NCBI GenBank assembly: GCA_020631555.1
Contig: JAHDGY010000005.1
Location: 1-64,000 of the forward strand
Direction: 5' to 3'
Source: Flavobacteriales bacterium
GTDB taxonomy: Bacteria; Bacteroidota; Bacteroidia; Flavobacteriales_D; Parvicellaceae
DNA: 64,000 bases
Position 1 is the stretch's first letter, and each line of letters begins with the position of its first letter. Position numbers and translations under genes: made by a program. Below are positions 1 through 64,000 of this stretch, one piece after another. Below the pieces are notes generated by a model that searched no databases, was not told where the DNA came from, and worked only from the letters and a program-made list of their open reading frames with translations.

Positions 1-104
1 TTGAATTGTTCGGCAAGTTCGAACAACGTCTTGCGCTCTTTTAAAGCTTCCAAAAAAACTTTTGTTTTAAACGAACCACTGAATTTTCGTCGGGTTCTTT
101 TCAT
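1..104 (-). CDS. IS3-family transposase OrfA, N-terminus (partial)
   Basis: The minus-strand frame opens with ATG at 102-104 and reads MKRTRRKFSGSFKTKVFLEA, followed by LKERKTLFELAEQF before the window edge. This is the start of the helix-turn-helix DNA-binding subunit of IS3-family transposases, recognisable from the basic N-terminus and the LKERKT..ELA pattern. In this family OrfA is usually joined to the DDE catalytic subunit OrfB by programmed -1 frameshifting; neither the slippery site nor OrfB is visible. Whether the element is still functional cannot be told. Confidence 0.8.
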   Translation of the reverse strand, partial: MKRTRRKFSGSFKTKVFLEALKERKTLFELAEQF

Positions 105-133
105 TTGACAGAAATTTAAGAATTCATTTTTTC

Positions 134-159
134 CTGTCCAGTTTTTTTAGACCACTACA
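134..159 (-). repeat. Terminal inverted repeat of the IS3-type element
   Basis: This 26-base terminus, read on the minus strand, starts TGTAGTGGTC and ends ACTGGACAG. It lies between the transposase start and the intron sequence. The matching right-end repeat is outside the window, so the exact repeat length is an inference from family resemblance. Confidence 0.65.
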
Positions 160-266
160 GCTGGGGGTGGATTGATTATTTGCTTAATGAACCGCCGTAT
201 GCGGAACCGTACGTACGGTGGTGTGAGAGGACAGATAGGGAACTAATCCCTATTTTCCTATTCGAT
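160..266 (+). mobile_element. Group II intron, 3' remnant (end of domain IV, domains V and VI)
   Basis: The sequence folds as the catalytic 3' end of a bacterial group II intron. Domain V spans about 191-222 and domain VI about 225-263, with a bulged adenine at A260 as the expected branch point and a 3' boundary after T266 (ending GAT). Bases 160-190 look like the 3' arm of domain IV, where the reverse transcriptase gene would normally lie. That gene and all 5' domains are cut off here by the IS3-type element. The intron is oriented opposite to the adjacent CoA-transferase gene. With an IS in domain IV it may still be able to ribosplice if the other half survives beyond the window, but this cannot be seen. 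Confidence 0.8.
191..222 (+). ncRNA. Group II intron domain V hairpin
   Basis: Nine pairs form between ACCGCCGTA (191-199) and TACGGTGGT (214-222). A second helix TGCG/CGTA (200-203 with 208-211) is capped by the tetraloop GAAC (204-207), and a two-base bulge CG (212-213) sits on the 3' side. The two-base bulge, the GNRA-like loop and the CGC triad near the 5' base (193-195) are the hallmarks of domain V, the intron's catalytic core. No compensatory damage is seen, so this hairpin is structurally intact. Confidence 0.85.
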
Positions 267-1343
267 TGCCGAAGTTTCGTTTATTTCGAAAGCTATTGTA
301 GACACTCTTCTCGTTTCTTTTCCATCAACAAATTCTCTCAAAATCATGGATTTAGCAGCTGGGGATTGAAATACTTCCTCCATATTACGAATTGCTCCAG
401 CGGGAACATTGTTGGCAATCAACGCGGAAGTCAGCTCATCTCTCGTCCAGTTCGAAGCAGCACTTTGTAATTCCGTGAGTAGAGCTGATCGAGAATTTAC
501 TCGATCCTGATTGGATATGTATTCAGGGCGTGAGGCTAATTCTTTAACCTCAAGTACCTCACAAAGTTTCTCAAATTGCGCATTGGTTCCGATCGCAAGC
601 ACCACAGCTTTGTTGTTTCGGCAGATGAGTGTTTCTCCGTAGGGCGCAATATTCGGATGAAGTGAACCGATACGTTGCGGAATAACGTTGTTCATAAGCC
701 AGTTGCTAGCTTGATTTGCCAGAGAGGCAATTGCCGATTTCTCTAGGCTTGCGGTAACTTTACAACCTTTGCCAGAATTTTGCCGTTGTATTATTGCCGT
801 TAAAATTCCCTCTTTTAGCTGATGAGCAGCCAACAAATCAATGAGTGCTACGGGCATTTTGGTCGGCGGATAATCTGGATTTCCGTTCATAAACATGAAG
901 CCGGCTTCGGCCTGTAACACTACGTCAAACGCTGTCCGTTCGGGCATACTACTAAATCCAGAAATTTCCCCATAAATCAGTGCAGGGTTCAGTTTTTGCA
1001 TCGCCTCATAATCCACTCCAAACTTTTTTGCATCTCCGTGTTTAAAATTGACCAACAGGATATCTACGTCTTTTACCAGTTCCGTCATTTGTCTGTGTTG
1101 ATCTTGATTCTGAAAATCTAGCAGCAGATGTTTCTTGCCGTAATTGACCGAAGAGAAGTATGCAGAAGTTAGACTTTTAGGGTCTTCATTTGGGTGCTTC
1201 CATTTTCTGGTTAAATCGCCCCCGGATCTAGCATTCTCTATTTTAATTACTTCTGCGCCCAATTCGGCGAAAAACATGCCCACTGCCGGCCCAGCTAAAA
1301 CGCTAGCTAGTTCCACTACCTTTAAATTTGAGAAACACTCCAT
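258..1343 (-). CDS. CaiB/BaiF family (family III) CoA-transferase or acyl-CoA racemase
   Basis: A 361-residue family III CoA-transferase. The N-terminus has the family pattern VVELASVLAGPAVG followed by FFAELGAEVIKIE. Asp169 in VALIDLLAAHQ aligns with the catalytic aspartate of formyl-CoA transferase, and FDVVLQAEAGFM (about 139-150) precedes it as in the family. Such enzymes move CoA between carboxylic acids or epimerise 2-methylacyl-CoA; the substrate cannot be assigned from sequence. The length is at the short end of the family (360-420). The start ATG is at 1341-1343. The 3' end is odd: the last two codons (I, E) and the TAG stop lie inside domain VI of the group II intron that ends at 266, so the native C-terminus has been replaced at the codon following Ala359. 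The loss is probably only a few residues. Confidence 0.85.
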   Translation of the reverse strand: MECFSNLKVVELASVLAGPAVGMFFAELGAEVIKIENARSGGDLTRKWKHPNEDPKSLTSAYFSSVNYGKKHLLLDFQNQDQHRQMTELVKDVDILLVNFKHGDAKKFGVDYEAMQKLNPALIYGEISGFSSMPERTAFDVVLQAEAGFMFMNGNPDYPPTKMPVALIDLLAAHQLKEGILTAIIQRQNSGKGCKVTASLEKSAIASLANQASNWLMNNVIPQRIGSLHPNIAPYGETLICRNNKAVVLAIGTNAQFEKLCEVLEVKELASRPEYISNQDRVNSRSALLTELQSAASNWTRDELTSALIANNVPAGAIRNMEEVFQSPAAKSMILREFVDGKETRRVSTIAFEINETSAIE

Positions 1344-1532
1344 ATCCTATCAAAATTTCGCGTGCCAAATTAATAACCAGCAGCACAATTTAGACGTATA
1401 GCAAGCCAAAACTCAGATTTAAACGAAATAGTTGAAAGTTCAAATTCTGGGTAAACCCAATTAATGTAGATCGCTCTGCTTATATTTATCCAATATCAAT
1501 TAACTGAAAAACTAAACGCCGCTTAAAAACCA

Positions 1533-4500
1533 ATGTCAGGACCTAAGAAATTTGGCGCATTTGCAGGAGTTTACACCCCATCGATTCTCACCATTCTTGG
1601 AGTAATCATGTACATGAGAATGGGATGGGTAGTTGGAAACTCAGGGCTGTTTTTTGTAATACTCATTGTTTTATTGGCCCATGTAATTTCTGTTACTACC
1701 GGATTGAGCGTCTCTTCGGTTGCCACGGACAAGAAAATTGAAGCGGGTGGGATATATTACATGTTGTCCCGAAGTTTAGGATTGCCAATAGGGGGAGCAA
1801 TTGGGGTTACACTTTTTGTTGGAACAGCCCTTAGTATTTCTCTGTATTTGATCGGTTTCGCAGAAAGCTTTAATGACGTAGTTGGCGAAGCCATTGGATT
1901 GGGAAAATCGCTAAATGGATACAGAATCACAGGTACTATAACCTTAATTTTTATTTCAATTCTGGCCTTTATAAGTACTTCTATTGCGATCAAGTCTCAG
2001 TTTTTAATTTTGGCTGCAATTGTACTCTCATTGATCTCCATATTTTTAGGATCATCCACTGGGGTAGAATTTGATATTTCCGGGACAATACAGGAGCCAG
2101 TATCTCTTGAAAAAGTATTTGGAATATTTTTCCCGGCCGTTACGGGATTCACTGCGGGTGTGGCTATGTCTGGTGATTTAAAGAACCCGAAACGAGCTAT
2201 TCCTTATGGAACCATTTTGGCTATTGCTACAGGGCTGGTCGTGTATTTGATTCTCGCAGTTTTTATTGATGCAACTATACCTTATGAAGCTTTATTGCAG
2301 GACAATGCAGTGTTGGTCAAGATTGCACGGTTTCCGGTTTTGGTAATTGCCGGAATTTGGGGCGCAACGGTGTCTTCTGCTCTTGGTGGAATTTTGGGAG
2401 CCCCCCGGATTTTACAGGCGATGTCGATGGATAAAATAACGCCGAAAATTTTTGGTAAAGGCGTAGGTTTATCCAACGAACCCAGAAATGCGTTGATTCT
2501 CACTTTTGTAATTGCAGAGGTAGGGATTTTAATTGGAGAATTAGATGTGATTGCGGAAGTGGTTGCAATGTTTTATTTAGCGGCCTATGGTTTTATCAAC
2601 TTAGCTTGTTTTTTGGAGAGTTGGGCTAGTACCGATTTCCTGCCATCATTTAAAATCCCTAAGTGGATTTCAATCATCGGAGCAGTTGCAACATTCTTCA
2701 TAATGTTCAAATTGAACGCGGCGGCAATGGTAGTGGCATTCTTAGTTATTGGGGGGATATTTGCCTTTCTGGCACGTCGCGAAATTGCCTTGGGGTCGGG
2801 AGATGTGTGGCAAAGTGTATGGTCTTCAATTGTAAAGTCAGGTTTGCGCCGAATGGACCAAAAGCAGATGCACAAAAGGAATTGGGAACCCAATATCCTA
2901 TTGTTCAGTGGCGGAACTGAAGCACGGCCGCATCTTATAGAATTTGGAAAGGACTTGGCCGGAAATCTTGGAATGGTTTCCAATTTTGATTTGATTGAGA
3001 CGCCGAATGCTAACGTTCTGTTCCCGAAGCATCAGCAGTCGGTAAAAGACGTTAAGCTGCAGGAAAGAGGGATATTTGCACGTCGTCAGGAATGTCAGAA
3101 TATTTTTAAGGGAATTGAGGCAATTGCAAGTACGTACGGGTTCTCAGGAATAGAACCGAATACGGTGTTGATGGGGTGGGCAAGAAACACAAAAGACCCC
3201 ATCTTCTTTGCTCAAATGACCAGCAAATTACATGCATTAGACTACAATGTATTGTACTTAGATTATGATGCGGAAAGAGGATTTGGTCGGTCTCAGCGTA
3301 TTGATATTTGGTGGGATCATTTTGGAAATACAGCCGAGTTGACTCTATATCTTGCTCGTTTTATGCTAGCTTCAATCACATGGCGAAATGCAGCAGTGCG
3401 ATTGTTTTTTGTGAACAATGAAAATGCCAAGAAAGGTGCAATTGAAAGTGCCGTTAGAAATCAATTACAAGACTATCGGATTCCAATAAGTTTCAAAGTT
3501 GTTAATAATGAGGTGGATCGTAAATCTAATTATGATCTAATGAAATTTGCCTCTGAGGATGCCGATCTTATAATTACCGGAATTCCAATTATTGAAAGTG
3601 GCCAAGAGGCGAGTTTTGTGCAACGAACTAACGAACTATTGGATCTAATTGGGACAACTGTATTGGTAAAGGCGTCTTCGCATTTCGAAGGAGCAAAAAT
3701 CAAATTGACGGATAAGTTCCAGTCAGAGTGGACCGAGAATGTTGATCGAGAAGCAGAGGAGGTGCAATTGGAATTGCCCAAGTCCGTGGAACTGAATAAG
3801 GAGGTTTCTGATTTGAGTTCAAAGGTTCATGCTTTGCTTACAGATTTGATTGATGGTAACTTTAAGAATCTTGCTGGGTTTTACGAATCTATAGTTTCGG
3901 AGTTTGTCCAGAATAGCCATAAAGATGGTTCTAAAAAAGGTTTCGAGGTGTTGCGCCAAGTGTTGCTGGACAATGAGTCTGAACTAGAAACTCTTGGTGT
4001 TGAATTTAGAAGCGAACTAGATCGGTTTCGTTCTGCCTTAAAGGATCTTGTGGACGGTCTGCCTAAATCGGTCAGAAGATATTTAGATGTTGACGATATC
4101 GTGGTAAAAGATTCCGATACAGCTATTATCAGGAGGATAAAATGGCTACGGAAACGTAGGGCTAAAGTGGTTGGTTCGATAGGTTCAACCAGGGTTAGAT
4201 TCAGAGATGTTGTAGCGCATAATATCAACAATAATTTGCTTGCAACTCTTCATAAAACGTTAAACGTACTTGCCACGGCTGGCAACCTTGTAAATCGTGC
4301 TTTTGATGAGGCAACCCTTACCTATGATAGAGAAGGTGAAGCTGTTGAGGATAGTGGGTTGCGTCAGATGATCCAGCTTCAGTTAAATCTTATTCGGCAG
4401 GCGAGTTCTAATCTCAATGCAACATTTATTGGTGCTGTTACCAATGATGTGAATAGGCTGGACATTAATGCCGCGATTCAGAAAAGACAAGAAGAATCTA

Positions 4501-6470
4501 GGACCAGAAAGTTGAAAGAGGTCAATGGACGGCTAAATGTTTTAGCCGATAGCTGGGGACATAATCAATTAATTCTGCTTCAGCGGGTTCAATTGTCTGT
4601 TTATTTGTTGGAATACCGAAATTCTATAAAAGAAGTTGTCAACGAATTAACGGAGGAGGTAGGCAACCAATTGTTTAATCGTCTTAGTGTTAATTTGTCT
4701 TCGCTGGAAATGATGTTAGAGCCAGAACACAATTCGGCAGGTCTGGAGGAGATGTTGGTACAATTTGAAGATTGGGATTCGCTCGCATCAGAATTGCCTG
4801 CGGTATTTGCTTCGGTTGAATCGAATGTTGAAGAACAGCTTTCAGCATTGCCAGAGGAATTAGATGTGATGATTTCAAGCGCATCTGATAATGCTTCTGC
4901 GGCACTTGCGACCAAAACAATTGAGTTAAGAAATGTTGTAGAGTTTCAGACGTTTAAGGCTTTAATTGAACCGGTAAGAAATGCGATTCAGCAGACGGCC
5001 ACTACGCTGAAACGAATAGGTTTTGAATTTCAAAATTCAATTGGGCAATTGGAGTCCGGAGAGCAATCAAGAATTTCTGACCACTTAGAGGAAATTAAAA
5101 GCAAAATTGCTGCTACCCGAAGTAGTTTAGACGAAACCTTTAACCATTTGAAAGCTGCCAACGCCGGATTTTTATCCGACGTTGAATCAAGTGTTGGGTT
5201 GGATAATTTACAATACCATTCGGATAAATACGGAGAAGATGCGCACAGGATCGTAAGGGCCAATTTATTGCGTAGGACCGTTAACAGATTGGCGAATTCG
5301 TATAGGGTTTGGGCTTACGAAATAGGGCAAAAAATAAGGGCTACTCAAGAGCAATTGGTTTTATCAGAATTTGAAGCCAACCAGAAAAGCAAATTGGGGC
5401 CGCATGAAGTTGTACGGTCTTATCTGCACAATGCCACACCACATTCAACTGCAGAGAGGCAACTTCCTGACTACTACAAACAATTGTTTATTGGCAAGTA
5501 TCATGCTCCTTCACAACCGGCGCCTGAGCGGGCAGCAGAATTGGAGCAGGCTCAAGCGGCGTTGGAGCGTATAAAATCAGGGTCGGGAGGCGCGTTGCTT
5601 ATCACAGGAGACTCGCTTAGTGGAAAAACTTATTTGACCGAGAATATATTAAACCGTCAAAGAGAGCGAATACTAAAAATTGCGGCTCCGATTGGTGGCA
5701 GCTGTTCTTCACGAGTATTCAATAAAATTTTGGCCGCACAACTTGGAGGTTCTGTTCAAGAGCAATTGTCTCAGTCAAACGAGCGTTTAATTTTGTTTTT
5801 TACGGATTTGGAACTTTGGTGGGAAAGAAGCATAGAAGGTCAAAGCGTAATTATGGAATTACGGTCGCTGGTGGAGTCTTTTGGAAAGAAACACATTTTC
5901 ATTTTAGAATCCGGATTGCCATTTTATAACTTCCAAAGAATCTTCCACAATTTTGATTCAATGCTCGTTGGTACAATATCATGTTTGCCGTTAAGTCAGT
6001 CTTATTTCGAGTCCATAATTCTGGAAAGACATAAAATTGGTGGAGTCCCATTTATTTATAAGAATAAGGAGGAAGATGAATTGTCTGGCCGCAAGCAAAA
6101 CGCATTGTTAAGACAACATTATTGGCGTGCCAAGGGCAACATCGGTGTTGGATTGGCGGGCTGGTTAGGTGGGGTTACTAGTTTTGATAACCGATATATT
6201 GAAATCCGTGGTCCGCAGCAAGACGAATTCCCAGCCAATGTTCCAGAAGAATGGTTGGTTATATTGGCTCAGATAATGTTGCATCGACAGGTGACATGGA
6301 CCAAATTATTTAGATTATTTGGTTTGGAAGAAAATAGAGGGCTCAGAGACACGATGAACGCACTTTTTAGAGTTGGCCTAGTTGTAGAAATTTCTGATAA
6401 TGTTTTTAAGATTAACTCATTTGTTGTGGGAGGATTAGAAGATCTGTTGCGGGCTAAGAAAATGATTTAA
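1533..6470 (+). CDS. Cation-chloride cotransporter-like (SLC12/APC) protein fused to a helical region and P-loop ATPase module
   Basis: This 1645-residue protein has three parts. Residues about 8-430 form a roughly 12-helix APC-superfamily transporter of the Na-K-Cl type, starting KKFGAFAGVYTPSILTILGV and MYMRMGWVVGNSGL, diagnostic for SLC12 relatives. Residues about 450-740 resemble the cytosolic C-terminal domain of eukaryotic SLC12 carriers (NILLFSGGTEARPHLIEFGK; later DPIFFAQMTSKLHALDYNVLY). Residues about 750-1330 are long charged helices, likely coiled coil. Residues about 1340-1645 hold a P-loop ATPase: Walker A GDSLSGKT at 1359-1366, a Walker B-like LILFFTDLE with Asp1425, and a C-terminal segment like a winged helix. 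Family knowledge predicts electroneutral ion symport; the ATPase part is my inference from motifs and could be STAND/AAA-like signalling rather than pumping. The next gene, an MscS-like channel, starts on the base after the stop. No truncation is seen. Confidence 0.8.
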   Translation: MSGPKKFGAFAGVYTPSILTILGVIMYMRMGWVVGNSGLFFVILIVLLAHVISVTTGLSVSSVATDKKIEAGGIYYMLSRSLGLPIGGAIGVTLFVGTALSISLYLIGFAESFNDVVGEAIGLGKSLNGYRITGTITLIFISILAFISTSIAIKSQFLILAAIVLSLISIFLGSSTGVEFDISGTIQEPVSLEKVFGIFFPAVTGFTAGVAMSGDLKNPKRAIPYGTILAIATGLVVYLILAVFIDATIPYEALLQDNAVLVKIARFPVLVIAGIWGATVSSALGGILGAPRILQAMSMDKITPKIFGKGVGLSNEPRNALILTFVIAEVGILIGELDVIAEVVAMFYLAAYGFINLACFLESWASTDFLPSFKIPKWISIIGAVATFFIMFKLNAAAMVVAFLVIGGIFAFLARREIALGSGDVWQSVWSSIVKSGLRRMDQKQMHKRNWEPNILLFSGGTEARPHLIEFGKDLAGNLGMVSNFDLIETPNANVLFPKHQQSVKDVKLQERGIFARRQECQNIFKGIEAIASTYGFSGIEPNTVLMGWARNTKDPIFFAQMTSKLHALDYNVLYLDYDAERGFGRSQRIDIWWDHFGNTAELTLYLARFMLASITWRNAAVRLFFVNNENAKKGAIESAVRNQLQDYRIPISFKVVNNEVDRKSNYDLMKFASEDADLIITGIPIIESGQEASFVQRTNELLDLIGTTVLVKASSHFEGAKIKLTDKFQSEWTENVDREAEEVQLELPKSVELNKEVSDLSSKVHALLTDLIDGNFKNLAGFYESIVSEFVQNSHKDGSKKGFEVLRQVLLDNESELETLGVEFRSELDRFRSALKDLVDGLPKSVRRYLDVDDIVVKDSDTAIIRRIKWLRKRRAKVVGSIGSTRVRFRDVVAHNINNNLLATLHKTLNVLATAGNLVNRAFDEATLTYDREGEAVEDSGLRQMIQLQLNLIRQASSNLNATFIGAVTNDVNRLDINAAIQKRQEESRTRKLKEVNGRLNVLADSWGHNQLILLQRVQLSVYLLEYRNSIKEVVNELTEEVGNQLFNRLSVNLSSLEMMLEPEHNSAGLEEMLVQFEDWDSLASELPAVFASVESNVEEQLSALPEELDVMISSASDNASAALATKTIELRNVVEFQTFKALIEPVRNAIQQTATTLKRIGFEFQNSIGQLESGEQSRISDHLEEIKSKIAATRSSLDETFNHLKAANAGFLSDVESSVGLDNLQYHSDKYGEDAHRIVRANLLRRTVNRLANSYRVWAYEIGQKIRATQEQLVLSEFEANQKSKLGPHEVVRSYLHNATPHSTAERQLPDYYKQLFIGKYHAPSQPAPERAAELEQAQAALERIKSGSGGALLITGDSLSGKTYLTENILNRQRERILKIAAPIGGSCSSRVFNKILAAQLGGSVQEQLSQSNERLILFFTDLELWWERSIEGQSVIMELRSLVESFGKKHIFILESGLPFYNFQRIFHNFDSMLVGTISCLPLSQSYFESIILERHKIGGVPFIYKNKEEDELSGRKQNALLRQHYWRAKGNIGVGLAGWLGGVTSFDNRYIEIRGPQQDEFPANVPEEWLVILAQIMLHRQVTWTKLFRLFGLEENRGLRDTMNALFRVGLVVEISDNVFKINSFVVGGLEDLLRAKKMI

Positions 6471-7211
6471 ATGCAATTAACAGAAGTAAATATCAACAGC
6501 CTCTTAGGTTTAGTATTTTGGATCATTGGCATTGCCCTGGCGGTCAAATTATTTTGGTTTGTGGCAGATAAAGTCTGGAAGATTCTGTTTCAAGAAGCTA
6601 AAATGAGAGAATTATGGAGGCACTATAGTTATTTGGCGGAGGGAATGAGTTGGTGTTTGTTTGTTGGTTTAATCATTTTTAGAACTGTTTCTTCCTTATC
6701 GTTTATTGGAGTTATTATTGTGCTGGTAGTTATTGCGGCAAGTTGGAATTTCGTCACTAATTATGTTTGCGGATTGGTGGTTTTGAGTCAGGCTAATTAC
6801 GTGTTGGGAAGTCGCTTAACAGTAGGTACGGTTTGTGGCGAAATCAAAAGTTGCCTTCGCACAACGATGCTACTTGAAGCAGAAGACGGAACGCAAACTT
6901 ATGTGCCATACGTACAATTACTCAGAAAGTCCGTAAGTAAATCTGTACTGCTAGATTCTATTGAAGCGGCCACTTTTGAGGTCAGATTAAATTCTCACAA
7001 AGCTGGTGCAGCTTCAATTAGAGATCAGGTGATGCGACACGTTACTTCCTTGCCATGGTCGCTCGTTCATCGAATACCAGTTGTAGAAATTAAGGAGAGC
7101 AATGACAAGGGGATAGTTTTGTTAGTAAAGTCCTTTTCCTTGTCAAAACATACCGCTAATCTAATTAAAGAGTCCGTTTATTGTTTTGTAGATTCTAATT
7201 TTTGCCAATAA
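6471..7211 (+). CDS. MscS-like mechanosensitive channel domain protein
   Basis: A 246-residue membrane protein. Hydrophobic segments lie at about residues 10-33, 56-74 and 78-104, followed by a beta-type domain with the MscS pattern: VLGSRLTVGTVCGEIKSCLR then EAEDGTQTYVPYVQLL, corresponding to G.I..I..R.T.L...DG....P...L in that family. MscS channels open under membrane tension and release solutes in hypo-osmotic shock. The ATG directly follows the TAA of the cotransporter/ATPase gene with no gap, which implies translational coupling and a shared job in ion or volume balance. The C-terminal alpha/beta domain is short compared with full MscS (about 286). It could serve as a subunit or sensor rather than a free-standing pore. 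Confidence 0.75.
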   Translation: MQLTEVNINSLLGLVFWIIGIALAVKLFWFVADKVWKILFQEAKMRELWRHYSYLAEGMSWCLFVGLIIFRTVSSLSFIGVIIVLVVIAASWNFVTNYVCGLVVLSQANYVLGSRLTVGTVCGEIKSCLRTTMLLEAEDGTQTYVPYVQLLRKSVSKSVLLDSIEAATFEVRLNSHKAGAASIRDQVMRHVTSLPWSLVHRIPVVEIKESNDKGIVLLVKSFSLSKHTANLIKESVYCFVDSNFCQ

Positions 7212-7391
7212 TTATTTCGAAAATAATGCGGTCGTCAGATGTTTTTGATCGTTGACAGAAAATAATGAAGCCTTCGTTTTATTTCTGAACACTTGTGTGC
7301 TCAAATATGGTAAACTTGAGTAGTGTTTTTTTTACTGCAAAAGGAATTACAATCACGTCGTTAATAATAGTTGATTTCTTTTGATAAAAGA

Positions 7392-7428
7392 GGTAGGGGC
7401 AGTTTACTTGATGCCCCTACCGCTTTTT
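7392..7428. terminator. Rho-independent terminator, probably bidirectional
   Basis: A perfect 10-bp stem GGTAGGGGCA (7392-7401) / TGCCCCTACC (7412-7421) with a 10-base loop is followed by GCTTTTTG on the plus strand. On the minus strand the stem is followed by CTCTTTTATC. It lies in the 341-base gap 7212-7552 between convergent genes (the MscS-like gene and the 117-residue gene), so it can serve both. I see no gene or other signal in the rest of that gap. Confidence 0.85.
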
Positions 7429-7552
7429 GTAATTTTAGCAGCATTACCATTTCGAATCATTCCAAATTCTAAAGATGTAATTCCGAACTCAGTTTACTTG
7501 GTTCCAAACTCCAATGCAAAGGCCTTAACCGTGAGTGAGCGTTTAAATTAAT

Positions 7553-7903
7553 TTATTCGGATATCAAGTAGCCTGCGATACCTAAGCCTAGCGCAAATAA
7601 AGCGATGATTAGAGCTGCAATGCGTAATGGTTTATTTGAAATAAAGGGTTGACGAAATTTAGCATATACAAGGCGATTCACTTCGAGAGCAACCTGCATT
7701 TGGTCTCTTTTAATACCGAACAAATGAAGTGTTCCTTTTTCGTTAGCATCTACGTCTCTTTCAAAACTAACATTTCTTTCACGGATTAACGTTTCGAAAT
7801 AATCAGCATGCTCTGCTTCTCGAAAGAAGAAGACTTTATGTCCCTTGCTTGTTGGGTGGGTCCGATAGTTCGTAATTTTTAAGAATCCTTCTTCGTCTTC
7901 CAT
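7553..7903 (-). CDS. Small membrane protein of unknown function
   Basis: A 116-residue protein with a soluble, charged N-terminal part of about 95 residues and one C-terminal hydrophobic helix (about residues 93-113, rich in Ile, Ala and Leu) ending in a short tail. The N-terminal part (FREAEHADYFETLIRERNVS, then a beta-rich stretch with LHLFGIKRDQ) reminds me of small signal-transducing DUF2007-like proteins, but I cannot place it firmly. An in-frame TTG sits at 7904-7906, but ATG at 7903 is the likelier start. Its GGAG overlaps the TAG stop of the upstream nitroreductase gene, leaving seven bases between the genes, so the two are probably co-transcribed and translationally coupled. Confidence 0.6.
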   Translation of the reverse strand: MEDEEGFLKITNYRTHPTSKGHKVFFFREAEHADYFETLIRERNVSFERDVDANEKGTLHLFGIKRDQMQVALEVNRLVYAKFRQPFISNKPLRIAALIIALFALGLGIAGYLISE

Positions 7904-7909
7904 CAACTC

Positions 7910-8497
7910 CTAATTATTTCGCCATTCGGTTACATATTCAATCGGCTTACGCTGACCTTTTGGCCATTCGATAGCAGGATAGCCAACATAAAATAGCCCC
8001 AAGCATCGATCATTAGATCCAAGTTCTAAGTACGTTTTGACGGCTTCAGAATTTAAAAATTTAGGAGTGCTCCAAAATCCTGCTAGTCCATATCCGGTGC
8101 AGGTAAGGTGGATGTTTTGAACTGCACAAGCGACTGCAGCTATTTCATCAATTTCCGAAATTTTCTGAGTATCTTGACGCTGCATGCAAATCGCAATAAC
8201 TGCCGATGCAGCTTTGGGCCGATTTCTTAGTTTTTGTTCCTTCATTGGCTTGAAATCTTCTGAAGCCGTCTCACTTGCGTATGTTGTGGCCAGAAAATCA
8301 CCAAGTTTGTCTAAAGCAGACTCCATAAAAACCTTGAATCTCCAAGGCTGTGTATTTCCGTGCGTTGGGGCCCAAATGGCATTATTTAGCAAAAGTTCAA
8401 TTTGTTCTTTTTGCACTTGTCTCTCCGAAAATTGTTCCGGATAAATAGTCCTTCGATTAGTTATAACTTCGGTTATTTCACTGAGGTTGTACTTCAT
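7910..8497 (-). CDS. Nitroreductase family FMN-dependent oxidoreductase
   Basis: A 195-residue nitroreductase-fold protein. The N-terminal motif ITNRRTIYPEQF with the Arg-Arg pair at residues 15-16 contacts the FMN phosphate in this family, and APTHGNTQPWRFKVF (about residues 43-57) is the second conserved FMN-binding stretch. GLAGFWSTPKF and LGLFYVGYP near the C-terminus match the dimer core. Members reduce nitroaromatics, quinones or enones using NAD(P)H; the physiological substrate is unknown. It is first in a two-gene minus-strand unit with the small membrane protein. A promoter-like TACATTTG lies about 18 bases upstream of the ATG. Confidence 0.85.
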   Translation of the reverse strand: MKYNLSEITEVITNRRTIYPEQFSERQVQKEQIELLLNNAIWAPTHGNTQPWRFKVFMESALDKLGDFLATTYASETASEDFKPMKEQKLRNRPKAASAVIAICMQRQDTQKISEIDEIAAVACAVQNIHLTCTGYGLAGFWSTPKFLNSEAVKTYLELGSNDRCLGLFYVGYPAIEWPKGQRKPIEYVTEWRNN

Positions 8498-8514
8498 AAT
8501 CTGTCAGTTGCTCG

Positions 8515-8522
8515 CAAATGTA
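8515..8522 (-). promoter_or_regulatory. Putative -7 element (TACATTTG) for the nitroreductase gene
   Basis: Read on the minus strand this is TACATTTG, an exact match to the Bacteroidota -7 consensus TAnnTTTG. A start about four bases later would give a leader of roughly 14 bases. A clear TTG -33 element at the proper distance is missing; only TTTAC (8545-8549) is near. Confidence 0.4.
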
Positions 8523-8652
8523 CGGTATCAGCTAAATTTTGAGTGTAAAGAAGCCCAATATTTTTCTGATTTTCGCCTTCGTGTTGGGTAATCGAACGAC
8601 AAGTTTGGTGAACTGACTTTTTGGTTATTTTTAATAAACAAAGTTTAGAACA

Positions 8653-9192
8653 ATGGCTGTATTGAGTGTCATATTAATTGTTTTGGGGGTGCTTGTGGTA
8701 TTAGTATTAATAATTGGATTTACTTCTCCTCGGATTGCAAGGATGAATCGGACTGTAACGATCAATGCTTCGAAGGAAAACATATTCGGCCAGATGAACA
8801 ATCTCAAAAATTTTGTTGATAACTGGTCACCATGGACTGAAAAGGATTTGAGTGCAAAGCACGAGTATAATTCTACATCAGAAGGAGTAGGGGCTGCCTA
8901 TACTTGGAAAGGGGAGCCGAAGAAAGTTGGAGAGGGATCGATGGAAATTATTGAGTGCGAAGAGAATTCTAGAGTGAAAACGTTACTAAAGTTTAAAGGG
9001 CGTGGGGATGCTTATGCTACTTGGTATTTATCCGGTTCGGATGGAAATGTAGAAGTTAAGTGGGATTTTGAAGCCGACAACGGAAACAATCCGATCGGTA
9101 GAATTTTTGGCCGCATGATGGACAAATTCCTTGGACCGGATTATGAAAATGGTCTTAATAAGCTGAAGCAAGTCTGCGAATCAAGCAATTAA
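8653..9192 (+). CDS. Membrane-anchored SRPBCC (START/polyketide-cyclase-like) protein
   Basis: A 179-residue protein with an N-terminal membrane helix (residues 3-24, mostly Val, Leu and Ile) followed by an SRPBCC domain. The domain shows the usual features of the family: an opening strand RTVTINASKENIFGQMNNLK, then WSPWTEKD, a Gly-rich turn GVGAAYTWKG, and a C-terminal long helix (GRMMDKFLGPDYENGLNKLK). The fold binds hydrophobic ligands in a deep pocket; the ligand and role are unknown. It stands alone on the plus strand, upstream of the DUF1338 pseudogene, and I see no operon partner. Confidence 0.75.
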   Translation: MAVLSVILIVLGVLVVLVLIIGFTSPRIARMNRTVTINASKENIFGQMNNLKNFVDNWSPWTEKDLSAKHEYNSTSEGVGAAYTWKGEPKKVGEGSMEIIECEENSRVKTLLKFKGRGDAYATWYLSGSDGNVEVKWDFEADNGNNPIGRIFGRMMDKFLGPDYENGLNKLKQVCESSN

Positions 9193-9273
9193 TCCAGTCT
9201 AAATAGATAAGTTCCTACTAAAGTTGATGTCGAAAGTTACACTAGTGTCGGTGTTCATTACACCTTCTATTTT

Positions 9274-10067
9274 ATGAATACGATCAAAAACTACGGTTCT
9301 TAAAAAAGTAACACCATCGTCAACAAAGATTCATGACCTATTAGTAGGAAGAGGTGAACAAGTAATTAATGATCATATTGCACTACGGACGATTAATCAT
9401 CCTAAGGTTAATATTGACGTCCTTTATAAAATGTTCTTGGAAGCAGGTTGTGTGAAAAAGCAAACCTATGTTTTTGAAGAAAAACAATTGGATGCGGCGC
9501 ACTTTGAATTGGAAGATAATCCGCATGCGCCCAAAGCGTTTATTAGCGAGTTGCGATTAGAATCATTCTCGTCATTTGTTCAGGAAATTATCAACGAAGC
9601 AATCGATCAAATTCCGGTCGGATTGGTCAATTTTGGGTCGGTTATTTTTTCGGGAAGAACTTGGGGAACAATTAGCCACGACGTCTACGAAAAGCTCAGA
9701 AGCGAATCGGAATATGCCGCTTGGTTTTACGTATTATGGATACGGAGCAAATCATTTCACCATTAATGTTAATGAGCTGAAGTCAATTGAGAATCTTGCG
9801 GAGTTCAATGAGCTTTTAAAGGAACAGGGGTTTGTAATGAATTCATCTGGTGGAGAAATCAAAGGAAGTAAGGGAGTGATGTTACAGCAATCGAGTATTC
9901 TTGCGGATAAAATGAACGTATTCTTTAAGGAAGGACATCGGGAAGCACCTTCTTGTTATTACGAATTTGCAGAAAGATTTCCTATGGATAACGGTGAGCT
10001 TTACAGTGGGTTTGTGGCAAAGTTGGCAGATAAAATTTGTGAAAGTACCGACAATAAAGTAGCCTAA
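9274..10067 (+). pseudogene. DUF1338 family (YdcJ/HglS-like) gene with two frameshifts
   Basis: The reading frames together encode a DUF1338 protein, the family of iron-dependent 2-oxoadipate dioxygenase/decarboxylases. Recognisable blocks are VINDHIALRTINHPKVNIDV, KAFISELRLES, ESEYAAWFYV, YGYGANHFTINVNELK, NSSGGEIKGSKGVMLQQSS and SCYYEFAERFP. The ATG at 9274 reads only nine codons before a stop; the family frame resumes after a one-base shift near 9286-9299, and perhaps some N-terminal codons are gone. A second shift lies at about 9736-9742, where one extra T separates ...WFYV from YGYGANHF. Metal ligands (His in NDHIA, His in ANHFT, Glu in YEFAER) survive in the combined translation. Both lesions are single-base, so the gene died recently or the sequence has errors. 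Confidence 0.8.
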
Positions 10068-10097
10068 TTTATTTCAATTGCTTTTACCTTTATACGT

Positions 10098-11510
10098 ATG
10101 ACTTACGGGAAAATTACGTCCGAAATTGTAGATCAATTGGTTGGAATCTGCGGGGCTGAGTTTGTTTCTACTGAGCGGGAATTGCTTGTTGAGTACGGGC
10201 ACGATGAGACAGAAGATTTAAGTTTTCCACCAGAAGTGCTGGTGAAGCCTAACACACCTGATCAGATCAGTCAAATATTTCACTTGGCGAATGATCATAA
10301 AATTCCGGTTACGCCTATTGGTGCGCGAACCGGTTTAAGCGGAGGTTCTCTTTCCATTCACGGTGGCATTGGTTTGGCAATGGAGCGGTTTGACAAAATA
10401 ATTTCAATAGACGAGAAGAACTTGCAAGTTGTTGTTGAACCGGGTGTAATTACTCAGGTGATGCAAGAGGCAGTAGCAGAGAAAGGATTGTATTATGCTC
10501 CTGATCCATCCAGTAAGGGTAGTTGTTTTATTGGTGGTAATTTGGCAGAAAATTCAGGAGGTCCGAGAGCGGTGAAATACGGCGTTACCAAGGATTTCGT
10601 GCTGAATTTGGAAGTGGTGCTTCCTAGCGGTGAGATTATTTGGACAGGTGCGAACACATTAAAAAACTCCACAGGTTACAACATTACGCAGCTAATGGTT
10701 GGTAGTGAAGGAACTCTCGGAGTCATTACTAAGGCAGTGTTAAAGCTGATTCCTTTACCAAAGCAAAACATAACCTTGTTAGTACCTTTTTCTAGTGCCG
10801 AGGAAGCGTGTAAGGCTGTGTCAGCTATATTTCGAGCCGGAGTTATTCCGTCTGCTCTAGAGTTTCTGGAAAGAGATGCGATTGATTGGACATTGAAGTT
10901 TGTGGGCTCAATAGATGGGGCACAAATACCGCTTAATGATGACGTTGCTGCACATTTACTTATTGAAGTAGATGGCAATGATCAAGAGCAGTTATTTGGC
11001 GAATGTGAAGTAATTAATGAAGTGCTGACAGAGTATGGTGCTGGGGAAATTATGTTTGCCGAATCTGAAGCGCAAAAGGAGGCTCTATGGTATATCAGAA
11101 GAAGGGTTGGTGAAGCGGTAAAGTCCAACTCAGTATACAAGGAAGAGGACACCGTTGTTCCTCGATATGAATTACCCAAGCTTTTAGCCGGTGTGAAACA
11201 AATCGGAGACAAGTATGGTTTCAAATCCGTTTGCTATGGGCATGCCGGAGATGGAAACTTGCACATCAACATAATCAAAGGAGATTTGACCGAGGAGGTG
11301 TGGGAAACGGAACTTCCTAAAGGCATTCGGGAAATATTCGAATTGACCGTTAGTTTGGGAGGAACAATTTCTGGCGAGCATGGTATCGGGTATGTTCAGA
11401 AAAACTACATGGATATTGCATTTCAGCCTGCAAGTTTGTTATTGATGAAGGGTATCAAAGGTTTGTTTGATCCCAATGGAATCTTGAACCCAAGTAAAGT
11501 ATTGGTCTAG
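10098..11510 (+). CDS. FAD-linked oxidase, glycolate oxidase GlcD / D-lactate dehydrogenase type
   Basis: A 470-residue flavoprotein with the two expected domains. The N-terminal PP-loop-type FAD-binding domain (about 40-220) includes PIGARTGLSGGS at 73-84, YYAPDPSSKGSCFIGGN and GGPRAVKYGVTKD. The C-terminal FAD-oxidase domain (about 225-470) ends with CYGHAGDGNLHINI and GTISGEHGIGYVQKNYM, whose histidines help oxidise 2-hydroxy acids. Members oxidise glycolate, D-lactate or D-2-hydroxyglutarate; the substrate here is undetermined. The length fits the single-subunit GlcD group. It follows the DUF1338 pseudogene by 30 bases and converges with the next gene. Confidence 0.88.
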   Translation: MTYGKITSEIVDQLVGICGAEFVSTERELLVEYGHDETEDLSFPPEVLVKPNTPDQISQIFHLANDHKIPVTPIGARTGLSGGSLSIHGGIGLAMERFDKIISIDEKNLQVVVEPGVITQVMQEAVAEKGLYYAPDPSSKGSCFIGGNLAENSGGPRAVKYGVTKDFVLNLEVVLPSGEIIWTGANTLKNSTGYNITQLMVGSEGTLGVITKAVLKLIPLPKQNITLLVPFSSAEEACKAVSAIFRAGVIPSALEFLERDAIDWTLKFVGSIDGAQIPLNDDVAAHLLIEVDGNDQEQLFGECEVINEVLTEYGAGEIMFAESEAQKEALWYIRRRVGEAVKSNSVYKEEDTVVPRYELPKLLAGVKQIGDKYGFKSVCYGHAGDGNLHINIIKGDLTEEVWETELPKGIREIFELTVSLGGTISGEHGIGYVQKNYMDIAFQPASLLLMKGIKGLFDPNGILNPSKVLV

Positions 11511-11515
11511 CGGAA

Positions 11516-12469
11516 TTATTGCATTTTTTGGTTCATCAGCTTGGCGATGTTTGGTTGACCAGCATCTATCCAGGCTGAGTACCACATATTGGCCGTTACT
11601 TCAATTGCTCCACGCATTCGACGTTCGTGCATTCCACCTAGTTCTAGCTCGTATGCCTTTACAAATTCTTCTGTGTACTTGTTAGCTCTCTTTTGCCCTG
11701 ATTTTTCAGGATTTCCAATTTTGTCGGAAGGGAATATGGAGTTAAGTTTTTTTTCACTTAAAAGCACCGAATCAACTGCTCGATAGCTTTGTTGTACAAT
11801 TGTCCAAGCTGATTGAAGAGGGCTCTCCAAATATTTTGTTTGAATTTCATAAAGCCGATAATTCTTCCAGCTTAGATCGGGCACTTCCGTTTCCCATAAA
11901 CGGTGAATGCCGCGTTGTTTGGTGAGTTGGCCATTATAATTTGTGGTTGTATGCAGTGGAACATGCGCATCACTTACATAATGACTTAGTTCCGAAGATA
12001 ATCGGATAATCTTTCTTACATTATGTTGTTTAAATGCTTCTACGAGTTGGTTGAATGTTAATGCAATTTGCCACGGATTTGTACCATATTTATTCAACGT
12101 ATCTTCAGAGAATTTAGCGGTTGCGGCAGACCATGTGTATGGTAGCACAGATTGAATGGAATCAGGATTAGCGCAATAATGGTCAATATTAATGAAATGC
12201 CTAGGTCCTTCACTATCGGAACGGTATCTCCGAATATCGGGAGCAACAGATTGTTCTACCAAAAGTTCGAGATGTTTCTTGTACAGTGGAAATATTTCTT
12301 TTGGAAGAGCGAAGATGGCCATCCGACAAATAGTTTTGTGGGATGAAAAGCCCCATTCTGGCCGAGGGCAACAGCGAACCGACAGTGATGGATACATCAT
12401 GCAAAGCACAAGGGCACATTTAATCGTCCTATTTATCCAAATCACCCAAATCACCCAAAGCTGATGCAT
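11516..12469 (-). CDS. Zinc-dependent phospholipase C / S1-P1 nuclease-like exported protein
   Basis: The mature part starts WGFSSHKTICRMAIFALP and continues IRRYRSDSEGPRHFINIDHY, SSELSHYVSDAHVPLHTTTN, and a His in GIHRLWETEVPD. The N-terminal Trp, several His and the Asp in SDAH match the trinuclear zinc site layout of the phospholipase C/S1-P1 nuclease fold, so zinc-dependent phosphodiester hydrolysis outside the cytoplasm is likely. Bacteroidota homologues carry a signal peptide directly before WGF. Here the preceding 40 residues are unusual: three near-copies of a 9-base unit give LWVIWVIWI, then CALVLCMMYPSLSV could act as the hydrophobic core. The true start is uncertain. Convergent with the FAD-linked oxidase, five bases apart. 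Confidence 0.7.
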   Translation of the reverse strand: MHQLWVIWVIWINRTIKCALVLCMMYPSLSVRCCPRPEWGFSSHKTICRMAIFALPKEIFPLYKKHLELLVEQSVAPDIRRYRSDSEGPRHFINIDHYCANPDSIQSVLPYTWSAATAKFSEDTLNKYGTNPWQIALTFNQLVEAFKQHNVRKIIRLSSELSHYVSDAHVPLHTTTNYNGQLTKQRGIHRLWETEVPDLSWKNYRLYEIQTKYLESPLQSAWTIVQQSYRAVDSVLLSEKKLNSIFPSDKIGNPEKSGQKRANKYTEEFVKAYELELGGMHERRMRGAIEVTANMWYSAWIDAGQPNIAKLMNQKMQ

Positions 12470-12523
12470 AGCTACAAAGGTAAAGAGATCGCTGGTCGAT
12501 CCAACCTTGCGGTTAGCCAGAAT

Positions 12524-13255
12524 TTATTGCTTTAGATTTACCAGATACTTTCCGTCTAGTACTGGAATAACATTAGTAGTATTTGGAGTCAAGCAATACT
12601 TAACGTCTTCATTGAGGTTGAGATCTCTCAATCTTCTTCTGTGAGAAGAAGCTTTGAGATATCCAAAATAGTTGTCTTTTGCGGATAGGTATAAATATCG
12701 GGCAGCAACGCTTGAATCTTCCTCTGATCTAAACTTTCCGGTTGAAGTTAAGTTCTCCGTAATGGCGCCCGCGCAAATCGTATCCTCCAAACAAAATTTG
12801 TCTTGCCAACCGGATGCGAGTAGCAGAACGTTTTTATTCTGTTTAGCAAGCCAATCGCTTAAGAAGTCTAAATTTAGCAGAGAACCAATAACAACGGTTT
12901 CTGCAGATCTCACAGTCTCGATGGCTTTTGTACCATTGGTAGTAGTGAGCACCACTGTTTGCCCTTGAAGATTTTGGTTCATGTATGCAAAAGGAGAATT
13001 ACCAAAATCGAATCCCTCTACGACGCTCCCTTTTCTTTCTGCAGCCACAATGAATCCCTTATTCTTATAGTCCCTTGCTTCTTCAATAGTTGCGACTGGA
13101 ATCATGCGCTCTACGCCATGTTCAAACGCAGTGCAAATAGCCGATGTAGCCCTTAGTACGTCGACTACCACAACTATATCTGCGGGTTTATGGTGTGGGG
13201 CATACAATGACGGACTGAAGCACACTTCAACCGTTGGCTTAGTATTATTTTTCAA
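12524..13255 (-). CDS. comB: Probable 2-phosphosulfolactate phosphatase (ComB family)
   Basis: A 243-residue ComB-family protein. The core motifs are present: IVVVVDVLRATSAICTAFEHG near residues 27-47, FIVAAERKGSVVEGFDFGNSP, and VVLTTTNGTKAIE. In archaea ComB hydrolyses 2-phosphosulfolactate in coenzyme M synthesis; in Bacteroidota, which lack that pathway, the family's role is less clear and may relate to sulfolactate or sulfonolipid metabolism (inference). The gene starts three bases after the gcvT stop on the same strand, so it is probably cotranscribed with gcvT. Confidence 0.85.
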   Translation of the reverse strand: MKNNTKPTVEVCFSPSLYAPHHKPADIVVVVDVLRATSAICTAFEHGVERMIPVATIEEARDYKNKGFIVAAERKGSVVEGFDFGNSPFAYMNQNLQGQTVVLTTTNGTKAIETVRSAETVVIGSLLNLDFLSDWLAKQNKNVLLLASGWQDKFCLEDTICAGAITENLTSTGKFRSEEDSSVAARYLYLSAKDNYFGYLKASSHRRRLRDLNLNEDVKYCLTPNTTNVIPVLDGKYLVNLKQ

Positions 13256-13258
13256 ATC

Positions 13259-14344
13259 TTAACTGATTTTGTAGAACGGGAATTTAACAATTTGCGCTTT
13301 AACCTGCTTGTTCCTTATTTGCATGAATATTTCATTCCCTTCGCTAGCGAACTCTTTTTGCACATAACCAAGGCCAACCGCTTTTTGCAGCGAAGGAGAC
13401 ATGGTGCCTGAAGTTACCCTACCAATTTTATTTCCGTTGGCGTCCAAAAGTTCATAGTCTTTTCTTGGAATACCGCGGTCAAGAAGTTCAAAACCAATAA
13501 GTTTTTGTGTAATTCCATTTTCCTTTTGCGCTTTTAACGCGTCGGAATTGACAAAGTCTTTTGTAAACTTTGTAATCCAGCCTAGCCCAGCTTCTAGCGG
13601 AGAAGTAGAATCGTCAATATCATTTCCATAAAGGCAAAATCCCATTTCCAATCTCAACGTGTCACGAGCAGCTAAACCTATTGGTTTTATCCCGAAGTTT
13701 TTTCCGGCGTCCATCACGGCTTCCCAAAGTTGTTCGGCAGACTCGTTAGGTACATATAATTCAAATCCGCCAGATCCGGTGTACCCAGTTGCGGATATAA
13801 TTACATTGTCAATTCCAGCAAACTTTTCTTTCACAAAGTGATAATATTTAATGTCGCTCAGATTTGTCGAAGTAAGTTGTTGTAATGCTTGTACAGCTTT
13901 TGGTCCTTGCACGGCAAGCAAAGAAGTCAGGTCAGAAATATCTTCCATTTCGACGCCAAAATCATTGTGGCTGGAAATCCAATCCCAATCTTTTTGAATG
14001 TTGGACGCGTTTACTACAAGTAGGTACTCGGTTTCAGACATCCTATAAACGAGCAGGTCATCTACAATTCCACCTTCAGTGTTTGGAAGGCAAGAATATT
14101 GAACTCGTCCATCGAATAGTTTAGACGCATCGTTGGACGTTACCTTCTGAATAAGGTCTAAAGCCTTCTCTCCACGCAATACAAATTCACCCATGTGTGA
14201 TACATCAAAGACGCCAACCGATGTTCTTACGGTTTCGTGTTCAACATTTATTCCCTCATATTGAACAGGCATATTGTATCCGGCAAAAGGAACAATTTTG
14301 GCTCCTAGAGCCACATGTTTATTGTGCAGCTGAATCGTTTTCAT
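13259..14344 (-). CDS. gcvT: Glycine cleavage system T protein (aminomethyltransferase)
   Basis: A 361-residue GcvT. It transfers the methylene group from the aminomethyl-lipoyl arm of H protein to tetrahydrofolate and releases ammonia. Conserved stretches include [68 protein letters not shown], and in the C-terminal beta-barrel [12 protein letters not shown]. Length is typical of the family. The other glycine cleavage genes are not nearby, as is common in this phylum. Downstream comB follows closely; no glycine riboswitch is recognisable in the short upstream gap. Confidence 0.95.
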
Positions 14345-14377
14345 ATTGTGAACTTAATTGCGAAAAATAAAGTATTG

Positions 14378-15523
14378 TTAATTATTTAAAATGTCATTAA
14401 AAATGCCTACGTACTGTTTGGATAGTGCATGCGTAGAAAATCGCTGAATTACGGTATTCCTTCCGGCATTACCAAGTTTAATCCGCAGATCTTCAGATTC
14501 AATTAGGCAGGATAGTTTGGATTTCCACTGTTCATCATTGTTGGCAAGGAAGCCATTTACTCCATCCTCGATAATATCTTGGTTTACTCCAACAGGAGAC
14601 ATGACGGTTGGTTTAGCTACAGCCATGTACAATAATCCTTTCATACCACATTTACCTTTGGTCCATTCATTTTGGGGAAGTGGCATTATTCCAATATCAA
14701 TTTTGTTAATGAGTTCACATTCAATTTCATTTTGCCATGGAATTACTTCCAAATCAGGTAATTCTGGATGGGAATATTTAGACACTCCAACGACCAATAT
14801 TTTAATTTTCTTGTCGAATTTGTTTTGAAGTTCCTTCAAAACAGGGATTATAGTTTCAAAGTGCACTATGGTTGTTAAACTTCCGCTCCATCCAATGGTT
14901 ATTGTATTCTGAACTTTATTTTGAGGTTGGAACTTTGTAGTATCCACCGTTGATGGAAATACTATTGTATTATTATTGAACTGCTTTGCATAAGATTCTA
15001 GGTATTGATTACCAACGATAATTTGATCAGCTAATTTGATAATCTTATGCACTTTATTGGGGTTTTTAAACCAACTCAAAAGTTTGTTTCCATTCGAAAC
15101 ATCTTTTTTCCAAATTGGGTCATCAAAGTCGTAAATAATTTTGGTGCCAGTCGCTTTCAATAGTTTTTCGAATACAATGCTTCTAGTCATGATGGCTTCC
15201 CGATGAATAAAAACAGCATCATATTTCTTAATTCGAATAATGTCTTTGGCCCTAATCCAGTAGGCCTTGGTTCCAATCAGAGCTTTACTCAACAAAAATC
15301 CATTATGGTAAAATATTCGGTCGTCTCGTTCAGAAAGCAAATGCGACAATGTGCACGAGAATCCCTGATTCTCCAAAATTTGAAAATATTGTTCAAAACG
15401 AAATCGTTGACTAGGCGCTCTGTCTGCCCTGTGCGAAGCGATGAACAAAATCCTTTTGGATGCTCTTTGATGAATCCGCTCTTGCGAATGGCTTTTGATT
15501 TTATTTTCAGTTGTACTGCTCAA
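14378..15523 (-). CDS. Glycosyltransferase, GT4-like (GT-B fold)
   Basis: A 381-residue glycosyltransferase. It opens with RILFIASHRADRAPSQRFRF, typical of a subgroup found in polysaccharide loci, and has a donor-binding C-terminal half with TITIGWSGSLTT, an E-x7-E-like region (GMKGLLYMAVAKPTVMSPVG) and IIEDGVNGFLA. It probably adds a sugar to a surface glycan or lipid; acceptor and donor are unknown. No in-frame ATG precedes the conserved start; TTG at 15521-15523 is the best initiator I can find. A promoter-like TATATTTG lies about 47 bases upstream. It is not part of a visible glycan cluster. Confidence 0.8.
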   Translation of the reverse strand: MSSTTENKIKSHSQERIHQRASKRILFIASHRADRAPSQRFRFEQYFQILENQGFSCTLSHLLSERDDRIFYHNGFLLSKALIGTKAYWIRAKDIIRIKKYDAVFIHREAIMTRSIVFEKLLKATGTKIIYDFDDPIWKKDVSNGNKLLSWFKNPNKVHKIIKLADQIIVGNQYLESYAKQFNNNTIVFPSTVDTTKFQPQNKVQNTITIGWSGSLTTIVHFETIIPVLKELQNKFDKKIKILVVGVSKYSHPELPDLEVIPWQNEIECELINKIDIGIMPLPQNEWTKGKCGMKGLLYMAVAKPTVMSPVGVNQDIIEDGVNGFLANNDEQWKSKLSCLIESEDLRIKLGNAGRNTVIQRFSTHALSKQYVGIFNDILNN

Positions 15524-15569
15524 AGTAGCTGGGACAATCGTGTTCGGTATAGTTACCGCTGGATGGGCG

Positions 15570-15596
15570 CAAATATAATATTAGTTTGATCAGCAA
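15570..15596 (-). promoter_or_regulatory. Putative Bacteroidota promoter for the glycosyltransferase
   Basis: On the minus strand TTG (15594-15596) is followed after 16 bases by TATATTTG (15570-15577), matching TAnnTTTG exactly. The spacing is one base below the usual 17-23. It predicts a leader of about 43 bases. Confidence 0.4.
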
Positions 15597-15734
15597 TAAC
15601 TTTTTTAATCATTGGACTGTCGGGTTGATGAATTGGCATTGTTGTGATGTATTTTACAGTAATTCAGGTCTTTTGTTTTAAAGTTGCTAACTTTAAGATA
15701 CACTGAGTTTAACGGCAAAGCAATTACTTTTAAT

Positions 15735-17751
15735 ATGAAACAAACTTACTTATACTTGATTTGCTTTTTGATGTTGGGTTTTCATGTGAAGGCACAGTTA
15801 CCCGTGAGTACACAGCCAGAAAACCGGCATGTCGTGCTTGAAGAGTTTACTGGAATTTATTGTGGCCAATGCCCTGATGGCACTAGAATCGTAGATGAAA
15901 TCAAAGCGGAGTACCCCAACACATTTCATCCAATTTTGGTTCATTGGCCTGCATTCGGGGCTCCTGGATTTCCAGATGTTCCTGATATGAATACAGATGA
16001 AGGAGCAAAAATTATCAATAGTGGAAAGCCTCTAGGAGCGCCAAGTGCCGGATTAAATCGTGGAACCGTCAGCTGGGGTGAAACCAGTCGTTTTAACTGG
16101 AAGGCGGATGTTAAAAAACTGCTTGATTTGCCCTCGCTGGTAAATCTGGCTCTGGAGGCTAAGGTTGATATGGTCGCTAGAGAGATGGAAGTTGAGGTTC
16201 AGGTTTATTATACAAATAGCGTTGCTACTCAATCTCAATTGTTATCGGTTGCCCTTCTACAGGATAATATTTTGGCTCCGCAATCTGGAGCTGATTTTTA
16301 CTATCCATCAAAATTGAAATGCCCTGGTAAATATGTTCATGGTAAACTCTTCGACAATATTTGAATGATGGTAACGTCAATGGAGATCCGATTGAGGTAA
16401 AAAAAGGGGAGGTAATTACGAAAGTTTATAAAGTTACATTGCCGGCTAAAATCAAGAATATTGATTTGCTTCTAGGTGATTTGCCAGTTGTTGCATTTAT
16501 TTCGGAGGGGGCAGCCTTGCAAAGCTCAATTCTAACAGGAAATTCAAGCAAAGTACTTGTTTTAACCGGCTCGGGAGCGAATGCGACCGATATTGATTTG
16601 GAAGCAGTAAATGCGCATCCATCGCTGAACGATCTTTGTGAAGAAAAATTCACTCCAGCAATCAGGGTCAACAACAATTCTGATACGGCTGTTACTGGAG
16701 TCAAAGTAATGTATGTTTTTAATGGCCAGAAAACTTCTGTTGATTTAGCTGAGCAACAGATAGCAGCAGGAGGATCTTTTGATTATTCGTTTCCAGAGGC
16801 CACGATTAGCAAGGGGTTGAATGAGGTGTTTTACTCTGTTTATTCGTTGACAAATGCGGTGGATTATAAGGGGGTAAATAACACAAGTTGTTCCGATATT
16901 TTTATGTCGGTTTCTAAGGGAAGCATAAGTTTGCCGTACGATGAAGATTTTGAAAAATACACCCCGAAGGATAAGTAATTTGACAATGCGTTAGTGTACT
17001 ATGCAAATGGATCTTCTATGATTGGCAATAATCAGCCCTGTATTCCTCGTGGGAGGTGGGTGGTTATGAAGCGTCCAAAAAGGCATATTGGTTTGCACCG
17101 TCGCACAATTACGTGTCAAGTGCAGATGGTATTATATTTGACCCTGTAGACTTGTCATCTGGAGGTCCATTTCATTTCAGTTTCGATCTAGCGTATTGTT
17201 ACCGTGGAACAGAAGATACGCTGAGAGTTCAGATGTCTGAGTATTGCGGAGCTTCTTGGAAAGAAGTGTACTCAAAAGTTGGTAAACAGTTTTCAAGTTG
17301 TCAGACTCAAACCTCAAGTTGGTTCAAACCTAAGGCAGAGCATTGGTCAACGGAGGTTATTGATCTTTCAGAACACTCATTGGGTTCCAGTGTATTAGTC
17401 AAATGGGAATTAGCGACGGCAAAGAAAAGCCTTATCACGGATCTGTTCGTCGATAATTTTAACATTGGTAATGTTACAGGCATTGGAGAATTTTCGGATC
17501 AATAATTTAAGGTCTATCCAAATCCGGCTGCGACCAGTTTTAAAATAGGTTTTGAGTTGATAAACTCGGAAACTATTTCCGTGAATTTGACAAATTCTTT
17601 AGGACAAATCGTTTCATCTGTTGATTATGAAAATTACGGAGTTGGATACAATGAAATTGAGTTCGATGTTTCTTCACTTCCATCCGGAATTTATTTGGTA
17701 CAAATAACAGTAGGAAAAAGTATTGTAAGTAATTGTCTTGCAATTATTTGA
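15735..17751 (+). pseudogene. Omp28-like secreted protein with T9SS sorting domain, interrupted four times
   Basis: The combined frames give an exported protein of about 670 residues: signal peptide (MKQTYLYLICFLMLGFHVKA), an Omp28/thioredoxin-like part with a CGQC motif in LEEFTGIYCGQCPDGTRI, a jelly-roll-like C-terminal half (GGYEASKKAYWFAPSHNY), and a type IX secretion sorting domain with VYPNPAATSF and SGIYLVQI near the end. Four interruptions are visible: a frameshift near 16340-16365 (frame resumes at LNDGNVNGDPIEV), an in-frame TAA at 16976-16978, a second frameshift in the G-rich stretch about 17040-17060, and an in-frame TAA at 17503-17505 just before FKVYPNP. All pieces are otherwise well conserved, so decay is recent or the base calls are wrong. 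The family is secreted to the cell surface; its function is unknown. Confidence 0.8.
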
Positions 17752-17888
17752 AATTGACATTAAAGTTGTGTTTTGGCGAAATTTGAGAATATTTTAAGGA
17801 AACCCCAGCTTCTTGATTTAACTTAGATAGTTAGTTAGTTTGTATGGTAAATTATACTAATCTTGCGCACGGAATTATTTGTTAAGCT

Positions 17889-17906
17889 GAAAGACCTCGG
17901 TCTTTC
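17889..17906 (+). promoter_or_regulatory. Small palindromic hairpin in the serine dehydratase leader
   Basis: The 18 bases GAAAGACCTCGGTCTTTC are self-complementary and lie eight bases before the GGAGG ribosome-binding site of the serine dehydratase gene. It could be a translational control hairpin or an operator; nothing else supports either. Confidence 0.3.
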
Positions 17907-17923
17907 TAGGATTGGAGGTAGGG

Positions 17924-19324
17924 ATGAATTCGATAAGCATATTTGACATATTTAAAATTGGAATTGGTCCGTCAAGTTCCCATACTTTGGGGCCTTGGAA
18001 GGCTGCATTGCAATTTATTGATGGATTAGAATCACACGCTATTAGTCGGATACACGTCTGTTTGTATGGTTCTCTGTCAAAAACAGGAGTGGGGCATGCC
18101 ACAGACAAAGCTGTTGTTCTTGGGTTGTTGGGATTCGATCCAAAGACTATGCAAACGAGCCAAATTAATTCTGTTATCGAAGAAGTTAAGCGAACGGAAC
18201 GTATAAAAGTTGGTGGAAAAGAAATCGAATTCAAATATGATAGGGATATTATCTTTAAACCTAATGCACACGATTTGCATCCAAATACGGTCAAGTTTGT
18301 CGCAATTTCAGATACCAGCCTGATTAAGGAAGAGTTTTATGCTTCGGTTGGTGGCGGTTTTATTGAATCTCCACATCAAAATGATGAGGCGGAACAGCGA
18401 AAACTGCCTTTTCCTATTGACAAGGGTGAAGATTTACTGAAATACACTGCGGATAACCAGTGCAAGATTTCCGATGTTGTGCTGAAGAACGAATTGTCAA
18501 TTCGGTCTGAGCCTGAAATAAAGGATAAATTAGAGACAATTCTAGAGACGTTTTTGGATTGCATTTTTGCGGGATGCAGTGTTGATGGCGTTTTGCCTGG
18601 AGGGCTTAACGTTGTGCGACGAGCAAAAGGAATTTGTGATAAGTTGCTAGATGGTCAGCAATTCGATAATAGAGAAGAATGGTTGGCGGCTTTGAAGAAG
18701 GCTCCGAAAGACTTTAATTCTGTAAATAAATGGATTAGTTGTTTTGCACTTGCTGTAAACGAGCAGAATGCGGACATGGGAAGAGTTGTGACTTCGCCTA
18801 CAAATGGGGCGGCAGGAGTAATTCCAGCAGTGCTCATGTACTATTATTTATTCTGTGATTTTCGTAGCAAAGATTCTATTCGAAGGTTTCTTTTTACGGC
18901 AGGAGAGATTGGCTGTTTATTCAAAAAAGGGGCAACGATTTCGGCGGCTGTAGGTGGTTGTCAGGCCGAGATTGGAGTTTCTGCAGCAATGGCTGCAGGT
19001 GGTCTTACAGAGGTTCTTGGTGGCTCCCCAGAACAGTGTTTAATGGCTGCGGAAATCGCAATGGAGCATCACCTTGGATTAACCTGTGACCCAGTCAAAG
19101 GCTTGGTTCAAATTCCGTGTATTGAACGAAACACAATGGGAGCAATGAAGGCAATTACTGCTGCCAATCTTGCCCTTGAAGGTAAACCTAAGGAGTCCAA
19201 AGTTTCCTTAGATGTTGCCGTTAAAACGATGTGGGAGGTTTCTAAAAACATGAGTTCTAAATACAAAGAAACGGCTGAAGGAGGTTTGGCTGTGAATATC
19301 CCGGTTATTAATCCGAGTTGTTGA
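17924..19324 (+). CDS. sdaA: L-serine ammonia-lyase (L-serine dehydratase, single chain)
   Basis: A 466-residue iron-sulfur L-serine dehydratase that deaminates L-serine to pyruvate. The N-terminal domain begins [19 protein letters not shown], the signature of the family, and the C-terminal catalytic domain contains [20 protein letters not shown], a Cys in [29 protein letters not shown] and [18 protein letters not shown], supplying the cluster cysteines. Alpha and beta domains are fused as in SdaA of gamma-proteobacteria. ATG at 17924 is chosen because GGAGG (17914-17918) lies five bases upstream; an in-frame TTG at 17912 is less likely. Its leader has a short palindrome. Convergent with the next gene, one base apart. 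Confidence 0.93.
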
Positions 19325-19325
19325 C

Positions 19326-20372
19326 TTACCTTCCATTAGGCATGTGCCTGTCAATAAATTTTACCCTAGCCTCGTTCCATGCTACCAATAATGTTTTCCG
19401 TTTCCCGTTTAATGTCCTGTTGGTTATGTTGTAATCGTTAATCGCACTGTTCATACTCTCAATTGCGTGATTGTATTTTTGGACATCTTCGTTAGTTCTG
19501 TTTTCCTCCTTTATAGCCTCTAAAGCTTGACGGATTTTGAGATAATTTTCATGCCGCAAATGATATTCAGTCAATACATCGATCTGGTCTTTAGTTTCAT
19601 AGGTGTAAAATTCTACCATGTCTTTGCACGCCTCAAGGAGAATGGAATCTGAAGCAAAACGATTGATAGTATCTAAGACTTCCAAGGCCTCAGTACTCAT
19701 TGCTTGAAGGGCACTTTTATTTTGTTCAATTCCACTTACGTTTCCTGCGCTTAGAGCCCGGAGCATGAGCAGTTCTTGTTTGTAACATTTGAAGAATTGT
19801 AAGTACAGATCGTTATAATAATTAATAATCTTTCCCGCTTCGGCCATTTTATGGATTAAGTTTTCGTTTGACGAAACAAGTTTGATGTTGTGCGTGTTAG
19901 CAAATTGAAGTTGTTTTCGGCTAAGCAAGAAGCTGGCATCTTTGAGTTTTTCTCCAGCTCTTTTTTTGGCGAACATGTATGCTTCCATTTGATCGTAAGA
20001 TTGTTCGGAAACTTCTTTCATGTCAATAACTTGATCGTAATCTTCACTAATCACATTATAGCTGATATCTAAAAAATTAAGGGTGGCTAGTCGCAACTCC
20101 GAATCTCCTTGATAATCTCCAATTTGATTAACTTTAATCATGGCATTTTCAATAGAGGAGAGTAGTTGTTGACGTCTCTTATCGATTTTTTTTGCATTCT
20201 GAGCATGTGCAGCAGATCGCGTGTAGTCCCAGGTTTTTTGTTGAAGTTTTACATATTGTCCGGTAATTTTGTTCATGTACACTAGCGGATTTCCTTCTTG
20301 TGCGCTGGTTTCATTAAATACAAGTCCAGACGCACAGAGGCATACCGTAAGAAAGGTAGAAAGTAGCTTCAT
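19326..20372 (-). CDS. Exported helical protein of unknown function
   Basis: A 348-residue protein with a signal peptide (MKLLSTFLTVCLCASGLVFN, cleavage near TSAQ|EG) and an otherwise helical, charged body with no cysteine-rich or catalytic motif I recognise. The pattern, including NPLVYMNKITGQYVKLQQKT, resembles a family of Bacteroidota and Leptospira surface proteins, but I cannot name a function. Its ATG overlaps the stop of the upstream S41 protease gene by one base (TAATG), so translation is almost certainly coupled and the protein may be a substrate, adaptor or regulator of that protease in the periplasm. Confidence 0.65.
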   Translation of the reverse strand: MKLLSTFLTVCLCASGLVFNETSAQEGNPLVYMNKITGQYVKLQQKTWDYTRSAAHAQNAKKIDKRRQQLLSSIENAMIKVNQIGDYQGDSELRLATLNFLDISYNVISEDYDQVIDMKEVSEQSYDQMEAYMFAKKRAGEKLKDASFLLSRKQLQFANTHNIKLVSSNENLIHKMAEAGKIINYYNDLYLQFFKCYKQELLMLRALSAGNVSGIEQNKSALQAMSTEALEVLDTINRFASDSILLEACKDMVEFYTYETKDQIDVLTEYHLRHENYLKIRQALEAIKEENRTNEDVQKYNHAIESMNSAINDYNITNRTLNGKRKTLLVAWNEARVKFIDRHMPNGR

Positions 20373-22465
20373 TACTGTTCGTTTAATTGGTTGATTAGGT
20401 CTTGCATAATGTGGTAGGTCTCCTGCAATTCAAGATCTTTTTCGAGCTTATTGGCAGAATTTGCTCGGAATCTTTTGTCGTAGCTATCGGCATCTAGTAG
20501 TTCAGAGTCAAATTCTACATTTCTGCAACGATATTCGGATGTTTTATTCTCCGACTCTAGTTTTTCTAATTCCAGCCATTTGGCATCAATTTCTCCGTAT
20601 TGTTCAAGATTGCCGTCGAAATCGATGCGTAGGTACGGGTTATTGTAGTAAGCTCTAATCTGCTCATTTGTTTCTGTGGCTCGTCGAGCAATTGTAGACA
20701 ATTTTAGTCTTTCTTCGCTTTTTACTCGCAACGTCTCCACCGGAAGAGGCGTTTTGAAAAGTCCAGCAATTGTTTTATCAATAGTATCATTGGCAATTGG
20801 ATTCGAAAAGGATTGTTCTCCGAAGTTATTGAAGTTGGCTCTAATCGGTTGCAAACTTATGTCTGGGGTTACTCCTGTAAGTTGATGTGTTTGCGAATTG
20901 ATCCTAAAGTACTTTGTAGCAGTTAATTTGACGTATCCGTATTCGTCACGAAACACCCCAAGATCTAAACTATTTAAATTGAATTTTGGATCTAATGGAA
21001 GTATCATTTGGCCAGTAGATTTTCCAAAGGTTTGTTGTCCAACGATTAACGCTCGGTTGTGGTTTTGTAAAGAGCCTGAAACAATTTCTGAGGCTGAGGC
21101 ACTTGATCCATTCACCATAATAATTAAGGGATCATTATAGATAGCTCCGCGGTTGGCATCTTTTACGGAATGCACTTCTCCGTGGTTATTCCGTTCCATG
21201 GCTATTACGCCGACATCAATAAAAATACCGGCTAAATCTCTAGCTTCCTCAACAGAGCCGCCTCCATTTGATCGGAGATCTAATACAAGACCTTCAATCT
21301 TTTCTCGTTTTAATTTTACAATTGCTTTGGCTACGTCATTGGCGCAACCATCTCGGGTGAAATTTTTCCAGTTAGTGTAGAATGCAGGAAGTGCTATGTA
21401 ACCAATTTTCCTCTCTCCTTCAAGGACAAAATGTTTGATAATATTCTGAGTTTTTCTGACAATTCCTTTGGTTATCAACACTTGTTTTACAACGCCTCCA
21501 GGTTTTTGAATGGTTAATTTTACGGCATTGTTGTTCTTTAAGAATTCCAGGACATTTTGCCCTTCTTTGTTAGTTTGGGAAAAATCCACTTGTCCATTCA
21601 CAGAACTAGCTTGTAAAAGAACGTCTCCTGTATGAATTTCATTAGTAATCCAAGCCGGGCCGCCCGGGAGAATACTACTAACTTCAAATTCGTCATTTTC
21701 ATTGATAATAAGCTCTATTCCATATTCATAGGTCTGGGGTGCAAGAGATGATAAAAAACCTTGTTTGGCATCCGCTTCGTAAAATGTTGAGTGTGGATCT
21801 TGATATTGGGCTAATCCGTTTAAAAATACTTCTTCCACCGTTTTACGAATCTGCTCGGAATCTTCATAAATTTTCGATAGCACTTTTATTTCTTTAGTAC
21901 AAAAGTCAGCAATTAACTCAGGAGCTGATTCCGTAAACTGAGCTTTGTTAACGATTAGACTGTTGTCGTATGATCTTAGTACTTGATATTTGATCCATTT
22001 GATCCATCTGGATTTTAACTTTGATGCGTTTTTCGCATACCGAACCGGATCAGTAGGACTTGGAAAGTAAATTGAATCAGGAGTTTCAAAGTCAAATTCG
22101 GATTTAGCTAGTTTTTCAAGGATTTTAATGGCTTTTCCGATACTAGACTTGTATTGCTTACCAGCATGAGCGATGAATTTTAAGTCGCGATGAATCATCT
22201 GCTCATCTATTTTGTCATAGCAATCGTTAAGGTTTTCAACTTGATTTTGTGTAAAGTAGAGGCCGTCTGGATCTAATTGACGGACCATGAAGTCGGTTAC
22301 AAACTTTCCTGTTTGGTTTGATAATGATTTTGGCGAATAGTGCAATTCAGCTATTCTGCTTTGCAATTGCCATGCTTTGTCTTCAAAGCTTAAGACGTTT
22401 TCTTGAGCAATTGCAGAATGCCACTCGACAAACGCAAGTGCTGTTGCTAAGATTGGATAACGCAT
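20372..22465 (-). CDS. Carboxy-terminal processing (tail-specific) protease, S41 family
   Basis: A 697-residue Prc/CtpA-type periplasmic serine protease with a signal peptide (cleavage near SAIAQ|EN), an N-terminal helical domain, a PDZ domain (about 235-330) and the S41 catalytic domain (LVLDLRSNGGGSVEEARDLA). The Ser/Lys dyad is Ser457 in SSASASEI and Lys482 in TFGKSTGQ, 25 residues apart exactly as Ser430/Lys455 in E. coli Prc. The length matches the longer Prc group. It trims or destroys periplasmic and lipoprotein substrates. The following gene overlaps its stop by one base. Confidence 0.92.
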   Translation of the reverse strand: MRYPILATALAFVEWHSAIAQENVLSFEDKAWQLQSRIAELHYSPKSLSNQTGKFVTDFMVRQLDPDGLYFTQNQVENLNDCYDKIDEQMIHRDLKFIAHAGKQYKSSIGKAIKILEKLAKSEFDFETPDSIYFPSPTDPVRYAKNASKLKSRWIKWIKYQVLRSYDNSLIVNKAQFTESAPELIADFCTKEIKVLSKIYEDSEQIRKTVEEVFLNGLAQYQDPHSTFYEADAKQGFLSSLAPQTYEYGIELIINENDEFEVSSILPGGPAWITNEIHTGDVLLQASSVNGQVDFSQTNKEGQNVLEFLKNNNAVKLTIQKPGGVVKQVLITKGIVRKTQNIIKHFVLEGERKIGYIALPAFYTNWKNFTRDGCANDVAKAIVKLKREKIEGLVLDLRSNGGGSVEEARDLAGIFIDVGVIAMERNNHGEVHSVKDANRGAIYNDPLIIMVNGSSASASEIVSGSLQNHNRALIVGQQTFGKSTGQMILPLDPKFNLNSLDLGVFRDEYGYVKLTATKYFRINSQTHQLTGVTPDISLQPIRANFNNFGEQSFSNPIANDTIDKTIAGLFKTPLPVETLRVKSEERLKLSTIARRATETNEQIRAYYNNPYLRIDFDGNLEQYGEIDAKWLELEKLESENKTSEYRCRNVEFDSELLDADSYDKRFRANSANKLEKDLELQETYHIMQDLINQLNEQ

Positions 22466-22580
22466 ACATCAGTTTCCGGATGCATCGTGGGTTAATAATT
22501 GGTACCGATTCTTAGCTTATTTCGTTTCAATAAACAATTTGCAATTTCCTAATGTGTTGTTATTCAGTATTTCCGTGGTC

Positions 22581-22616
22581 AGTCACTAGCAAAGTCAGCT
22601 TACTTTGCTAGTGACT
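22581..22616. terminator. 15-bp perfect inverted repeat between icd and the protease gene
   Basis: AGTCACTAGCAAAGT (22581-22595) and its exact complement (22602-22616) are separated by a six-base loop. It follows the monomeric isocitrate dehydrogenase stop codon (minus strand) by 45 bases. No U-run follows on either strand, so it is either a weak terminator, an mRNA 3'-end stabiliser, or an operator for the protease gene that begins 116 bases away. Confidence 0.5.
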
Positions 22617-22660
22617 TAATCCCATTTCAATAAAAACAAACCTAAATTGAAAACTGATAG

Positions 22661-24925
<2,265 letters not shown>

Positions 24926-24967
24926 CTAGCGTTGAGTACCTACATTCCCGCTAGTTTTTTCAATGTG

Positions 24968-24975
24968 CAAATGTA
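24968..24975 (-). promoter_or_regulatory. Putative -7 element (TACATTTG) for icd
   Basis: On the minus strand TACATTTG matches TAnnTTTG. It would give a leader of about 85 bases for icd. I find no good -33 TTG at the usual spacing. Confidence 0.4.
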
Positions 24976-25036
24976 CTATTTTGAACGTTTTTTCGAGGTT
25001 AAATCAATCTTCAATTCCGGTTAGCAAAATTTTATG

Positions 25037-26218
25037 TTAAAGCTTATCCAGTTGTTCTTGAATAATTTTACCGGCCTTTTCAATTTCTTCAAATGTAATT
25101 GTAAGTGGAGGAGCGATTCGGAATGAATTTTTACAAGAAAGAAACCAGAAACTTAGAACACCGTTTTCCTTGCAGCCTGCTACTACTTTTGACACCGTTT
25201 CGAAATCAGCTAGTTCAATGGCAAACATCAATCCAATTCTACGAATTTCGGTAATGGCGGAGTGATTCAGAAGTGATTCAAAGTACGCACCTTTTTCTTC
25301 GACTTTTTCCAGAATATTGTCTTCCAGTAAAACATTTAGATTGGCTAATGCTGCGGCACAATTAACTGGATGCCCACCAAAAGTTGTAATATGTCCGAGT
25401 GGTGGATTTGCTGTAAGGCATTGCATAAGAGTTTTCGACGCTGTAAAAGCACCGATTGGCATCCCACCTCCCATTCCTTTGGCCATGGTCAAAATATCGG
25501 GAGTTATTTGAAATTGTTCGAATGCGAATAATGAGCCGCACCGACCAAATCCGGTTTGAATTTCGTCGAGGATAAGAAGTGCGCCAGTTTCATCACATTG
25601 TCTGCGCAAATTCTTCATATAATCAATGCTTGGAACTCGAACTCCAGCATCTCCTTGCACCGTTTCAATGATCACCGCTGCAGTCTTTGTTGTAATCTGA
25701 TTTAAATCCGAACTTTGATTAAAGTTCAAGAATTTAACGTCTGGCAGCAAAGGTCGAACGGCGTATTTTTTTTCTTCATTTCCTGTTACACTCAAAGAGC
25801 CGTGTGTGCTGCCATGATAAGAGCCGTTAAACGAGATGAGTTGATTTCTACCGGTTGCTCGTTTGGCGAGTTTCAACGCGGCTTCATTGGCTTCTGTTCC
25901 AGAATTAACAAAGTACACGTTGTCAAGATTATCTGGTAGGTTTTCAACTAGTCTTTTTGCTAAACTGGTTTGAGCACTTTGAATGTACTCGCCATACACC
26001 ATTACGTGTAAATATTTGTCGACTTGGGATTTTATTGCCTCTATAACTTTGGGATGACGGTGGCCTATGTTGGTTACCCCAATTCCAGAAATTAAGTCCA
26101 TATACGTTTTGCCACATGAGGAAGTAAGATAAATACCATTGGCTGATTCCACTTCAATGGCTAATGGATGCTCTGTTGTTTGAGCAACGTAAGCGTTAAA
26201 ATCGTTTATCCAATTCAC
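25037..26218 (-). CDS. Class III (ornithine/acetylornithine-type) aminotransferase
   Basis: A 393-residue PLP-dependent class III aminotransferase. Characteristic stretches are GKTYMDLISGIGVTNIGHRH, NVYFVNSGTEANEAALKLAK, FNGSYHGSTHGSLSVTGN, LLILDEIQTGFGRCG (the Asp contacts the pyridine nitrogen) and ILTMAKGMGGGMPIGAF, whose Lys forms the Schiff base. Family knowledge suggests N-acetylornithine or ornithine as amino donor with 2-oxoglutarate, but related Bacteroidota enzymes have other substrates, so I do not give a symbol. The likely start is GTG at 26216-26218 (VNWINDFNAYVAQ, where homologues begin); a longer TTG start is less likely. It lies 31 bases downstream of the broken membrane glycosyltransferase on the same strand. 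Confidence 0.85.
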   Translation of the reverse strand: MNWINDFNAYVAQTTEHPLAIEVESANGIYLTSSCGKTYMDLISGIGVTNIGHRHPKVIEAIKSQVDKYLHVMVYGEYIQSAQTSLAKRLVENLPDNLDNVYFVNSGTEANEAALKLAKRATGRNQLISFNGSYHGSTHGSLSVTGNEEKKYAVRPLLPDVKFLNFNQSSDLNQITTKTAAVIIETVQGDAGVRVPSIDYMKNLRRQCDETGALLILDEIQTGFGRCGSLFAFEQFQITPDILTMAKGMGGGMPIGAFTASKTLMQCLTANPPLGHITTFGGHPVNCAAALANLNVLLEDNILEKVEEKGAYFESLLNHSAITEIRRIGLMFAIELADFETVSKVVAGCKENGVLSFWFLSCKNSFRIAPPLTITFEEIEKAGKIIQEQLDKL

Positions 26219-26249
26219 GCCCAAAAATAACAATAGAAGGAATGTTAGT

Positions 26250-27571
26250 TTATGTCTCGGTTTTCTTTGCTGTTAAAATTCTTGGAAAAAAGGAAATTTG
26301 ACTCAGTGATAAGGCGGCCAACACATTCATAATCATTACAACTGGGACAGCAAATCTTGAGGCACCAAGTGGACCTGTCAAAAAAGCGACATAGCCTATG
26401 AGGCCATAACTAAAAACGTAAATTTCAACAGGCAATTGTTTTAACTTGAATATTGCACGAAATAGAAAGAGAAAAATCAACCGAAAGCAATTAAAGCCAA
26501 AAAGAAGTCCGAATACAAGTATTTGAAAAGGATTCTAGTTTATAATAAAATTCCAAATTCCGGAAAGGCCTTGTTCATTAATGATTTTGAGAAATCCAAC
26601 CTCGCCAGATTTGTCAATTTTAAAGAAGTTGAATAAGTCAAATTTCCCTGGATCCAGAAAAAAACCAATTATTCCCTTGAAATGAAAATAGCCATAGGCT
26701 GTTACATTGTCCAGAATAACTTGGTTAGCAGCTTCAGATTCTATTTGATATCGAAGATTATATGGTGCTGCAGTTGTTATCCTCTTTATAGAGTCGTTAA
26801 ATTGATTCGCATACTCCAAGCCATAGAGTCCCACCTGCAGATATTTTGTGTTATAATCTAAGAGGTTAATTCGTTGAATACTGGAGTAGTGAGCAACTCC
26901 TGTTCGCTGCTCGTTGATGAGAATTATGAAGCAAGCAACTCTTGTTGGTATCAAAAGTGTTGCAATCCATTTTAGATTTATTTTATCCCGAAGAAACCAA
27001 AACGACACAAACCCAAAGACAATTGCGAAAGGATAGAACACTGGCTTAATCAAAAGAGCAAACGTTGCCAATAAGGCAGCGATTAAGAGGTGTTTACTTT
27101 TATAGGTATGAACGAATAGTGTAGTTTGATATATGAATAAGCATAACACTGTTTACAAAAGCGTTTCGCTCATAATCATATTCGTGTAGATCAAATAAGA
27201 AATACTTCCTGCGATGAGAATTAAAAAGCACCTATCGAATCGTAGACTGTGCGTTGAAGGAGTGAAAGCTTTTCTCAAATAATAAATTCCAATTATTGAG
27301 ATAACATTATGGGTTAGAGAAACTAGAGCCGGTATAAAGAAATTCAAACCAATAAATAGGGGGGGTATCCGATTGGTCGTTTAGTTAGAAGATCAGGATT
27401 TAATTGTTCAGATAAATCACCAGCATAAACAGTGAAATTTTGAAATATGTTTTTGGCTACCCATAAATATTCACGGGAATCTGAAAGAAAATAGTTTTGT
27501 GCAAATAGCTGGTAAACGAACAGTGGGAAATGAATAATTATGAGCCAGATCAGGAAATGATTACGATTCAT
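26250..27571 (-). pseudogene. Polytopic membrane glycosyltransferase (GT39/ArnT-like), interrupted three times
   Basis: The frames join to a roughly 440-residue multi-helix membrane protein. It opens MNRNHFLIWLIIIHFPLFVY, then YFLSDSREYLWVAKNIF and KRPIGYP, the early loop Asp and RP..YP pattern of GT39-like transferases that use polyprenyl-phosphate sugars. Lesions: a frameshift at a run of seven G (27359-27365 on the plus strand; C on the coding strand) where GYP should continue as LFIGLNFFIPALVSL; an in-frame TAA at 27153-27155 between SETLL and TVLCLFIYQ; and an in-frame TAG at 26535-26537 between WNFIIN and NPFQILVFGLL. Reading frame is kept through both stops, so only point substitutions are needed. 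Start ATG at 27571 is chosen by the hydrophobic onset. Confidence 0.75.
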
Positions 27572-27750
27572 GTGTTTCGATTCCGAGAGGATTATTATTG
27601 TTTTTTGAGTATCCTTTCCAATCAACTGTTGAGGCTGATTGGATTTACCAATTATTTATCGTTGCGAAATTAAGAAAAGTGAGGATGGAAGCCTTTTGTT
27701 GGAATATTGTTGAACTAAAGACAAGCGATAAATGACTCTAGAAAAAACTA

Positions 27751-27781
27751 AAAGAGCCAGTAAATGGATTACTGGCTCTTT
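27751..27781 (-). terminator. Rho-independent terminator of the transketolase-sigma-Spy gene run
   Basis: A 13-bp perfect stem AAAGAGCCAGTAA (27751-27763) / TTACTGGCTCTTT (27769-27781) with a five-base loop is followed on the minus strand by TAGTTTTTTC. It lies 25 bases after the stop of the Spy-like gene. Confidence 0.85.
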
Positions 27782-27805
27782 TAACAAATTCGGATTTAAT
27801 CGTGG

Positions 27806-28327
27806 TTAGTCTCTACCTTTCAATTTTCTTGCACTTTTGGTTGGGCTTGGACTAATTTCGTCACCGCTCATTTCTATAGGTTCAAATGACGGATGCGGCA
27901 TTACTGGAGGCATCTGAAAAGCTGCTCCACTAGAAGAATGATCCATACGATATAGAGATGCAATCTTGTGCATTGGAATGGCTTTTTCGTAAATACTGAT
28001 GTACTTTCTTTTCAATGCAATTTCCTTTTCCTTGAATGAAAGTCCAGTCAGAACAATTTTTTCTATTTCTTCATCTTTCATTTTGCTCAATCTTCTTCTA
28101 CCAAATTGAGTTGCTTTTCTCATTTGTTGTTTTAGTTCTTTCTTTTCTTTTTGATGCTGATTATAAATCGGCCAAAACTTAATTGCTTCTTTCTCCGAGA
28201 GTCCAAGTTCCATAGAAATACGGCCTATTTTTTCCACATTTACCGAAGATCCAAATGGTAGGTCTTGAGCACTAATTTCTCCCAGTCCAAATAACGCTAT
28301 CGTTAAAACTAAAAGTTGTTTATTCAT
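27806..28327 (-). CDS. Spy/CpxP-like periplasmic protein
   Basis: A 173-residue exported protein with a signal peptide (MNKQLLVLTIALFGLGEISA|QD) and a helical body with ISMELGLSEKEAIKFWPIYN, a Bacteroidota version of the LTxxQ motif of the Spy/CpxP fold, followed by KKELKQQMRKATQF and a Pro-rich tail. In this phylum such a gene commonly lies after an ECF sigma/anti-sigma pair and senses or buffers envelope stress. Here the sigma and anti-sigma genes upstream are both damaged while this one is intact. A strong terminator follows. Confidence 0.7.
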   Translation of the reverse strand: MNKQLLVLTIALFGLGEISAQDLPFGSSVNVEKIGRISMELGLSEKEAIKFWPIYNQHQKEKKELKQQMRKATQFGRRRLSKMKDEEIEKIVLTGLSFKEKEIALKRKYISIYEKAIPMHKIASLYRMDHSSSGAAFQMPPVMPHPSFEPIEMSGDEISPSPTKSARKLKGRD

Positions 28328-28370
28328 GATTTAATTTATTTACAATTCAATAAATGACTCAATGGTTTCA

Positions 28371-28815
28371 TCACCAAAAAAAACCGTCTAATACGGAGGC
28401 TTGAAACATTAAGTTACTTGTTGTATCGTAGTAAAATTCTTTTTCTGGTTGTGTTTCACGAAATGAAATGAAGTCAGCAAAAGTTATTGCATCAAAGAGC
28501 ATTTCATCCGATAATTCAATTATTTCGCTTTTCAGCAAACGACGATTCGTTCGTTTTAGTTTCCGAGTAAGTAATTTTATTCCAGACAAGTATCACCAAT
28601 ATGGTTGTTATCGCTAGTGGAGGATCAATTCTGTGCCAATTTAAATTTGTTAACCATTTATTGCTTGATTTGCTCTGTTGTTCAATCCGATCACTAATTG
28701 TTTCTCCTAGCATATCAAAGTATCCATCTGGAACTTCAAGCAAATTTTGCTTATCAAGTTTGTTCAGATTTGGAGCAATTTTTCTTAGTTCATTTTTATA
28801 GTTATCAGAATCCAT
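28371..28815 (-). pseudogene. Anti-sigma-factor-like membrane protein, frameshifted
   Basis: The first frame (28815 downward) reads MDSDNYKNELRKIAPNLNKL, a short soluble domain with NLLEVPDGYFDMLGETISD, then a membrane helix (DPPLAITTILVILVW). This is the layout of small anti-sigma proteins in Bacteroidota. It stops early after SFAEKRNN. The adjoining frame continues with LLKSEIIELSDEMLFDAITF ending at 28371, consistent with the usual periplasmic tail. A single-base shift around 28510-28570 restores one frame of about 147 residues. It sits between a damaged sigma gene and the Spy-like gene. Confidence 0.7.
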
Positions 28816-28847
28816 TTACTGCTTAGACTAGATATTTGATAAAAGGT

Positions 28848-29340
28848 TTAATGTTGGCTGAGAAAATTTTCAATTTTTTTAACTGCGTGATGGTAGTTTG
28901 TTTTCAACGCGCCAACGGATAGTCCTATAATTTGGGCTATTTCATGGTATTTTAGTTCGTCGTAATACCTTAATGCGAAGACTATTTTTTGTTTTGTAGG
29001 AAGCTGGTTAACTGCCACTTTTAGTTTGTCCAATATTTCATCCCCATCAGATATTGAACTTTCTGTGTTCGATTCAATGGTTTCAGTTTCAATGGATATG
29101 AATTCTATATAGCCAGGTGCTTAACTTCGACCTGTTTTCGAATCGATTTATCCGATTCCAAGCTTTAATAAAAGTATTTTGCGCAACATCATTAGCGTCT
29201 TCATGATTGTTGACAATTCTGCGGACGAACCAATAAATTTTCTCTTGATAACGACGAACAATCAGATTGAAAACAGTTGACGGCTTGTCACTGGACTTTA
29301 AAAGCTCTACTAGCTCTTGATCCGATAACTCAGCCGCCAT
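28848..29340 (-). pseudogene. ECF sigma-70 factor, frameshifted and internally deleted
   Basis: Region 2 is clear in the first frame (MAAELSDQELVELLKSSDKP, then NNHEDANDVAQNTFIKAWNR and STWLYRI) and region 4 in the second (VNQLPTKQKIVFALRYYDEL, then IIGLSVGALKTNYHHAVKKI). The family normally has about 35-45 residues between WLYRI and the (S)DGDE stretch. Here only about 19 codons remain and the frame changes right after WLYRI, so a deletion of several tens of bases removed the conserved A.NEA segment and shifted the frame. It starts five bases after the transketolase C-half stop, so it belongs to the same transcript. Confidence 0.75.
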
Positions 29341-29345
29341 CTTTG

Positions 29346-30320
29346 CTATTTGCGTTGGATAACCTTTTTTGCAGCAAGTCTAATGTTCTCTTTAGTCAAC
29401 CCGTATTTCTCCATCAATTCGTCTGGCTTACCGCTTTCGCCGAAGCTATCTTTCACAGCAACAAATTCCATTGGTGTAGGAAGGTTGCGCGACAATAAGT
29501 TAGCAACGCTTTCTCCTAAGCCACCAGCTTCTTGATGCTCTTCTGCTGTGACTACACACTTGGTTTTACCAACGCTGTTCAGAATAGCTTCACTGTCCAA
29601 AGGCTTGATCGTATGGATATTGATTATTTCAGCGCTAATGCCATCTTCAGCTAACATGTGACCTGCTTCAATAGCTTTCCATACCATGTGACCCGTAGCA
29701 ATAATTGTCACATCGCTTCCTTCATTCAGTAATAAAGCCTTGCCGATTTCAAAATTTTGATTTTCTGGCGTAAACATTGGAACTTTTGGCCTTCCGAACC
29801 TGAGATACGCAGGCCCTGAATAATTGGCAATTGCAATCGTAGCGGCTTTAGTTTGATTAAAATCACAAGTATTGATCACTGTCATATTCGGAAGCATTTT
29901 CATAAGACCAATGTCTTCCAAAATTTGGTGTGTCGCCCCATCTTCTCCAAGAGTTAAACCGGCATGCGAAGCGCATATTTTTACATTTTTATCCGAATAA
30001 GCTACTGATTGTCTTATTTGATCGTATACCCTTCCTGTAGAAAAGTTGGCAAATGTTCCAGTGTAAGGAATTTTACCACCAATGGTCAATCCTGCGGCAA
30101 TGCCAATCATATTTGCTTCCGCGATTCCGACTTGAAAAAAGCGATCGGGATGATTATCTTTAAAATCATTCATTTTCAGCGATCCGGTTAAGTCGGCGCA
30201 AAGCGCGACTACATCAGGATTGGTTTGTCCAAGTTCTGTAAGTCCTGCACCAAATCCAGAACGAGTGTCTTTCATACCAGTTACTTCAAAAGTTTTCATT
30301 AGCGCTTGCTTCGTTTCCAT
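29346..30320 (-). CDS. Transketolase, C-terminal subunit
   Basis: A 324-residue protein equal to the pyrimidine-binding and C-terminal domains of transketolase. Evidence: [60 protein letters not shown] (TPP-site His and Asp), and [20 protein letters not shown] in the C-terminal domain. It pairs with the N-half encoded by 31709-32545; together they interconvert sugar phosphates in the non-oxidative pentose phosphate pathway. Split transketolases are usual in this phylum, but here a VWA gene lies between the halves. The ATG directly follows the stop of that VWA gene with no gap. Confidence 0.93.
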
Positions 30321-31706
30321 TTAAAAAGGGTTTAATTCTGTTGTTTGTCCTGATGTTATTGAAAATGTTTCCGATACTACCTTCGCGGCACTAGTATATC
30401 GTTTTTTTCGATACACCAATTTGTAATCTCCAGGTTGAAGTAGCAATTGTTGCGTTCCTTGGGGTCTTAAATTGACCACAAAAGTTTCTTCGTTTTCTAC
30501 AATCTGAAAGATCGTCGCTATAGTTTCCTGGATTGGGTTTGCCACCAATATTCCCGGGCGTGGAATCACAATATCCGTATGCCTGCTTTGTTTGATTTGT
30601 ACTTCGCTCATTTTAATTCTGGGCAATGTCAAGATTTCAAGATCGTAAATTCCGGTCAAGTATTTTTCTGCTGAGTTGAGCTCTTGGATATGCATGGTTT
30701 CCATTTCTCCATGCTTTCTCACAATACATTTAATGCTCGGGTATCGGTTATTGCTGCCTTGCGTTTTAAAGTCCAGATATCCCATTGGAGCGTTGAACTC
30801 AATAATATTTCTTGTTCTCGGTTTAATTTGAAGATTTGATTTCTCAAGTGGTGGGATAGTATGTACAACGATTCGATTAACTTTTAGAGGGTTCACCGAA
30901 AGCGTATCCGGTTTACCATGGCTGTTTAACGTATGTTCAAAAGTATAAGTTAGTTGTCCTCTTTTATCGTAAAAAGACATAGGAACGTCCGTTTCCCGAG
31001 GTGCACCAGATGTGTTGTTTAAATTTACCTGAACAGAAGTATGGCTTATAGCTTGTTCCATAACTGTTTGCATGGCCATGTCGAAAGTTTTTTCATCGGT
31101 GACATCAAAGAAATTTCCAATGCAAGAAAAATGTTCTAGATAGGAAAGATCTAATCCAATGCCAATTACGAAAGGTTGTACCTGAATGCCTTTTGTTTTT
31201 AGCATCCGAGCAACCGCACAAGGATCACCGTCACAGGCCTCTATTCCGTCAGTAATTAGAATAATGGCATTGCTACAATTTTTGCATTTTGGAAAATCTT
31301 GAGCTGCGAATTCCAAAGACTGCGCTATTGGGGTTGTGCCCTTAGGGTCAAGGCTGCGAATTCGGCTGATTATTTTATCAATATTACCATTTAAATTGGG
31401 GTTGAATGGAACCTCAAGTTTGGTGTCGTTGCAGTCTTGTTGACCAGGCATTATTCGGGTTTGGTGACCGTACATGCGCAAAGCCAATTCCACATTTTCC
31501 AATCCTCTAAGCTCGTTAACCGTTTTGGTTAATAGTTGCCGTGCAATACTGATTTTACTGCTGCTTTCCCACTGTGCGTTCATGCTGTTTGAACCATCAA
31601 ATATGATGAGTACACGAGTTTTCTCCTGCGCTAGTAAGTTGCTAATCCCCAGTGTGCAAAACAAGAGGATTGACAGTTGTGCTATGAATTTTTTACGTTT
31701 TAGCAA
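30321..31706 (-). CDS. Exported von Willebrand factor A (VWA) domain protein
   Basis: A 461-residue protein with a signal peptide (residues about 8-26, cleavage near LLAQ|EK) and an N-terminal VWA domain. The metal-ion-dependent adhesion site is intact: FDGSNSMN gives Asp37, Ser39 and Ser41, the Thr is supplied by DPKGTTPIAQSLEFAA, and the second Asp by ILITDGIEACDGDPC. The C-terminal half is beta-rich and resembles repeated carboxypeptidase-regulatory-like or PEGA-like strands (LVANPIQETIATIFQIVENE). Likely a periplasmic or surface binding protein; the ligand is unknown. It is wedged between the two transketolase halves: two bases after the first stop, zero bases before the next start, so all three are cotranslated. 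Confidence 0.8.
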   Translation of the reverse strand: MLKRKKFIAQLSILLFCTLGISNLLAQEKTRVLIIFDGSNSMNAQWESSSKISIARQLLTKTVNELRGLENVELALRMYGHQTRIMPGQQDCNDTKLEVPFNPNLNGNIDKIISRIRSLDPKGTTPIAQSLEFAAQDFPKCKNCSNAIILITDGIEACDGDPCAVARMLKTKGIQVQPFVIGIGLDLSYLEHFSCIGNFFDVTDEKTFDMAMQTVMEQAISHTSVQVNLNNTSGAPRETDVPMSFYDKRGQLTYTFEHTLNSHGKPDTLSVNPLKVNRIVVHTIPPLEKSNLQIKPRTRNIIEFNAPMGYLDFKTQGSNNRYPSIKCIVRKHGEMETMHIQELNSAEKYLTGIYDLEILTLPRIKMSEVQIKQSRHTDIVIPRPGILVANPIQETIATIFQIVENEETFVVNLRPQGTQQLLLQPGDYKLVYRKKRYTSAAKVVSETFSITSGQTTELNPF

Positions 31707-31708
31707 TT

Positions 31709-32545
31709 TTAATAGTCTCTCATCGTCTCTGGAAGCTGATTTAAAGCGGTTTGTAATTGCTCATCGTTTGGAGCAACACCATGCCATTTGTGAGTGCCCA
31801 TCATAAAATCCACGCCGTATCCCATTTCAGTATGCATGATTATCATAATTGGTTTTCCTTTTCCGGTTAGTTGCTTGGCTGACTTGAGCCCTGCAACAAC
31901 ATCATTGATGTCATTGCCATTTTTGACTGTCAAAACTTCCCAGCCAAAAGCTTCCCATTTAGCATTTAAATCTCCCAAAGAAATAACATCATCCAAGCTG
32001 CCATCAATTTGCTTGCCATTATAGTCGATTGTAGCAATCAGATTATCAACTCTCTTCGCTGCTGCAAACATAGCGGCTTCCCAAATTTGTCCCTCTTGAA
32101 GTTCCCCATCACCATGCAAACTGTACACCAGCGATTCTTCCTGATTTAGTTTTTTGGTCAGAGCGGCACCTATTGCCATAGACATTCCTTGGCCCAAAGA
32201 TCCGGAAGCGGCACGAATTCCTTCTAACCCTTCTTTTGTGGTAGGATGGCCTTGTAGTCGCGAATTAATTTTTCTAAAAGTGGCCAGTTCTTGTACAGGG
32301 AAATATCCTCGTCTTGCTAGCGCACTGTACCATACCGGAGAGATATGCCCATTGGACAGGAAGAACAAATCTTCGCCAGCCCCGTCCATTGTGAATCCAT
32401 CTGGATTCGCATTCATAATTTCGAAATACAAAGCCGTAAAATATTCTGTACATCCTAGAGAACCGCCGGGATGACCGGAGTTTACTGCATGAACCATTCG
32501 AACGATGTCTCGACGTATTTGACTGCAAATCTGGTTTAATTCCAC
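31709..32545 (-). CDS. Transketolase, N-terminal (TPP-binding) subunit
   Basis: A 278-residue thiamine diphosphate-binding half of transketolase. Family motifs: HAVNSGHPGGSLGCTEYFTA, AASGSLGQGMSMAIGAALTK, GDGELQEGQIWEAAMFAAAK with the GDGxxxEG...N TPP/Mg site continuing to IATIDYNGKQIDG, and MGTHKWHGVAPN. It starts the six-gene minus-strand run transketolase N, VWA, transketolase C, ECF sigma, anti-sigma, Spy-like. A promoter-like TACTTTTG lies about 40 bases upstream. Confidence 0.93.
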   Translation of the reverse strand: MELNQICSQIRRDIVRMVHAVNSGHPGGSLGCTEYFTALYFEIMNANPDGFTMDGAGEDLFFLSNGHISPVWYSALARRGYFPVQELATFRKINSRLQGHPTTKEGLEGIRAASGSLGQGMSMAIGAALTKKLNQEESLVYSLHGDGELQEGQIWEAAMFAAAKRVDNLIATIDYNGKQIDGSLDDVISLGDLNAKWEAFGWEVLTVKNGNDINDVVAGLKSAKQLTGKGKPIMIIMHTEMGYGVDFMMGTHKWHGVAPNDEQLQTALNQLPETMRDY

Positions 32546-32583
32546 TATGTTGAGTATTATGTTACAATTCTATTTGAAGTGCC

Positions 32584-32591
32584 CAAAAGTA
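32584..32591 (-). promoter_or_regulatory. Putative -7 element (TACTTTTG) of the transketolase operon
   Basis: On the minus strand TACTTTTG matches TAnnTTTG. A TTG lies 16 bases farther upstream (32608-32610), just under the usual spacing. The predicted leader is about 35 bases. Confidence 0.4.
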
Positions 32592-33023
32592 ATTTATTTG
32601 AATTTGGCAAAAATGGTTTTGTCCACTTTTTAATGAAAAGAGATTTCAACGTGTTTAAAAGTATATTTTCATATCCGAAAAAAAAATGATTGATTCGCGG
32701 CGTATTTTCAACAGGAATGTATTTATACTGCTGTAAAAATGAAGAGCGCACGTATTGGTGCAACAGTTTGACTCAAAATTAATTGTTTGTTGAACGAAAA
32801 CAGGTGATTACATATTAGCACAATGTTAGTCATGGTGGTACAAGATTGTTTTGCAGTATAGAAATGTTCTAAACTAAGTTGAAAATAATTTGCCCGGGAG
32901 AATTTGCTGTTCGGCCAATTTGAATCGAAGGTTGGTAGAGAACAGTATGCCGCGGACATAAAGTGTTGAAAAGTTAATGTGTGCCGGAAAATCAGGATTT
33001 CTTAGGCATATTGTTTTAGTAAT
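32592..33023. other. AT-rich intergenic region between divergent genes, no gene seen
   Basis: This divergent gap separates the transketolase operon from the CHU_C surface protein gene. It contains only short frames without family resemblance or initiation signals. I find no tRNA, no long inverted repeat and no exact TAnnTTTG element on the plus strand. It presumably holds the promoter of the plus-strand gene, but I cannot point to it. Confidence 0.5.
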
Positions 33024-35552
33024 ATGACATGGTTTATGAAAAGTAAAGTTTCGAAGATTTGCAAGGGGTTCCTTTTGACCTTGCTTAGCTCATTTTTCTT
33101 TCAACTCGGAAATTCGCAGGAAATAGCCCTCGATCTGGTTGATACGGAAACTACAGATAAAGGAACAATAAGCTTAAGTGTTAACACAGCTTATTCATCA
33201 AGTATGTATGATTCGGTAGTTGTTTGTGGCGCTAACCTTGTTGGAAACGCATTTCTATTATCATTTGACTCGATTGCAAGTATTCATGAGAGTGATACAT
33301 TATTCGTATATGATGGTAAGTCTTCTGATGCGCCATTATTGGCATCAATGAACGCAGGTAAAATGGATACTGCAGCGATTACTACCACATTGGCGAACCC
33401 AGATGGGTGTTTTACCGTGTTATTTAAGACAGATACGTCTATTGACCTAACCGGCGACTCAACGCGTTGGCACGTAAGCTTTGAACCAACGTACATCTGT
33501 CAGCCATTTTCATTGGATTTAAGGTCAAGTACCGATACGGTAAAACACATTGATGGATACAAGGTTATTGAAGGTATTTGCTACGGTCATCAGGTTAGTC
33601 TCGAGTTAGTTACTGATTTTCATACGGATACGGGATCTGCTTTGGGTGGGTATACGCAGTTGCCTAGTATGGTGGATACGGTCCAGTGGGATTTAGGGAA
33701 TATACCTGTGAACTATTCAAATTTTGATTTTAACGCGGATTTAAGTTTACCAGCCTCCAAAGCCTATATAGCGCAGGTTATCGTCAAGGATACCCTAGGT
33801 TGTAGTGAAAGATTGCGAATTATATTTAGACAGTCCAATCATCCTAATGCAACGCCAAAGGTTAAGCCGGATCCAAAGGAGTTTTGTATTGGTGACACGG
33901 TTTCCTTATTCGGGCATTTTAATGATACAAATTATCATGCGTATATTGAAGCTTATGAGAATCCTGTTGATCCTTCTGCAAAGGATACAAATAGCAAATA
34001 CTTGCCGGATGTGGCTCAAAACAATGTTCTTAAATTGGATATTAATGATCACGACGGATTAACAATTTACGATGCAAATGAAGTGAAGTTAACGATGAAT
34101 ATTGAACATTCACACATTGGGGATTTGGAGGTTGTTTTAGTAAGCCCTTGTGGTGATAGTATTACTATTCTGAATGGATTCGATCCAGGTTCGACTTCAA
34201 TTCCAGAATTGATCAAAGGTGGAATCGTAACATTTAAATCTGGGGTTGCGCAGGATCCTGCGACGCTGATCGGTTTAGGGAAACCTTATGAATTTGTAAG
34301 CTCCACAAATGTGGGAGATGGGTTCGTGTATAATTTCTTTGATCAGGCAGTTCGAGGAAGCATTGCAGACGAATTTAGTAATGCCACTTTGCATACCAAT
34401 GTGGCAATGCTTCCAAACAACAAAATGATTAAGGTTATGAAAGCTGGTGATTATAAGCCAGAGGTCAATTTCAAGTCATTGGAAGGATGCTCCATTAATG
34501 GGGAGTGGAAGCTGATTGTTCGTGACTGCCGAATTGCACACGACGACGATGGGAATTTGTTTGGGTGGTCTTTGGATTTTGGATTAGGTCTTACTACAAA
34601 AGTAAAGGATCATTCGGTTAAATTGATTAGTGGTCAATGGGTATTTCCAGACCCGTTGAATCCAGATTCTCTCTTTGTGGGAACGAATGATTCAACAGTG
34701 TTCGTTGTTCCAATAACCTCCGGCATTGCAAAATTTGAGTATCACATTCAGGATGAGTGGGGCTGTCCGCTTTGGAAGGATCACAAAGATGAGGTTAAAC
34801 GATTAGAAAGAACAACCATATCATCCAAAGACACAGTTTGTTGGCAAACAGCATCAATTGAGGTGAAAAATTCTAAACATGGAACATTCGCTAAGTTGGC
34901 TGGAACAGGTAAGACATTATACAACAAAGTTTCCGCTGCCGAATGGACGGCCAAGGTTAATGAAGATGGATGGTACAAAATTGAATACACGGATAGTATT
35001 TGTCTATATAAGGACACAACTGAAATTTATTTTCATCCTAGTCCATGGGCAGATATTGTTTCAGACTCCATTTGTAGCCAGGGTGGACCGATTGAATTGG
35101 ACGCAAAGGACGTGTCAGGTGATTCGTTGGTGCAGTATCTTTGGAGTACAGGATCGACTGCTGAAAAAATAATTTTTACACCAAATGCTTCAGTTTCTTC
35201 GTTAGAGGTAGATACAATTACGGTTACTCTTATTGGCTCTCGCTGCGGTAACCTGATCGATACAGCCTTGATCACTACGGTTAAATGTGATTTTCCGAAT
35301 ATCATTACTCCGAATGGAGATGGTACAAATAATACCTTCAAAATTGTAGGTCCATTCTCTGTTGATGGTTACAGTTTTGAGGTGTATACAAGATGGGGAA
35401 GATTGGTCTATAAAAACGACGATTACCAAAATGATTGGGAAGGAACTGATTCAAATGGTAGAAAATTGGTTGAAGGAACTTATTTTTACGTCGTGAAACT
35501 AAAAGGTGGTTCGGAACAGACTTATAAAGGTCCCCTTACCATCACGAGATAA
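33024..35552 (+). CDS. Large T9SS-secreted surface protein with P-domain and gliding-motility C-terminal domain
   Basis: An 842-residue exported protein. A signal peptide (hydrophobic core FLLTLLSSFFFQLG, cleavage near NSQ|E) is followed by a CUB-like segment (about 35-160; FVYDGKSSDAPLLASMN), a middle beta region, and a proprotein-convertase P-domain-like module (about 350-530) with EVKLTMNIEHSHIGDLEVVL, SPCGDSITILNG and NGEWKLIVRDCRIAHDDDGN. The last ~85 residues are a CHU_C/gliding-motility-associated domain (FPNIITPNGDGTNNTFKI, YTRWGRLVYKN, WEGTDSNGRKL, GTYFYVVKLK), the signal for type IX secretion. It probably acts at the cell surface; no catalytic residues are seen. ATG at 33036 is an alternative start. 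The ychF gene follows after eight bases. Confidence 0.85.
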   Translation: MTWFMKSKVSKICKGFLLTLLSSFFFQLGNSQEIALDLVDTETTDKGTISLSVNTAYSSSMYDSVVVCGANLVGNAFLLSFDSIASIHESDTLFVYDGKSSDAPLLASMNAGKMDTAAITTTLANPDGCFTVLFKTDTSIDLTGDSTRWHVSFEPTYICQPFSLDLRSSTDTVKHIDGYKVIEGICYGHQVSLELVTDFHTDTGSALGGYTQLPSMVDTVQWDLGNIPVNYSNFDFNADLSLPASKAYIAQVIVKDTLGCSERLRIIFRQSNHPNATPKVKPDPKEFCIGDTVSLFGHFNDTNYHAYIEAYENPVDPSAKDTNSKYLPDVAQNNVLKLDINDHDGLTIYDANEVKLTMNIEHSHIGDLEVVLVSPCGDSITILNGFDPGSTSIPELIKGGIVTFKSGVAQDPATLIGLGKPYEFVSSTNVGDGFVYNFFDQAVRGSIADEFSNATLHTNVAMLPNNKMIKVMKAGDYKPEVNFKSLEGCSINGEWKLIVRDCRIAHDDDGNLFGWSLDFGLGLTTKVKDHSVKLISGQWVFPDPLNPDSLFVGTNDSTVFVVPITSGIAKFEYHIQDEWGCPLWKDHKDEVKRLERTTISSKDTVCWQTASIEVKNSKHGTFAKLAGTGKTLYNKVSAAEWTAKVNEDGWYKIEYTDSICLYKDTTEIYFHPSPWADIVSDSICSQGGPIELDAKDVSGDSLVQYLWSTGSTAEKIIFTPNASVSSLEVDTITVTLIGSRCGNLIDTALITTVKCDFPNIITPNGDGTNNTFKIVGPFSVDGYSFEVYTRWGRLVYKNDDYQNDWEGTDSNGRKLVEGTYFYVVKLKGGSEQTYKGPLTITR

Positions 35553-35560
35553 TAAAATAA

Positions 35561-36658
35561 ATGGCCTTAAAATGTGGTATAGTGGGCTTGCCAAATGTTG
35601 GCAAGTCCACTCTTTTTAATTGTTTGTCCAATGCTAAAGCGCAATCTGCAAATTTTCCTTTTTGTACGATAGAGCCAAATGTTGGAACAATTACAGTCCC
35701 AGACCCAAGACTTACGGAATTAGAGCGGTTGGTCAATCCGCAAAAGGTAATTCCCACAACCATCGAAATTGTTGATATTGCGGGTCTTGTTAAAGGAGCT
35801 AGTAAAGGAGAAGGCTTGGGGAATCAATTCTTGGCAAACATTCGAGAAACGGATGCTATAATTCATGTGGTACGCTGTTTTAACGATGACAATATTGTTC
35901 ATGTTGATGGTTCTGTTGATCCTGTGCGAGATAAAGAGGTTATCGATACAGAGCTTCAATTGAAGGATTTAGAAACCATTGAGAAGACGATTTCTGGCAT
36001 TGAACGAAAGGCCAAAACTGGAGACAAAGATGCGTCTAAGCTATTTGATGTTTTCGAAAAGGTAAGAGATCACCTGCTTCAGGGAAACAATGCGAGATCC
36101 GCACCAATAGAGGATGAACAATGGCAAGATTTGAGTGATTTACATTTGCTTACCGCTAAACCAATTCTTTACCTATGCAATGTTGATGAAAGTTCTGTAA
36201 AATCAGAAAACGAATTTGTTGAACGTTTTAAAGAGAACGTTGCACGCGAAAAGGCTGAGGTTTTAGTTTTGGGAGCCGCAATCGAATCAGATATTCAAGA
36301 ATTGGAAACATACGATGAGCGAGCAATGTTTTTGGAAGAACTCGGTTTGGAAGAGCCAGGTGTAAACCGTCTTATTCGGTCGGCGTACAGATTGTTAAAC
36401 TTACAAACTTACTTTACTGCGGGAGAAAAGGAGGTTCGAGCTTGGACTGTTAATGTTGGTGCTACTGCCCCTCAAGCTGCAGGAGTAATCCATTCGGATT
36501 TTGAAAAAGGATTTATTCGCGCAGAAGTTATGAAGTTTGACGACTTTGTCAATCTTGGCTCGGAGAATGCGTGTAAGGAAGCAGGTAAATTAGCTGTCCA
36601 AGGAAAGGAGTATTTGGTTGAGGATGGAGATATAATGCATTTCAGATTCAATGTGTAA
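35561..36658 (+). CDS. ychF: Redox-regulated ATPase/GTPase YchF (Obg family)
   Basis: A 365-residue YchF, a universally conserved Obg-like NTPase that associates with ribosomes and prefers ATP. P-loop GLPNVGKSTLFN (residues 7-18), switch II DIAGLVKGASKGEGLGNQFL, a helical insert (about 130-200), NVDE in place of NKxD (CNVDESS), and the C-terminal TGS-like domain with LQTYFTAGEKEVRAWTVNVG and ATAPQAAGVIHSDFEKGF. Length is typical. It lies eight bases after the CHU_C surface protein gene, so it probably shares that transcript. Confidence 0.97.
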   Translation: MALKCGIVGLPNVGKSTLFNCLSNAKAQSANFPFCTIEPNVGTITVPDPRLTELERLVNPQKVIPTTIEIVDIAGLVKGASKGEGLGNQFLANIRETDAIIHVVRCFNDDNIVHVDGSVDPVRDKEVIDTELQLKDLETIEKTISGIERKAKTGDKDASKLFDVFEKVRDHLLQGNNARSAPIEDEQWQDLSDLHLLTAKPILYLCNVDESSVKSENEFVERFKENVAREKAEVLVLGAAIESDIQELETYDERAMFLEELGLEEPGVNRLIRSAYRLLNLQTYFTAGEKEVRAWTVNVGATAPQAAGVIHSDFEKGFIRAEVMKFDDFVNLGSENACKEAGKLAVQGKEYLVEDGDIMHFRFNV

Positions 36659-36738
36659 AGAGTCCCTATAGGGCTTTGGACATTTACAATGAGATGGACT
36701 TCGTTTCGAACAAATGTCGCTAGGCAGATTCAAATTTT

Positions 36739-36746
36739 TACATTTG
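36739..36746 (+). promoter_or_regulatory. Putative -7 element (TACATTTG) for the paaZ-like gene
   Basis: TACATTTG is an exact TAnnTTTG match 22 bases before the ATG at 36769. I see no TTG at the -33 position. Predicted leader about 19 bases. Confidence 0.45.
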
Positions 36747-36768
36747 ATAACCTAACGACATTAACATT

Positions 36769-38817
36769 ATGGTAATTGAAAGTTACATCGAAGGAGGTTG
36801 GAAATCCGGAGACGGAGAAGAACAGCAATTATTTCATGCCATTTCAGGTGAGTATCTTGGAGGGACTTCAAGTGCAGGATTTGATTATGAGCGAATTATG
36901 ACTTACGGAAGAGGTGTAGGTGGAACTGCGCTTAGAAAAATGACATTTCCAGAACGTGGTCGAATGTTGAAGGCATTGGCTTTACACCTTACCTCTATTA
37001 AAGATAAATTCTATGTCCTTAGTGCTGCAACTGGGGCTACCAAAATTGACTCATGGATTGATATTGAAGGAGGAATTGGGAACTTGTTTGCCAACGCTTC
37101 TCTTCGAAGGCAATTCCCTGATTTGCCTTACCATGTTGATGGTCATGCCGCACCACTTTCAAAGGGAGGTTCGTTTATTGGGCATCACATAATGGTGCCT
37201 AAACGTGGTGTTGCTATTCATATCAACGCCTTTAATTTTCCAATCTGGGGAATGTTAGAGAAAATTGCGGTTAATCTTATGGCCGGAGTTCCTGCTGTGG
37301 TTAAACCTTCTGAATACACTTGCTATCTGACCGAGTTAATGGTAAAAGAAATAATTGACTCACGAATTTTGCCAGAGGGAGCGCTTCAATTGGTGAATGG
37401 ATTGGGCCGTGGAATTCTTGATTATGTTACAAATCAAGATGTTGTTACGTTTACGGGGTCGGCGGAAACTGGAAGGAAATTAAAGGAACACCCTCGATTA
37501 ATAGAAGAATCTGTGCCATTTAATTTAGAAGCAGATTCGCTAAATGCATGTGTCTTGGGGGAAGATGCTGTACCTGGTACAGATGAGTTTAGTCTTTTTA
37601 TTAAGGAAGTTCAAAAAGAAATTACCGTAAAAACGGGGCAAAAGTGTACTGCAGTCCGACGAATAATAGTTCCAGAGAAGTTGGTGGAAGATGTTCAGAT
37701 TGAATTAGGTAAAAGACTGGATAAAACCATAATTGGAGATCCTTCAGTGGAAGGCGTGCGAATGGGAGCTTTAGCAACCAAGCTGCAGGTTGAGAGAGTA
37801 AGAGAGAGGGTTGATTTGTTAAGGAAATCGCAGGAAATAGTCTATGGAAATTTGGAGAATTTCGATGTTGTGGGAGCAGATAGGGATAAAGGAGCTTTTT
37901 TCTCTCCAATTATTTTTAGAAATAACGATCCATTCAATTGCACCGATGTACACAATGTTGAAGCATTTGGTCCGGTTTCTACCATCTTGCCATACAAAGA
38001 TTTGAATGAGGCAATTCGATTAGTTGAGCTTGGCAAGGGATCGTTGGTGACTTCGGTTGTAACTGCCGATGACAATCTTGCCAGAGATTTCGTGGTTGGT
38101 GCTGCTCATATGAATGGTAGAATGTTAGTGTTGAATAGTCGGTGTGCCAAGGAAAGCACAGGCCATGGTTCGCCAATGCCCTTACTGACCCATGGAGGCC
38201 CAGGAAGAGCAGGTGGAGGTGAAGAAATGGGAGGAAAAAGAGGGGTGTTGCATTATTTGCAAAGAACCGCTATTCAGGGACACCCACAAACCATCTCGAA
38301 GATTACACAGCAATTTCAAATAGGGGGAGATCAGCCTGAATCTGTTCCTCATGTGTTTAGGAAACATTTTGAAGAATTGAATGTTGGTGAAACGGTGTTC
38401 ACGCACAAACATACCGTGACCGATGCCGATATTGTCAACTTTGCTAATGTTAGCGGAGATAACTTCTATGCACACATGGATGCAACTTCGTTGGACGGGA
38501 CAATTTTTGAACAACGCGTAGCCCATGGGTACTTTATTTTATCCAAGGCAGCAGGGCTGTTTGTTGATCCGAAGAAGGGGCCTGTTTTGTTGAATTATGG
38601 ATTGGAAGAATGCCGATTTGTAAAACCAGTATATCCTGGAGCGACCATAGGTGTGAAATTTACGGTCAAAGAAAAAATGGATCAGGAAAAGAGGACTGAG
38701 GAGGATATGGCTAAAGGAATTGTAAAATTCTTAGTCGACGTCTATGATGAAACAGGTGAAACTGTAGCGTTAGCCACTATATTGACCATGGTCAGAAAAA
38801 TAGATCAATCTAAATAA
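36769..38817 (+). CDS. paaZ: PaaZ-like bifunctional aldehyde dehydrogenase / MaoC enoyl-CoA hydratase
   Basis: A 682-residue fusion of the phenylacetate-pathway type. Residues 1-520 form an aldehyde dehydrogenase with catalytic Glu254 (FNLEADSLNA) and nucleophile Cys293 (KTGQKCTAVRR), plus NAFNFPIWGMLEKIAVNLMA and FTGSAETGRK. Residues about 535-682 form a MaoC hydratase domain with DIVNFANVSGDNFYAHMDA, where Asp and His are catalytic. In known PaaZ proteins the hydratase part opens the oxepin-CoA ring and the dehydrogenase oxidises the aldehyde. The rest of the paa genes are not in the window, so the activity on another ring-cleavage product is also possible. An enoyl-CoA hydratase gene follows after four bases. 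Confidence 0.88.
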   Translation: MVIESYIEGGWKSGDGEEQQLFHAISGEYLGGTSSAGFDYERIMTYGRGVGGTALRKMTFPERGRMLKALALHLTSIKDKFYVLSAATGATKIDSWIDIEGGIGNLFANASLRRQFPDLPYHVDGHAAPLSKGGSFIGHHIMVPKRGVAIHINAFNFPIWGMLEKIAVNLMAGVPAVVKPSEYTCYLTELMVKEIIDSRILPEGALQLVNGLGRGILDYVTNQDVVTFTGSAETGRKLKEHPRLIEESVPFNLEADSLNACVLGEDAVPGTDEFSLFIKEVQKEITVKTGQKCTAVRRIIVPEKLVEDVQIELGKRLDKTIIGDPSVEGVRMGALATKLQVERVRERVDLLRKSQEIVYGNLENFDVVGADRDKGAFFSPIIFRNNDPFNCTDVHNVEAFGPVSTILPYKDLNEAIRLVELGKGSLVTSVVTADDNLARDFVVGAAHMNGRMLVLNSRCAKESTGHGSPMPLLTHGGPGRAGGGEEMGGKRGVLHYLQRTAIQGHPQTISKITQQFQIGGDQPESVPHVFRKHFEELNVGETVFTHKHTVTDADIVNFANVSGDNFYAHMDATSLDGTIFEQRVAHGYFILSKAAGLFVDPKKGPVLLNYGLEECRFVKPVYPGATIGVKFTVKEKMDQEKRTEEDMAKGIVKFLVDVYDETGETVALATILTMVRKIDQSK

Positions 38818-38821
38818 CAGA

Positions 38822-39601
38822 ATGCAAAGCGATACTGAGATAAGTCAAGGAACAGTTGAGTTTAAAGTTGATGAAAGAGGTGTTGGAATTATTGAATTTC
38901 AGCATCCCCGAAGTAATTCCCTTCCAGGAAAGGTTCTTGCCAAATTGGCGGATACAATCTCAATGGCAGGGCAAAGAGAGGATATTGTTGTGATTCTGCT
39001 AAAATCGGCTGGAGAAAGAGCTTTCTGTGCAGGAGCTAGTTTTGATGAGCTTATTTCGATTCAAGATTTTGAAACGGGAAAGAAGTTCTTTTTAGGTTTC
39101 GCTAATGTTATAAATGCGGCAAGAAAGTGTCCCAAACTTATTATTGGAAGAGTTCAAGGTAAGGCAGTTGGAGGTGGAGTTGGAATGGCTTCGGCCGTAG
39201 ACTATTGCTTTGCCACGAAGTTCGCTTCGGTCAAATTATCTGAGTTGGCGGTAGGCATTGGGCCGTTTGTTGTGGGGCCTGCGGTTGAAAGAAAAATTGG
39301 AACTTCCGCAATGAGTTCAATGGCAATTAATGCCACGGAATGGTATTCAGCCGAGTGGGCTCAGACCAAAGGCCTCTACGCGTCGGTTTCGGAAAGTGCA
39401 GAAGCAATGGATGCTCAAATAGATGAATTGGTAGGTAAATTATGCAAATCGAATCCACAAGCCATGTCCTTATTAAAAGAGGTGTTCTGGCAAGGAACTG
39501 ATAATTGGGATTCATTGCTGGATCAGCGGGCGGCAATGAGCGGCGAGTTGGTGCTTTCGGATTTTACCAGGGAGGCGATTAATAAGTTCAAAGCTAAGTA
39601 G
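38822..39601 (+). CDS. Enoyl-CoA hydratase/isomerase family protein
   Basis: A 259-residue crotonase-fold protein. The oxyanion-hole regions are present: SAGERAFCAGASFDEL (residues about 61-76) and GRVQGKAVGGGVGMASAVDY (about 108-127). The usual first catalytic Glu position is replaced in the GGGVGMA...DY stretch, and the second (LSELAVGIGP) is Glu, so it could be a hydratase or an isomerase such as PaaG/PaaB type. Its position four bases after the PaaZ-like gene suggests a joint role in breakdown of phenylacetyl-CoA or a related aromatic acyl-CoA. Same transcript as paaZ. Confidence 0.85.
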   Translation: MQSDTEISQGTVEFKVDERGVGIIEFQHPRSNSLPGKVLAKLADTISMAGQREDIVVILLKSAGERAFCAGASFDELISIQDFETGKKFFLGFANVINAARKCPKLIIGRVQGKAVGGGVGMASAVDYCFATKFASVKLSELAVGIGPFVVGPAVERKIGTSAMSSMAINATEWYSAEWAQTKGLYASVSESAEAMDAQIDELVGKLCKSNPQAMSLLKEVFWQGTDNWDSLLDQRAAMSGELVLSDFTREAINKFKAK

Positions 39602-39632
39602 CTTGATTCAGGACGTATTGAAAATCGATTCC

Positions 39633-39663
39633 TTGCGCAATACTTTTATAAATGTTATCTTTG
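39633..39663 (+). promoter_or_regulatory. Promoter of rpsA (TTG-N20-TATCTTTG)
   Basis: TTG at 39633-39635 and TATCTTTG at 39656-39663 are 20 bases apart, matching the Bacteroidota consensus TTG-N17-23-TAnnTTTG. Transcription from about 39667 gives an 84-base leader before the rpsA ATG. The leader contains a possible TCCCG/CGGGA stem. Confidence 0.7.
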
Positions 39664-39750
39664 CAGCCCTTTATTATGGCCGAGCAGCATAGGCTTAGTT
39701 AAATATGCTCCCGTAATTGCTGATAAGCGGGATACAAATTTTTAAGCCAA

Positions 39751-41685
39751 ATGGCTGAAGACAAAAACGAAGAAATGGAAAACATTTCGCAAACGCCCGA
39801 AAATCCAGATACTTCAAATACAGCTGAAGCAGCAGCAGAATTATCAGAGGAGAAGGTTACCGTAGCTGAAGAAAAAACTGAGGAAACAAAAAAGGAAGAA
39901 GCTCCTGCAAAGCAAATGGTTGAGATTATACCAGTTGAGAAGGAATTTGATTGGGATGCTTACGAAGCCGGAGATGGGTATTCAAGTGCGGAAAGAACTG
40001 AATTGAGTGGGTTGTACGATGGTACATTGACTCAAATTTCTGAAAAAGAGGTTATATCTGGAACCGTTATTACGATTAGCAAAAAGGAAATCGTTGTTAA
40101 CCTAGGTTACAAATCTGAAGGTGTAATCCCTTCAAATGAGTTTAGATACAATCCTGAACTTAAGGTTGGAGACCCTGTAGACCTATTTATTGAAAAGCAA
40201 GAAGATGCTTTGGGGCAACTTGTTGTTTCGCATAGAAAGGCAAGAATCCATAGAGCATGGGATAAAGTGAATGAGGTTCTTGAAACTGGTGAGGTAATTA
40301 CTGGTTTTGTAAAATGTAGAACTAAAGGTGGTTTAATTGCTGATGTATTTGGAATTGAAGCATTCTTGCCAGGTTCTCAGATAGACGTTAAGCCAATTCG
40401 TGATTACGATGTTTACGTTGGAAAGAACATGGAATTCAAAGTGGTTAAGATCAACCACGAATTTAAAAACGTTGTTGTTTCACATAAAGCTCTTATTGAA
40501 GCAGAACTTGAAGAGCAGAAGAAGCAAATTATTTCTGGTCTTGAAAAAGGTCAGGTACTTGAAGGTACTGTTAAGAATATCACTTCTTACGGAGTGTTTA
40601 TTGATCTTGGTGGAGTGGATGGCTTGGTTCACATTACTGATTTGTCTTGGGGCAGAGTTTCTCACCCGGAAGAAATCGTTCAGCTTGATCAGAAGCTAAA
40701 TGTGGTAATTCTTGACTTCGATGATGACAAGAAGAGAATTGCTCTCGGATTGAAGCAGCTTGAAGCTCATCCATGGGATGCATTGAATCAAGAACTTAAA
40801 GTCGGCGATCCGGTTAAAGGAAAGGTTGTTGTTCTTGCTGATTATGGTGCGTTTATCGAAATCGCTCCTGGCGTGGAAGGATTAGTACACGTTTCTGAAA
40901 TGAGTTGGTCGCAGCATCTTAGAAGTGCTCAAGACTTTTTGAAAGTTGGAGATGAGGTTGAAGCACAGATTCTTACTCTAGAGCGTGACGAAAGAAAAAT
41001 GTCACTTGGAATCAAACAATTGATGCCAGATCCGTGGGAGAATATTGAGTCTAAATATCCGGTTGAGTCTAAACATAATTCAACGGTTAGAAACTTCACT
41101 AACTTCGGAGTGTTTGTTGAATTGGAGGAAGGAATTGATGGTTTAATTCACATTTCTGATCTTTCTTGGTCTAAGAAGGTTAAACATCCATCTGAATTCT
41201 GCTCTGTTGGAGAGGAATTGGAAGTTGTTGTACTAGAGTTGGATAAGGATAACAGGAGACTTAGTCTTGGTGTTAAACAATTGGAAGAAAATCCTTGGGA
41301 TACTTTCGAGCAAGTATTTGAACTTGGTTCTAAGCACCAGGGAACAGTTGTTAAACTTCAGGATAAAGCTGGTATTATTTCCTTGCCATATGGCGTTGAA
41401 GGATATGCACCTGCAAAGCACATGAAGAAGGAAAACGGAACTTTGCTAGGGGCTGAAGCGACTGCAGATTTCGTAGTTCTTGAGTTTAACCGTGATGCAA
41501 AGAAAATTGTAGTTTCTCATGCCAAAGCTTGGGATGATACAGTTGAAGATGAAAAAACAGCGCGGAAAAATAAAGCAGCTGCTACTGGTAAAGCGGTAAG
41601 CGCTGTAAATAAAGCGCAAGAGAAAACTACGCTTGGTGATATCGATGCGCTTGCTGCATTGAAAAACAAAATGGAAGGAAAGTAA
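39751..41685 (+). CDS. rpsA: 30S ribosomal protein S1
   Basis: A 644-residue S1 protein with an acidic, low-complexity N-terminal extension (residues 1-75, rich in Glu, Ala and Thr, typical for this phylum) and six S1 RNA-binding repeats. The repeats begin at about ISGTVITISKKEIVVNLGY, ITGFVKCRTKGGLIADVFG, LEGTVKNITSYGVFIDLGG, VKGKVVVLADYGAFIEIAPG, HNSTVRNFTNFGVFVELEEG and HQGTVVKLQDKAGIISLPYG. Repeats 3-5 are the most canonical. S1 binds mRNA and helps initiation, which matters in Bacteroidota where Shine-Dalgarno sequences are often weak. It has its own promoter and a strong terminator. Confidence 0.97.
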   Translation: MAEDKNEEMENISQTPENPDTSNTAEAAAELSEEKVTVAEEKTEETKKEEAPAKQMVEIIPVEKEFDWDAYEAGDGYSSAERTELSGLYDGTLTQISEKEVISGTVITISKKEIVVNLGYKSEGVIPSNEFRYNPELKVGDPVDLFIEKQEDALGQLVVSHRKARIHRAWDKVNEVLETGEVITGFVKCRTKGGLIADVFGIEAFLPGSQIDVKPIRDYDVYVGKNMEFKVVKINHEFKNVVVSHKALIEAELEEQKKQIISGLEKGQVLEGTVKNITSYGVFIDLGGVDGLVHITDLSWGRVSHPEEIVQLDQKLNVVILDFDDDKKRIALGLKQLEAHPWDALNQELKVGDPVKGKVVVLADYGAFIEIAPGVEGLVHVSEMSWSQHLRSAQDFLKVGDEVEAQILTLERDERKMSLGIKQLMPDPWENIESKYPVESKHNSTVRNFTNFGVFVELEEGIDGLIHISDLSWSKKVKHPSEFCSVGEELEVVVLELDKDNRRLSLGVKQLEENPWDTFEQVFELGSKHQGTVVKLQDKAGIISLPYGVEGYAPAKHMKKENGTLLGAEATADFVVLEFNRDAKKIVVSHAKAWDDTVEDEKTARKNKAAATGKAVSAVNKAQEKTTLGDIDALAALKNKMEGK

Positions 41686-41708
41686 AACTAGTTCCATAAT
41701 ATAATTTT

Positions 41709-41745
41709 AAATGGCCAGTCAATTTGACTGGCCATTTTGTTTTTA
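41709..41745 (+). terminator. Rho-independent terminator of rpsA
   Basis: An 11-bp core stem ATGGCCAGTCA (41711-41721) / TGACTGGCCAT (41725-41735), extended by A-T pairs, with a three-base loop, is followed by TTTGTTTTT. It begins 24 bases after the rpsA stop. Confidence 0.92.
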
Positions 41746-41791
41746 TGAACTACTCTTGTTATTCTTATCAACCAATCTGTCCCTGATCTAA

Positions 41792-42238
41792 ATGAAAAAT
41801 AACTGGTTCGTTGTCCTGTTTTTCTTCCCTATGCTAATTGGTTGTGAAGGTCGGGTTACGACAAATTCTGATCCAATTCCTGTAGTTGATAAAAAGATGG
41901 CTGCTCAAGAGGGTGCCTGAAATTCGGGAGATCTAACTGGATTTATGGAATCGTATTGGAAATCTGATTCGCTTCAATTCATTGGGAATAGGGGAGTAAA
42001 CTATGGATGGCAAACTATATTGGATAACTACAAAAAAAGTTACTCCACACCTGAAGAAATGGGTACCCTAAAGTTTGAAAACGTTTCTGTTCAGCAAATT
42101 GATGTTTCCACTGTTTTTGTAATGGGGAAGTGGAGTTTGGAACGAGATACAGTGTTAGCGAATTTAAAAGGCCACTACAGTCTCTTGTGGCAAAGAAAGA
42201 ACGGTGAATGGGTAATCATTGCTGATCATTCGAGTTGA
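41792..42238 (+). pseudogene. DUF4440/NTF2-like lipoprotein gene with an in-frame TGA
   Basis: From ATG 41792 the frame is open to 42238 (148 codons) except for one TGA at about 41918-41920. It encodes a lipoprotein signal (MKNNWFVVLFFFPMLIGC, lipobox cysteine 18) and an NTF2-like domain: NSGDLTGFMESYWKSDSLQF, GVNYGWQTILDNYKKSYSTP and HYSLLWQRKNGEWVIIADHS. In relatives a Trp precedes NxGDLxGFM, and the stop lies exactly there, so a TGG to TGA change is the likely cause. TGA is used as a normal stop elsewhere in the window. The NTF2-like fold is used by many small enzymes and binding proteins; no function can be assigned. Confidence 0.75.
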
Positions 42239-42331
42239 TCTGTTTTTTTATCGATTTGGATTTGATTGACCTTCGTCAGCAATTATGGTAGTCTAAAGCT
42301 GTTTTAGGCCATTTGTCAAATATCTGATGCG

Positions 42332-42366
42332 TTTGATGAGTTGAATTGCCTTAAGTTGTACATTTG
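42332..42366 (+). promoter_or_regulatory. Putative promoter for the TonB receptor gene
   Basis: TACATTTG at 42359-42366 is an exact -7 match. TTTG at 42332-42335 lies 23 bases upstream, at the long end of the allowed spacing. Predicted leader about 23 bases. Confidence 0.45.
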
Positions 42367-42392
42367 GCTAGATAATTAAGTATTGCAGCCAT

Positions 42393-44798
42393 ATGAACCT
42401 AAAGCAAGTAATTGTTCTTGTAATCAACGTTTTATATTCGGTGGTTTCGCTCGGACAAGATAAATTTACCATTAGCGGATATATTAAGGAGGCTTCATCC
42501 GGTGAAGCAATGATTGGAGCAGCAGTTTACGTAAGTGAATTGCAGAAGGGCAGCATCGCAAATCAATACGGCTTTTACTCGATTACTTTACCAGCTGGTG
42601 AATATAACATACGTTATTCTTTCATCGGATTTAACGATCACAACGAGAAAGTTAATCTAGACAAGGATATTCGATTGAATGTTGAATTGAGTGAAGATGC
42701 TTTGGAGATTGAAGAGGTGGTTATTGAAGGAGAAAAAAGTAAGAATACCGAAGGAACCCAAATGGGAACGGTTAAACTTAAAATGGCTAGCGTAAGAAAA
42801 ATTCCTGCGTTTCTCGGAGAGGTGGATATCATGAAAACAATTCAATTTTTACCAGGAGTTTCTTCCGCAGGTGAAGGTAACACTGGTTTTTATGTACGTG
42901 GAGGTGGGCCTGATCAAAACTTGATCCTTTTGGACGAAGCTACCGTTTACAATGCGTCTCACTTATTCGGTTTTTTCTCAGTATTTAACGGAGACGCAGT
43001 TAAGGATGTAAAACTTATCAAGGGTGGAATGCCGGCAAACTATGGAGGACGGCTAGCTTCTGTTTTGGATATTACCATGAAAGAAGGAAATAACAAAGAG
43101 TATCATGCACAGGGTGGCATTGGGGTTATATCTTCACGTCTAACGTTTGAAGGGCCAATCGTTAAGAATAAAAGTTCATTTATATTAACGGGCAGAAGGA
43201 CCTACATAGACGTGCTCACAAAACCATTCATTAGTGAGACGAATGAATTTTATGGATCTGGATACTACTTCTATGATTTCAACGCTAAGGTAAATTGGCA
43301 ACTTTCCGATAAGGACAGGCTGTATTTGAGCGGTTATTTTGGACGAGATGTATTTTCATACAACAATGCCAAGAGCAATTTTAAGGTTAACATTCCATGG
43401 GGAAATGCGACCGGATCTTTGAGATGGAATCATTTGTTTGGAGATAAATTATTTTTGAATACCACACTGGTTTATAGTGAGTATGATTTTGAATTTGGTG
43501 CTCAGTTTTCTCAGTTCGAGTCAAAGCTAAAATCAGGAATACGTGATTGGAATTTAAAAGCTGACTTCAACTATTTTCCATCAGTTCGACATACCGTAAA
43601 ATTTGGGGTTCAGGGAATTCAGCACAAATTTACTCCAAGCAGCATGAGTGCAAAAAGTGGGGATACGGAATTTGACGCTGGAGAGATTCAACATGTATAT
43701 GGCAACGAGTTTGGAATTTATGCTTTGGATGAATGGGATATTACAGAGCGCATAAAAATAAATGGTGGTTTCAGGCTTTCTATTTTCCAGCATATAGGGC
43801 CGTTTACAAGATTCATTAAGAATGATAAGGATCAAACAACCTCAGAGATTAAGTATGATCCACTTAAGCCGATCAAAACGTACATTGGGCCTGAGCCAAG
43901 AATTTCAGCTCGGTTTAAGGTTGATAAGCAATCGTCATTAAAATTAGGAGTGACACACAATTATCAATTCGTTCACTTATCTACGTTAGATGGGGTTTCT
44001 TTACCAACGGATGTTTGGTTTCCAAGTACTGATAAAGTTAAACCTCAGATTGGTACGCAATACGCCCTTGGATATTTTAGAAATTTTAAAGAAGAAACTT
44101 ACGAAAGTTCCGTTGAGATTTATTATAAGGATTTGCAGAACCTTATTGAATACAAGGAGGGATCTCAACCTTCAGATAACATTAACGATAACGTGGATAA
44201 CTACCTTACGTTTGGTACGGGATATTCGTATGGAGCAGAGTTTTTCTTTAAGAAGAGATTAGGAGATTTGACCGGATGGGTAGGATATACTTGGTCAAAA
44301 ACATTTAGAAAATTCCCAGAAATTAACGAAGGTCGAGAGTTTTCAGCCAAATTTGATCGTAGGCATGATTTATCGGTTATTGCAACCTATGATCTTACCA
44401 AGCGTTGGTCATTTGGGGCTGCATTTGTGTATGCAACTGGAAGCAGTTTGACGTTGCCTATAGCCAGGTACTATTTTGAAAACAATATTATTACGGAATT
44501 CGGAGATCGGAATTGGTTTCGCATGCCTGCATATCACCGAGCAGATATTTCAGTAACATACAATGGTAAGGAGTATACGACGGTCGTTGATCCTGACACT
44601 GGAAAAGAAACAAAAAAGAAGAAGAGATTCGTCCATGGGTTTAATTTCTCAATTTACAATGTTTACAATCGTGCGAATCCATATTTTATCTATTTGGAAG
44701 ACGAGGGGAATTTGACGCAGGGGACTTTGGATTTGGCGGCCTTCCAGGTTTCTTTATTTCCAATTCTTCCTTCTATCACCTGGAACTTTAAATTTTAA
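42393..44798 (+). CDS. TonB-dependent outer-membrane receptor with carboxypeptidase-regulatory N-terminal domain
   Basis: An 801-residue receptor: signal peptide (core VIVLVINVLYSVVSLG), a carboxypeptidase-D-regulatory-like domain (about 24-110; SGYIKEASSGEAMIGAAVYV), a plug (about 115-230; FLPGVSSAGEGNTGFYVRGG, DQNLILLDEATVYNASHLFG) and a 22-strand-type barrel ending in SITWNFKF with a C-terminal Phe. It imports a substrate through the outer membrane using TonB energy. The following gene is a DUF4249 lipoprotein, a common partner of this receptor subtype, distinct from the SusC/SusD pair. The substrate is unknown. The genes are six bases apart. Confidence 0.9.
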   Translation: MNLKQVIVLVINVLYSVVSLGQDKFTISGYIKEASSGEAMIGAAVYVSELQKGSIANQYGFYSITLPAGEYNIRYSFIGFNDHNEKVNLDKDIRLNVELSEDALEIEEVVIEGEKSKNTEGTQMGTVKLKMASVRKIPAFLGEVDIMKTIQFLPGVSSAGEGNTGFYVRGGGPDQNLILLDEATVYNASHLFGFFSVFNGDAVKDVKLIKGGMPANYGGRLASVLDITMKEGNNKEYHAQGGIGVISSRLTFEGPIVKNKSSFILTGRRTYIDVLTKPFISETNEFYGSGYYFYDFNAKVNWQLSDKDRLYLSGYFGRDVFSYNNAKSNFKVNIPWGNATGSLRWNHLFGDKLFLNTTLVYSEYDFEFGAQFSQFESKLKSGIRDWNLKADFNYFPSVRHTVKFGVQGIQHKFTPSSMSAKSGDTEFDAGEIQHVYGNEFGIYALDEWDITERIKINGGFRLSIFQHIGPFTRFIKNDKDQTTSEIKYDPLKPIKTYIGPEPRISARFKVDKQSSLKLGVTHNYQFVHLSTLDGVSLPTDVWFPSTDKVKPQIGTQYALGYFRNFKEETYESSVEIYYKDLQNLIEYKEGSQPSDNINDNVDNYLTFGTGYSYGAEFFFKKRLGDLTGWVGYTWSKTFRKFPEINEGREFSAKFDRRHDLSVIATYDLTKRWSFGAAFVYATGSSLTLPIARYYFENNIITEFGDRNWFRMPAYHRADISVTYNGKEYTTVVDPDTGKETKKKKRFVHGFNFSIYNVYNRANPYFIYLEDEGNLTQGTLDLAAFQVSLFPILPSITWNFKF

Positions 44799-44804
44799 GA
44801 GTTT

Positions 44805-45782
44805 ATGAAAAAGCTATTCAGGATTGTACAATACGTTGTTTTAGGAGCAATTGCTAGCTCCTGCCAGCAGGAGATTCAACTAGAACTTCCACCAGCAAAA
44901 GAGAAGTTTGTTGTAGAAGGCAGAATCCAGCCAAACTTGCCGCCAATTGTTGTTTTAACCAAAACGTCAAATTATTTTGACCCGGTGGATAGCGAAAGTT
45001 TTGCCAAGAGTTTTGTAAAAGATGCAAAGGTGTGGGTAGACGATGGGGAGACAAAAGAATCCTTATTAAGGATTTGTTCGCAAGATTTATCAGGACCGAT
45101 GCTTGAAATAGTGGCAAATTATCTTGGTATTGATACTGCGACCTTATTGGCCTTGAATCTTTGCGCATATTCAACGCTAAGTCAAAGTATGTTTGGGGAA
45201 GTTGGAAAGAATTATAAGCTTACAGTGGAGTGGAACAACAACGAATATAACGCTTCTTCGGTCCTTCATAAACCTGTAGAGTTAGACTCTGTCTGGTACA
45301 AGGCACATGGCGGATTGGATTCGCTCGGTTTTGTTTGGGCTCAACTATCGGAACCTGGTGAAACATATAATTGGTATCGTTGGAGGACACAGCGTATTAA
45401 TTCCTACACTTATGGCGAGAATAAGGGACAAATCAAGGATTTTATTTATGTAGCGCCGCGAGGTTCGGTATTCGATGATCGATTTATAAACGGCGTTTCA
45501 TTTGATTTTTGGTATAATCGGGCAAGAGTAAATGGATCTAATCGGGAGGATGATCAAGGGGCAGAAAGAGGGTACTTTAAGCGAGGTGATACAGTTGCAA
45601 TTGAATTTAGCTCAATAGATTACGAAACGTTTAAATTTATTACGGCTATGGAACGGCAGGTTGGTAGTAATGGCAATCCTTTTGCTTCACCAATCAACGT
45701 GCCAAGTAACATATCTGGGGGAGCATTAGGGCTGTGGGCTGCTTACGGTATTGCATACGATACTGTAGTTTGTCAGGATTAG
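44805..45782 (+). CDS. DUF4249 family lipoprotein
   Basis: A 325-residue lipoprotein of the DUF4249 family: a short signal with Cys20 as lipid anchor (VLGAIASSC|QQE), then the family start LPPAKEKFVVEGRIQPNLPP and IVVLTKTSNYFDPVD, and VWAQLSEPGETYNWYRWRTQ further on. Members are encoded next to TonB-dependent receptors and are thought to act as substrate-capturing lids or accessory proteins at the cell surface (inference by analogy with SusD). The gene follows the receptor by six bases and is cotranscribed. Confidence 0.88.
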   Translation: MKKLFRIVQYVVLGAIASSCQQEIQLELPPAKEKFVVEGRIQPNLPPIVVLTKTSNYFDPVDSESFAKSFVKDAKVWVDDGETKESLLRICSQDLSGPMLEIVANYLGIDTATLLALNLCAYSTLSQSMFGEVGKNYKLTVEWNNNEYNASSVLHKPVELDSVWYKAHGGLDSLGFVWAQLSEPGETYNWYRWRTQRINSYTYGENKGQIKDFIYVAPRGSVFDDRFINGVSFDFWYNRARVNGSNREDDQGAERGYFKRGDTVAIEFSSIDYETFKFITAMERQVGSNGNPFASPINVPSNISGGALGLWAAYGIAYDTVVCQD

Positions 45783-45824
45783 GACTGATCCTAAAATTTT
45801 GGCCGGCCATTGTTTTGGAAGTGA

Positions 45825-45853
45825 TTGCCCGATCAGCTTTTTTTCTACATTAG
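45825..45853 (+). promoter_or_regulatory. Putative promoter of trxB
   Basis: TTG (45825-45827) and TACATTAG (45846-45853) are 18 bases apart. The -7 element deviates from TAnnTTTG at one position. Predicted leader about 27 bases. Confidence 0.4.
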
Positions 45854-45883
45854 CAGGCAAGAAAAATGTAAATCGTTTAATTT

Positions 45884-46834
45884 ATGAGCGACCAAATCGA
45901 AAAAGTCAAGTGTTTAATCATTGGTTCTGGACCCGCTGGATATACTGCGGCTATTTATGCTTCTCGGGCTAACATGCAGCCCATTCTTTATCAAGGAATG
46001 CAACCAGGAGGACAGCTTACTACCACCAATGAAGTTGAAAATTTTCCTGGATACCCAACAGGAATTACTGGCCCTGAGATGATGGTTGAGCTACAAAAAC
46101 AGGCGGAAAGATTTGGGACCGACGTTAGAAGCGGATGGGTTACTAAAGTTGATTTTTCTGGTGATTTCCATAAGGTGTGGATAGAAGATAAAAAGGAGAT
46201 TCATGCGGATACGGTAATAATTTCAACCGGCGCTTCTGCCAAATATCTTGGATTGGATTCAGAGCAACATTATTTGAAGGCTGGAGGCGGTGTTTCTGCT
46301 TGTGCTGTTTGCGATGGATTTTTCTATAGAAATCAGGAAACGGTTATTGTGGGGGCTGGGGATTCGGCTTGTGAGGAGGCGCATTATTTATCAAATATTT
46401 GTTCCAAGGTAACCATGTTGGTCCGTCGAGATGTATTCAGAGCTTCTAAAATCATGGCTGAACGTGTTAAAAATACACCGAACATTGAAATTTTGTTTAA
46501 TACCGAAACAGAAGAAGTTTTAGGAGAAAATGATCTGGTTACGGGAGTTCGAGCTAGAAATAATAAAACTAATGAGTTAGTGGAGATTCCTTGTACTGGA
46601 TTTTTTGTTGCGATAGGCCATATTCCGAATACGGAAATTTTCAAGCCGTATATTGATATGGATGAGACTGGATACATTGTCAACGAAAAAGGAAGTGCGA
46701 AAACAAACGTTAGCGGAGTTTTCGTTGCTGGTGATGCTGCGGATAAGGATTACAGACAGGCTGTTACTGCTGCGGGTACAGGTTGTATGGCCGCTTTAGA
46801 TGCAGAACGATACTTAGCAGCTAAGGGACATTAG
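45884..46834 (+). CDS. trxB: Thioredoxin-disulfide reductase
   Basis: A 316-residue flavoenzyme that reduces thioredoxin with NADPH. FAD site GSGPAGYTAAIYASRAN (residues 14-30), redox pair Cys140-Ala-Val-Cys143 in SACAVCDGFFY, NADPH-binding GAGDSACEEAHYLS, and the C-terminal FAD contact GVFVAGDAADKDYRQAVTAA. Length is normal for low-molecular-weight TrxR. Its 3' end overlaps the converging glycosyltransferase gene by four bases. Confidence 0.96.
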   Translation: MSDQIEKVKCLIIGSGPAGYTAAIYASRANMQPILYQGMQPGGQLTTTNEVENFPGYPTGITGPEMMVELQKQAERFGTDVRSGWVTKVDFSGDFHKVWIEDKKEIHADTVIISTGASAKYLGLDSEQHYLKAGGGVSACAVCDGFFYRNQETVIVGAGDSACEEAHYLSNICSKVTMLVRRDVFRASKIMAERVKNTPNIEILFNTETEEVLGENDLVTGVRARNNKTNELVEIPCTGFFVAIGHIPNTEIFKPYIDMDETGYIVNEKGSAKTNVSGVFVAGDAADKDYRQAVTAAGTGCMAALDAERYLAAKGH

Positions 46835-47952
46835 TCGTTGAAAAAGTAATCTGTTAGAATTTTTACACCTTTATTGTTATCGTATAATTTTTCTAGAATG
46901 CTGGTCCGTTGATCAACTTCTATTTGGCTAAAATCTTTGTTGAATAAAAAATGCGTCAATTCAACTGCATTTTTATCTGATTCTGGAATTATGCATAATT
47001 CGTCTAGGCCAGTTTCTTCTACCATTGGTGGATTTGCGATGCAGAATCTTCCCTGATAGAGGGCGTAAAGCAATTTTAATTTTATTCCGGTATTTTGAAA
47101 AGTGTACAAGAATTGAATTTGTGCGGTACTGATTAATTCAGTCATTCGTTCATGGGATACGTTGGCTTCCATCGATATGTTTGAATAACTCTCAATTTTA
47201 GCAGCCAATTCCTTGCTTGGGTTTTTACCTGCGATTATTACGGGGTAGTTGATTTGAGAAAATATGTTGTCGATTAGGTAATTGGCGGCCGTAAGGTTTT
47301 CCCCAACACTTAAATTTCCATGGTATAATATAAAGTCGCCTTGCCCGGTTTGAACGGCAATTTCGTCGTAAGGATGAAAGGACCCAAGTAGTTCTGCAGT
47401 ACCAAATTTGTTTAGAAAATAATTTTGATCAGCTACAGACACGGTAAAAAGTCTATCAGCTTTGGCTAATATACTTTCGTATTTTTCAAGCTTTTGAAAC
47501 TCATAATTGAAGTAAATACGTTTAGCAGCACCTTTTTCTACTAATTTAAGTCCTTCGTAATATTCATGTTCCACGTTTTGGCATCTAACAGCAACTTTGC
47601 GATCCTTAAGTTCAGGTTGTTCCAGAACAAAAGCAACCGCTAAAGACTCACAAAGGATTGGAGCATCAATACTTGCTAATTTTTCAATCAATTGTTTGCT
47701 GATTCTGGATTTAACAATGAACGGTTGTTTCGAAAGAAGTTTTAGCGGATTCATTTTTCGTCCGTAATAGAAAACTTCCTTGCACAACTTATCAAGAATT
47801 GGAGCCTGTTCGCGATTGTATAGATAACAATGCAAATAAACCTCAACCCCAGCTTCGGATAATTTCTTCACCTTATAAAACACATCAATTGCTCCGCCAT
47901 AATCTGCCGGAAATGGAACATCGAATGAGATTATATGAAGAGCCTTACGTAT
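46831..47952 (-). CDS. GT4-like glycosyltransferase with apparent non-ATG start
   Basis: The frame encodes a GT-B glycosyltransferase. Its conserved N-terminus RKALHIISFDVPFPADYGGA (Rossmann-like start with the PADYGG loop) begins right after an ATA codon at 47950-47952, where homologues begin MRALHI or similar. The C-terminal half contains FILYHGNLSVGENLTAANYL, INYPVIIAGKNPSKELAAKI and GIKLKLLYALYQGRFCIANP. No ATG or GTG lies in frame between the upstream stop (47980-47982) and the conserved start; the only other candidate is TTG at 47977-47979. So either TTG is used, adding nine residues, or ATG mutated to ATA. Overlaps trxB by four bases, tail to tail. Confidence 0.75.
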   Translation of the reverse strand: MRKALHIISFDVPFPADYGGAIDVFYKVKKLSEAGVEVYLHCYLYNREQAPILDKLCKEVFYYGRKMNPLKLLSKQPFIVKSRISKQLIEKLASIDAPILCESLAVAFVLEQPELKDRKVAVRCQNVEHEYYEGLKLVEKGAAKRIYFNYEFQKLEKYESILAKADRLFTVSVADQNYFLNKFGTAELLGSFHPYDEIAVQTGQGDFILYHGNLSVGENLTAANYLIDNIFSQINYPVIIAGKNPSKELAAKIESYSNISMEANVSHERMTELISTAQIQFLYTFQNTGIKLKLLYALYQGRFCIANPPMVEETGLDELCIIPESDKNAVELTHFLFNKDFSQIEVDQRTSILEKLYDNNKGVKILTDYFFND

Positions 47953-48104
47953 GGTGTAGTTTTTTGGCGAAAATAGTCAATCAATTGAATATTCTTAAAT
48001 GGGCTGAATTGTTGGTAAGAAAAGCAAGAAAGTGATTGTTGGTAATTGATAACAAAACGGGTGATAAAAAACTTCGAGAAGAACGTAAAGTTCGATCAGG
48101 TGTC

Positions 48105-48112
48105 TATCTTTG
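48105..48112 (+). promoter_or_regulatory. Putative -7 element (TATCTTTG) of guaA, near-leaderless
   Basis: TATCTTTG, followed by CAGC as in the rpsA promoter, lies only six bases before the guaA ATG at 48119. With the usual start about four bases after the element, the mRNA would begin at about 48116. A TTG at -33 is not seen. Confidence 0.5.
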
Positions 48113-48118
48113 CAGCTT

Positions 48119-49648
48119 ATGCAGAAGATGATTTTGATTCTTGATTTTGGATCTCAATATACGCAGCTGATAGCGCGCAGAGTGAGAGAGTTAAATGTGT
48201 ATTGTGAGATTTATCCATACAACAATATTCCGGAAATAGCTGAAAATTGTAGGGGAGTAATTCTGTCGGGAAGCCCATTTTCTGTCTTTGATAGCGAGGC
48301 TCCTCAGCCTGATTTGACGCATATCAAAGGGAAGTTACCTTTGCTTGGAGTATGTTACGGAGCGCAGTGGTTGGCTCAAAAGTTTGGAGGTGAGGTAATG
48401 GCCTCTAAAATTAGGGAATACGGTAGAGCAAATTTATCACATGTTGATAGTCAGAATCAATTGCTTCAAGGAGTTAAAGTTCGCTCGCAAGTTTGGATGT
48501 CGCATGGTGATACCATTGCAACAGTGCCTGGAGATTATCAGATAATTGCTAGTACAGACAATGTAAATATTGCAGGATATGCAGTGGCTAACGAAAGTAC
48601 TTTTGGAATCCAATTTCATCCGGAGGTTTATCATTCAGAGGACGGATCCAAATTGCTAGAAAACTTTGTGGTGAACATTTGTGGATGTAAGCAAGATTGG
48701 ACACCAGATTCTTTTGTTGATACTACCGTAGCGTCGTTGAAAAAACAACTAGGGGAGGATAAGGTTATTCTTGGTTTGTCAGGCGGAGTAGATTCTTCTG
48801 TAGCGGCGATGCTTTTGCACAAGGCCATTGGGTCAAATTTGCACTGCATTTTTGTAGATAATGGTTTGCTGAGAAAGGGCGAGTTCACTTCGGTTCTTGA
48901 TGGTTATCAAGGAATGGGACTGAATGTTCAAGGGGTGGACGCCAGTGCACGGTTTTACGATGCGCTGAAAGGAGTGGAAGATCCTGAGGCTAAAAGAAAA
49001 GCTATTGGTAAAGTGTTTGTCGATGTGTTTGACGAAGAATCAAAGAAGGTGGATGGTGCCAAATGGCTTGGTCAAGGAACAATCTATCCAGATGTTATAG
49101 AGTCTGTTTCTGTTAAAGGTCCATCAGCAACTATAAAGTCGCATCATAATGTCGGTGGATTGCCGGATTACATGTTGTTAAAGGTGGTAGAACCTTTACG
49201 CTCACTGTTTAAAGATGAGGTGCGCAGGGTTGGGGCTTCAATGGGCTTGCCAGATACTATTTTAGGAAGACATCCGTTTCCTGGGCCGGGGTTAGGAATA
49301 AGGATATTAGGAGAAGTCACAGTGGAAAAGGTACAGGTTTTGCAACAGGTGGATAAAATATTTATTGACGGGTTGAAAGCAAGTGGCTTATATAACGACG
49401 TATGGCAGGCAGGGGCAATCCTATTACCTGTTCAATCCGTGGGTGTTATGGGAGATGAAAGAACTTATGAAAATGCTGTAGCTTTGAGAGCGGTGACTTC
49501 AACTGATGGAATGACTGCCGACTGGTGTCATTTGCCTTATGAATTTTTAGCTCAAGTTTCAAATGATATAATAAATAAGGTGAAAGGAATTAATAGAGTA
49601 ACTTATGACATTAGTTCTAAGCCTCCAGCTACTATTGAGTGGGAATAA
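48119..49648 (+). CDS. guaA: GMP synthase (glutamine-hydrolysing)
   Basis: A 509-residue GuaA that aminates XMP to GMP using glutamine and ATP. The amidotransferase domain (1-190) shows [19 protein letters not shown], the nucleophile Cys in [17 protein letters not shown] and His/Glu in [12 protein letters not shown]. The synthetase domain has the P-loop [20 protein letters not shown] and [13 protein letters not shown], and the dimerisation domain ends [14 protein letters not shown] 48119 ([11 protein letters not shown]) matches the start of relatives better than an internal ATG at 48128 or an upstream TTG. The LysM protein gene follows three bases later. Confidence 0.96.
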
Positions 49649-49651
49649 ATA

Positions 49652-51661
49652 ATGCATAGAATCAGAATCATACTGTTGTTGCTGACACTTTTGACGTCTG
49701 GCTACTTATTTGGTCAGTCGGGCGATGTGCCAACTAAAAAGGTTTCAGGAAAGATTTTTCATGTTCACACCGTGAAAAAGGGTCAGACTTTGTATGGTAT
49801 CTCCAAAATGTACGATGTGACTATTAATGAAGTTTTGGAATCCAACCCTGGGAAAGATCAAGGATTAAGTATTGGAGATTCTCTACTAATTAAGGCTAAT
49901 GACAAGGTTACTGTCACGTCTGATGGAGGTGCAAGTGGGACATTGGAAACTGTTCAAAACAAGGTAAACCAACAGGTCGCAGTTTCTGACAGCACGTTGG
50001 ATTCCGCGTTTGTTAATATTCATTCAAAGCAAGAAGTTACTGATTCGGTTGCAAAGGACTATGTGTTGCACTCCGTTAAGGGGGGAGAGACTTTGTACAG
50101 CATTGCGAGGCTGTATAGCGTTGAGCCATCAACGTTGTTGGTTCTAAACAACCGGTTAGCTGATAAATTAAGTATTGGCGATCATGTTAAAATCCCAATT
50201 GAGGCATTTAAAAAAGCAACGGCTAACACGGATAAGGAGGTGATTCCAGAAAAGAGAATACCAGTAAATCCAATTGAAGGACCTGGGGACAGTATTATTC
50301 TTCATAGAGTAAAGCTAGGCGAGACTATTTATGGTTTGGCAAAGCAATACAATGTTAAGGAAGACGATATCGTTCGCGTGAATGATGGATTACCATTTGG
50401 ATTAAAATGGAGAATGAAGGTAAGAATTCCGCTAAAGCGCAAGTCTGTTAATGAGGAAATCAATGAAGCAAATACCGTTGATAGTGTATATGAGGAACCT
50501 GTTTCTGATGTTAGATTAATTGGACATCAATCTTCATTAAAAGGGTCTTACAATGTTGCAATTATGTTGCCGCTATTTCTGAAGGAGCAAGCAGACTTGA
50601 GCCGTAATTGTGATGCCGCCTGTCCCATGTACAAACGCACTGAAAAGGCAATGAATATGTATTTGGGCGCTATGTTGGCTATCGATTCAATGAGAAAGAG
50701 AGGCCTGTCTTTGCAAGTTTATGTTTATGACACACGCCATGATACCTCAGTTGTTTCAAAAATTCTTAAAAAATCGGAATTGGCCGGAATGGATTTGATT
50801 TTCGGACCTTTATACAGTAGAACTTTATTGCAGGTAGCTCGTTATGCTCAGCGCAAAGGAATTCGAATTGTTTCTCCAGTTGCCTTTAATAATAAGATTT
50901 TGTTTAAAAGAGATCTCGTAACGAAAATGTTTGCTTCTCGTCATACCCAACTTATGGGATTAGCAGACTACATTGCACGTCGACATGTTAAAGACAATAT
51001 TATGTTGTTTAGGAGTTCTGCCAAAAACGACAAGAAGATGAGCGATTTGATGGGGGAAGGAATTCAAAGCAAATTGGAACAATTCGGAGATAGTTCGTCC
51101 CATATAAAAATTCTGTCCTTGGCAACTGGAGTAAATGGCTTTATAAGTATTTCAAGTCAATTTACTGTGGAAAGGACTAATGTATTGGTAGTTCCGTCTG
51201 CTGACAGGGGATACGTAAGTAATTTTTTGACCAGGTTGAACTCTACTTATAACAGCAGTCCTATGTTTAGAAGCTGTGAATTTGTGGTTTATGGTTTGGA
51301 AGAATGGCTGCGTTTTGATAATATTGACGTCCATTACAAAGAGAAATTTAACGTTCACTTACCAACTTCTCAGCTTATCGATTATAGGCTTCCGGCATCC
51401 GTTGAGTTTATTAAGAGTTACAGAGCTAAGTTTCATACTGACCCTAGCAAACTTGCTTTTATGGCTTTTGATGTAATGTATTTTCATCTGAAAGGAATGC
51501 GGATAAATGGAACTAACTTTCAAAGAATATACTCTTCTGCCAGTGAACGTTCATTACAAACCACATTTTCCATCCGGCAAACAGGAGCAGGTAGTGGTTA
51601 TGAGAATAAGCACGTGGATGTAGTTCGGTACAATGAGTTCAACCTGGAGCGGGTCCGCTAG
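49652..51661 (+). CDS. LysM-repeat protein with a C-terminal periplasmic-binding-protein-like domain
   Basis: A 669-residue exported protein: signal peptide (core IILLLLTLLTSGYLFG), three LysM modules at about 36-80 (HTVKKGQTLYGISKMYDVTI), 130-175 (HSVKGGETLYSIARLYSVEP) and 215-262 (HRVKLGETIYGLAKQYNVKE), then a domain from about 300 with the type I periplasmic-binding fold (YNVAIMLPLFLKEQADLSRN, MDLIFGPLYSRTLLQVARYA, DKKMSDLMGEGIQSK). LysM binds peptidoglycan; the second part resembles amino-acid ABC-type receptors and LpoA-like regulators of wall synthases. A role in cell-wall sensing or remodelling is plausible. It follows guaA by three bases. Confidence 0.82.
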   Translation: MHRIRIILLLLTLLTSGYLFGQSGDVPTKKVSGKIFHVHTVKKGQTLYGISKMYDVTINEVLESNPGKDQGLSIGDSLLIKANDKVTVTSDGGASGTLETVQNKVNQQVAVSDSTLDSAFVNIHSKQEVTDSVAKDYVLHSVKGGETLYSIARLYSVEPSTLLVLNNRLADKLSIGDHVKIPIEAFKKATANTDKEVIPEKRIPVNPIEGPGDSIILHRVKLGETIYGLAKQYNVKEDDIVRVNDGLPFGLKWRMKVRIPLKRKSVNEEINEANTVDSVYEEPVSDVRLIGHQSSLKGSYNVAIMLPLFLKEQADLSRNCDAACPMYKRTEKAMNMYLGAMLAIDSMRKRGLSLQVYVYDTRHDTSVVSKILKKSELAGMDLIFGPLYSRTLLQVARYAQRKGIRIVSPVAFNNKILFKRDLVTKMFASRHTQLMGLADYIARRHVKDNIMLFRSSAKNDKKMSDLMGEGIQSKLEQFGDSSSHIKILSLATGVNGFISISSQFTVERTNVLVVPSADRGYVSNFLTRLNSTYNSSPMFRSCEFVVYGLEEWLRFDNIDVHYKEKFNVHLPTSQLIDYRLPASVEFIKSYRAKFHTDPSKLAFMAFDVMYFHLKGMRINGTNFQRIYSSASERSLQTTFSIRQTGAGSGYENKHVDVVRYNEFNLERVR

Positions 51662-51704
51662 GTAAATCCTGAGTTTTTACACAAAAATGCAAGACAATCA
51701 ATTA

Positions 51705-51938
51705 TTAATTGGCGGAAAGTGGGTCGTTTTCGTAGGGATACACCAGAAACTCTGGCCCCATATTCGGACTGTAGTTATAAGGCTGTGAGTGTTCCGTCGA
51801 AATAAGTAATGGTACAACAACTTCGATGGTCGATTCAACAGATTGCACACTTTGACCCTCTGTTCTGATATTTTTGTAAATCAGAACAGAGGCAGTGATG
51901 ATGGAAAAATATAGCAAGGTAATCATTACTCTATTCAT
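51705..51938 (-). CDS. Small exported or membrane-anchored protein of unknown function
   Basis: A 77-residue frame starting ATG at 51938 with an N-terminal hydrophobic helix (MITLLYFSIITASVLIYKN) and a short polar tail rich in Ser, Val and Pro. I do not recognise a family. Convergent with the LysM gene and 110 bases downstream of mdh on the same strand. The frame is plausible as a real small gene because of the clear membrane helix, but there is no other support. Confidence 0.4.
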   Translation of the reverse strand: MNRVMITLLYFSIITASVLIYKNIRTEGQSVQSVESTIEVVVPLLISTEHSQPYNYSPNMGPEFLVYPYENDPLSAN

Positions 51939-52078
51939 AATAATATTGCATCTATTTAAATAGCACAACAGAAAAGAGTTGTGGTTTATTGTGTCCTGAT
52001 CAAATATTTTTTCGAAAAACGAGACCAGGACACCAAACCAATAATATCATTAAACTAAACTGTTGCTCCAAAATTTGA

Positions 52079-53014
52079 TCAGGCGCTAATTGTTTCCAAA
52101 GCGGCGTTCATGTTCCGAACCGCTTCTGCACTTTTAGCCATAAGTTCTTTTTCTTTATCATTTAGATTGACGTTTACAATTTCCTCAACACCATTTTTTC
52201 CAATGATACAAGGAACTCCGACACAAATGTCGTTTAAGCCATACTCGCCTTCTAATAATACAGAGCACGGAATCATTCGTTTCTGATCGTTAAGAATACT
52301 GTCAACCAAATATGCTACGGATGCTCCAGGCGCATACCAGGCCGAAGTTCCAAGCATTCCCGTGAGCGTTTTTCCTCCAACCATGGTTGCAGCAGCTACT
52401 TCATCCAGTTTATCATTTGATACAAAGTTAGATACCGGTAAACCATTATATGTTGCTAATCTGGTAAGAGGAATCATCGTGGTATCACCATGTCCTCCGA
52501 TTACCATCCCATGAATATCATTTGCTGGTTTGTTTAAAGCTAGAGACAGGTAACACTTAAATCGCGAACTATCAAGAGCTCCGCCCATTCCAATAACGCG
52601 ATTTTTTGGCAGTCCGCTTTCCTTTAGTGCAAGGTATGTCATCGTATCCATTGGATTAGATACAATTACAATAATCGCATTTGGAGAGTGCTCAAGGATG
52701 TTATTGGTTACGGTTTTAACAATTCCAGCATTTACTCCAATAAGTTCTTCCCTAGTCATTCCAGGCTTTCGTGGTACTCCTGATGTGATTACTACGACGT
52801 CACTATCTTTTGTTTTAGAATAGTCGTTTGTGCTTCCAGAAATTCTAGTATTGAATCCTAAAGTTGTTGCAGTTTGCATCATATCCAGAGCTTTTCCCTC
52901 TGCATAATTTTCTTTGATGTCCACTAAAACAACTTCACTCGCGATTCTACGGTAAGCTATTGCGTCGGCGCTAGTTGCACCAACATTTCCGGCTCCGACT
53001 ACGGTAACTTTCAT
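52079..53014 (-). CDS. mdh: Malate dehydrogenase (lactate dehydrogenase-like type)
   Basis: A 311-residue NAD-dependent malate dehydrogenase of the TCA cycle. MKVTVVGAGNVGATSADAIA gives the Rossmann GxGxxG, Asp in VVLVDIKENYAEGKALDMMQ selects NAD, SGVPRKPGMTREEL carries substrate arginines, and the catalytic His is in MVIGGHGDTTMIPLTR. Length and start (ATG at 53014) match the family; a longer in-frame start at 53074 would add 20 unrelated residues and is rejected. Confidence 0.95.
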   Translation of the reverse strand: MKVTVVGAGNVGATSADAIAYRRIASEVVLVDIKENYAEGKALDMMQTATTLGFNTRISGSTNDYSKTKDSDVVVITSGVPRKPGMTREELIGVNAGIVKTVTNNILEHSPNAIIVIVSNPMDTMTYLALKESGLPKNRVIGMGGALDSSRFKCYLSLALNKPANDIHGMVIGGHGDTTMIPLTRLATYNGLPVSNFVSNDKLDEVAAATMVGGKTLTGMLGTSAWYAPGASVAYLVDSILNDQKRMIPCSVLLEGEYGLNDICVGVPCIIGKNGVEEIVNVNLNDKEKELMAKSAEAVRNMNAALETISA

Positions 53015-53223
53015 GCTTTTTTTTATTGAATTAATTAAAGGATCATAAAAATACGAAATAGGATTCATTTGCAATTCAGCTTTTATTCGGTCCGTTTACG
53101 AATTAATTATAGTTTTATACTCAGTAATTTCGCCCGAAAGCCTTAACTCATTAAGTCCATCAGGCAACCCATATATTGATTTACGTCTAATTACCGATTA
53201 AAACTGATTTGTCTGCTATAAAC

Positions 53224-53775
53224 ATGGATAGGATTATCGACGGGTGCATTCGTGGAGAACGACTGGCCCAGAAGAAGGTCTATGAGATGTTTTATAGCAA
53301 AATGATGGGGGTGTGTAAGCGATACACAACCGATGATGATGAGGCAAAAGACGTTTTACAGGAGAGTTTTATCAAGGTTTTTGAGAAAATTGGTCGATTT
53401 AGTAGAGAAGGATCTTTTGAAGGATGGGTTAGACGAATTGTTGTGAACACGGCAATTGATTTCATTCGAAAAAAGAAGAAGGAGGGAACTCGGGTGAGTG
53501 ATGTACAAATCGCGGATACAGAGCCTGATGATTTTGGAGAGGAAGTTGAAAGTAAATATGGCAACCTTGGGGTAAAGGATGTCGTTGAAGCAGTTAAACA
53601 ACTTTCTCCGGCTTACAGAGCAGTGTTTAATTTATACATTATGGAAAATTATACGCATGCGGAAATTGCTGAAGATCTGGATATAAGTGTAGGATCTTCT
53701 AAATCAAACCTGGCGAAAGCCAAAATGAATTTGAAGAAGATATTGAAACGGAGATTGATCAAAACCTATGAATAA
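53224..53775 (+). CDS. ECF-family RNA polymerase sigma-70 factor
   Basis: A 183-residue ECF sigma factor. Region 2 is DDDEAKDVLQESFIKVFEKI with FEGWVRRIVVNTAIDFIRKK, region 4 is VKQLSPAYRAVFNLYIMENY and HAEIAEDLDISVGSSKSNLA, containing the helix-turn-helix. Both regions and the linker are intact, unlike the second sigma gene at 28848-29340. The last eight bases overlap the next gene, a membrane-anchored PKD/CHU_C protein, which is therefore the likely regulator. ATG at 53224 is chosen; an upstream in-frame TTG at 53209 is weaker. Confidence 0.92.
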   Translation: MDRIIDGCIRGERLAQKKVYEMFYSKMMGVCKRYTTDDDEAKDVLQESFIKVFEKIGRFSREGSFEGWVRRIVVNTAIDFIRKKKKEGTRVSDVQIADTEPDDFGEEVESKYGNLGVKDVVEAVKQLSPAYRAVFNLYIMENYTHAEIAEDLDISVGSSKSNLAKAKMNLKKILKRRLIKTYE

Positions 53776-55078
53776 ATTAGATCCATTTGAGAAGTTGATG
53801 AAGGGAAAGCTTGATGGTTTTGAGGTTCCTTATAATGCCAGCCATTGGGATGAAATGTCATCCATATTAGACAGTCAAAAAGGGGGGCACTTCACGTCAT
53901 CTAAAATATGGCTTATCGGAGGCATTGTTGCGATCGCCGCTGCTACAGCATTTGTAGTATCATCTAATAATAGTGCGGAGCCGATTCAGTCCGGAACTCT
54001 TAGTATGATCGAAGAGGTACATCTTCCTAAGTCCGACTTGGAGAGAGCGGAAATTGAGGCGGTAACCAAGGTTGAAAGATTTGAAGAGTCTGTCTCGACA
54101 AACAATGAAGTAGAGCAGAAAAAGAGTGCTGAAGACCTTGTAGAGACGAAAGAAAATAATTCGGAAATAAATTCTGTCCTTGCTGAGGAGCAAGACGCCG
54201 TTGACGCTGTGAAGACCTTGGAAAATGAAGGAAATCATGATCTAGTGATGTCGAAGAATAATTCGCAGGATGATAAACAGCCAGAGCGACTAAAAATCAA
54301 ACCTTTTGCGGCGTTTAATATGCAAGTCACCCGGAATTGTGGTGAGTCGGTTGTAATGTTTAACGTTAAAGAACCCATTAAAGACGCAGAATATATTTGG
54401 AATTTTGGTGACGGTGAAACATCAACTGAGCGCAATCCGAAACATCATTTTGTGAATCCGGGCGAGTATAGAGTTAATTTGACGGCGAGGTCCAATTCGG
54501 ATCACTCAAGCTTGGAAAAATCTTCTGATCAAATTATTGTAGTGCTCGAATCGCCTGAAGTTAGTTTCGATTGGGACTTTGTTGGAGACCCTATGGAGGC
54601 AAGTTTGGTGAAATTAAAGGGACACAGTGATAATATAACCAAATGGACTTGGACGGTTTCTGATGGAAGAACGTTCTCAGGTCCTTCACCTGAAGTTAAG
54701 TTTACTAGAAAAGGCAATTACGAGGTTCGCTTAGTTGTTGAAAATGAAAATGGTTGTCAAGGCAGCGTGTCTAATGACATTGTAATCGATAAAGATTATA
54801 ATTTATTGGCTCCTACCGCTTTTACCCCAGATGGAGATGGACGAAACGATGAATTCATGCCTGTAGCATTGACCGTACTTCGTACCCAATTTGTGATGCG
54901 CGTATATGATAGGTCAACGTTGATTTTTGAAACATCTCAAGCCGACATGAAGTGGAATGGAATAAGTCAAAGAACCGGAAAGCAATGCCTTAACGGAGCC
55001 TACGTATGGTACGTGAAGACGGTTAATGATGTTGGGGACCAGGAAGAATATACCGGCACGGTAGTTTTAACAAGATAA
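53768..55078 (+). CDS. Putative anti-sigma-like membrane protein with PKD domains and a gliding-motility C-terminal domain
   Basis: A 436-residue protein. Residues 1-45 are cytoplasmic and resemble the short N-terminal region of Bacteroidota sigma-linked proteins (DPFEKLMKGKLDGFEVPYNA, SHWDEMSSIL). One membrane helix spans 47-64 (IWLIGGIVAIAAATAFVV). A long acidic linker (65-170) leads to a PKD domain (EYIWNFGDGETSTERNPKHH), a second PKD-like domain (WTWTVSDGRTFSGPSPEVKF), and a C-terminal CHU_C-type domain (LAPTAFTPDGDGRNDEFMPV ... LNGAYVWYVKTVND). Its start overlaps the sigma gene by eight bases, so it probably binds that sigma factor in the cytoplasm and senses something in the periplasm or at the surface (inference). 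CHU_C domains normally mark type IX secretion, which is odd with an uncleaved inner-membrane anchor. Confidence 0.75.
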   Translation: MNKLDPFEKLMKGKLDGFEVPYNASHWDEMSSILDSQKGGHFTSSKIWLIGGIVAIAAATAFVVSSNNSAEPIQSGTLSMIEEVHLPKSDLERAEIEAVTKVERFEESVSTNNEVEQKKSAEDLVETKENNSEINSVLAEEQDAVDAVKTLENEGNHDLVMSKNNSQDDKQPERLKIKPFAAFNMQVTRNCGESVVMFNVKEPIKDAEYIWNFGDGETSTERNPKHHFVNPGEYRVNLTARSNSDHSSLEKSSDQIIVVLESPEVSFDWDFVGDPMEASLVKLKGHSDNITKWTWTVSDGRTFSGPSPEVKFTRKGNYEVRLVVENENGCQGSVSNDIVIDKDYNLLAPTAFTPDGDGRNDEFMPVALTVLRTQFVMRVYDRSTLIFETSQADMKWNGISQRTGKQCLNGAYVWYVKTVNDVGDQEEYTGTVVLTR

Positions 55079-55316
55079 ATACACTATTTTTAGTAAAAAA
55101 GAAATCTTGAGTTACACCTTACTGCGTTGTGCAGCTAGGTGTTGGCCCAAGAACGTGTCTTACTGAAGTACTGGTGGACGCATTTGTGTAATTAATCTTA
55201 ACTGCCCATTCTTAGAATATTTCAAATAAATTTATCAACTACAACGAATTGAATTGAACAGCATATGTTTGGTTACAGGCTAATTAAGTTCATCCATTCC
55301 CCATTTTACCACCCAC

Positions 55317-55922
55317 TTGAAAGCTTATTTACTATTCGCCCTAATTTCAATTTTATCTGTTGATGCTCACGCGCAAACTCACTTTGTGGAGTTTTGTGTT
55401 TCAGAGTTGTTCAATGAACAGGATGCAGCGAAACTACAAAGTGCTTTAAAGGCACTTAAACTGGATCGAATTCGCGTTTCCCTTTCAGAGCGAAGAATAT
55501 TGGCTTACTCCTATAGTCAAATGGTTACTGAGCAAATAGTAGAAGCCTTAAAAGATATTGGGTTTTCAGCAAATTGTATTCATCTAGGAGTGCAATATAG
55601 AGATCCACACTATAACCTGTCTCAAGACGCTTGCAACCTTGCAACACGCTCTTCGGCATCAGGTAAGGAGTTTGTGCTTTTATTGTACGAGCCCGTATCG
55701 ATAATTCAAGCTGAAAAGTTGAATGATAAAATCGTTCATCAAGCTGAAAGCAAAAGATTGCAGACATCAGGAATTCGTTCAATAAAAGTTGATTTACAGA
55801 ACAAGAGAAGGTTGAGAGTTCATACAGATCCAGGCCTTAATAGGTCGCAACTAAAAACAATGTTGTATCGAGCCGCAAATGAACTGCGAGTAAAGGATAT
55901 TGCCGAATTCTATGTTCAATAA
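55317..55922 (+). CDS. Exported protein of unknown function with two ferredoxin-like (HMA-like) halves
   Basis: A 201-residue protein starting at TTG 55317 with a clear signal peptide (MKAYLLFALISILSVDAHA|QT). The body has two similar beta-alpha-beta halves: QTHFVEFCVSELFNEQDAAK with ILAYSYSQMVTEQIVEALKD, and EFVLLLYEPVSIIQAEKLND with SIKVDLQNKRRLRVHTDPGL, which look like heavy-metal-associated or ferredoxin-like folds but lack a CxxC metal site. No ATG in frame gives a signal peptide, so TTG is the best start. The stop overlaps the start of the giant SprB-repeat gene by 11 bases, suggesting a shared function in secretion or assembly of that adhesin. Confidence 0.6.
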   Translation: MKAYLLFALISILSVDAHAQTHFVEFCVSELFNEQDAAKLQSALKALKLDRIRVSLSERRILAYSYSQMVTEQIVEALKDIGFSANCIHLGVQYRDPHYNLSQDACNLATRSSASGKEFVLLLYEPVSIIQAEKLNDKIVHQAESKRLQTSGIRSIKVDLQNKRRLRVHTDPGLNRSQLKTMLYRAANELRVKDIAEFYVQ

Positions 55923-58900
55923 TTTGCGAAAAATAGTTTCTATCAGATTGAAACTTGCAGCCTTGAGCATTGCATGGCTGGGCACAATCAAACCTTGTGA
56001 AGCCCAATGTCCAAATGATAATACGTTTATTGGTCAAAATCTTACTGTTACTTGTCCGGGAAGTACAACCTTGTCAATGAGTACGGGCGATTACGTTATC
56101 TTGAATGTGACTACGGGAAACGTATATTCGGTTTCAACGTGTGGAGGTTCACAGTGTAATACGCGTCTTACTTTATCCAATTTAAACGGGACGGTTTACG
56201 CCACAAATGACGATGGATCTGGTATAAACTGTGGATCTGGAGAATCACAAATAACTTGGTATTCAGATGTTACAGGTCCTATAGCGGTGTTGCTGGATGA
56301 TCAGAATTGTGGGCATCTTGGGTGTGCTGGAAACTCGGTTACAATTACTTGTTCACAACCTCCAAGTAACACTTCTGTTTGTGGGGCATACGACTTGCCT
56401 GTTGCCGGGTCTTGCCAATATCTCAACTTTGATAATACTCAGGTTGGAAGCACCTTTGGCTTTTTGCCTTCCTGTTCATCTTTTCAAGGAAATGATCTTT
56501 GGTTTAAAGTAGTTGTTGGCAGTTCCGGCGGAGTCAAAATTGAGTTGTCTGCTGATGGAATGGATGATTCCGGCTTGTCTCTATATACTGGAACGGGTTG
56601 CAATAATTTGGTTGAAGCCCAATGCGACGATGACAGTGGTCCAGGTTTAATGTCGGCAGTTGAAGGGGCTTATCCTGAAGGCACAGAGCTGTGGATAAGA
56701 GTATGGGGATTTGACGGGCAACAAGGTAGCTTCAATATTTGTGCTTACGACTATACACCAGTTTATACTGCACAAGATTGCAATTTGGCTATTGACATTT
56801 GTCAAACGAACGGATTTACAATTTCTTCCACAGGATCTGGCCAGGTGCAAGAAATGAAACCAGTTTGGTCCACAGGGGGAACCGTGGGAAATCCAAATTC
56901 TCCTCCTGGTAGTAGTGGTAATTCCGGATGTTTGCTGGATGGGGAATTAAACAGCACGTGGCTTTTGCTTACCGTTTCGAAAGACGGATTGTTAGAGTTT
57001 GTTTTTGGTGCCAATGGAACACAGTCAGGATTTTATGATTGGTCGATGTGGCCATTCAACGACAATTGCGTAGATATTGCTAGTGAAACCGTTGCACCTG
57101 TGCGGTGCAATTACAACGGGGTAAGTTACGGCGGAACAGGTATAGTAGATCAAATACCAACAGGGGGTGATTCTCAGAATTATGAAGCGGCTTTAAACGT
57201 CAAATGCGGTGAACAGTATATCGTGTGCTTTTCCAATTGGAGCGCAGTAAATACTAGCGTTGATATAAGTGTTTCGGGTACAGCTGATGTGTCCTGTATT
57301 TCAGTACCAAAATTGGCTGTACAGGATGTGACCATTTGCAAAGGAGATTCTGCAACGCTCAGCGTAGCAGGTGCCGATGTTTACACTTGGACTCCAAATA
57401 ACTCGTTGTCAAGCTCAACAGGATCAAACGTTTTGGCTTCACCTCAAAATACCCAGACTTACACTGTAACCGGTTCAACGGGTTGCATTTCGTCCGACAC
57501 AACAGTAACGGTTTTCATAGATCAATTACCTAACTTATCAGTAATTAGCTCGGATCCCTCCACTGGAATTTTCGTAAATGGTCCTGATTTTTTTATTTGC
57601 CAAGGCAATCAAATCCATTTGCAAGCTCAAGGTTCAAATTTAGGTTCATATACATGGCTGGATCAAGGAAACTCTGGATTGAGTTGTACTTCATGTTCTG
57701 CCACAACTGTTACTCTACCAGGGCCTGGTAAGTTCAATTATTCTGTGATCGGATACAGTGCTAATGCCTGTGCTGATACGCTTCATTTGACAATTGAAAC
57801 ATCGGATGGTCCCAAGGTTGCTATTAGCGATACGTCATTTTGTTGGGGTGATAGCGTACTTTTGGTCGCCAAAGGAGCATCTCAGTATTCTTGGTTTCCA
57901 GCTACAGGTTTATCGACCACCATTGGAGATTCTGTAATTGCTATTCCGAATTCCACTGCAATTTATTCTGTAGTAGGTTCACAGCTTGGATGTAAAGATG
58001 ATACTGCCCGAATAGTCGTAACAGTTTTGCCCGAATTGGAGGTAGATTTTACTATTGCTGGTAGCTTTTGTGTCGATGGGGATGGGCTCAACTTTTTATC
58101 TCTGGTTTCCGGGGCAACAAGTTCGTCTTTGTACAAGTGGACGTTTTCCGGTTCAAACCAACAAACTATTGCGGGTGTGACTGCAACAGGGATTACTTGG
58201 CCAAGTTCAGGGACTTTTCCGGTGCAGCTTTCAGTTTCTGACGCCCTTTGTTCAGAAACTAAAGTTATGGATGTTACTATTAGAGCTAAGCCTAGTGTAG
58301 TTGCGGTAGCTAACAATTCAGGATGTAGCGGGGCGCAGGGTACAATCACAGCTGGAGGTGGAACAGGTTCTTATTCTTGGAATGCTGGCCAGTACATTGG
58401 CAAAGGGCCACATCATGTAGATACGGGAACTTATAATGTCGTTTTTACTGATGGTTGGGGGTGTGAGGCAAAAGACACGGTAGTTCTAGTGGAAGCCATG
58501 CCTATATCCATTTCAGTATCTTCAACGGACATATTTTGTGGTGGGTCTGGAACAGGAAGTGTGGCTGTTAACAATACAATTGGGGGAACGCCACCATATA
58601 CCTACATATGGACAGGTGGGCTTGGAGTTGGTCAATCTCATTCGGCAGTACCCGCTGGAAATTATCAGGTAACCGTAGTGGATCAAAACAACTGTCAAGA
58701 TTCGACGAGTGTAGTGGTAGAGGATATGACGTCTTTACAAATTAGTTCTTCCTATTCCAATCCAACTTGTGCAAATACACCAACCGGTAGTATTAGTCTG
58801 AATGTTTCTGGAGGCAGCGGGCCCTATAATTACAGTTGGTCCGGAGGTTTGACGGGCCCCAATCCAATGGCAGTTTCAGCGGGCACTTATACATGTATTG

Positions 58901-61900
58901 TTTCAGACCAAGGCAATTGTTTCACTACCGTGGCAATATCACTGGTTGATCCCAACCCGGTGAAAATTATATCTATATCAGCTACTGATCCGACCTGTTA
59001 CGGTGCGTCCAACGGTGGAGTAACTGCCAATGCTGCAGGAGGAACTGGTGGCTTGGCTTACATATGGTTAGGAGTTGGAAATGGAGCTACGCAAGTTGGC
59101 GTTTCAGCTGGGACATATAAGGTTTATGCTTACGATACTAACGGATGCGCTGATAGTGCTTCAATTATTGTTTCCAACCCCGACTCTTTGCAAATTTCAA
59201 TCTCCAAAACAGACATTTCCTGTTATGGTTTGAGCGATGGTTCGGCTGTAGCAACGGTAGTGGGAGGAACTTCTCCGTATTCTTATCAGTGGAATGCCGA
59301 TGGAGGTTTGGTTTCCGGAAATGTAGCTACAGGATTGTCTGCTGGTAATCCAGCTGTTACGGTTACAGACAGCAATGGATGTTCTTCCATTCAAACAATC
59401 TCTCTAATCGCGCCAATACAGATAAACGTTGTTGCAACATCCACCTCGGCATCCTGTGGAAATGGTGATGGTCAAGCTTGCGTGTCCATTTCGGGTGGAA
59501 AATCGCCGTATTCTATTGTTTGGGCTGACCCTTTACAAAGCACCACCTCTTGCGCGAACAATTTGTTTGCTGGTAATTATTTAGTTGCGGTGACAGATGC
59601 AAACGAATGTGTAGGTTCAGCACAGACTGTTGTAGAGGATGTGGGGGCTCCAATAGCAAGTGTACACAGCTTTACCGACGTAACTTGTGCTGGATTGTCA
59701 GATGGAAGTGCTACGATTTCGGTTGCTGGTGGCACTCCACCATATTCCTACAGCTGGACGTCTGGCCAAGTAGGATCTGCTATTTCCAATAATGCACTAT
59801 CCGTGGGATCACACTGCGTAAATGTAGCTGATCAAAACAATTGTATTGCAACCGTGTGTGTTTCCATATCCGAACCCGATTCATTGATGGGAGTTACAAT
59901 CGTTAAAAGTCCTGCTAATTGTGCTGAAAGCTGCGATGGACAATCGATTGTATTGGTTTCCGGTGGAACACCTCCTTACACATATAATTGGAGCCACGGG
60001 TTGGGGTCAACAGACTCTGTTGTTGGAATGTGCTCTGATTTAAGCTACAGTGTCCAAATAAAAGATGTGAATAACTGTAAGATTATCGATAGTATTTCGT
60101 TGGCCAGTCCCAGTGCAATTTCTATTTCGTCGTCGCTTCAGAATCCAAGTTGTTTTGGTTTTGCTGATGGTTCAATCGATATTTCAGTGGGCGGTGGCAC
60201 ACCTCCTTATTCTTATCGGTGGAATGATGGTAATACTTCAGAAGATCTTGCCGGTTTGGCTTCGGGAAATTATAAAGTGGTGCTCGTTGATTTTAAGGGA
60301 TGTGAAGACTCTACGATGGTTTCTCTCATTGATCCCAATCCGATTGCTCTGACTATTTCAGCGAATAGTGCTCATTGTGGAAAGGCGGATGGGAGTATTT
60401 GTGTTACACCTTCCGGAGGAGATGGCATTTTTACCTACCATTGGAGCGATCCAAATAGTCAAACGATGAGTTGCGCGAGTAGCTTATTTGCGGGAAGTTA
60501 TCAATTGCAAATCACAGACGGCCAGCAGTGTTCATTGGATACAACTATATCTGTTCAGAATATTCCCGGACCAGCGGTGTCAACGGCAGTTATTTCAAAT
60601 GCTTCGGGAAATGGACTGTGCGATGGTGAAATTGAAGCATTGGCTTCCGGAGGAATTCAACCATACGCCTATCAATGGGATCACGGAAATAGTCCGTTAA
60701 CCACTGCTGCTTATGGATTGTGCGCAGGAATGTATTGCGTAGAAGTTGAAGACGCCTTTGGTTGCAAAAATGTGGCTTGCGCAGCCATTACAGAACCAGA
60801 TCCGTTGGTGATTAGTACCACGACAACCGGCACCCGTTGTTTTGGCAAATGTAATGGTACTGCGGAAGTAAATGTTTCCGGAGGAATTCCACCGTATCAA
60901 TATTACTGGGGTCATGGAGCAACCTCCAATAAATTAACTGGTTTGTGTGCCGGTAAATACTACATTACCGTTTACGATGCAAATCAAGTTGCTGTCAATG
61001 ATTCGCTAATAATTTCCGAACCAGCTGAAATCCAGGTTTTGGAAGTTTCCACTTTGGATGTTTCGTGCTTTGGTCAATGCAATGGGGCGTTGGGAGCTTC
61101 TGCAATAGGTGGGTCAGGAACGTTAACTTATGAATGGAATTCAGGAAGTTTAGTAGGTTCATCGCAATTAGGTTTGTGTTCAGGGCAGTACGATTTGGTG
61201 ATTACGGATGATAGTCTCTGCCAACAAACAGTTTCAGCCATTTTAAAAGAACCAAAAGCTTTAAGCTTACAATTTGGAAGTACAGCAGCTAAATGTGGTC
61301 AACCAAATGGCCAAGCATGCGTTTCCGTATCGGGAGGAAGTGGCGGTTATACGATAGCCTGGAACGATCCATTGGCTCAATCAAGTTTATGCGCATCGGG
61401 GTTGTTTCCAGGCGCGCATTTAGTTCGAATTCAGGATGCAAATGGGTGTTTGGACTCAGGTACTGTGATTGTACAGAATGAGCCAGGGCCTACAGCGCAA
61501 ATCGGTATTGTTTCAGAGCCTTCGTGTGCGATGAGTTGCGATGGCGTTGCGCAGGCTGCCAACATTGGAGGACTGCCTCCATTTACTTACACTTGGAATG
61601 AAAATTCGGCAAATAATTCTGAACTGCAATATGGATTGTGCGCTGGCAAACATAGTGTGCAGGTTGTTGATGCAAATGGTTGTATTTCTGTTGATTCCGT
61701 TCTGATGTCTCAACCATTGGAGGTGGATGCCGTTGTCTCAGTTTTGGATGCTGCATGTTTCGGACAATCGAGTGGAACTGCAAAGGCCATTGCAGTTGGG
61801 GGCACAATTTCGATGGATTATTCTTACCAGTGGTGGGACAGTTTGTTCACTAACGTGTTAGCAAATGGAAACTCTTTAACTACTGTTTATCAAGGTAAAT

Positions 61901-64000
61901 ACTGGATGTTGGCAAAAGACGATAATGGTTGTGTAGATACTGTTCCTGCTGTAGTGTCACAATCTGATGAAATTAAGGTGGTTACATCTATAAAGAGTGC
62001 TAATTGTGGGCAGGCTACTGGAGCGTTGCAAATTGACACCATTTTAGGTGGTAGTGGAACTTTCGATCCAGTAATTTGGAAAGATGAAAATTACTCAACA
62101 GTTGCTAATACAAGTGCAGTTGTGGCTGGTCAGTATTGGGCCTTGGTTGCAGACCATACTGGCTGCAGAGATTCTACCGTTGCGGTGGTTTCCGATTCTA
62201 GTGGGCCGGTATTAACTCTTACTTCCCATCAAAATGCACGGTGTTTTGATGTTTGTGATGGAAGCGCGAATGTCTCAATATCAGGAGGGGTAGAGCCGTA
62301 TTCGATAAATTGGTTGCCCGCTATTTATAATTTGCCGGATAGCTCAAGCGTAGAAAATTTATGTGCAGATAAATACAGCGTAATAGCTATTGATCAATAT
62401 GGTTGTGCAGGGACAATTACTTTTGAAATAGAAGAACCTACAAATTTGTCTGTGGCCGTGACTAACAGTGCGGCTTCGGGATATGGAATTTGCGATGGAA
62501 CTATTCAATTACAGGTGTTTGGTGGAACATCTCCGATAAGTTATACATGGTTTGAGGACTGTGGGTTTGGACAGCAGCTTGAAAGTTCTGCGGCCAACAC
62601 TCAGGGGTTGTGTGTAGGTAGTTATGGGGTTGTGGTATCAGATTTTAAGGGGTGTTCAGATTCGCTTTGCATAGAAATATCACAGCCAGATTCTATCCAG
62701 ATTCAACTAGCCACAAAAGATACCCGGTGTAATGGAAGTTGTGATGGTCAAATTACGGCACAAGCAACAGGTGGTGTAGGACAAGGTTATACTTACAATT
62801 GGTTTTCCGGAGGTTTTCCCGGAGTATTTATAGGGCAAACTAGCTCTACTGCCAATAATCTGTGCCCAGGAACCTACTATGTAGTCGTTGCAGATTCTAG
62901 CGGTGTTCAGACTATAAGCGCAGAAGTTGGTGTTGGAGAACCGTCTGCAATTGACGCCACAGTCAATATTACAAGTAATTATAATGGGGCCCATATTAGC
63001 TGTTTTGGTTATTGTGACGGATCTGCAGAGGTAATAGCTAGTGGAGGAATCGGTAGTTATTCTTTTGAGTGGGGCATTCAGTCTGGTGCACAGGCTACTG
63101 CAATAGCAAACGGACTTTGTTCAGGGTTGCATCAAGTTGTTGTGCAAGATCTCAATAAATGCAGGGATACATTTTTTGTCACATTGGTAGAACCCGACGA
63201 GCAGAAAATCAACATTAGTAATTCAAATGTTTCTTGTTTTGGTGCTCAAGATGGTTCAGTTACAGCTACGGTTGCAGGTGGGACAGGGCAGATGAACTAC
63301 TTGTGGGACGATCAAAATTTTACGACTTCAAGTTCAGTTTCTGGACTGGATAAGGGGGATTACTGCGTTGTAGCAACCGATGCCAATGGTTGTCAATCCA
63401 CCAAATGTTCTAGAATTGAGGAGCCTATTCAAATGAACCTTTCATCTTATTCATCAGGAGCAAAATGTGGTCAAAACAGTGGTACTGCTCAAGTTATCGT
63501 AACAGGAGGAGTCGGGCCATTTTCTTACCTCTGGTCGCATAATCAGCGAACTTCTCAAGAAATTGATTCATTGCTGGCGGGGTGTTATACGGTGCAGGTT
63601 CAGGATTCATTGCAATGTGTAGATTCACTTGAAATTTGTGTTCAGGATCTTGGTTCGCCATCGGTAAGTGTATTGACAAAAGGGAATGTTCAATGTTATG
63701 GAGGTAATGACGGCTTTGCACAATTGTCGGTTTCGACGGCCAAGCCTCCGTTAACATACCGTTGGTTCGATTCAACTGGATCACAACTTAACCAGGTTAC
63801 GGTAAGTGCACTTGGACTTTCTGCTGGAAGCTACACCGGCGAAATGGTTGATACAGATGGTTGCAAAGCGTCTGTAGTTGTTGCGATTTCACAACCCGAT
63901 AAATTGACCACTACTTTAGCCACTAGTTCGGATGTTAGTTGTTTCGGAGAATGCGATGGAAGTGCTTCGGTTATTGTTTCAGGTGGAGTTACTCCTTATA
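55912..64000 (+). CDS. Giant SprB-repeat surface adhesin, 5' part (open at window edge)
   Basis: The frame opens with ATG 55912 and stays open to the window edge, at least 2696 codons. Residues 1-31 form a signal peptide (core LKLAALSIAWLGTI). The N-terminal 460 residues contain two pre-peptidase/CUB-like beta modules (GNDLWFKVVVGSSGGVKIEL; DGELNSTWLLLTVSKDGLLE). Residues about 465-790 form Ig/PKD-like modules (VQDVTICKGDSATLSVAGAD; ISDTSFCWGDSVLLVAKGAS). From about residue 790 onward there are some 25 SprB repeats of 70-80 residues each. SprB-type proteins are moved along the cell surface by the gliding machinery and are secreted by the type IX system; the expected C-terminal CHU_C domain lies beyond the window. 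The gene overlaps the preceding small exported-protein gene by 11 bases. No interruption is seen. Confidence 0.85.
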   Translation, partial: MFNNLRKIVSIRLKLAALSIAWLGTIKPCEAQCPNDNTFIGQNLTVTCPGSTTLSMSTGDYVILNVTTGNVYSVSTCGGSQCNTRLTLSNLNGTVYATNDDGSGINCGSGESQITWYSDVTGPIAVLLDDQNCGHLGCAGNSVTITCSQPPSNTSVCGAYDLPVAGSCQYLNFDNTQVGSTFGFLPSCSSFQGNDLWFKVVVGSSGGVKIELSADGMDDSGLSLYTGTGCNNLVEAQCDDDSGPGLMSAVEGAYPEGTELWIRVWGFDGQQGSFNICAYDYTPVYTAQDCNLAIDICQTNGFTISSTGSGQVQEMKPVWSTGGTVGNPNSPPGSSGNSGCLLDGELNSTWLLLTVSKDGLLEFVFGANGTQSGFYDWSMWPFNDNCVDIASETVAPVRCNYNGVSYGGTGIVDQIPTGGDSQNYEAALNVKCGEQYIVCFSNWSAVNTSVDISVSGTADVSCISVPKLAVQDVTICKGDSATLSVAGADVYTWTPNNSLSSSTGSNVLASPQNTQTYTVTGSTGCISSDTTVTVFIDQLPNLSVISSDPSTGIFVNGPDFFICQGNQIHLQAQGSNLGSYTWLDQGNSGLSCTSCSATTVTLPGPGKFNYSVIGYSANACADTLHLTIETSDGPKVAISDTSFCWGDSVLLVAKGASQYSWFPATGLSTTIGDSVIAIPNSTAIYSVVGSQLGCKDDTARIVVTVLPELEVDFTIAGSFCVDGDGLNFLSLVSGATSSSLYKWTFSGSNQQTIAGVTATGITWPSSGTFPVQLSVSDALCSETKVMDVTIRAKPSVVAVANNSGCSGAQGTITAGGGTGSYSWNAGQYIGKGPHHVDTGTYNVVFTDGWGCEAKDTVVLVEAMPISISVSSTDIFCGGSGTGSVAVNNTIGGTPPYTYIWTGGLGVGQSHSAVPAGNYQVTVVDQNNCQDSTSVVVEDMTSLQISSSYSNPTCANTPTGSISLNVSGGSGPYNYSWSGGLTGPNPMAVSAGTYTCIVSDQGNCFTTVAISLVDPNPVKIISISATDPTCYGASNGGVTANAAGGTGGLAYIWLGVGNGATQVGVSAGTYKVYAYDTNGCADSASIIVSNPDSLQISISKTDISCYGLSDGSAVATVVGGTSPYSYQWNADGGLVSGNVATGLSAGNPAVTVTDSNGCSSIQTISLIAPIQINVVATSTSASCGNGDGQACVSISGGKSPYSIVWADPLQSTTSCANNLFAGNYLVAVTDANECVGSAQTVVEDVGAPIASVHSFTDVTCAGLSDGSATISVAGGTPPYSYSWTSGQVGSAISNNALSVGSHCVNVADQNNCIATVCVSISEPDSLMGVTIVKSPANCAESCDGQSIVLVSGGTPPYTYNWSHGLGSTDSVVGMCSDLSYSVQIKDVNNCKIIDSISLASPSAISISSSLQNPSCFGFADGSIDISVGGGTPPYSYRWNDGNTSEDLAGLASGNYKVVLVDFKGCEDSTMVSLIDPNPIALTISANSAHCGKADGSICVTPSGGDGIFTYHWSDPNSQTMSCASSLFAGSYQLQITDGQQCSLDTTISVQNIPGPAVSTAVISNASGNGLCDGEIEALASGGIQPYAYQWDHGNSPLTTAAYGLCAGMYCVEVEDAFGCKNVACAAITEPDPLVISTTTTGTRCFGKCNGTAEVNVSGGIPPYQYYWGHGATSNKLTGLCAGKYYITVYDANQVAVNDSLIISEPAEIQVLEVSTLDVSCFGQCNGALGASAIGGSGTLTYEWNSGSLVGSSQLGLCSGQYDLVITDDSLCQQTVSAILKEPKALSLQFGSTAAKCGQPNGQACVSVSGGSGGYTIAWNDPLAQSSLCASGLFPGAHLVRIQDANGCLDSGTVIVQNEPGPTAQIGIVSEPSCAMSCDGVAQAANIGGLPPFTYTWNENSANNSELQYGLCAGKHSVQVVDANGCISVDSVLMSQPLEVDAVVSVLDAACFGQSSGTAKAIAVGGTISMDYSYQWWDSLFTNVLANGNSLTTVYQGKYWMLAKDDNGCVDTVPAVVSQSDEIKVVTSIKSANCGQATGALQIDTILGGSGTFDPVIWKDENYSTVANTSAVVAGQYWALVADHTGCRDSTVAVVSDSSGPVLTLTSHQNARCFDVCDGSANVSISGGVEPYSINWLPAIYNLPDSSSVENLCADKYSVIAIDQYGCAGTITFEIEEPTNLSVAVTNSAASGYGICDGTIQLQVFGGTSPISYTWFEDCGFGQQLESSAANTQGLCVGSYGVVVSDFKGCSDSLCIEISQPDSIQIQLATKDTRCNGSCDGQITAQATGGVGQGYTYNWFSGGFPGVFIGQTSSTANNLCPGTYYVVVADSSGVQTISAEVGVGEPSAIDATVNITSNYNGAHISCFGYCDGSAEVIASGGIGSYSFEWGIQSGAQATAIANGLCSGLHQVVVQDLNKCRDTFFVTLVEPDEQKINISNSNVSCFGAQDGSVTATVAGGTGQMNYLWDDQNFTTSSSVSGLDKGDYCVVATDANGCQSTKCSRIEEPIQMNLSSYSSGAKCGQNSGTAQVIVTGGVGPFSYLWSHNQRTSQEIDSLLAGCYTVQVQDSLQCVDSLEICVQDLGSPSVSVLTKGNVQCYGGNDGFAQLSVSTAKPPLTYRWFDSTGSQLNQVTVSALGLSAGSYTGEMVDTDGCKASVVVAISQPDKLTTTLATSSDVSCFGECDGSASVIVSGGVTPY
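58290..64000 (+). repeat. About 25 tandem SprB repeats
   Basis: Each unit of about 210-250 bases encodes the pattern SCFGxxDGSAxVxVSGGxxPYxYxW...L.AGxYxVxVxDxxGC....EPxx(I/L). Five units (starting about 59442, 60360, 61284, 61995 and 63456) have a variant opening CG(x)xxGxA in place of CFGxxDG, and all five close with a GP-containing linker instead of EP. These variant units fall at repeat numbers 6, 10, 14, 17 and 23, suggesting growth by duplication of four-unit blocks. Confidence 0.75.

Follow-up and report, generated by a model that had tools for sequence, protein, structure and literature searches.

We describe a two-gene locus of a Flavobacteriales bacterium (assembly GCA_020631555.1) that encodes an SLC12-like transporter fused through a long helical arm to an AAA+/winged-helix ATPase, followed by an MscS-like membrane protein. 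The arm-AAA+ domain and the MscS-like gene form a conserved core across Bacteroidota, and the transporter attached to this core differs between lineages. We favor, with some confidence, the view that the two proteins make up one ion- and volume-control unit under joint regulation by the MscS-like protein and the arm-AAA+ part. A broader proposal, which we regard as about evenly balanced, is that the AAA+ helical-arm protein and its MscS-like partner constitute a previously undescribed plug-in module of Bacteroidota, attached to unrelated carriers (NKCC-like transporters, Na+/H+ exchangers) and setting their activity by membrane state and nucleotide status. It is the system that is new, its parts belonging to known families; a search of open-licence papers found no description of the SLC12/arm/AAA+/MscS arrangement.

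An SLC12-AAA+ fusion gene and its MscS-like partner

The window analyzed is a stretch of 64,000 nucleotides (contig JAHDGY010000005.1), and all features of the gene pair described below lie on its + strand. ORF1 (positions 1533–6470, stop codon TAA) encodes a protein of 1645 aa, containing the SLC12-like transporter, the helical arm and the AAA+/winged-helix ATPase. ORF2 (6471–7211) encodes the MscS-like membrane protein of 246 aa, and its ATG at 6471 begins at the base directly 3′ of the ORF1 stop. The gene coordinates, lengths and order given in a first-pass annotation, made from the sequence alone, were correct, and its division of the two proteins into domains was borne out by Pfam, PDB comparison and Foldseek. 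The profile search that it had proposed for each domain returned matches to AA_permease, SLC12 and AAA_16 in ORF1, all above the Pfam curated cut-offs, and to MscS through a family profile of ORF2. A promoter scan upstream of the locus gave no signal above chance.

The architecture of ORF1 is genuine and old. Single ORFs of 1630–1720 aa are present in many genomes, including that of the isolate Phaeodactylibacter xiamenensis, and we therefore dismissed a chance or assembly artefact; misassembly was ruled out by the same architecture in independent genomes, one of them this isolate. About 40 full-length relatives in this size range align end to end, from sources including P. xiamenensis, Aureispira, Lutibacter, and metagenome-assembled genomes of Saprospiraceae and Flavobacteriales (for all other records, lineages are given in relation to the host). 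Of 60 genomes related to that of the host, 35 contain the ATPase region, nearly always within one ORF of ~1640–1700 aa, and none of the relatives searched has more than one copy.

The SLC12-like transporter head

The head of ORF1 shows the features of the SLC12 class, an APC-type transmembrane domain (residues 13–452, positions 1569–2888; PF00324, AA_permease, E = 1e-47) followed by an SLC12-type cytosolic C-terminal domain (residues 453–740, positions 2889–3752). The Pfam SLC12 match within the latter (PF03522, E = 4e-7) spans residues 465–552, and alignment with KCC4 extends through residue 654. The NCBIfam model for K-Cl cotransporters (TIGR00930) matched residues 4–552 with E = 1e-117, yet below its own cut-off. 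In the PDB comparison the head grouped with NKCC1/KCC structures (E about 1e-76).

Comparison with the ion sites of NKCC1 (PMC7889885) showed that ORF1 has in common with the SLC12 carriers (NKCC1, NCC, KCC; TC 2.A.30) the serines of the Na+ site (S281/S282), the Tyr, Pro and Thr of the K+ site (Y105/P201/T204), the Gly and Tyr of the Cl− site (G205/Y352), and the Arg-Glu pair of the outer gate (R29/E111). Across 40 family members none of these residues varies, except that one sequence is gapped at the N-terminal sites. Two TM1 positions are substituted relative to NKCC1 (Asn298 to Thr, Trp300 to Leu), both of which contribute only backbone groups in NKCC1 (PMC7889885). From the invariance of the NKCC-type ion-site residues we predict that the head is active as a chloride symporter, coupled to Na+ and probably also carrying K+. 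The head is also the slowest-evolving part of the system (mean distance 0.67, compared with 2.2–3.5), with the arm, ATPase and MscS-like partner diverging 3–5 times faster in pairwise distance.

Stand-alone SLC12-like carriers of ~750 aa, with no ATPase part, are also found in the same order (G039, G046, G050 C101 and G054); the copy in G054 contains one internal stop.

The helical arm and the AAA+/winged-helix domain

An AlphaFold2 model of residues 700–1645 (mean pLDDT 82) is mostly helical to about residue 1290; the remainder is made up of the AAA+ and winged-helix domains. The ~550 residues of helices between the SLC12 and AAA+ parts constitute an all-helical arm (residues about 745–1290, positions 3765–5402), in which the model shows two bundles of helices and some small beta hairpins. 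Searches of the arm against Pfam and further family collections gave no family match. Its only apparent relatives, apolipoprotein-like or designed-helix proteins, were judged coincidences, and an internal duplication was set aside as weak (E = 6e-4, in a single comparison). Because the arm is without known relatives, its role as a lever is only a guess.

The AAA+ P-loop domain comprises residues about 1330–1545 (positions 5520–6167), and its fold was confirmed by a match to AAA_16 (PF13191, residues 1331–1409, E = 1e-8) and by Foldseek, in which it was nearest to archaeal ORC/Cdc6 (E = 9e-9), related initiators, and the archaeal ATPase 2qen. The family was placed by this fold comparison, as sequence comparison of the ATPase profile with the PDB gave generic P-loops only. 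It is followed by a winged-helix domain (residues about 1567–1645, positions 6231–6467), assigned from the AlphaFold2 secondary structure and from Foldseek matches that have a C-terminal winged helix. The P-loop ATPase of the first-pass annotation, there called perhaps STAND-like, is thus an AAA+ protein of the ORC/Cdc6/STAND-like kind, and the structure prediction it had called for over this region returned an AAA+ domain with a winged helix.

Two motifs read earlier, the Walker A GDSLSGKT (residues 1359–1366, positions 5607–5630) and Asp1425, were both confirmed in the ORF1 translation. The Walker B region (residues 1420–1430, positions 5790–5822) contains Asp1425 and Glu1427, and has Thr1424 at the usual position of the first acid. 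A G-N-x-G motif (residues 1535–1538, positions 6135–6146) occupies the usual sensor-2 position. The P-loop, the C-terminal winged helix and the sensor-2 G-N motif are shared with the AAA+ initiator clade and STAND-like NTPases (ORC/Cdc6, 2qen, AAA_16, AAA_22). Unlike these proteins, the ORF1 family is fused to a transporter through an arm that has no known relatives, and some of its members have degenerate Walker motifs.

Of 43 members of the SLC12 type, 37 have the Walker lysine and 40 have Asp1425. In the family overall, the lysine is missing in 19 of 78 members, and it was lost at least five times on the tree. We consider it likely that the AAA+ domain is a nucleotide-binding switch. Whether it hydrolyzes ATP is uncertain, because of the loss of the lysine in these 19 members and the Thr at the first Walker B acid position, and the ATP-driven switch proposed in the earlier reading is for these reasons unsupported. 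In lineages that lack the Walker lysine, the domain probably works by structure or by nucleotide binding alone, and not by hydrolysis. Six loci (L061, L062 and L063 from one genus, together with L052, L076 and L077) are natural Walker mutants of the system, in which the Walker A lysine is replaced by Tyr, Met, Ser or Ala or the motif is disrupted, and the whole fusion is intact.

The MscS-like partner

The AlphaFold2 model of ORF2 (mean pLDDT 89) and sequence alignment place transmembrane helices at residues 8–106 (positions 6492–6788), followed by an MscS beta-domain (residues about 110–157, positions 6798–6941) and, in the model, a C-terminal alpha/beta domain (residues about 165–244, positions 6963–7202). 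ORF2 alone matched PF00924 only weakly (E = 0.004, under the Pfam cut-off). Homology to the membrane and beta-domains of MscS was established by a family profile, which reached MscS with E = 4e-17, and by Foldseek, which matched the model to MscS/YnaI with E about 7e-12.

Members of the partner family have 11–22% identity to the window protein, with the consensus G-W-x4-N-x-F-x-G-I. They share with the MscS family (MscS, YnaI) the membrane helices, the beta-domain and the short C-terminal alpha/beta domain. They differ from E. coli MscS in being very divergent, in not keeping the Gly/Ala-rich TM3 pattern (as judged by eye), in having a near-constant AAA+ partner, and in the loss of the beta-domain in two loci. 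MscK is a ligand-influenced relative of MscS. In the two loci (L129, 3429–3986; L143, 3438–4001), partners of 185–187 aa retain the membrane helices and C-terminal domain, and sit beside a Na+/H+ exchanger gene. Having lost the beta-domain, the shortened partner may not form a channel there. Tension-gated release, a part of the first-pass reading, is likewise unsupported.

Conservation of the core pair in Bacteroidota

A phylum-wide profile search showed that the arm-AAA+ region also occurs in proteins of about 1000 aa that lack the SLC12 head, and in proteins with a different head. We surveyed the neighborhoods of 85 loci, 82 of them with an assessable neighbor (some are near-identical, and not all are independent). 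By profile, an MscS-like gene adjoins the ATPase gene on the same strand in 78 of the 82, usually overlapping it or within a few bases. The remaining four are L134, in which the adjacent MscS-like gene was hidden by a start miscall, L050, with an in-frame fusion, and the two loci with shortened relatives, L129 and L143. At L050 (2997–8698), the gene is split inside the arm and its AAA+ part is in frame with the MscS-like gene; this arrangement requires two frame changes in one assembly, possibly a sequencing artefact, and was left out of the evidence.

A class-level sample contributed 16 distinct further loci (one of 17 repeats L040), in 13 of which the MscS-like gene is adjacent. The three exceptions (L170–L172) represent one family, and five of six genomes of that family contain the same type of MscS at an unlinked position. 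In these unlinked loci (L183–L187), the partner-type MscS lies beside a second MscS, usually together with a NhaC antiporter.

Neither of the outcomes that the first-pass annotation had named as refuting its reading was seen: the ATPase region has a family match, and the two genes, for which it had suggested a survey across Bacteroidota, are usually adjacent. Adjacency shows co-inheritance, and not direct contact.

Exchange of the attached transporter

In a ~1500-aa version of the core protein, the N-terminal head is a Na+/H+ exchanger (PF00999, E = 7e-19). All six of the exchanger-fused loci contain, in order, a CPA-like gene, the exchanger-arm-AAA+ fusion, the MscS-like gene, TrkH and TrkA. 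They group together as a single clade on the ATPase tree (100/98), distinct from the lineage of SLC12 fusions. In 10 loci a Na+/H+ exchanger is encoded by a gene of its own, next to or near the pair. A NhaC gene precedes the SLC12-fused locus L040, and in the family of the three exceptions NhaC likewise adjoins the partner MscS at its unlinked position. CorA is found beside the pair in three loci (L114, L116, L174), and at L132 a different membrane head is paired with TrkH and TrkA. In many relatives of the core, no transporter is fused or visible in the neighborhood, and the tree indicates that inside the SLC12 group the head was lost once, in L051/L079, which retained the pair.

For an action of the core on ion transport, this swapping of transporters across lineages is the most forceful evidence, and the coupling of ion transport to the MscS-like partner has good support. 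The same core is associated with Na+/H+ exchangers, TrkH/TrkA, NhaC and CorA, fused or adjacent, which supports the joint role in ion homeostasis first suggested from the window alone. At L114 and L174, further MscS-like genes are clustered with the ATPase-MscS pair and the CorA-type metal transporter.

Proposed mechanism and alternative explanations

In the mechanism that we propose, the ORF1 head would act as an NKCC-like symporter, most likely moving Cl− with Na+ and probably K+. Its cytosolic domain runs on into the long helical arm, ending in the AAA+/winged-helix nucleotide-binding domain, and ORF2, an MscS-fold membrane protein, would work with the arm and the AAA+ domain. The MscS-like protein may sense the state of the membrane, be it tension or osmotic load, and could also be a route of solute release in its own right. 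By way of the arm and the nucleotide-binding domain, membrane state and ATP/ADP status would reach the transporter and determine how active it is, and uptake and release would thereby come under common control. In this scheme the components, their arrangement and conservation, and the exchange of transporters are observed, whereas the direction of signaling, the part played by ATP and the opening of a channel are inferred.

The arm-AAA+ protein could instead chiefly gate or assemble the MscS-like channel under nucleotide or ligand control, with the transporters joined for co-expression only and unregulated. This is in keeping with a constant MscS-like partner and transporters missing from many loci, and with the intact pair of L051/L079 after loss of the SLC12 head. 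It also fits the correlated divergence of arm and MscS, which goes further than the head accounts for (0.46 by partial rank correlation; 0 of 500 permutations); this correlation lends mild support to contact between the two and speaks for our proposed unit as well. We nevertheless think this alternative unlikely: the core is covalently joined to transporters of at least two unrelated families and has TrkH/TrkA, NhaC and CorA as neighbors, which exceeds the needs of co-expression, and two loci dropped the beta-domain of the partner yet retained the exchanger gene.

The top structural matches of the AAA+/winged-helix part, archaeal ORC/Cdc6 and related initiators, could point to a DNA- or envelope-associated role unrelated to ion flux, with the head as a mere membrane anchor. 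An inert anchor would not be expected to have essentially invariant ion residues and to be the slowest-evolving part, and the neighboring genes encode ion transporters; we consider this reading very improbable. Hardly any weight is given to a role in defence or abortive infection, in which a STAND-like NTPase would open a membrane channel upon infection. Channel-forming effectors occur in defence systems, and STAND-like (nSTAND) NTPase profiles matched some members weakly. PADLOC, however, gave no match for the window proteins (one relative gave a weak match, E = 2e-4), no repeat sensor domain was found in them, and the relatives searched carry no more than one copy of the system, with a conserved neighborhood and heads with intact ion sites. 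A defence role was rejected on the PADLOC result and the stability of the locus.

Relation to known systems

Considered as an ion- and volume-control unit, the pair can be compared with several known systems. The ORF1 head is like the SLC12 carriers in its transmembrane fold and C-terminal domain; unlike them, ORF1 has an extra ~900 residues, comprising the arm and AAA+ domain, and an MscS-like partner. The first-pass annotation held that known SLC12 carriers are regulated by separate kinases and have no ATPase domain. Animal SLC12 carriers are indeed kinase-regulated, but the implied absence of nucleotide handling needs refinement, as KCC1 is also regulated by ATP/ADP bound within the C-terminal domain of the carrier itself (PMC8280820). 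This provides a precedent, in another form, for SLC12 carriers under nucleotide control. TrkA/KTN, which serves TrkH, resembles the ORF1 family in being a cytosolic nucleotide-binding control part on an ion transporter, but has a Rossmann fold, whereas the ORF1 part is AAA+ and is paired with an MscS-like protein.

If our reading is correct, the locus would be a bacterial counterpart of cell-volume control, with uptake carriers and a mechanosensitive-type protein in one genetic unit, and a single regulatory module would be reused across unrelated transporters. For SLC12-type carriers this would mean direct regulation without kinases. How the sensing of volume is conveyed to a transporter, a question of long standing, could then be approached by genetic and structural work in a simple cell.

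Inheritance of the locus

Upstream of ORF1 lies a CoA-transferase gene (258–1343, − strand), which is kept in 20 of 23 host-family loci in addition to the window. Conservation of this neighbor in the host family indicates that the locus is stable and mainly vertically inherited. The ATPases of two host-family members, L060 and L064, group with Flavobacteriaceae sequences, which suggests occasional horizontal transfer. Elsewhere in the window (9431–10067), two overlapping frames (9431–9766 and 9576–10067) read like one protein frameshifted near position 9755, which we take to resemble the DUF1338 family.
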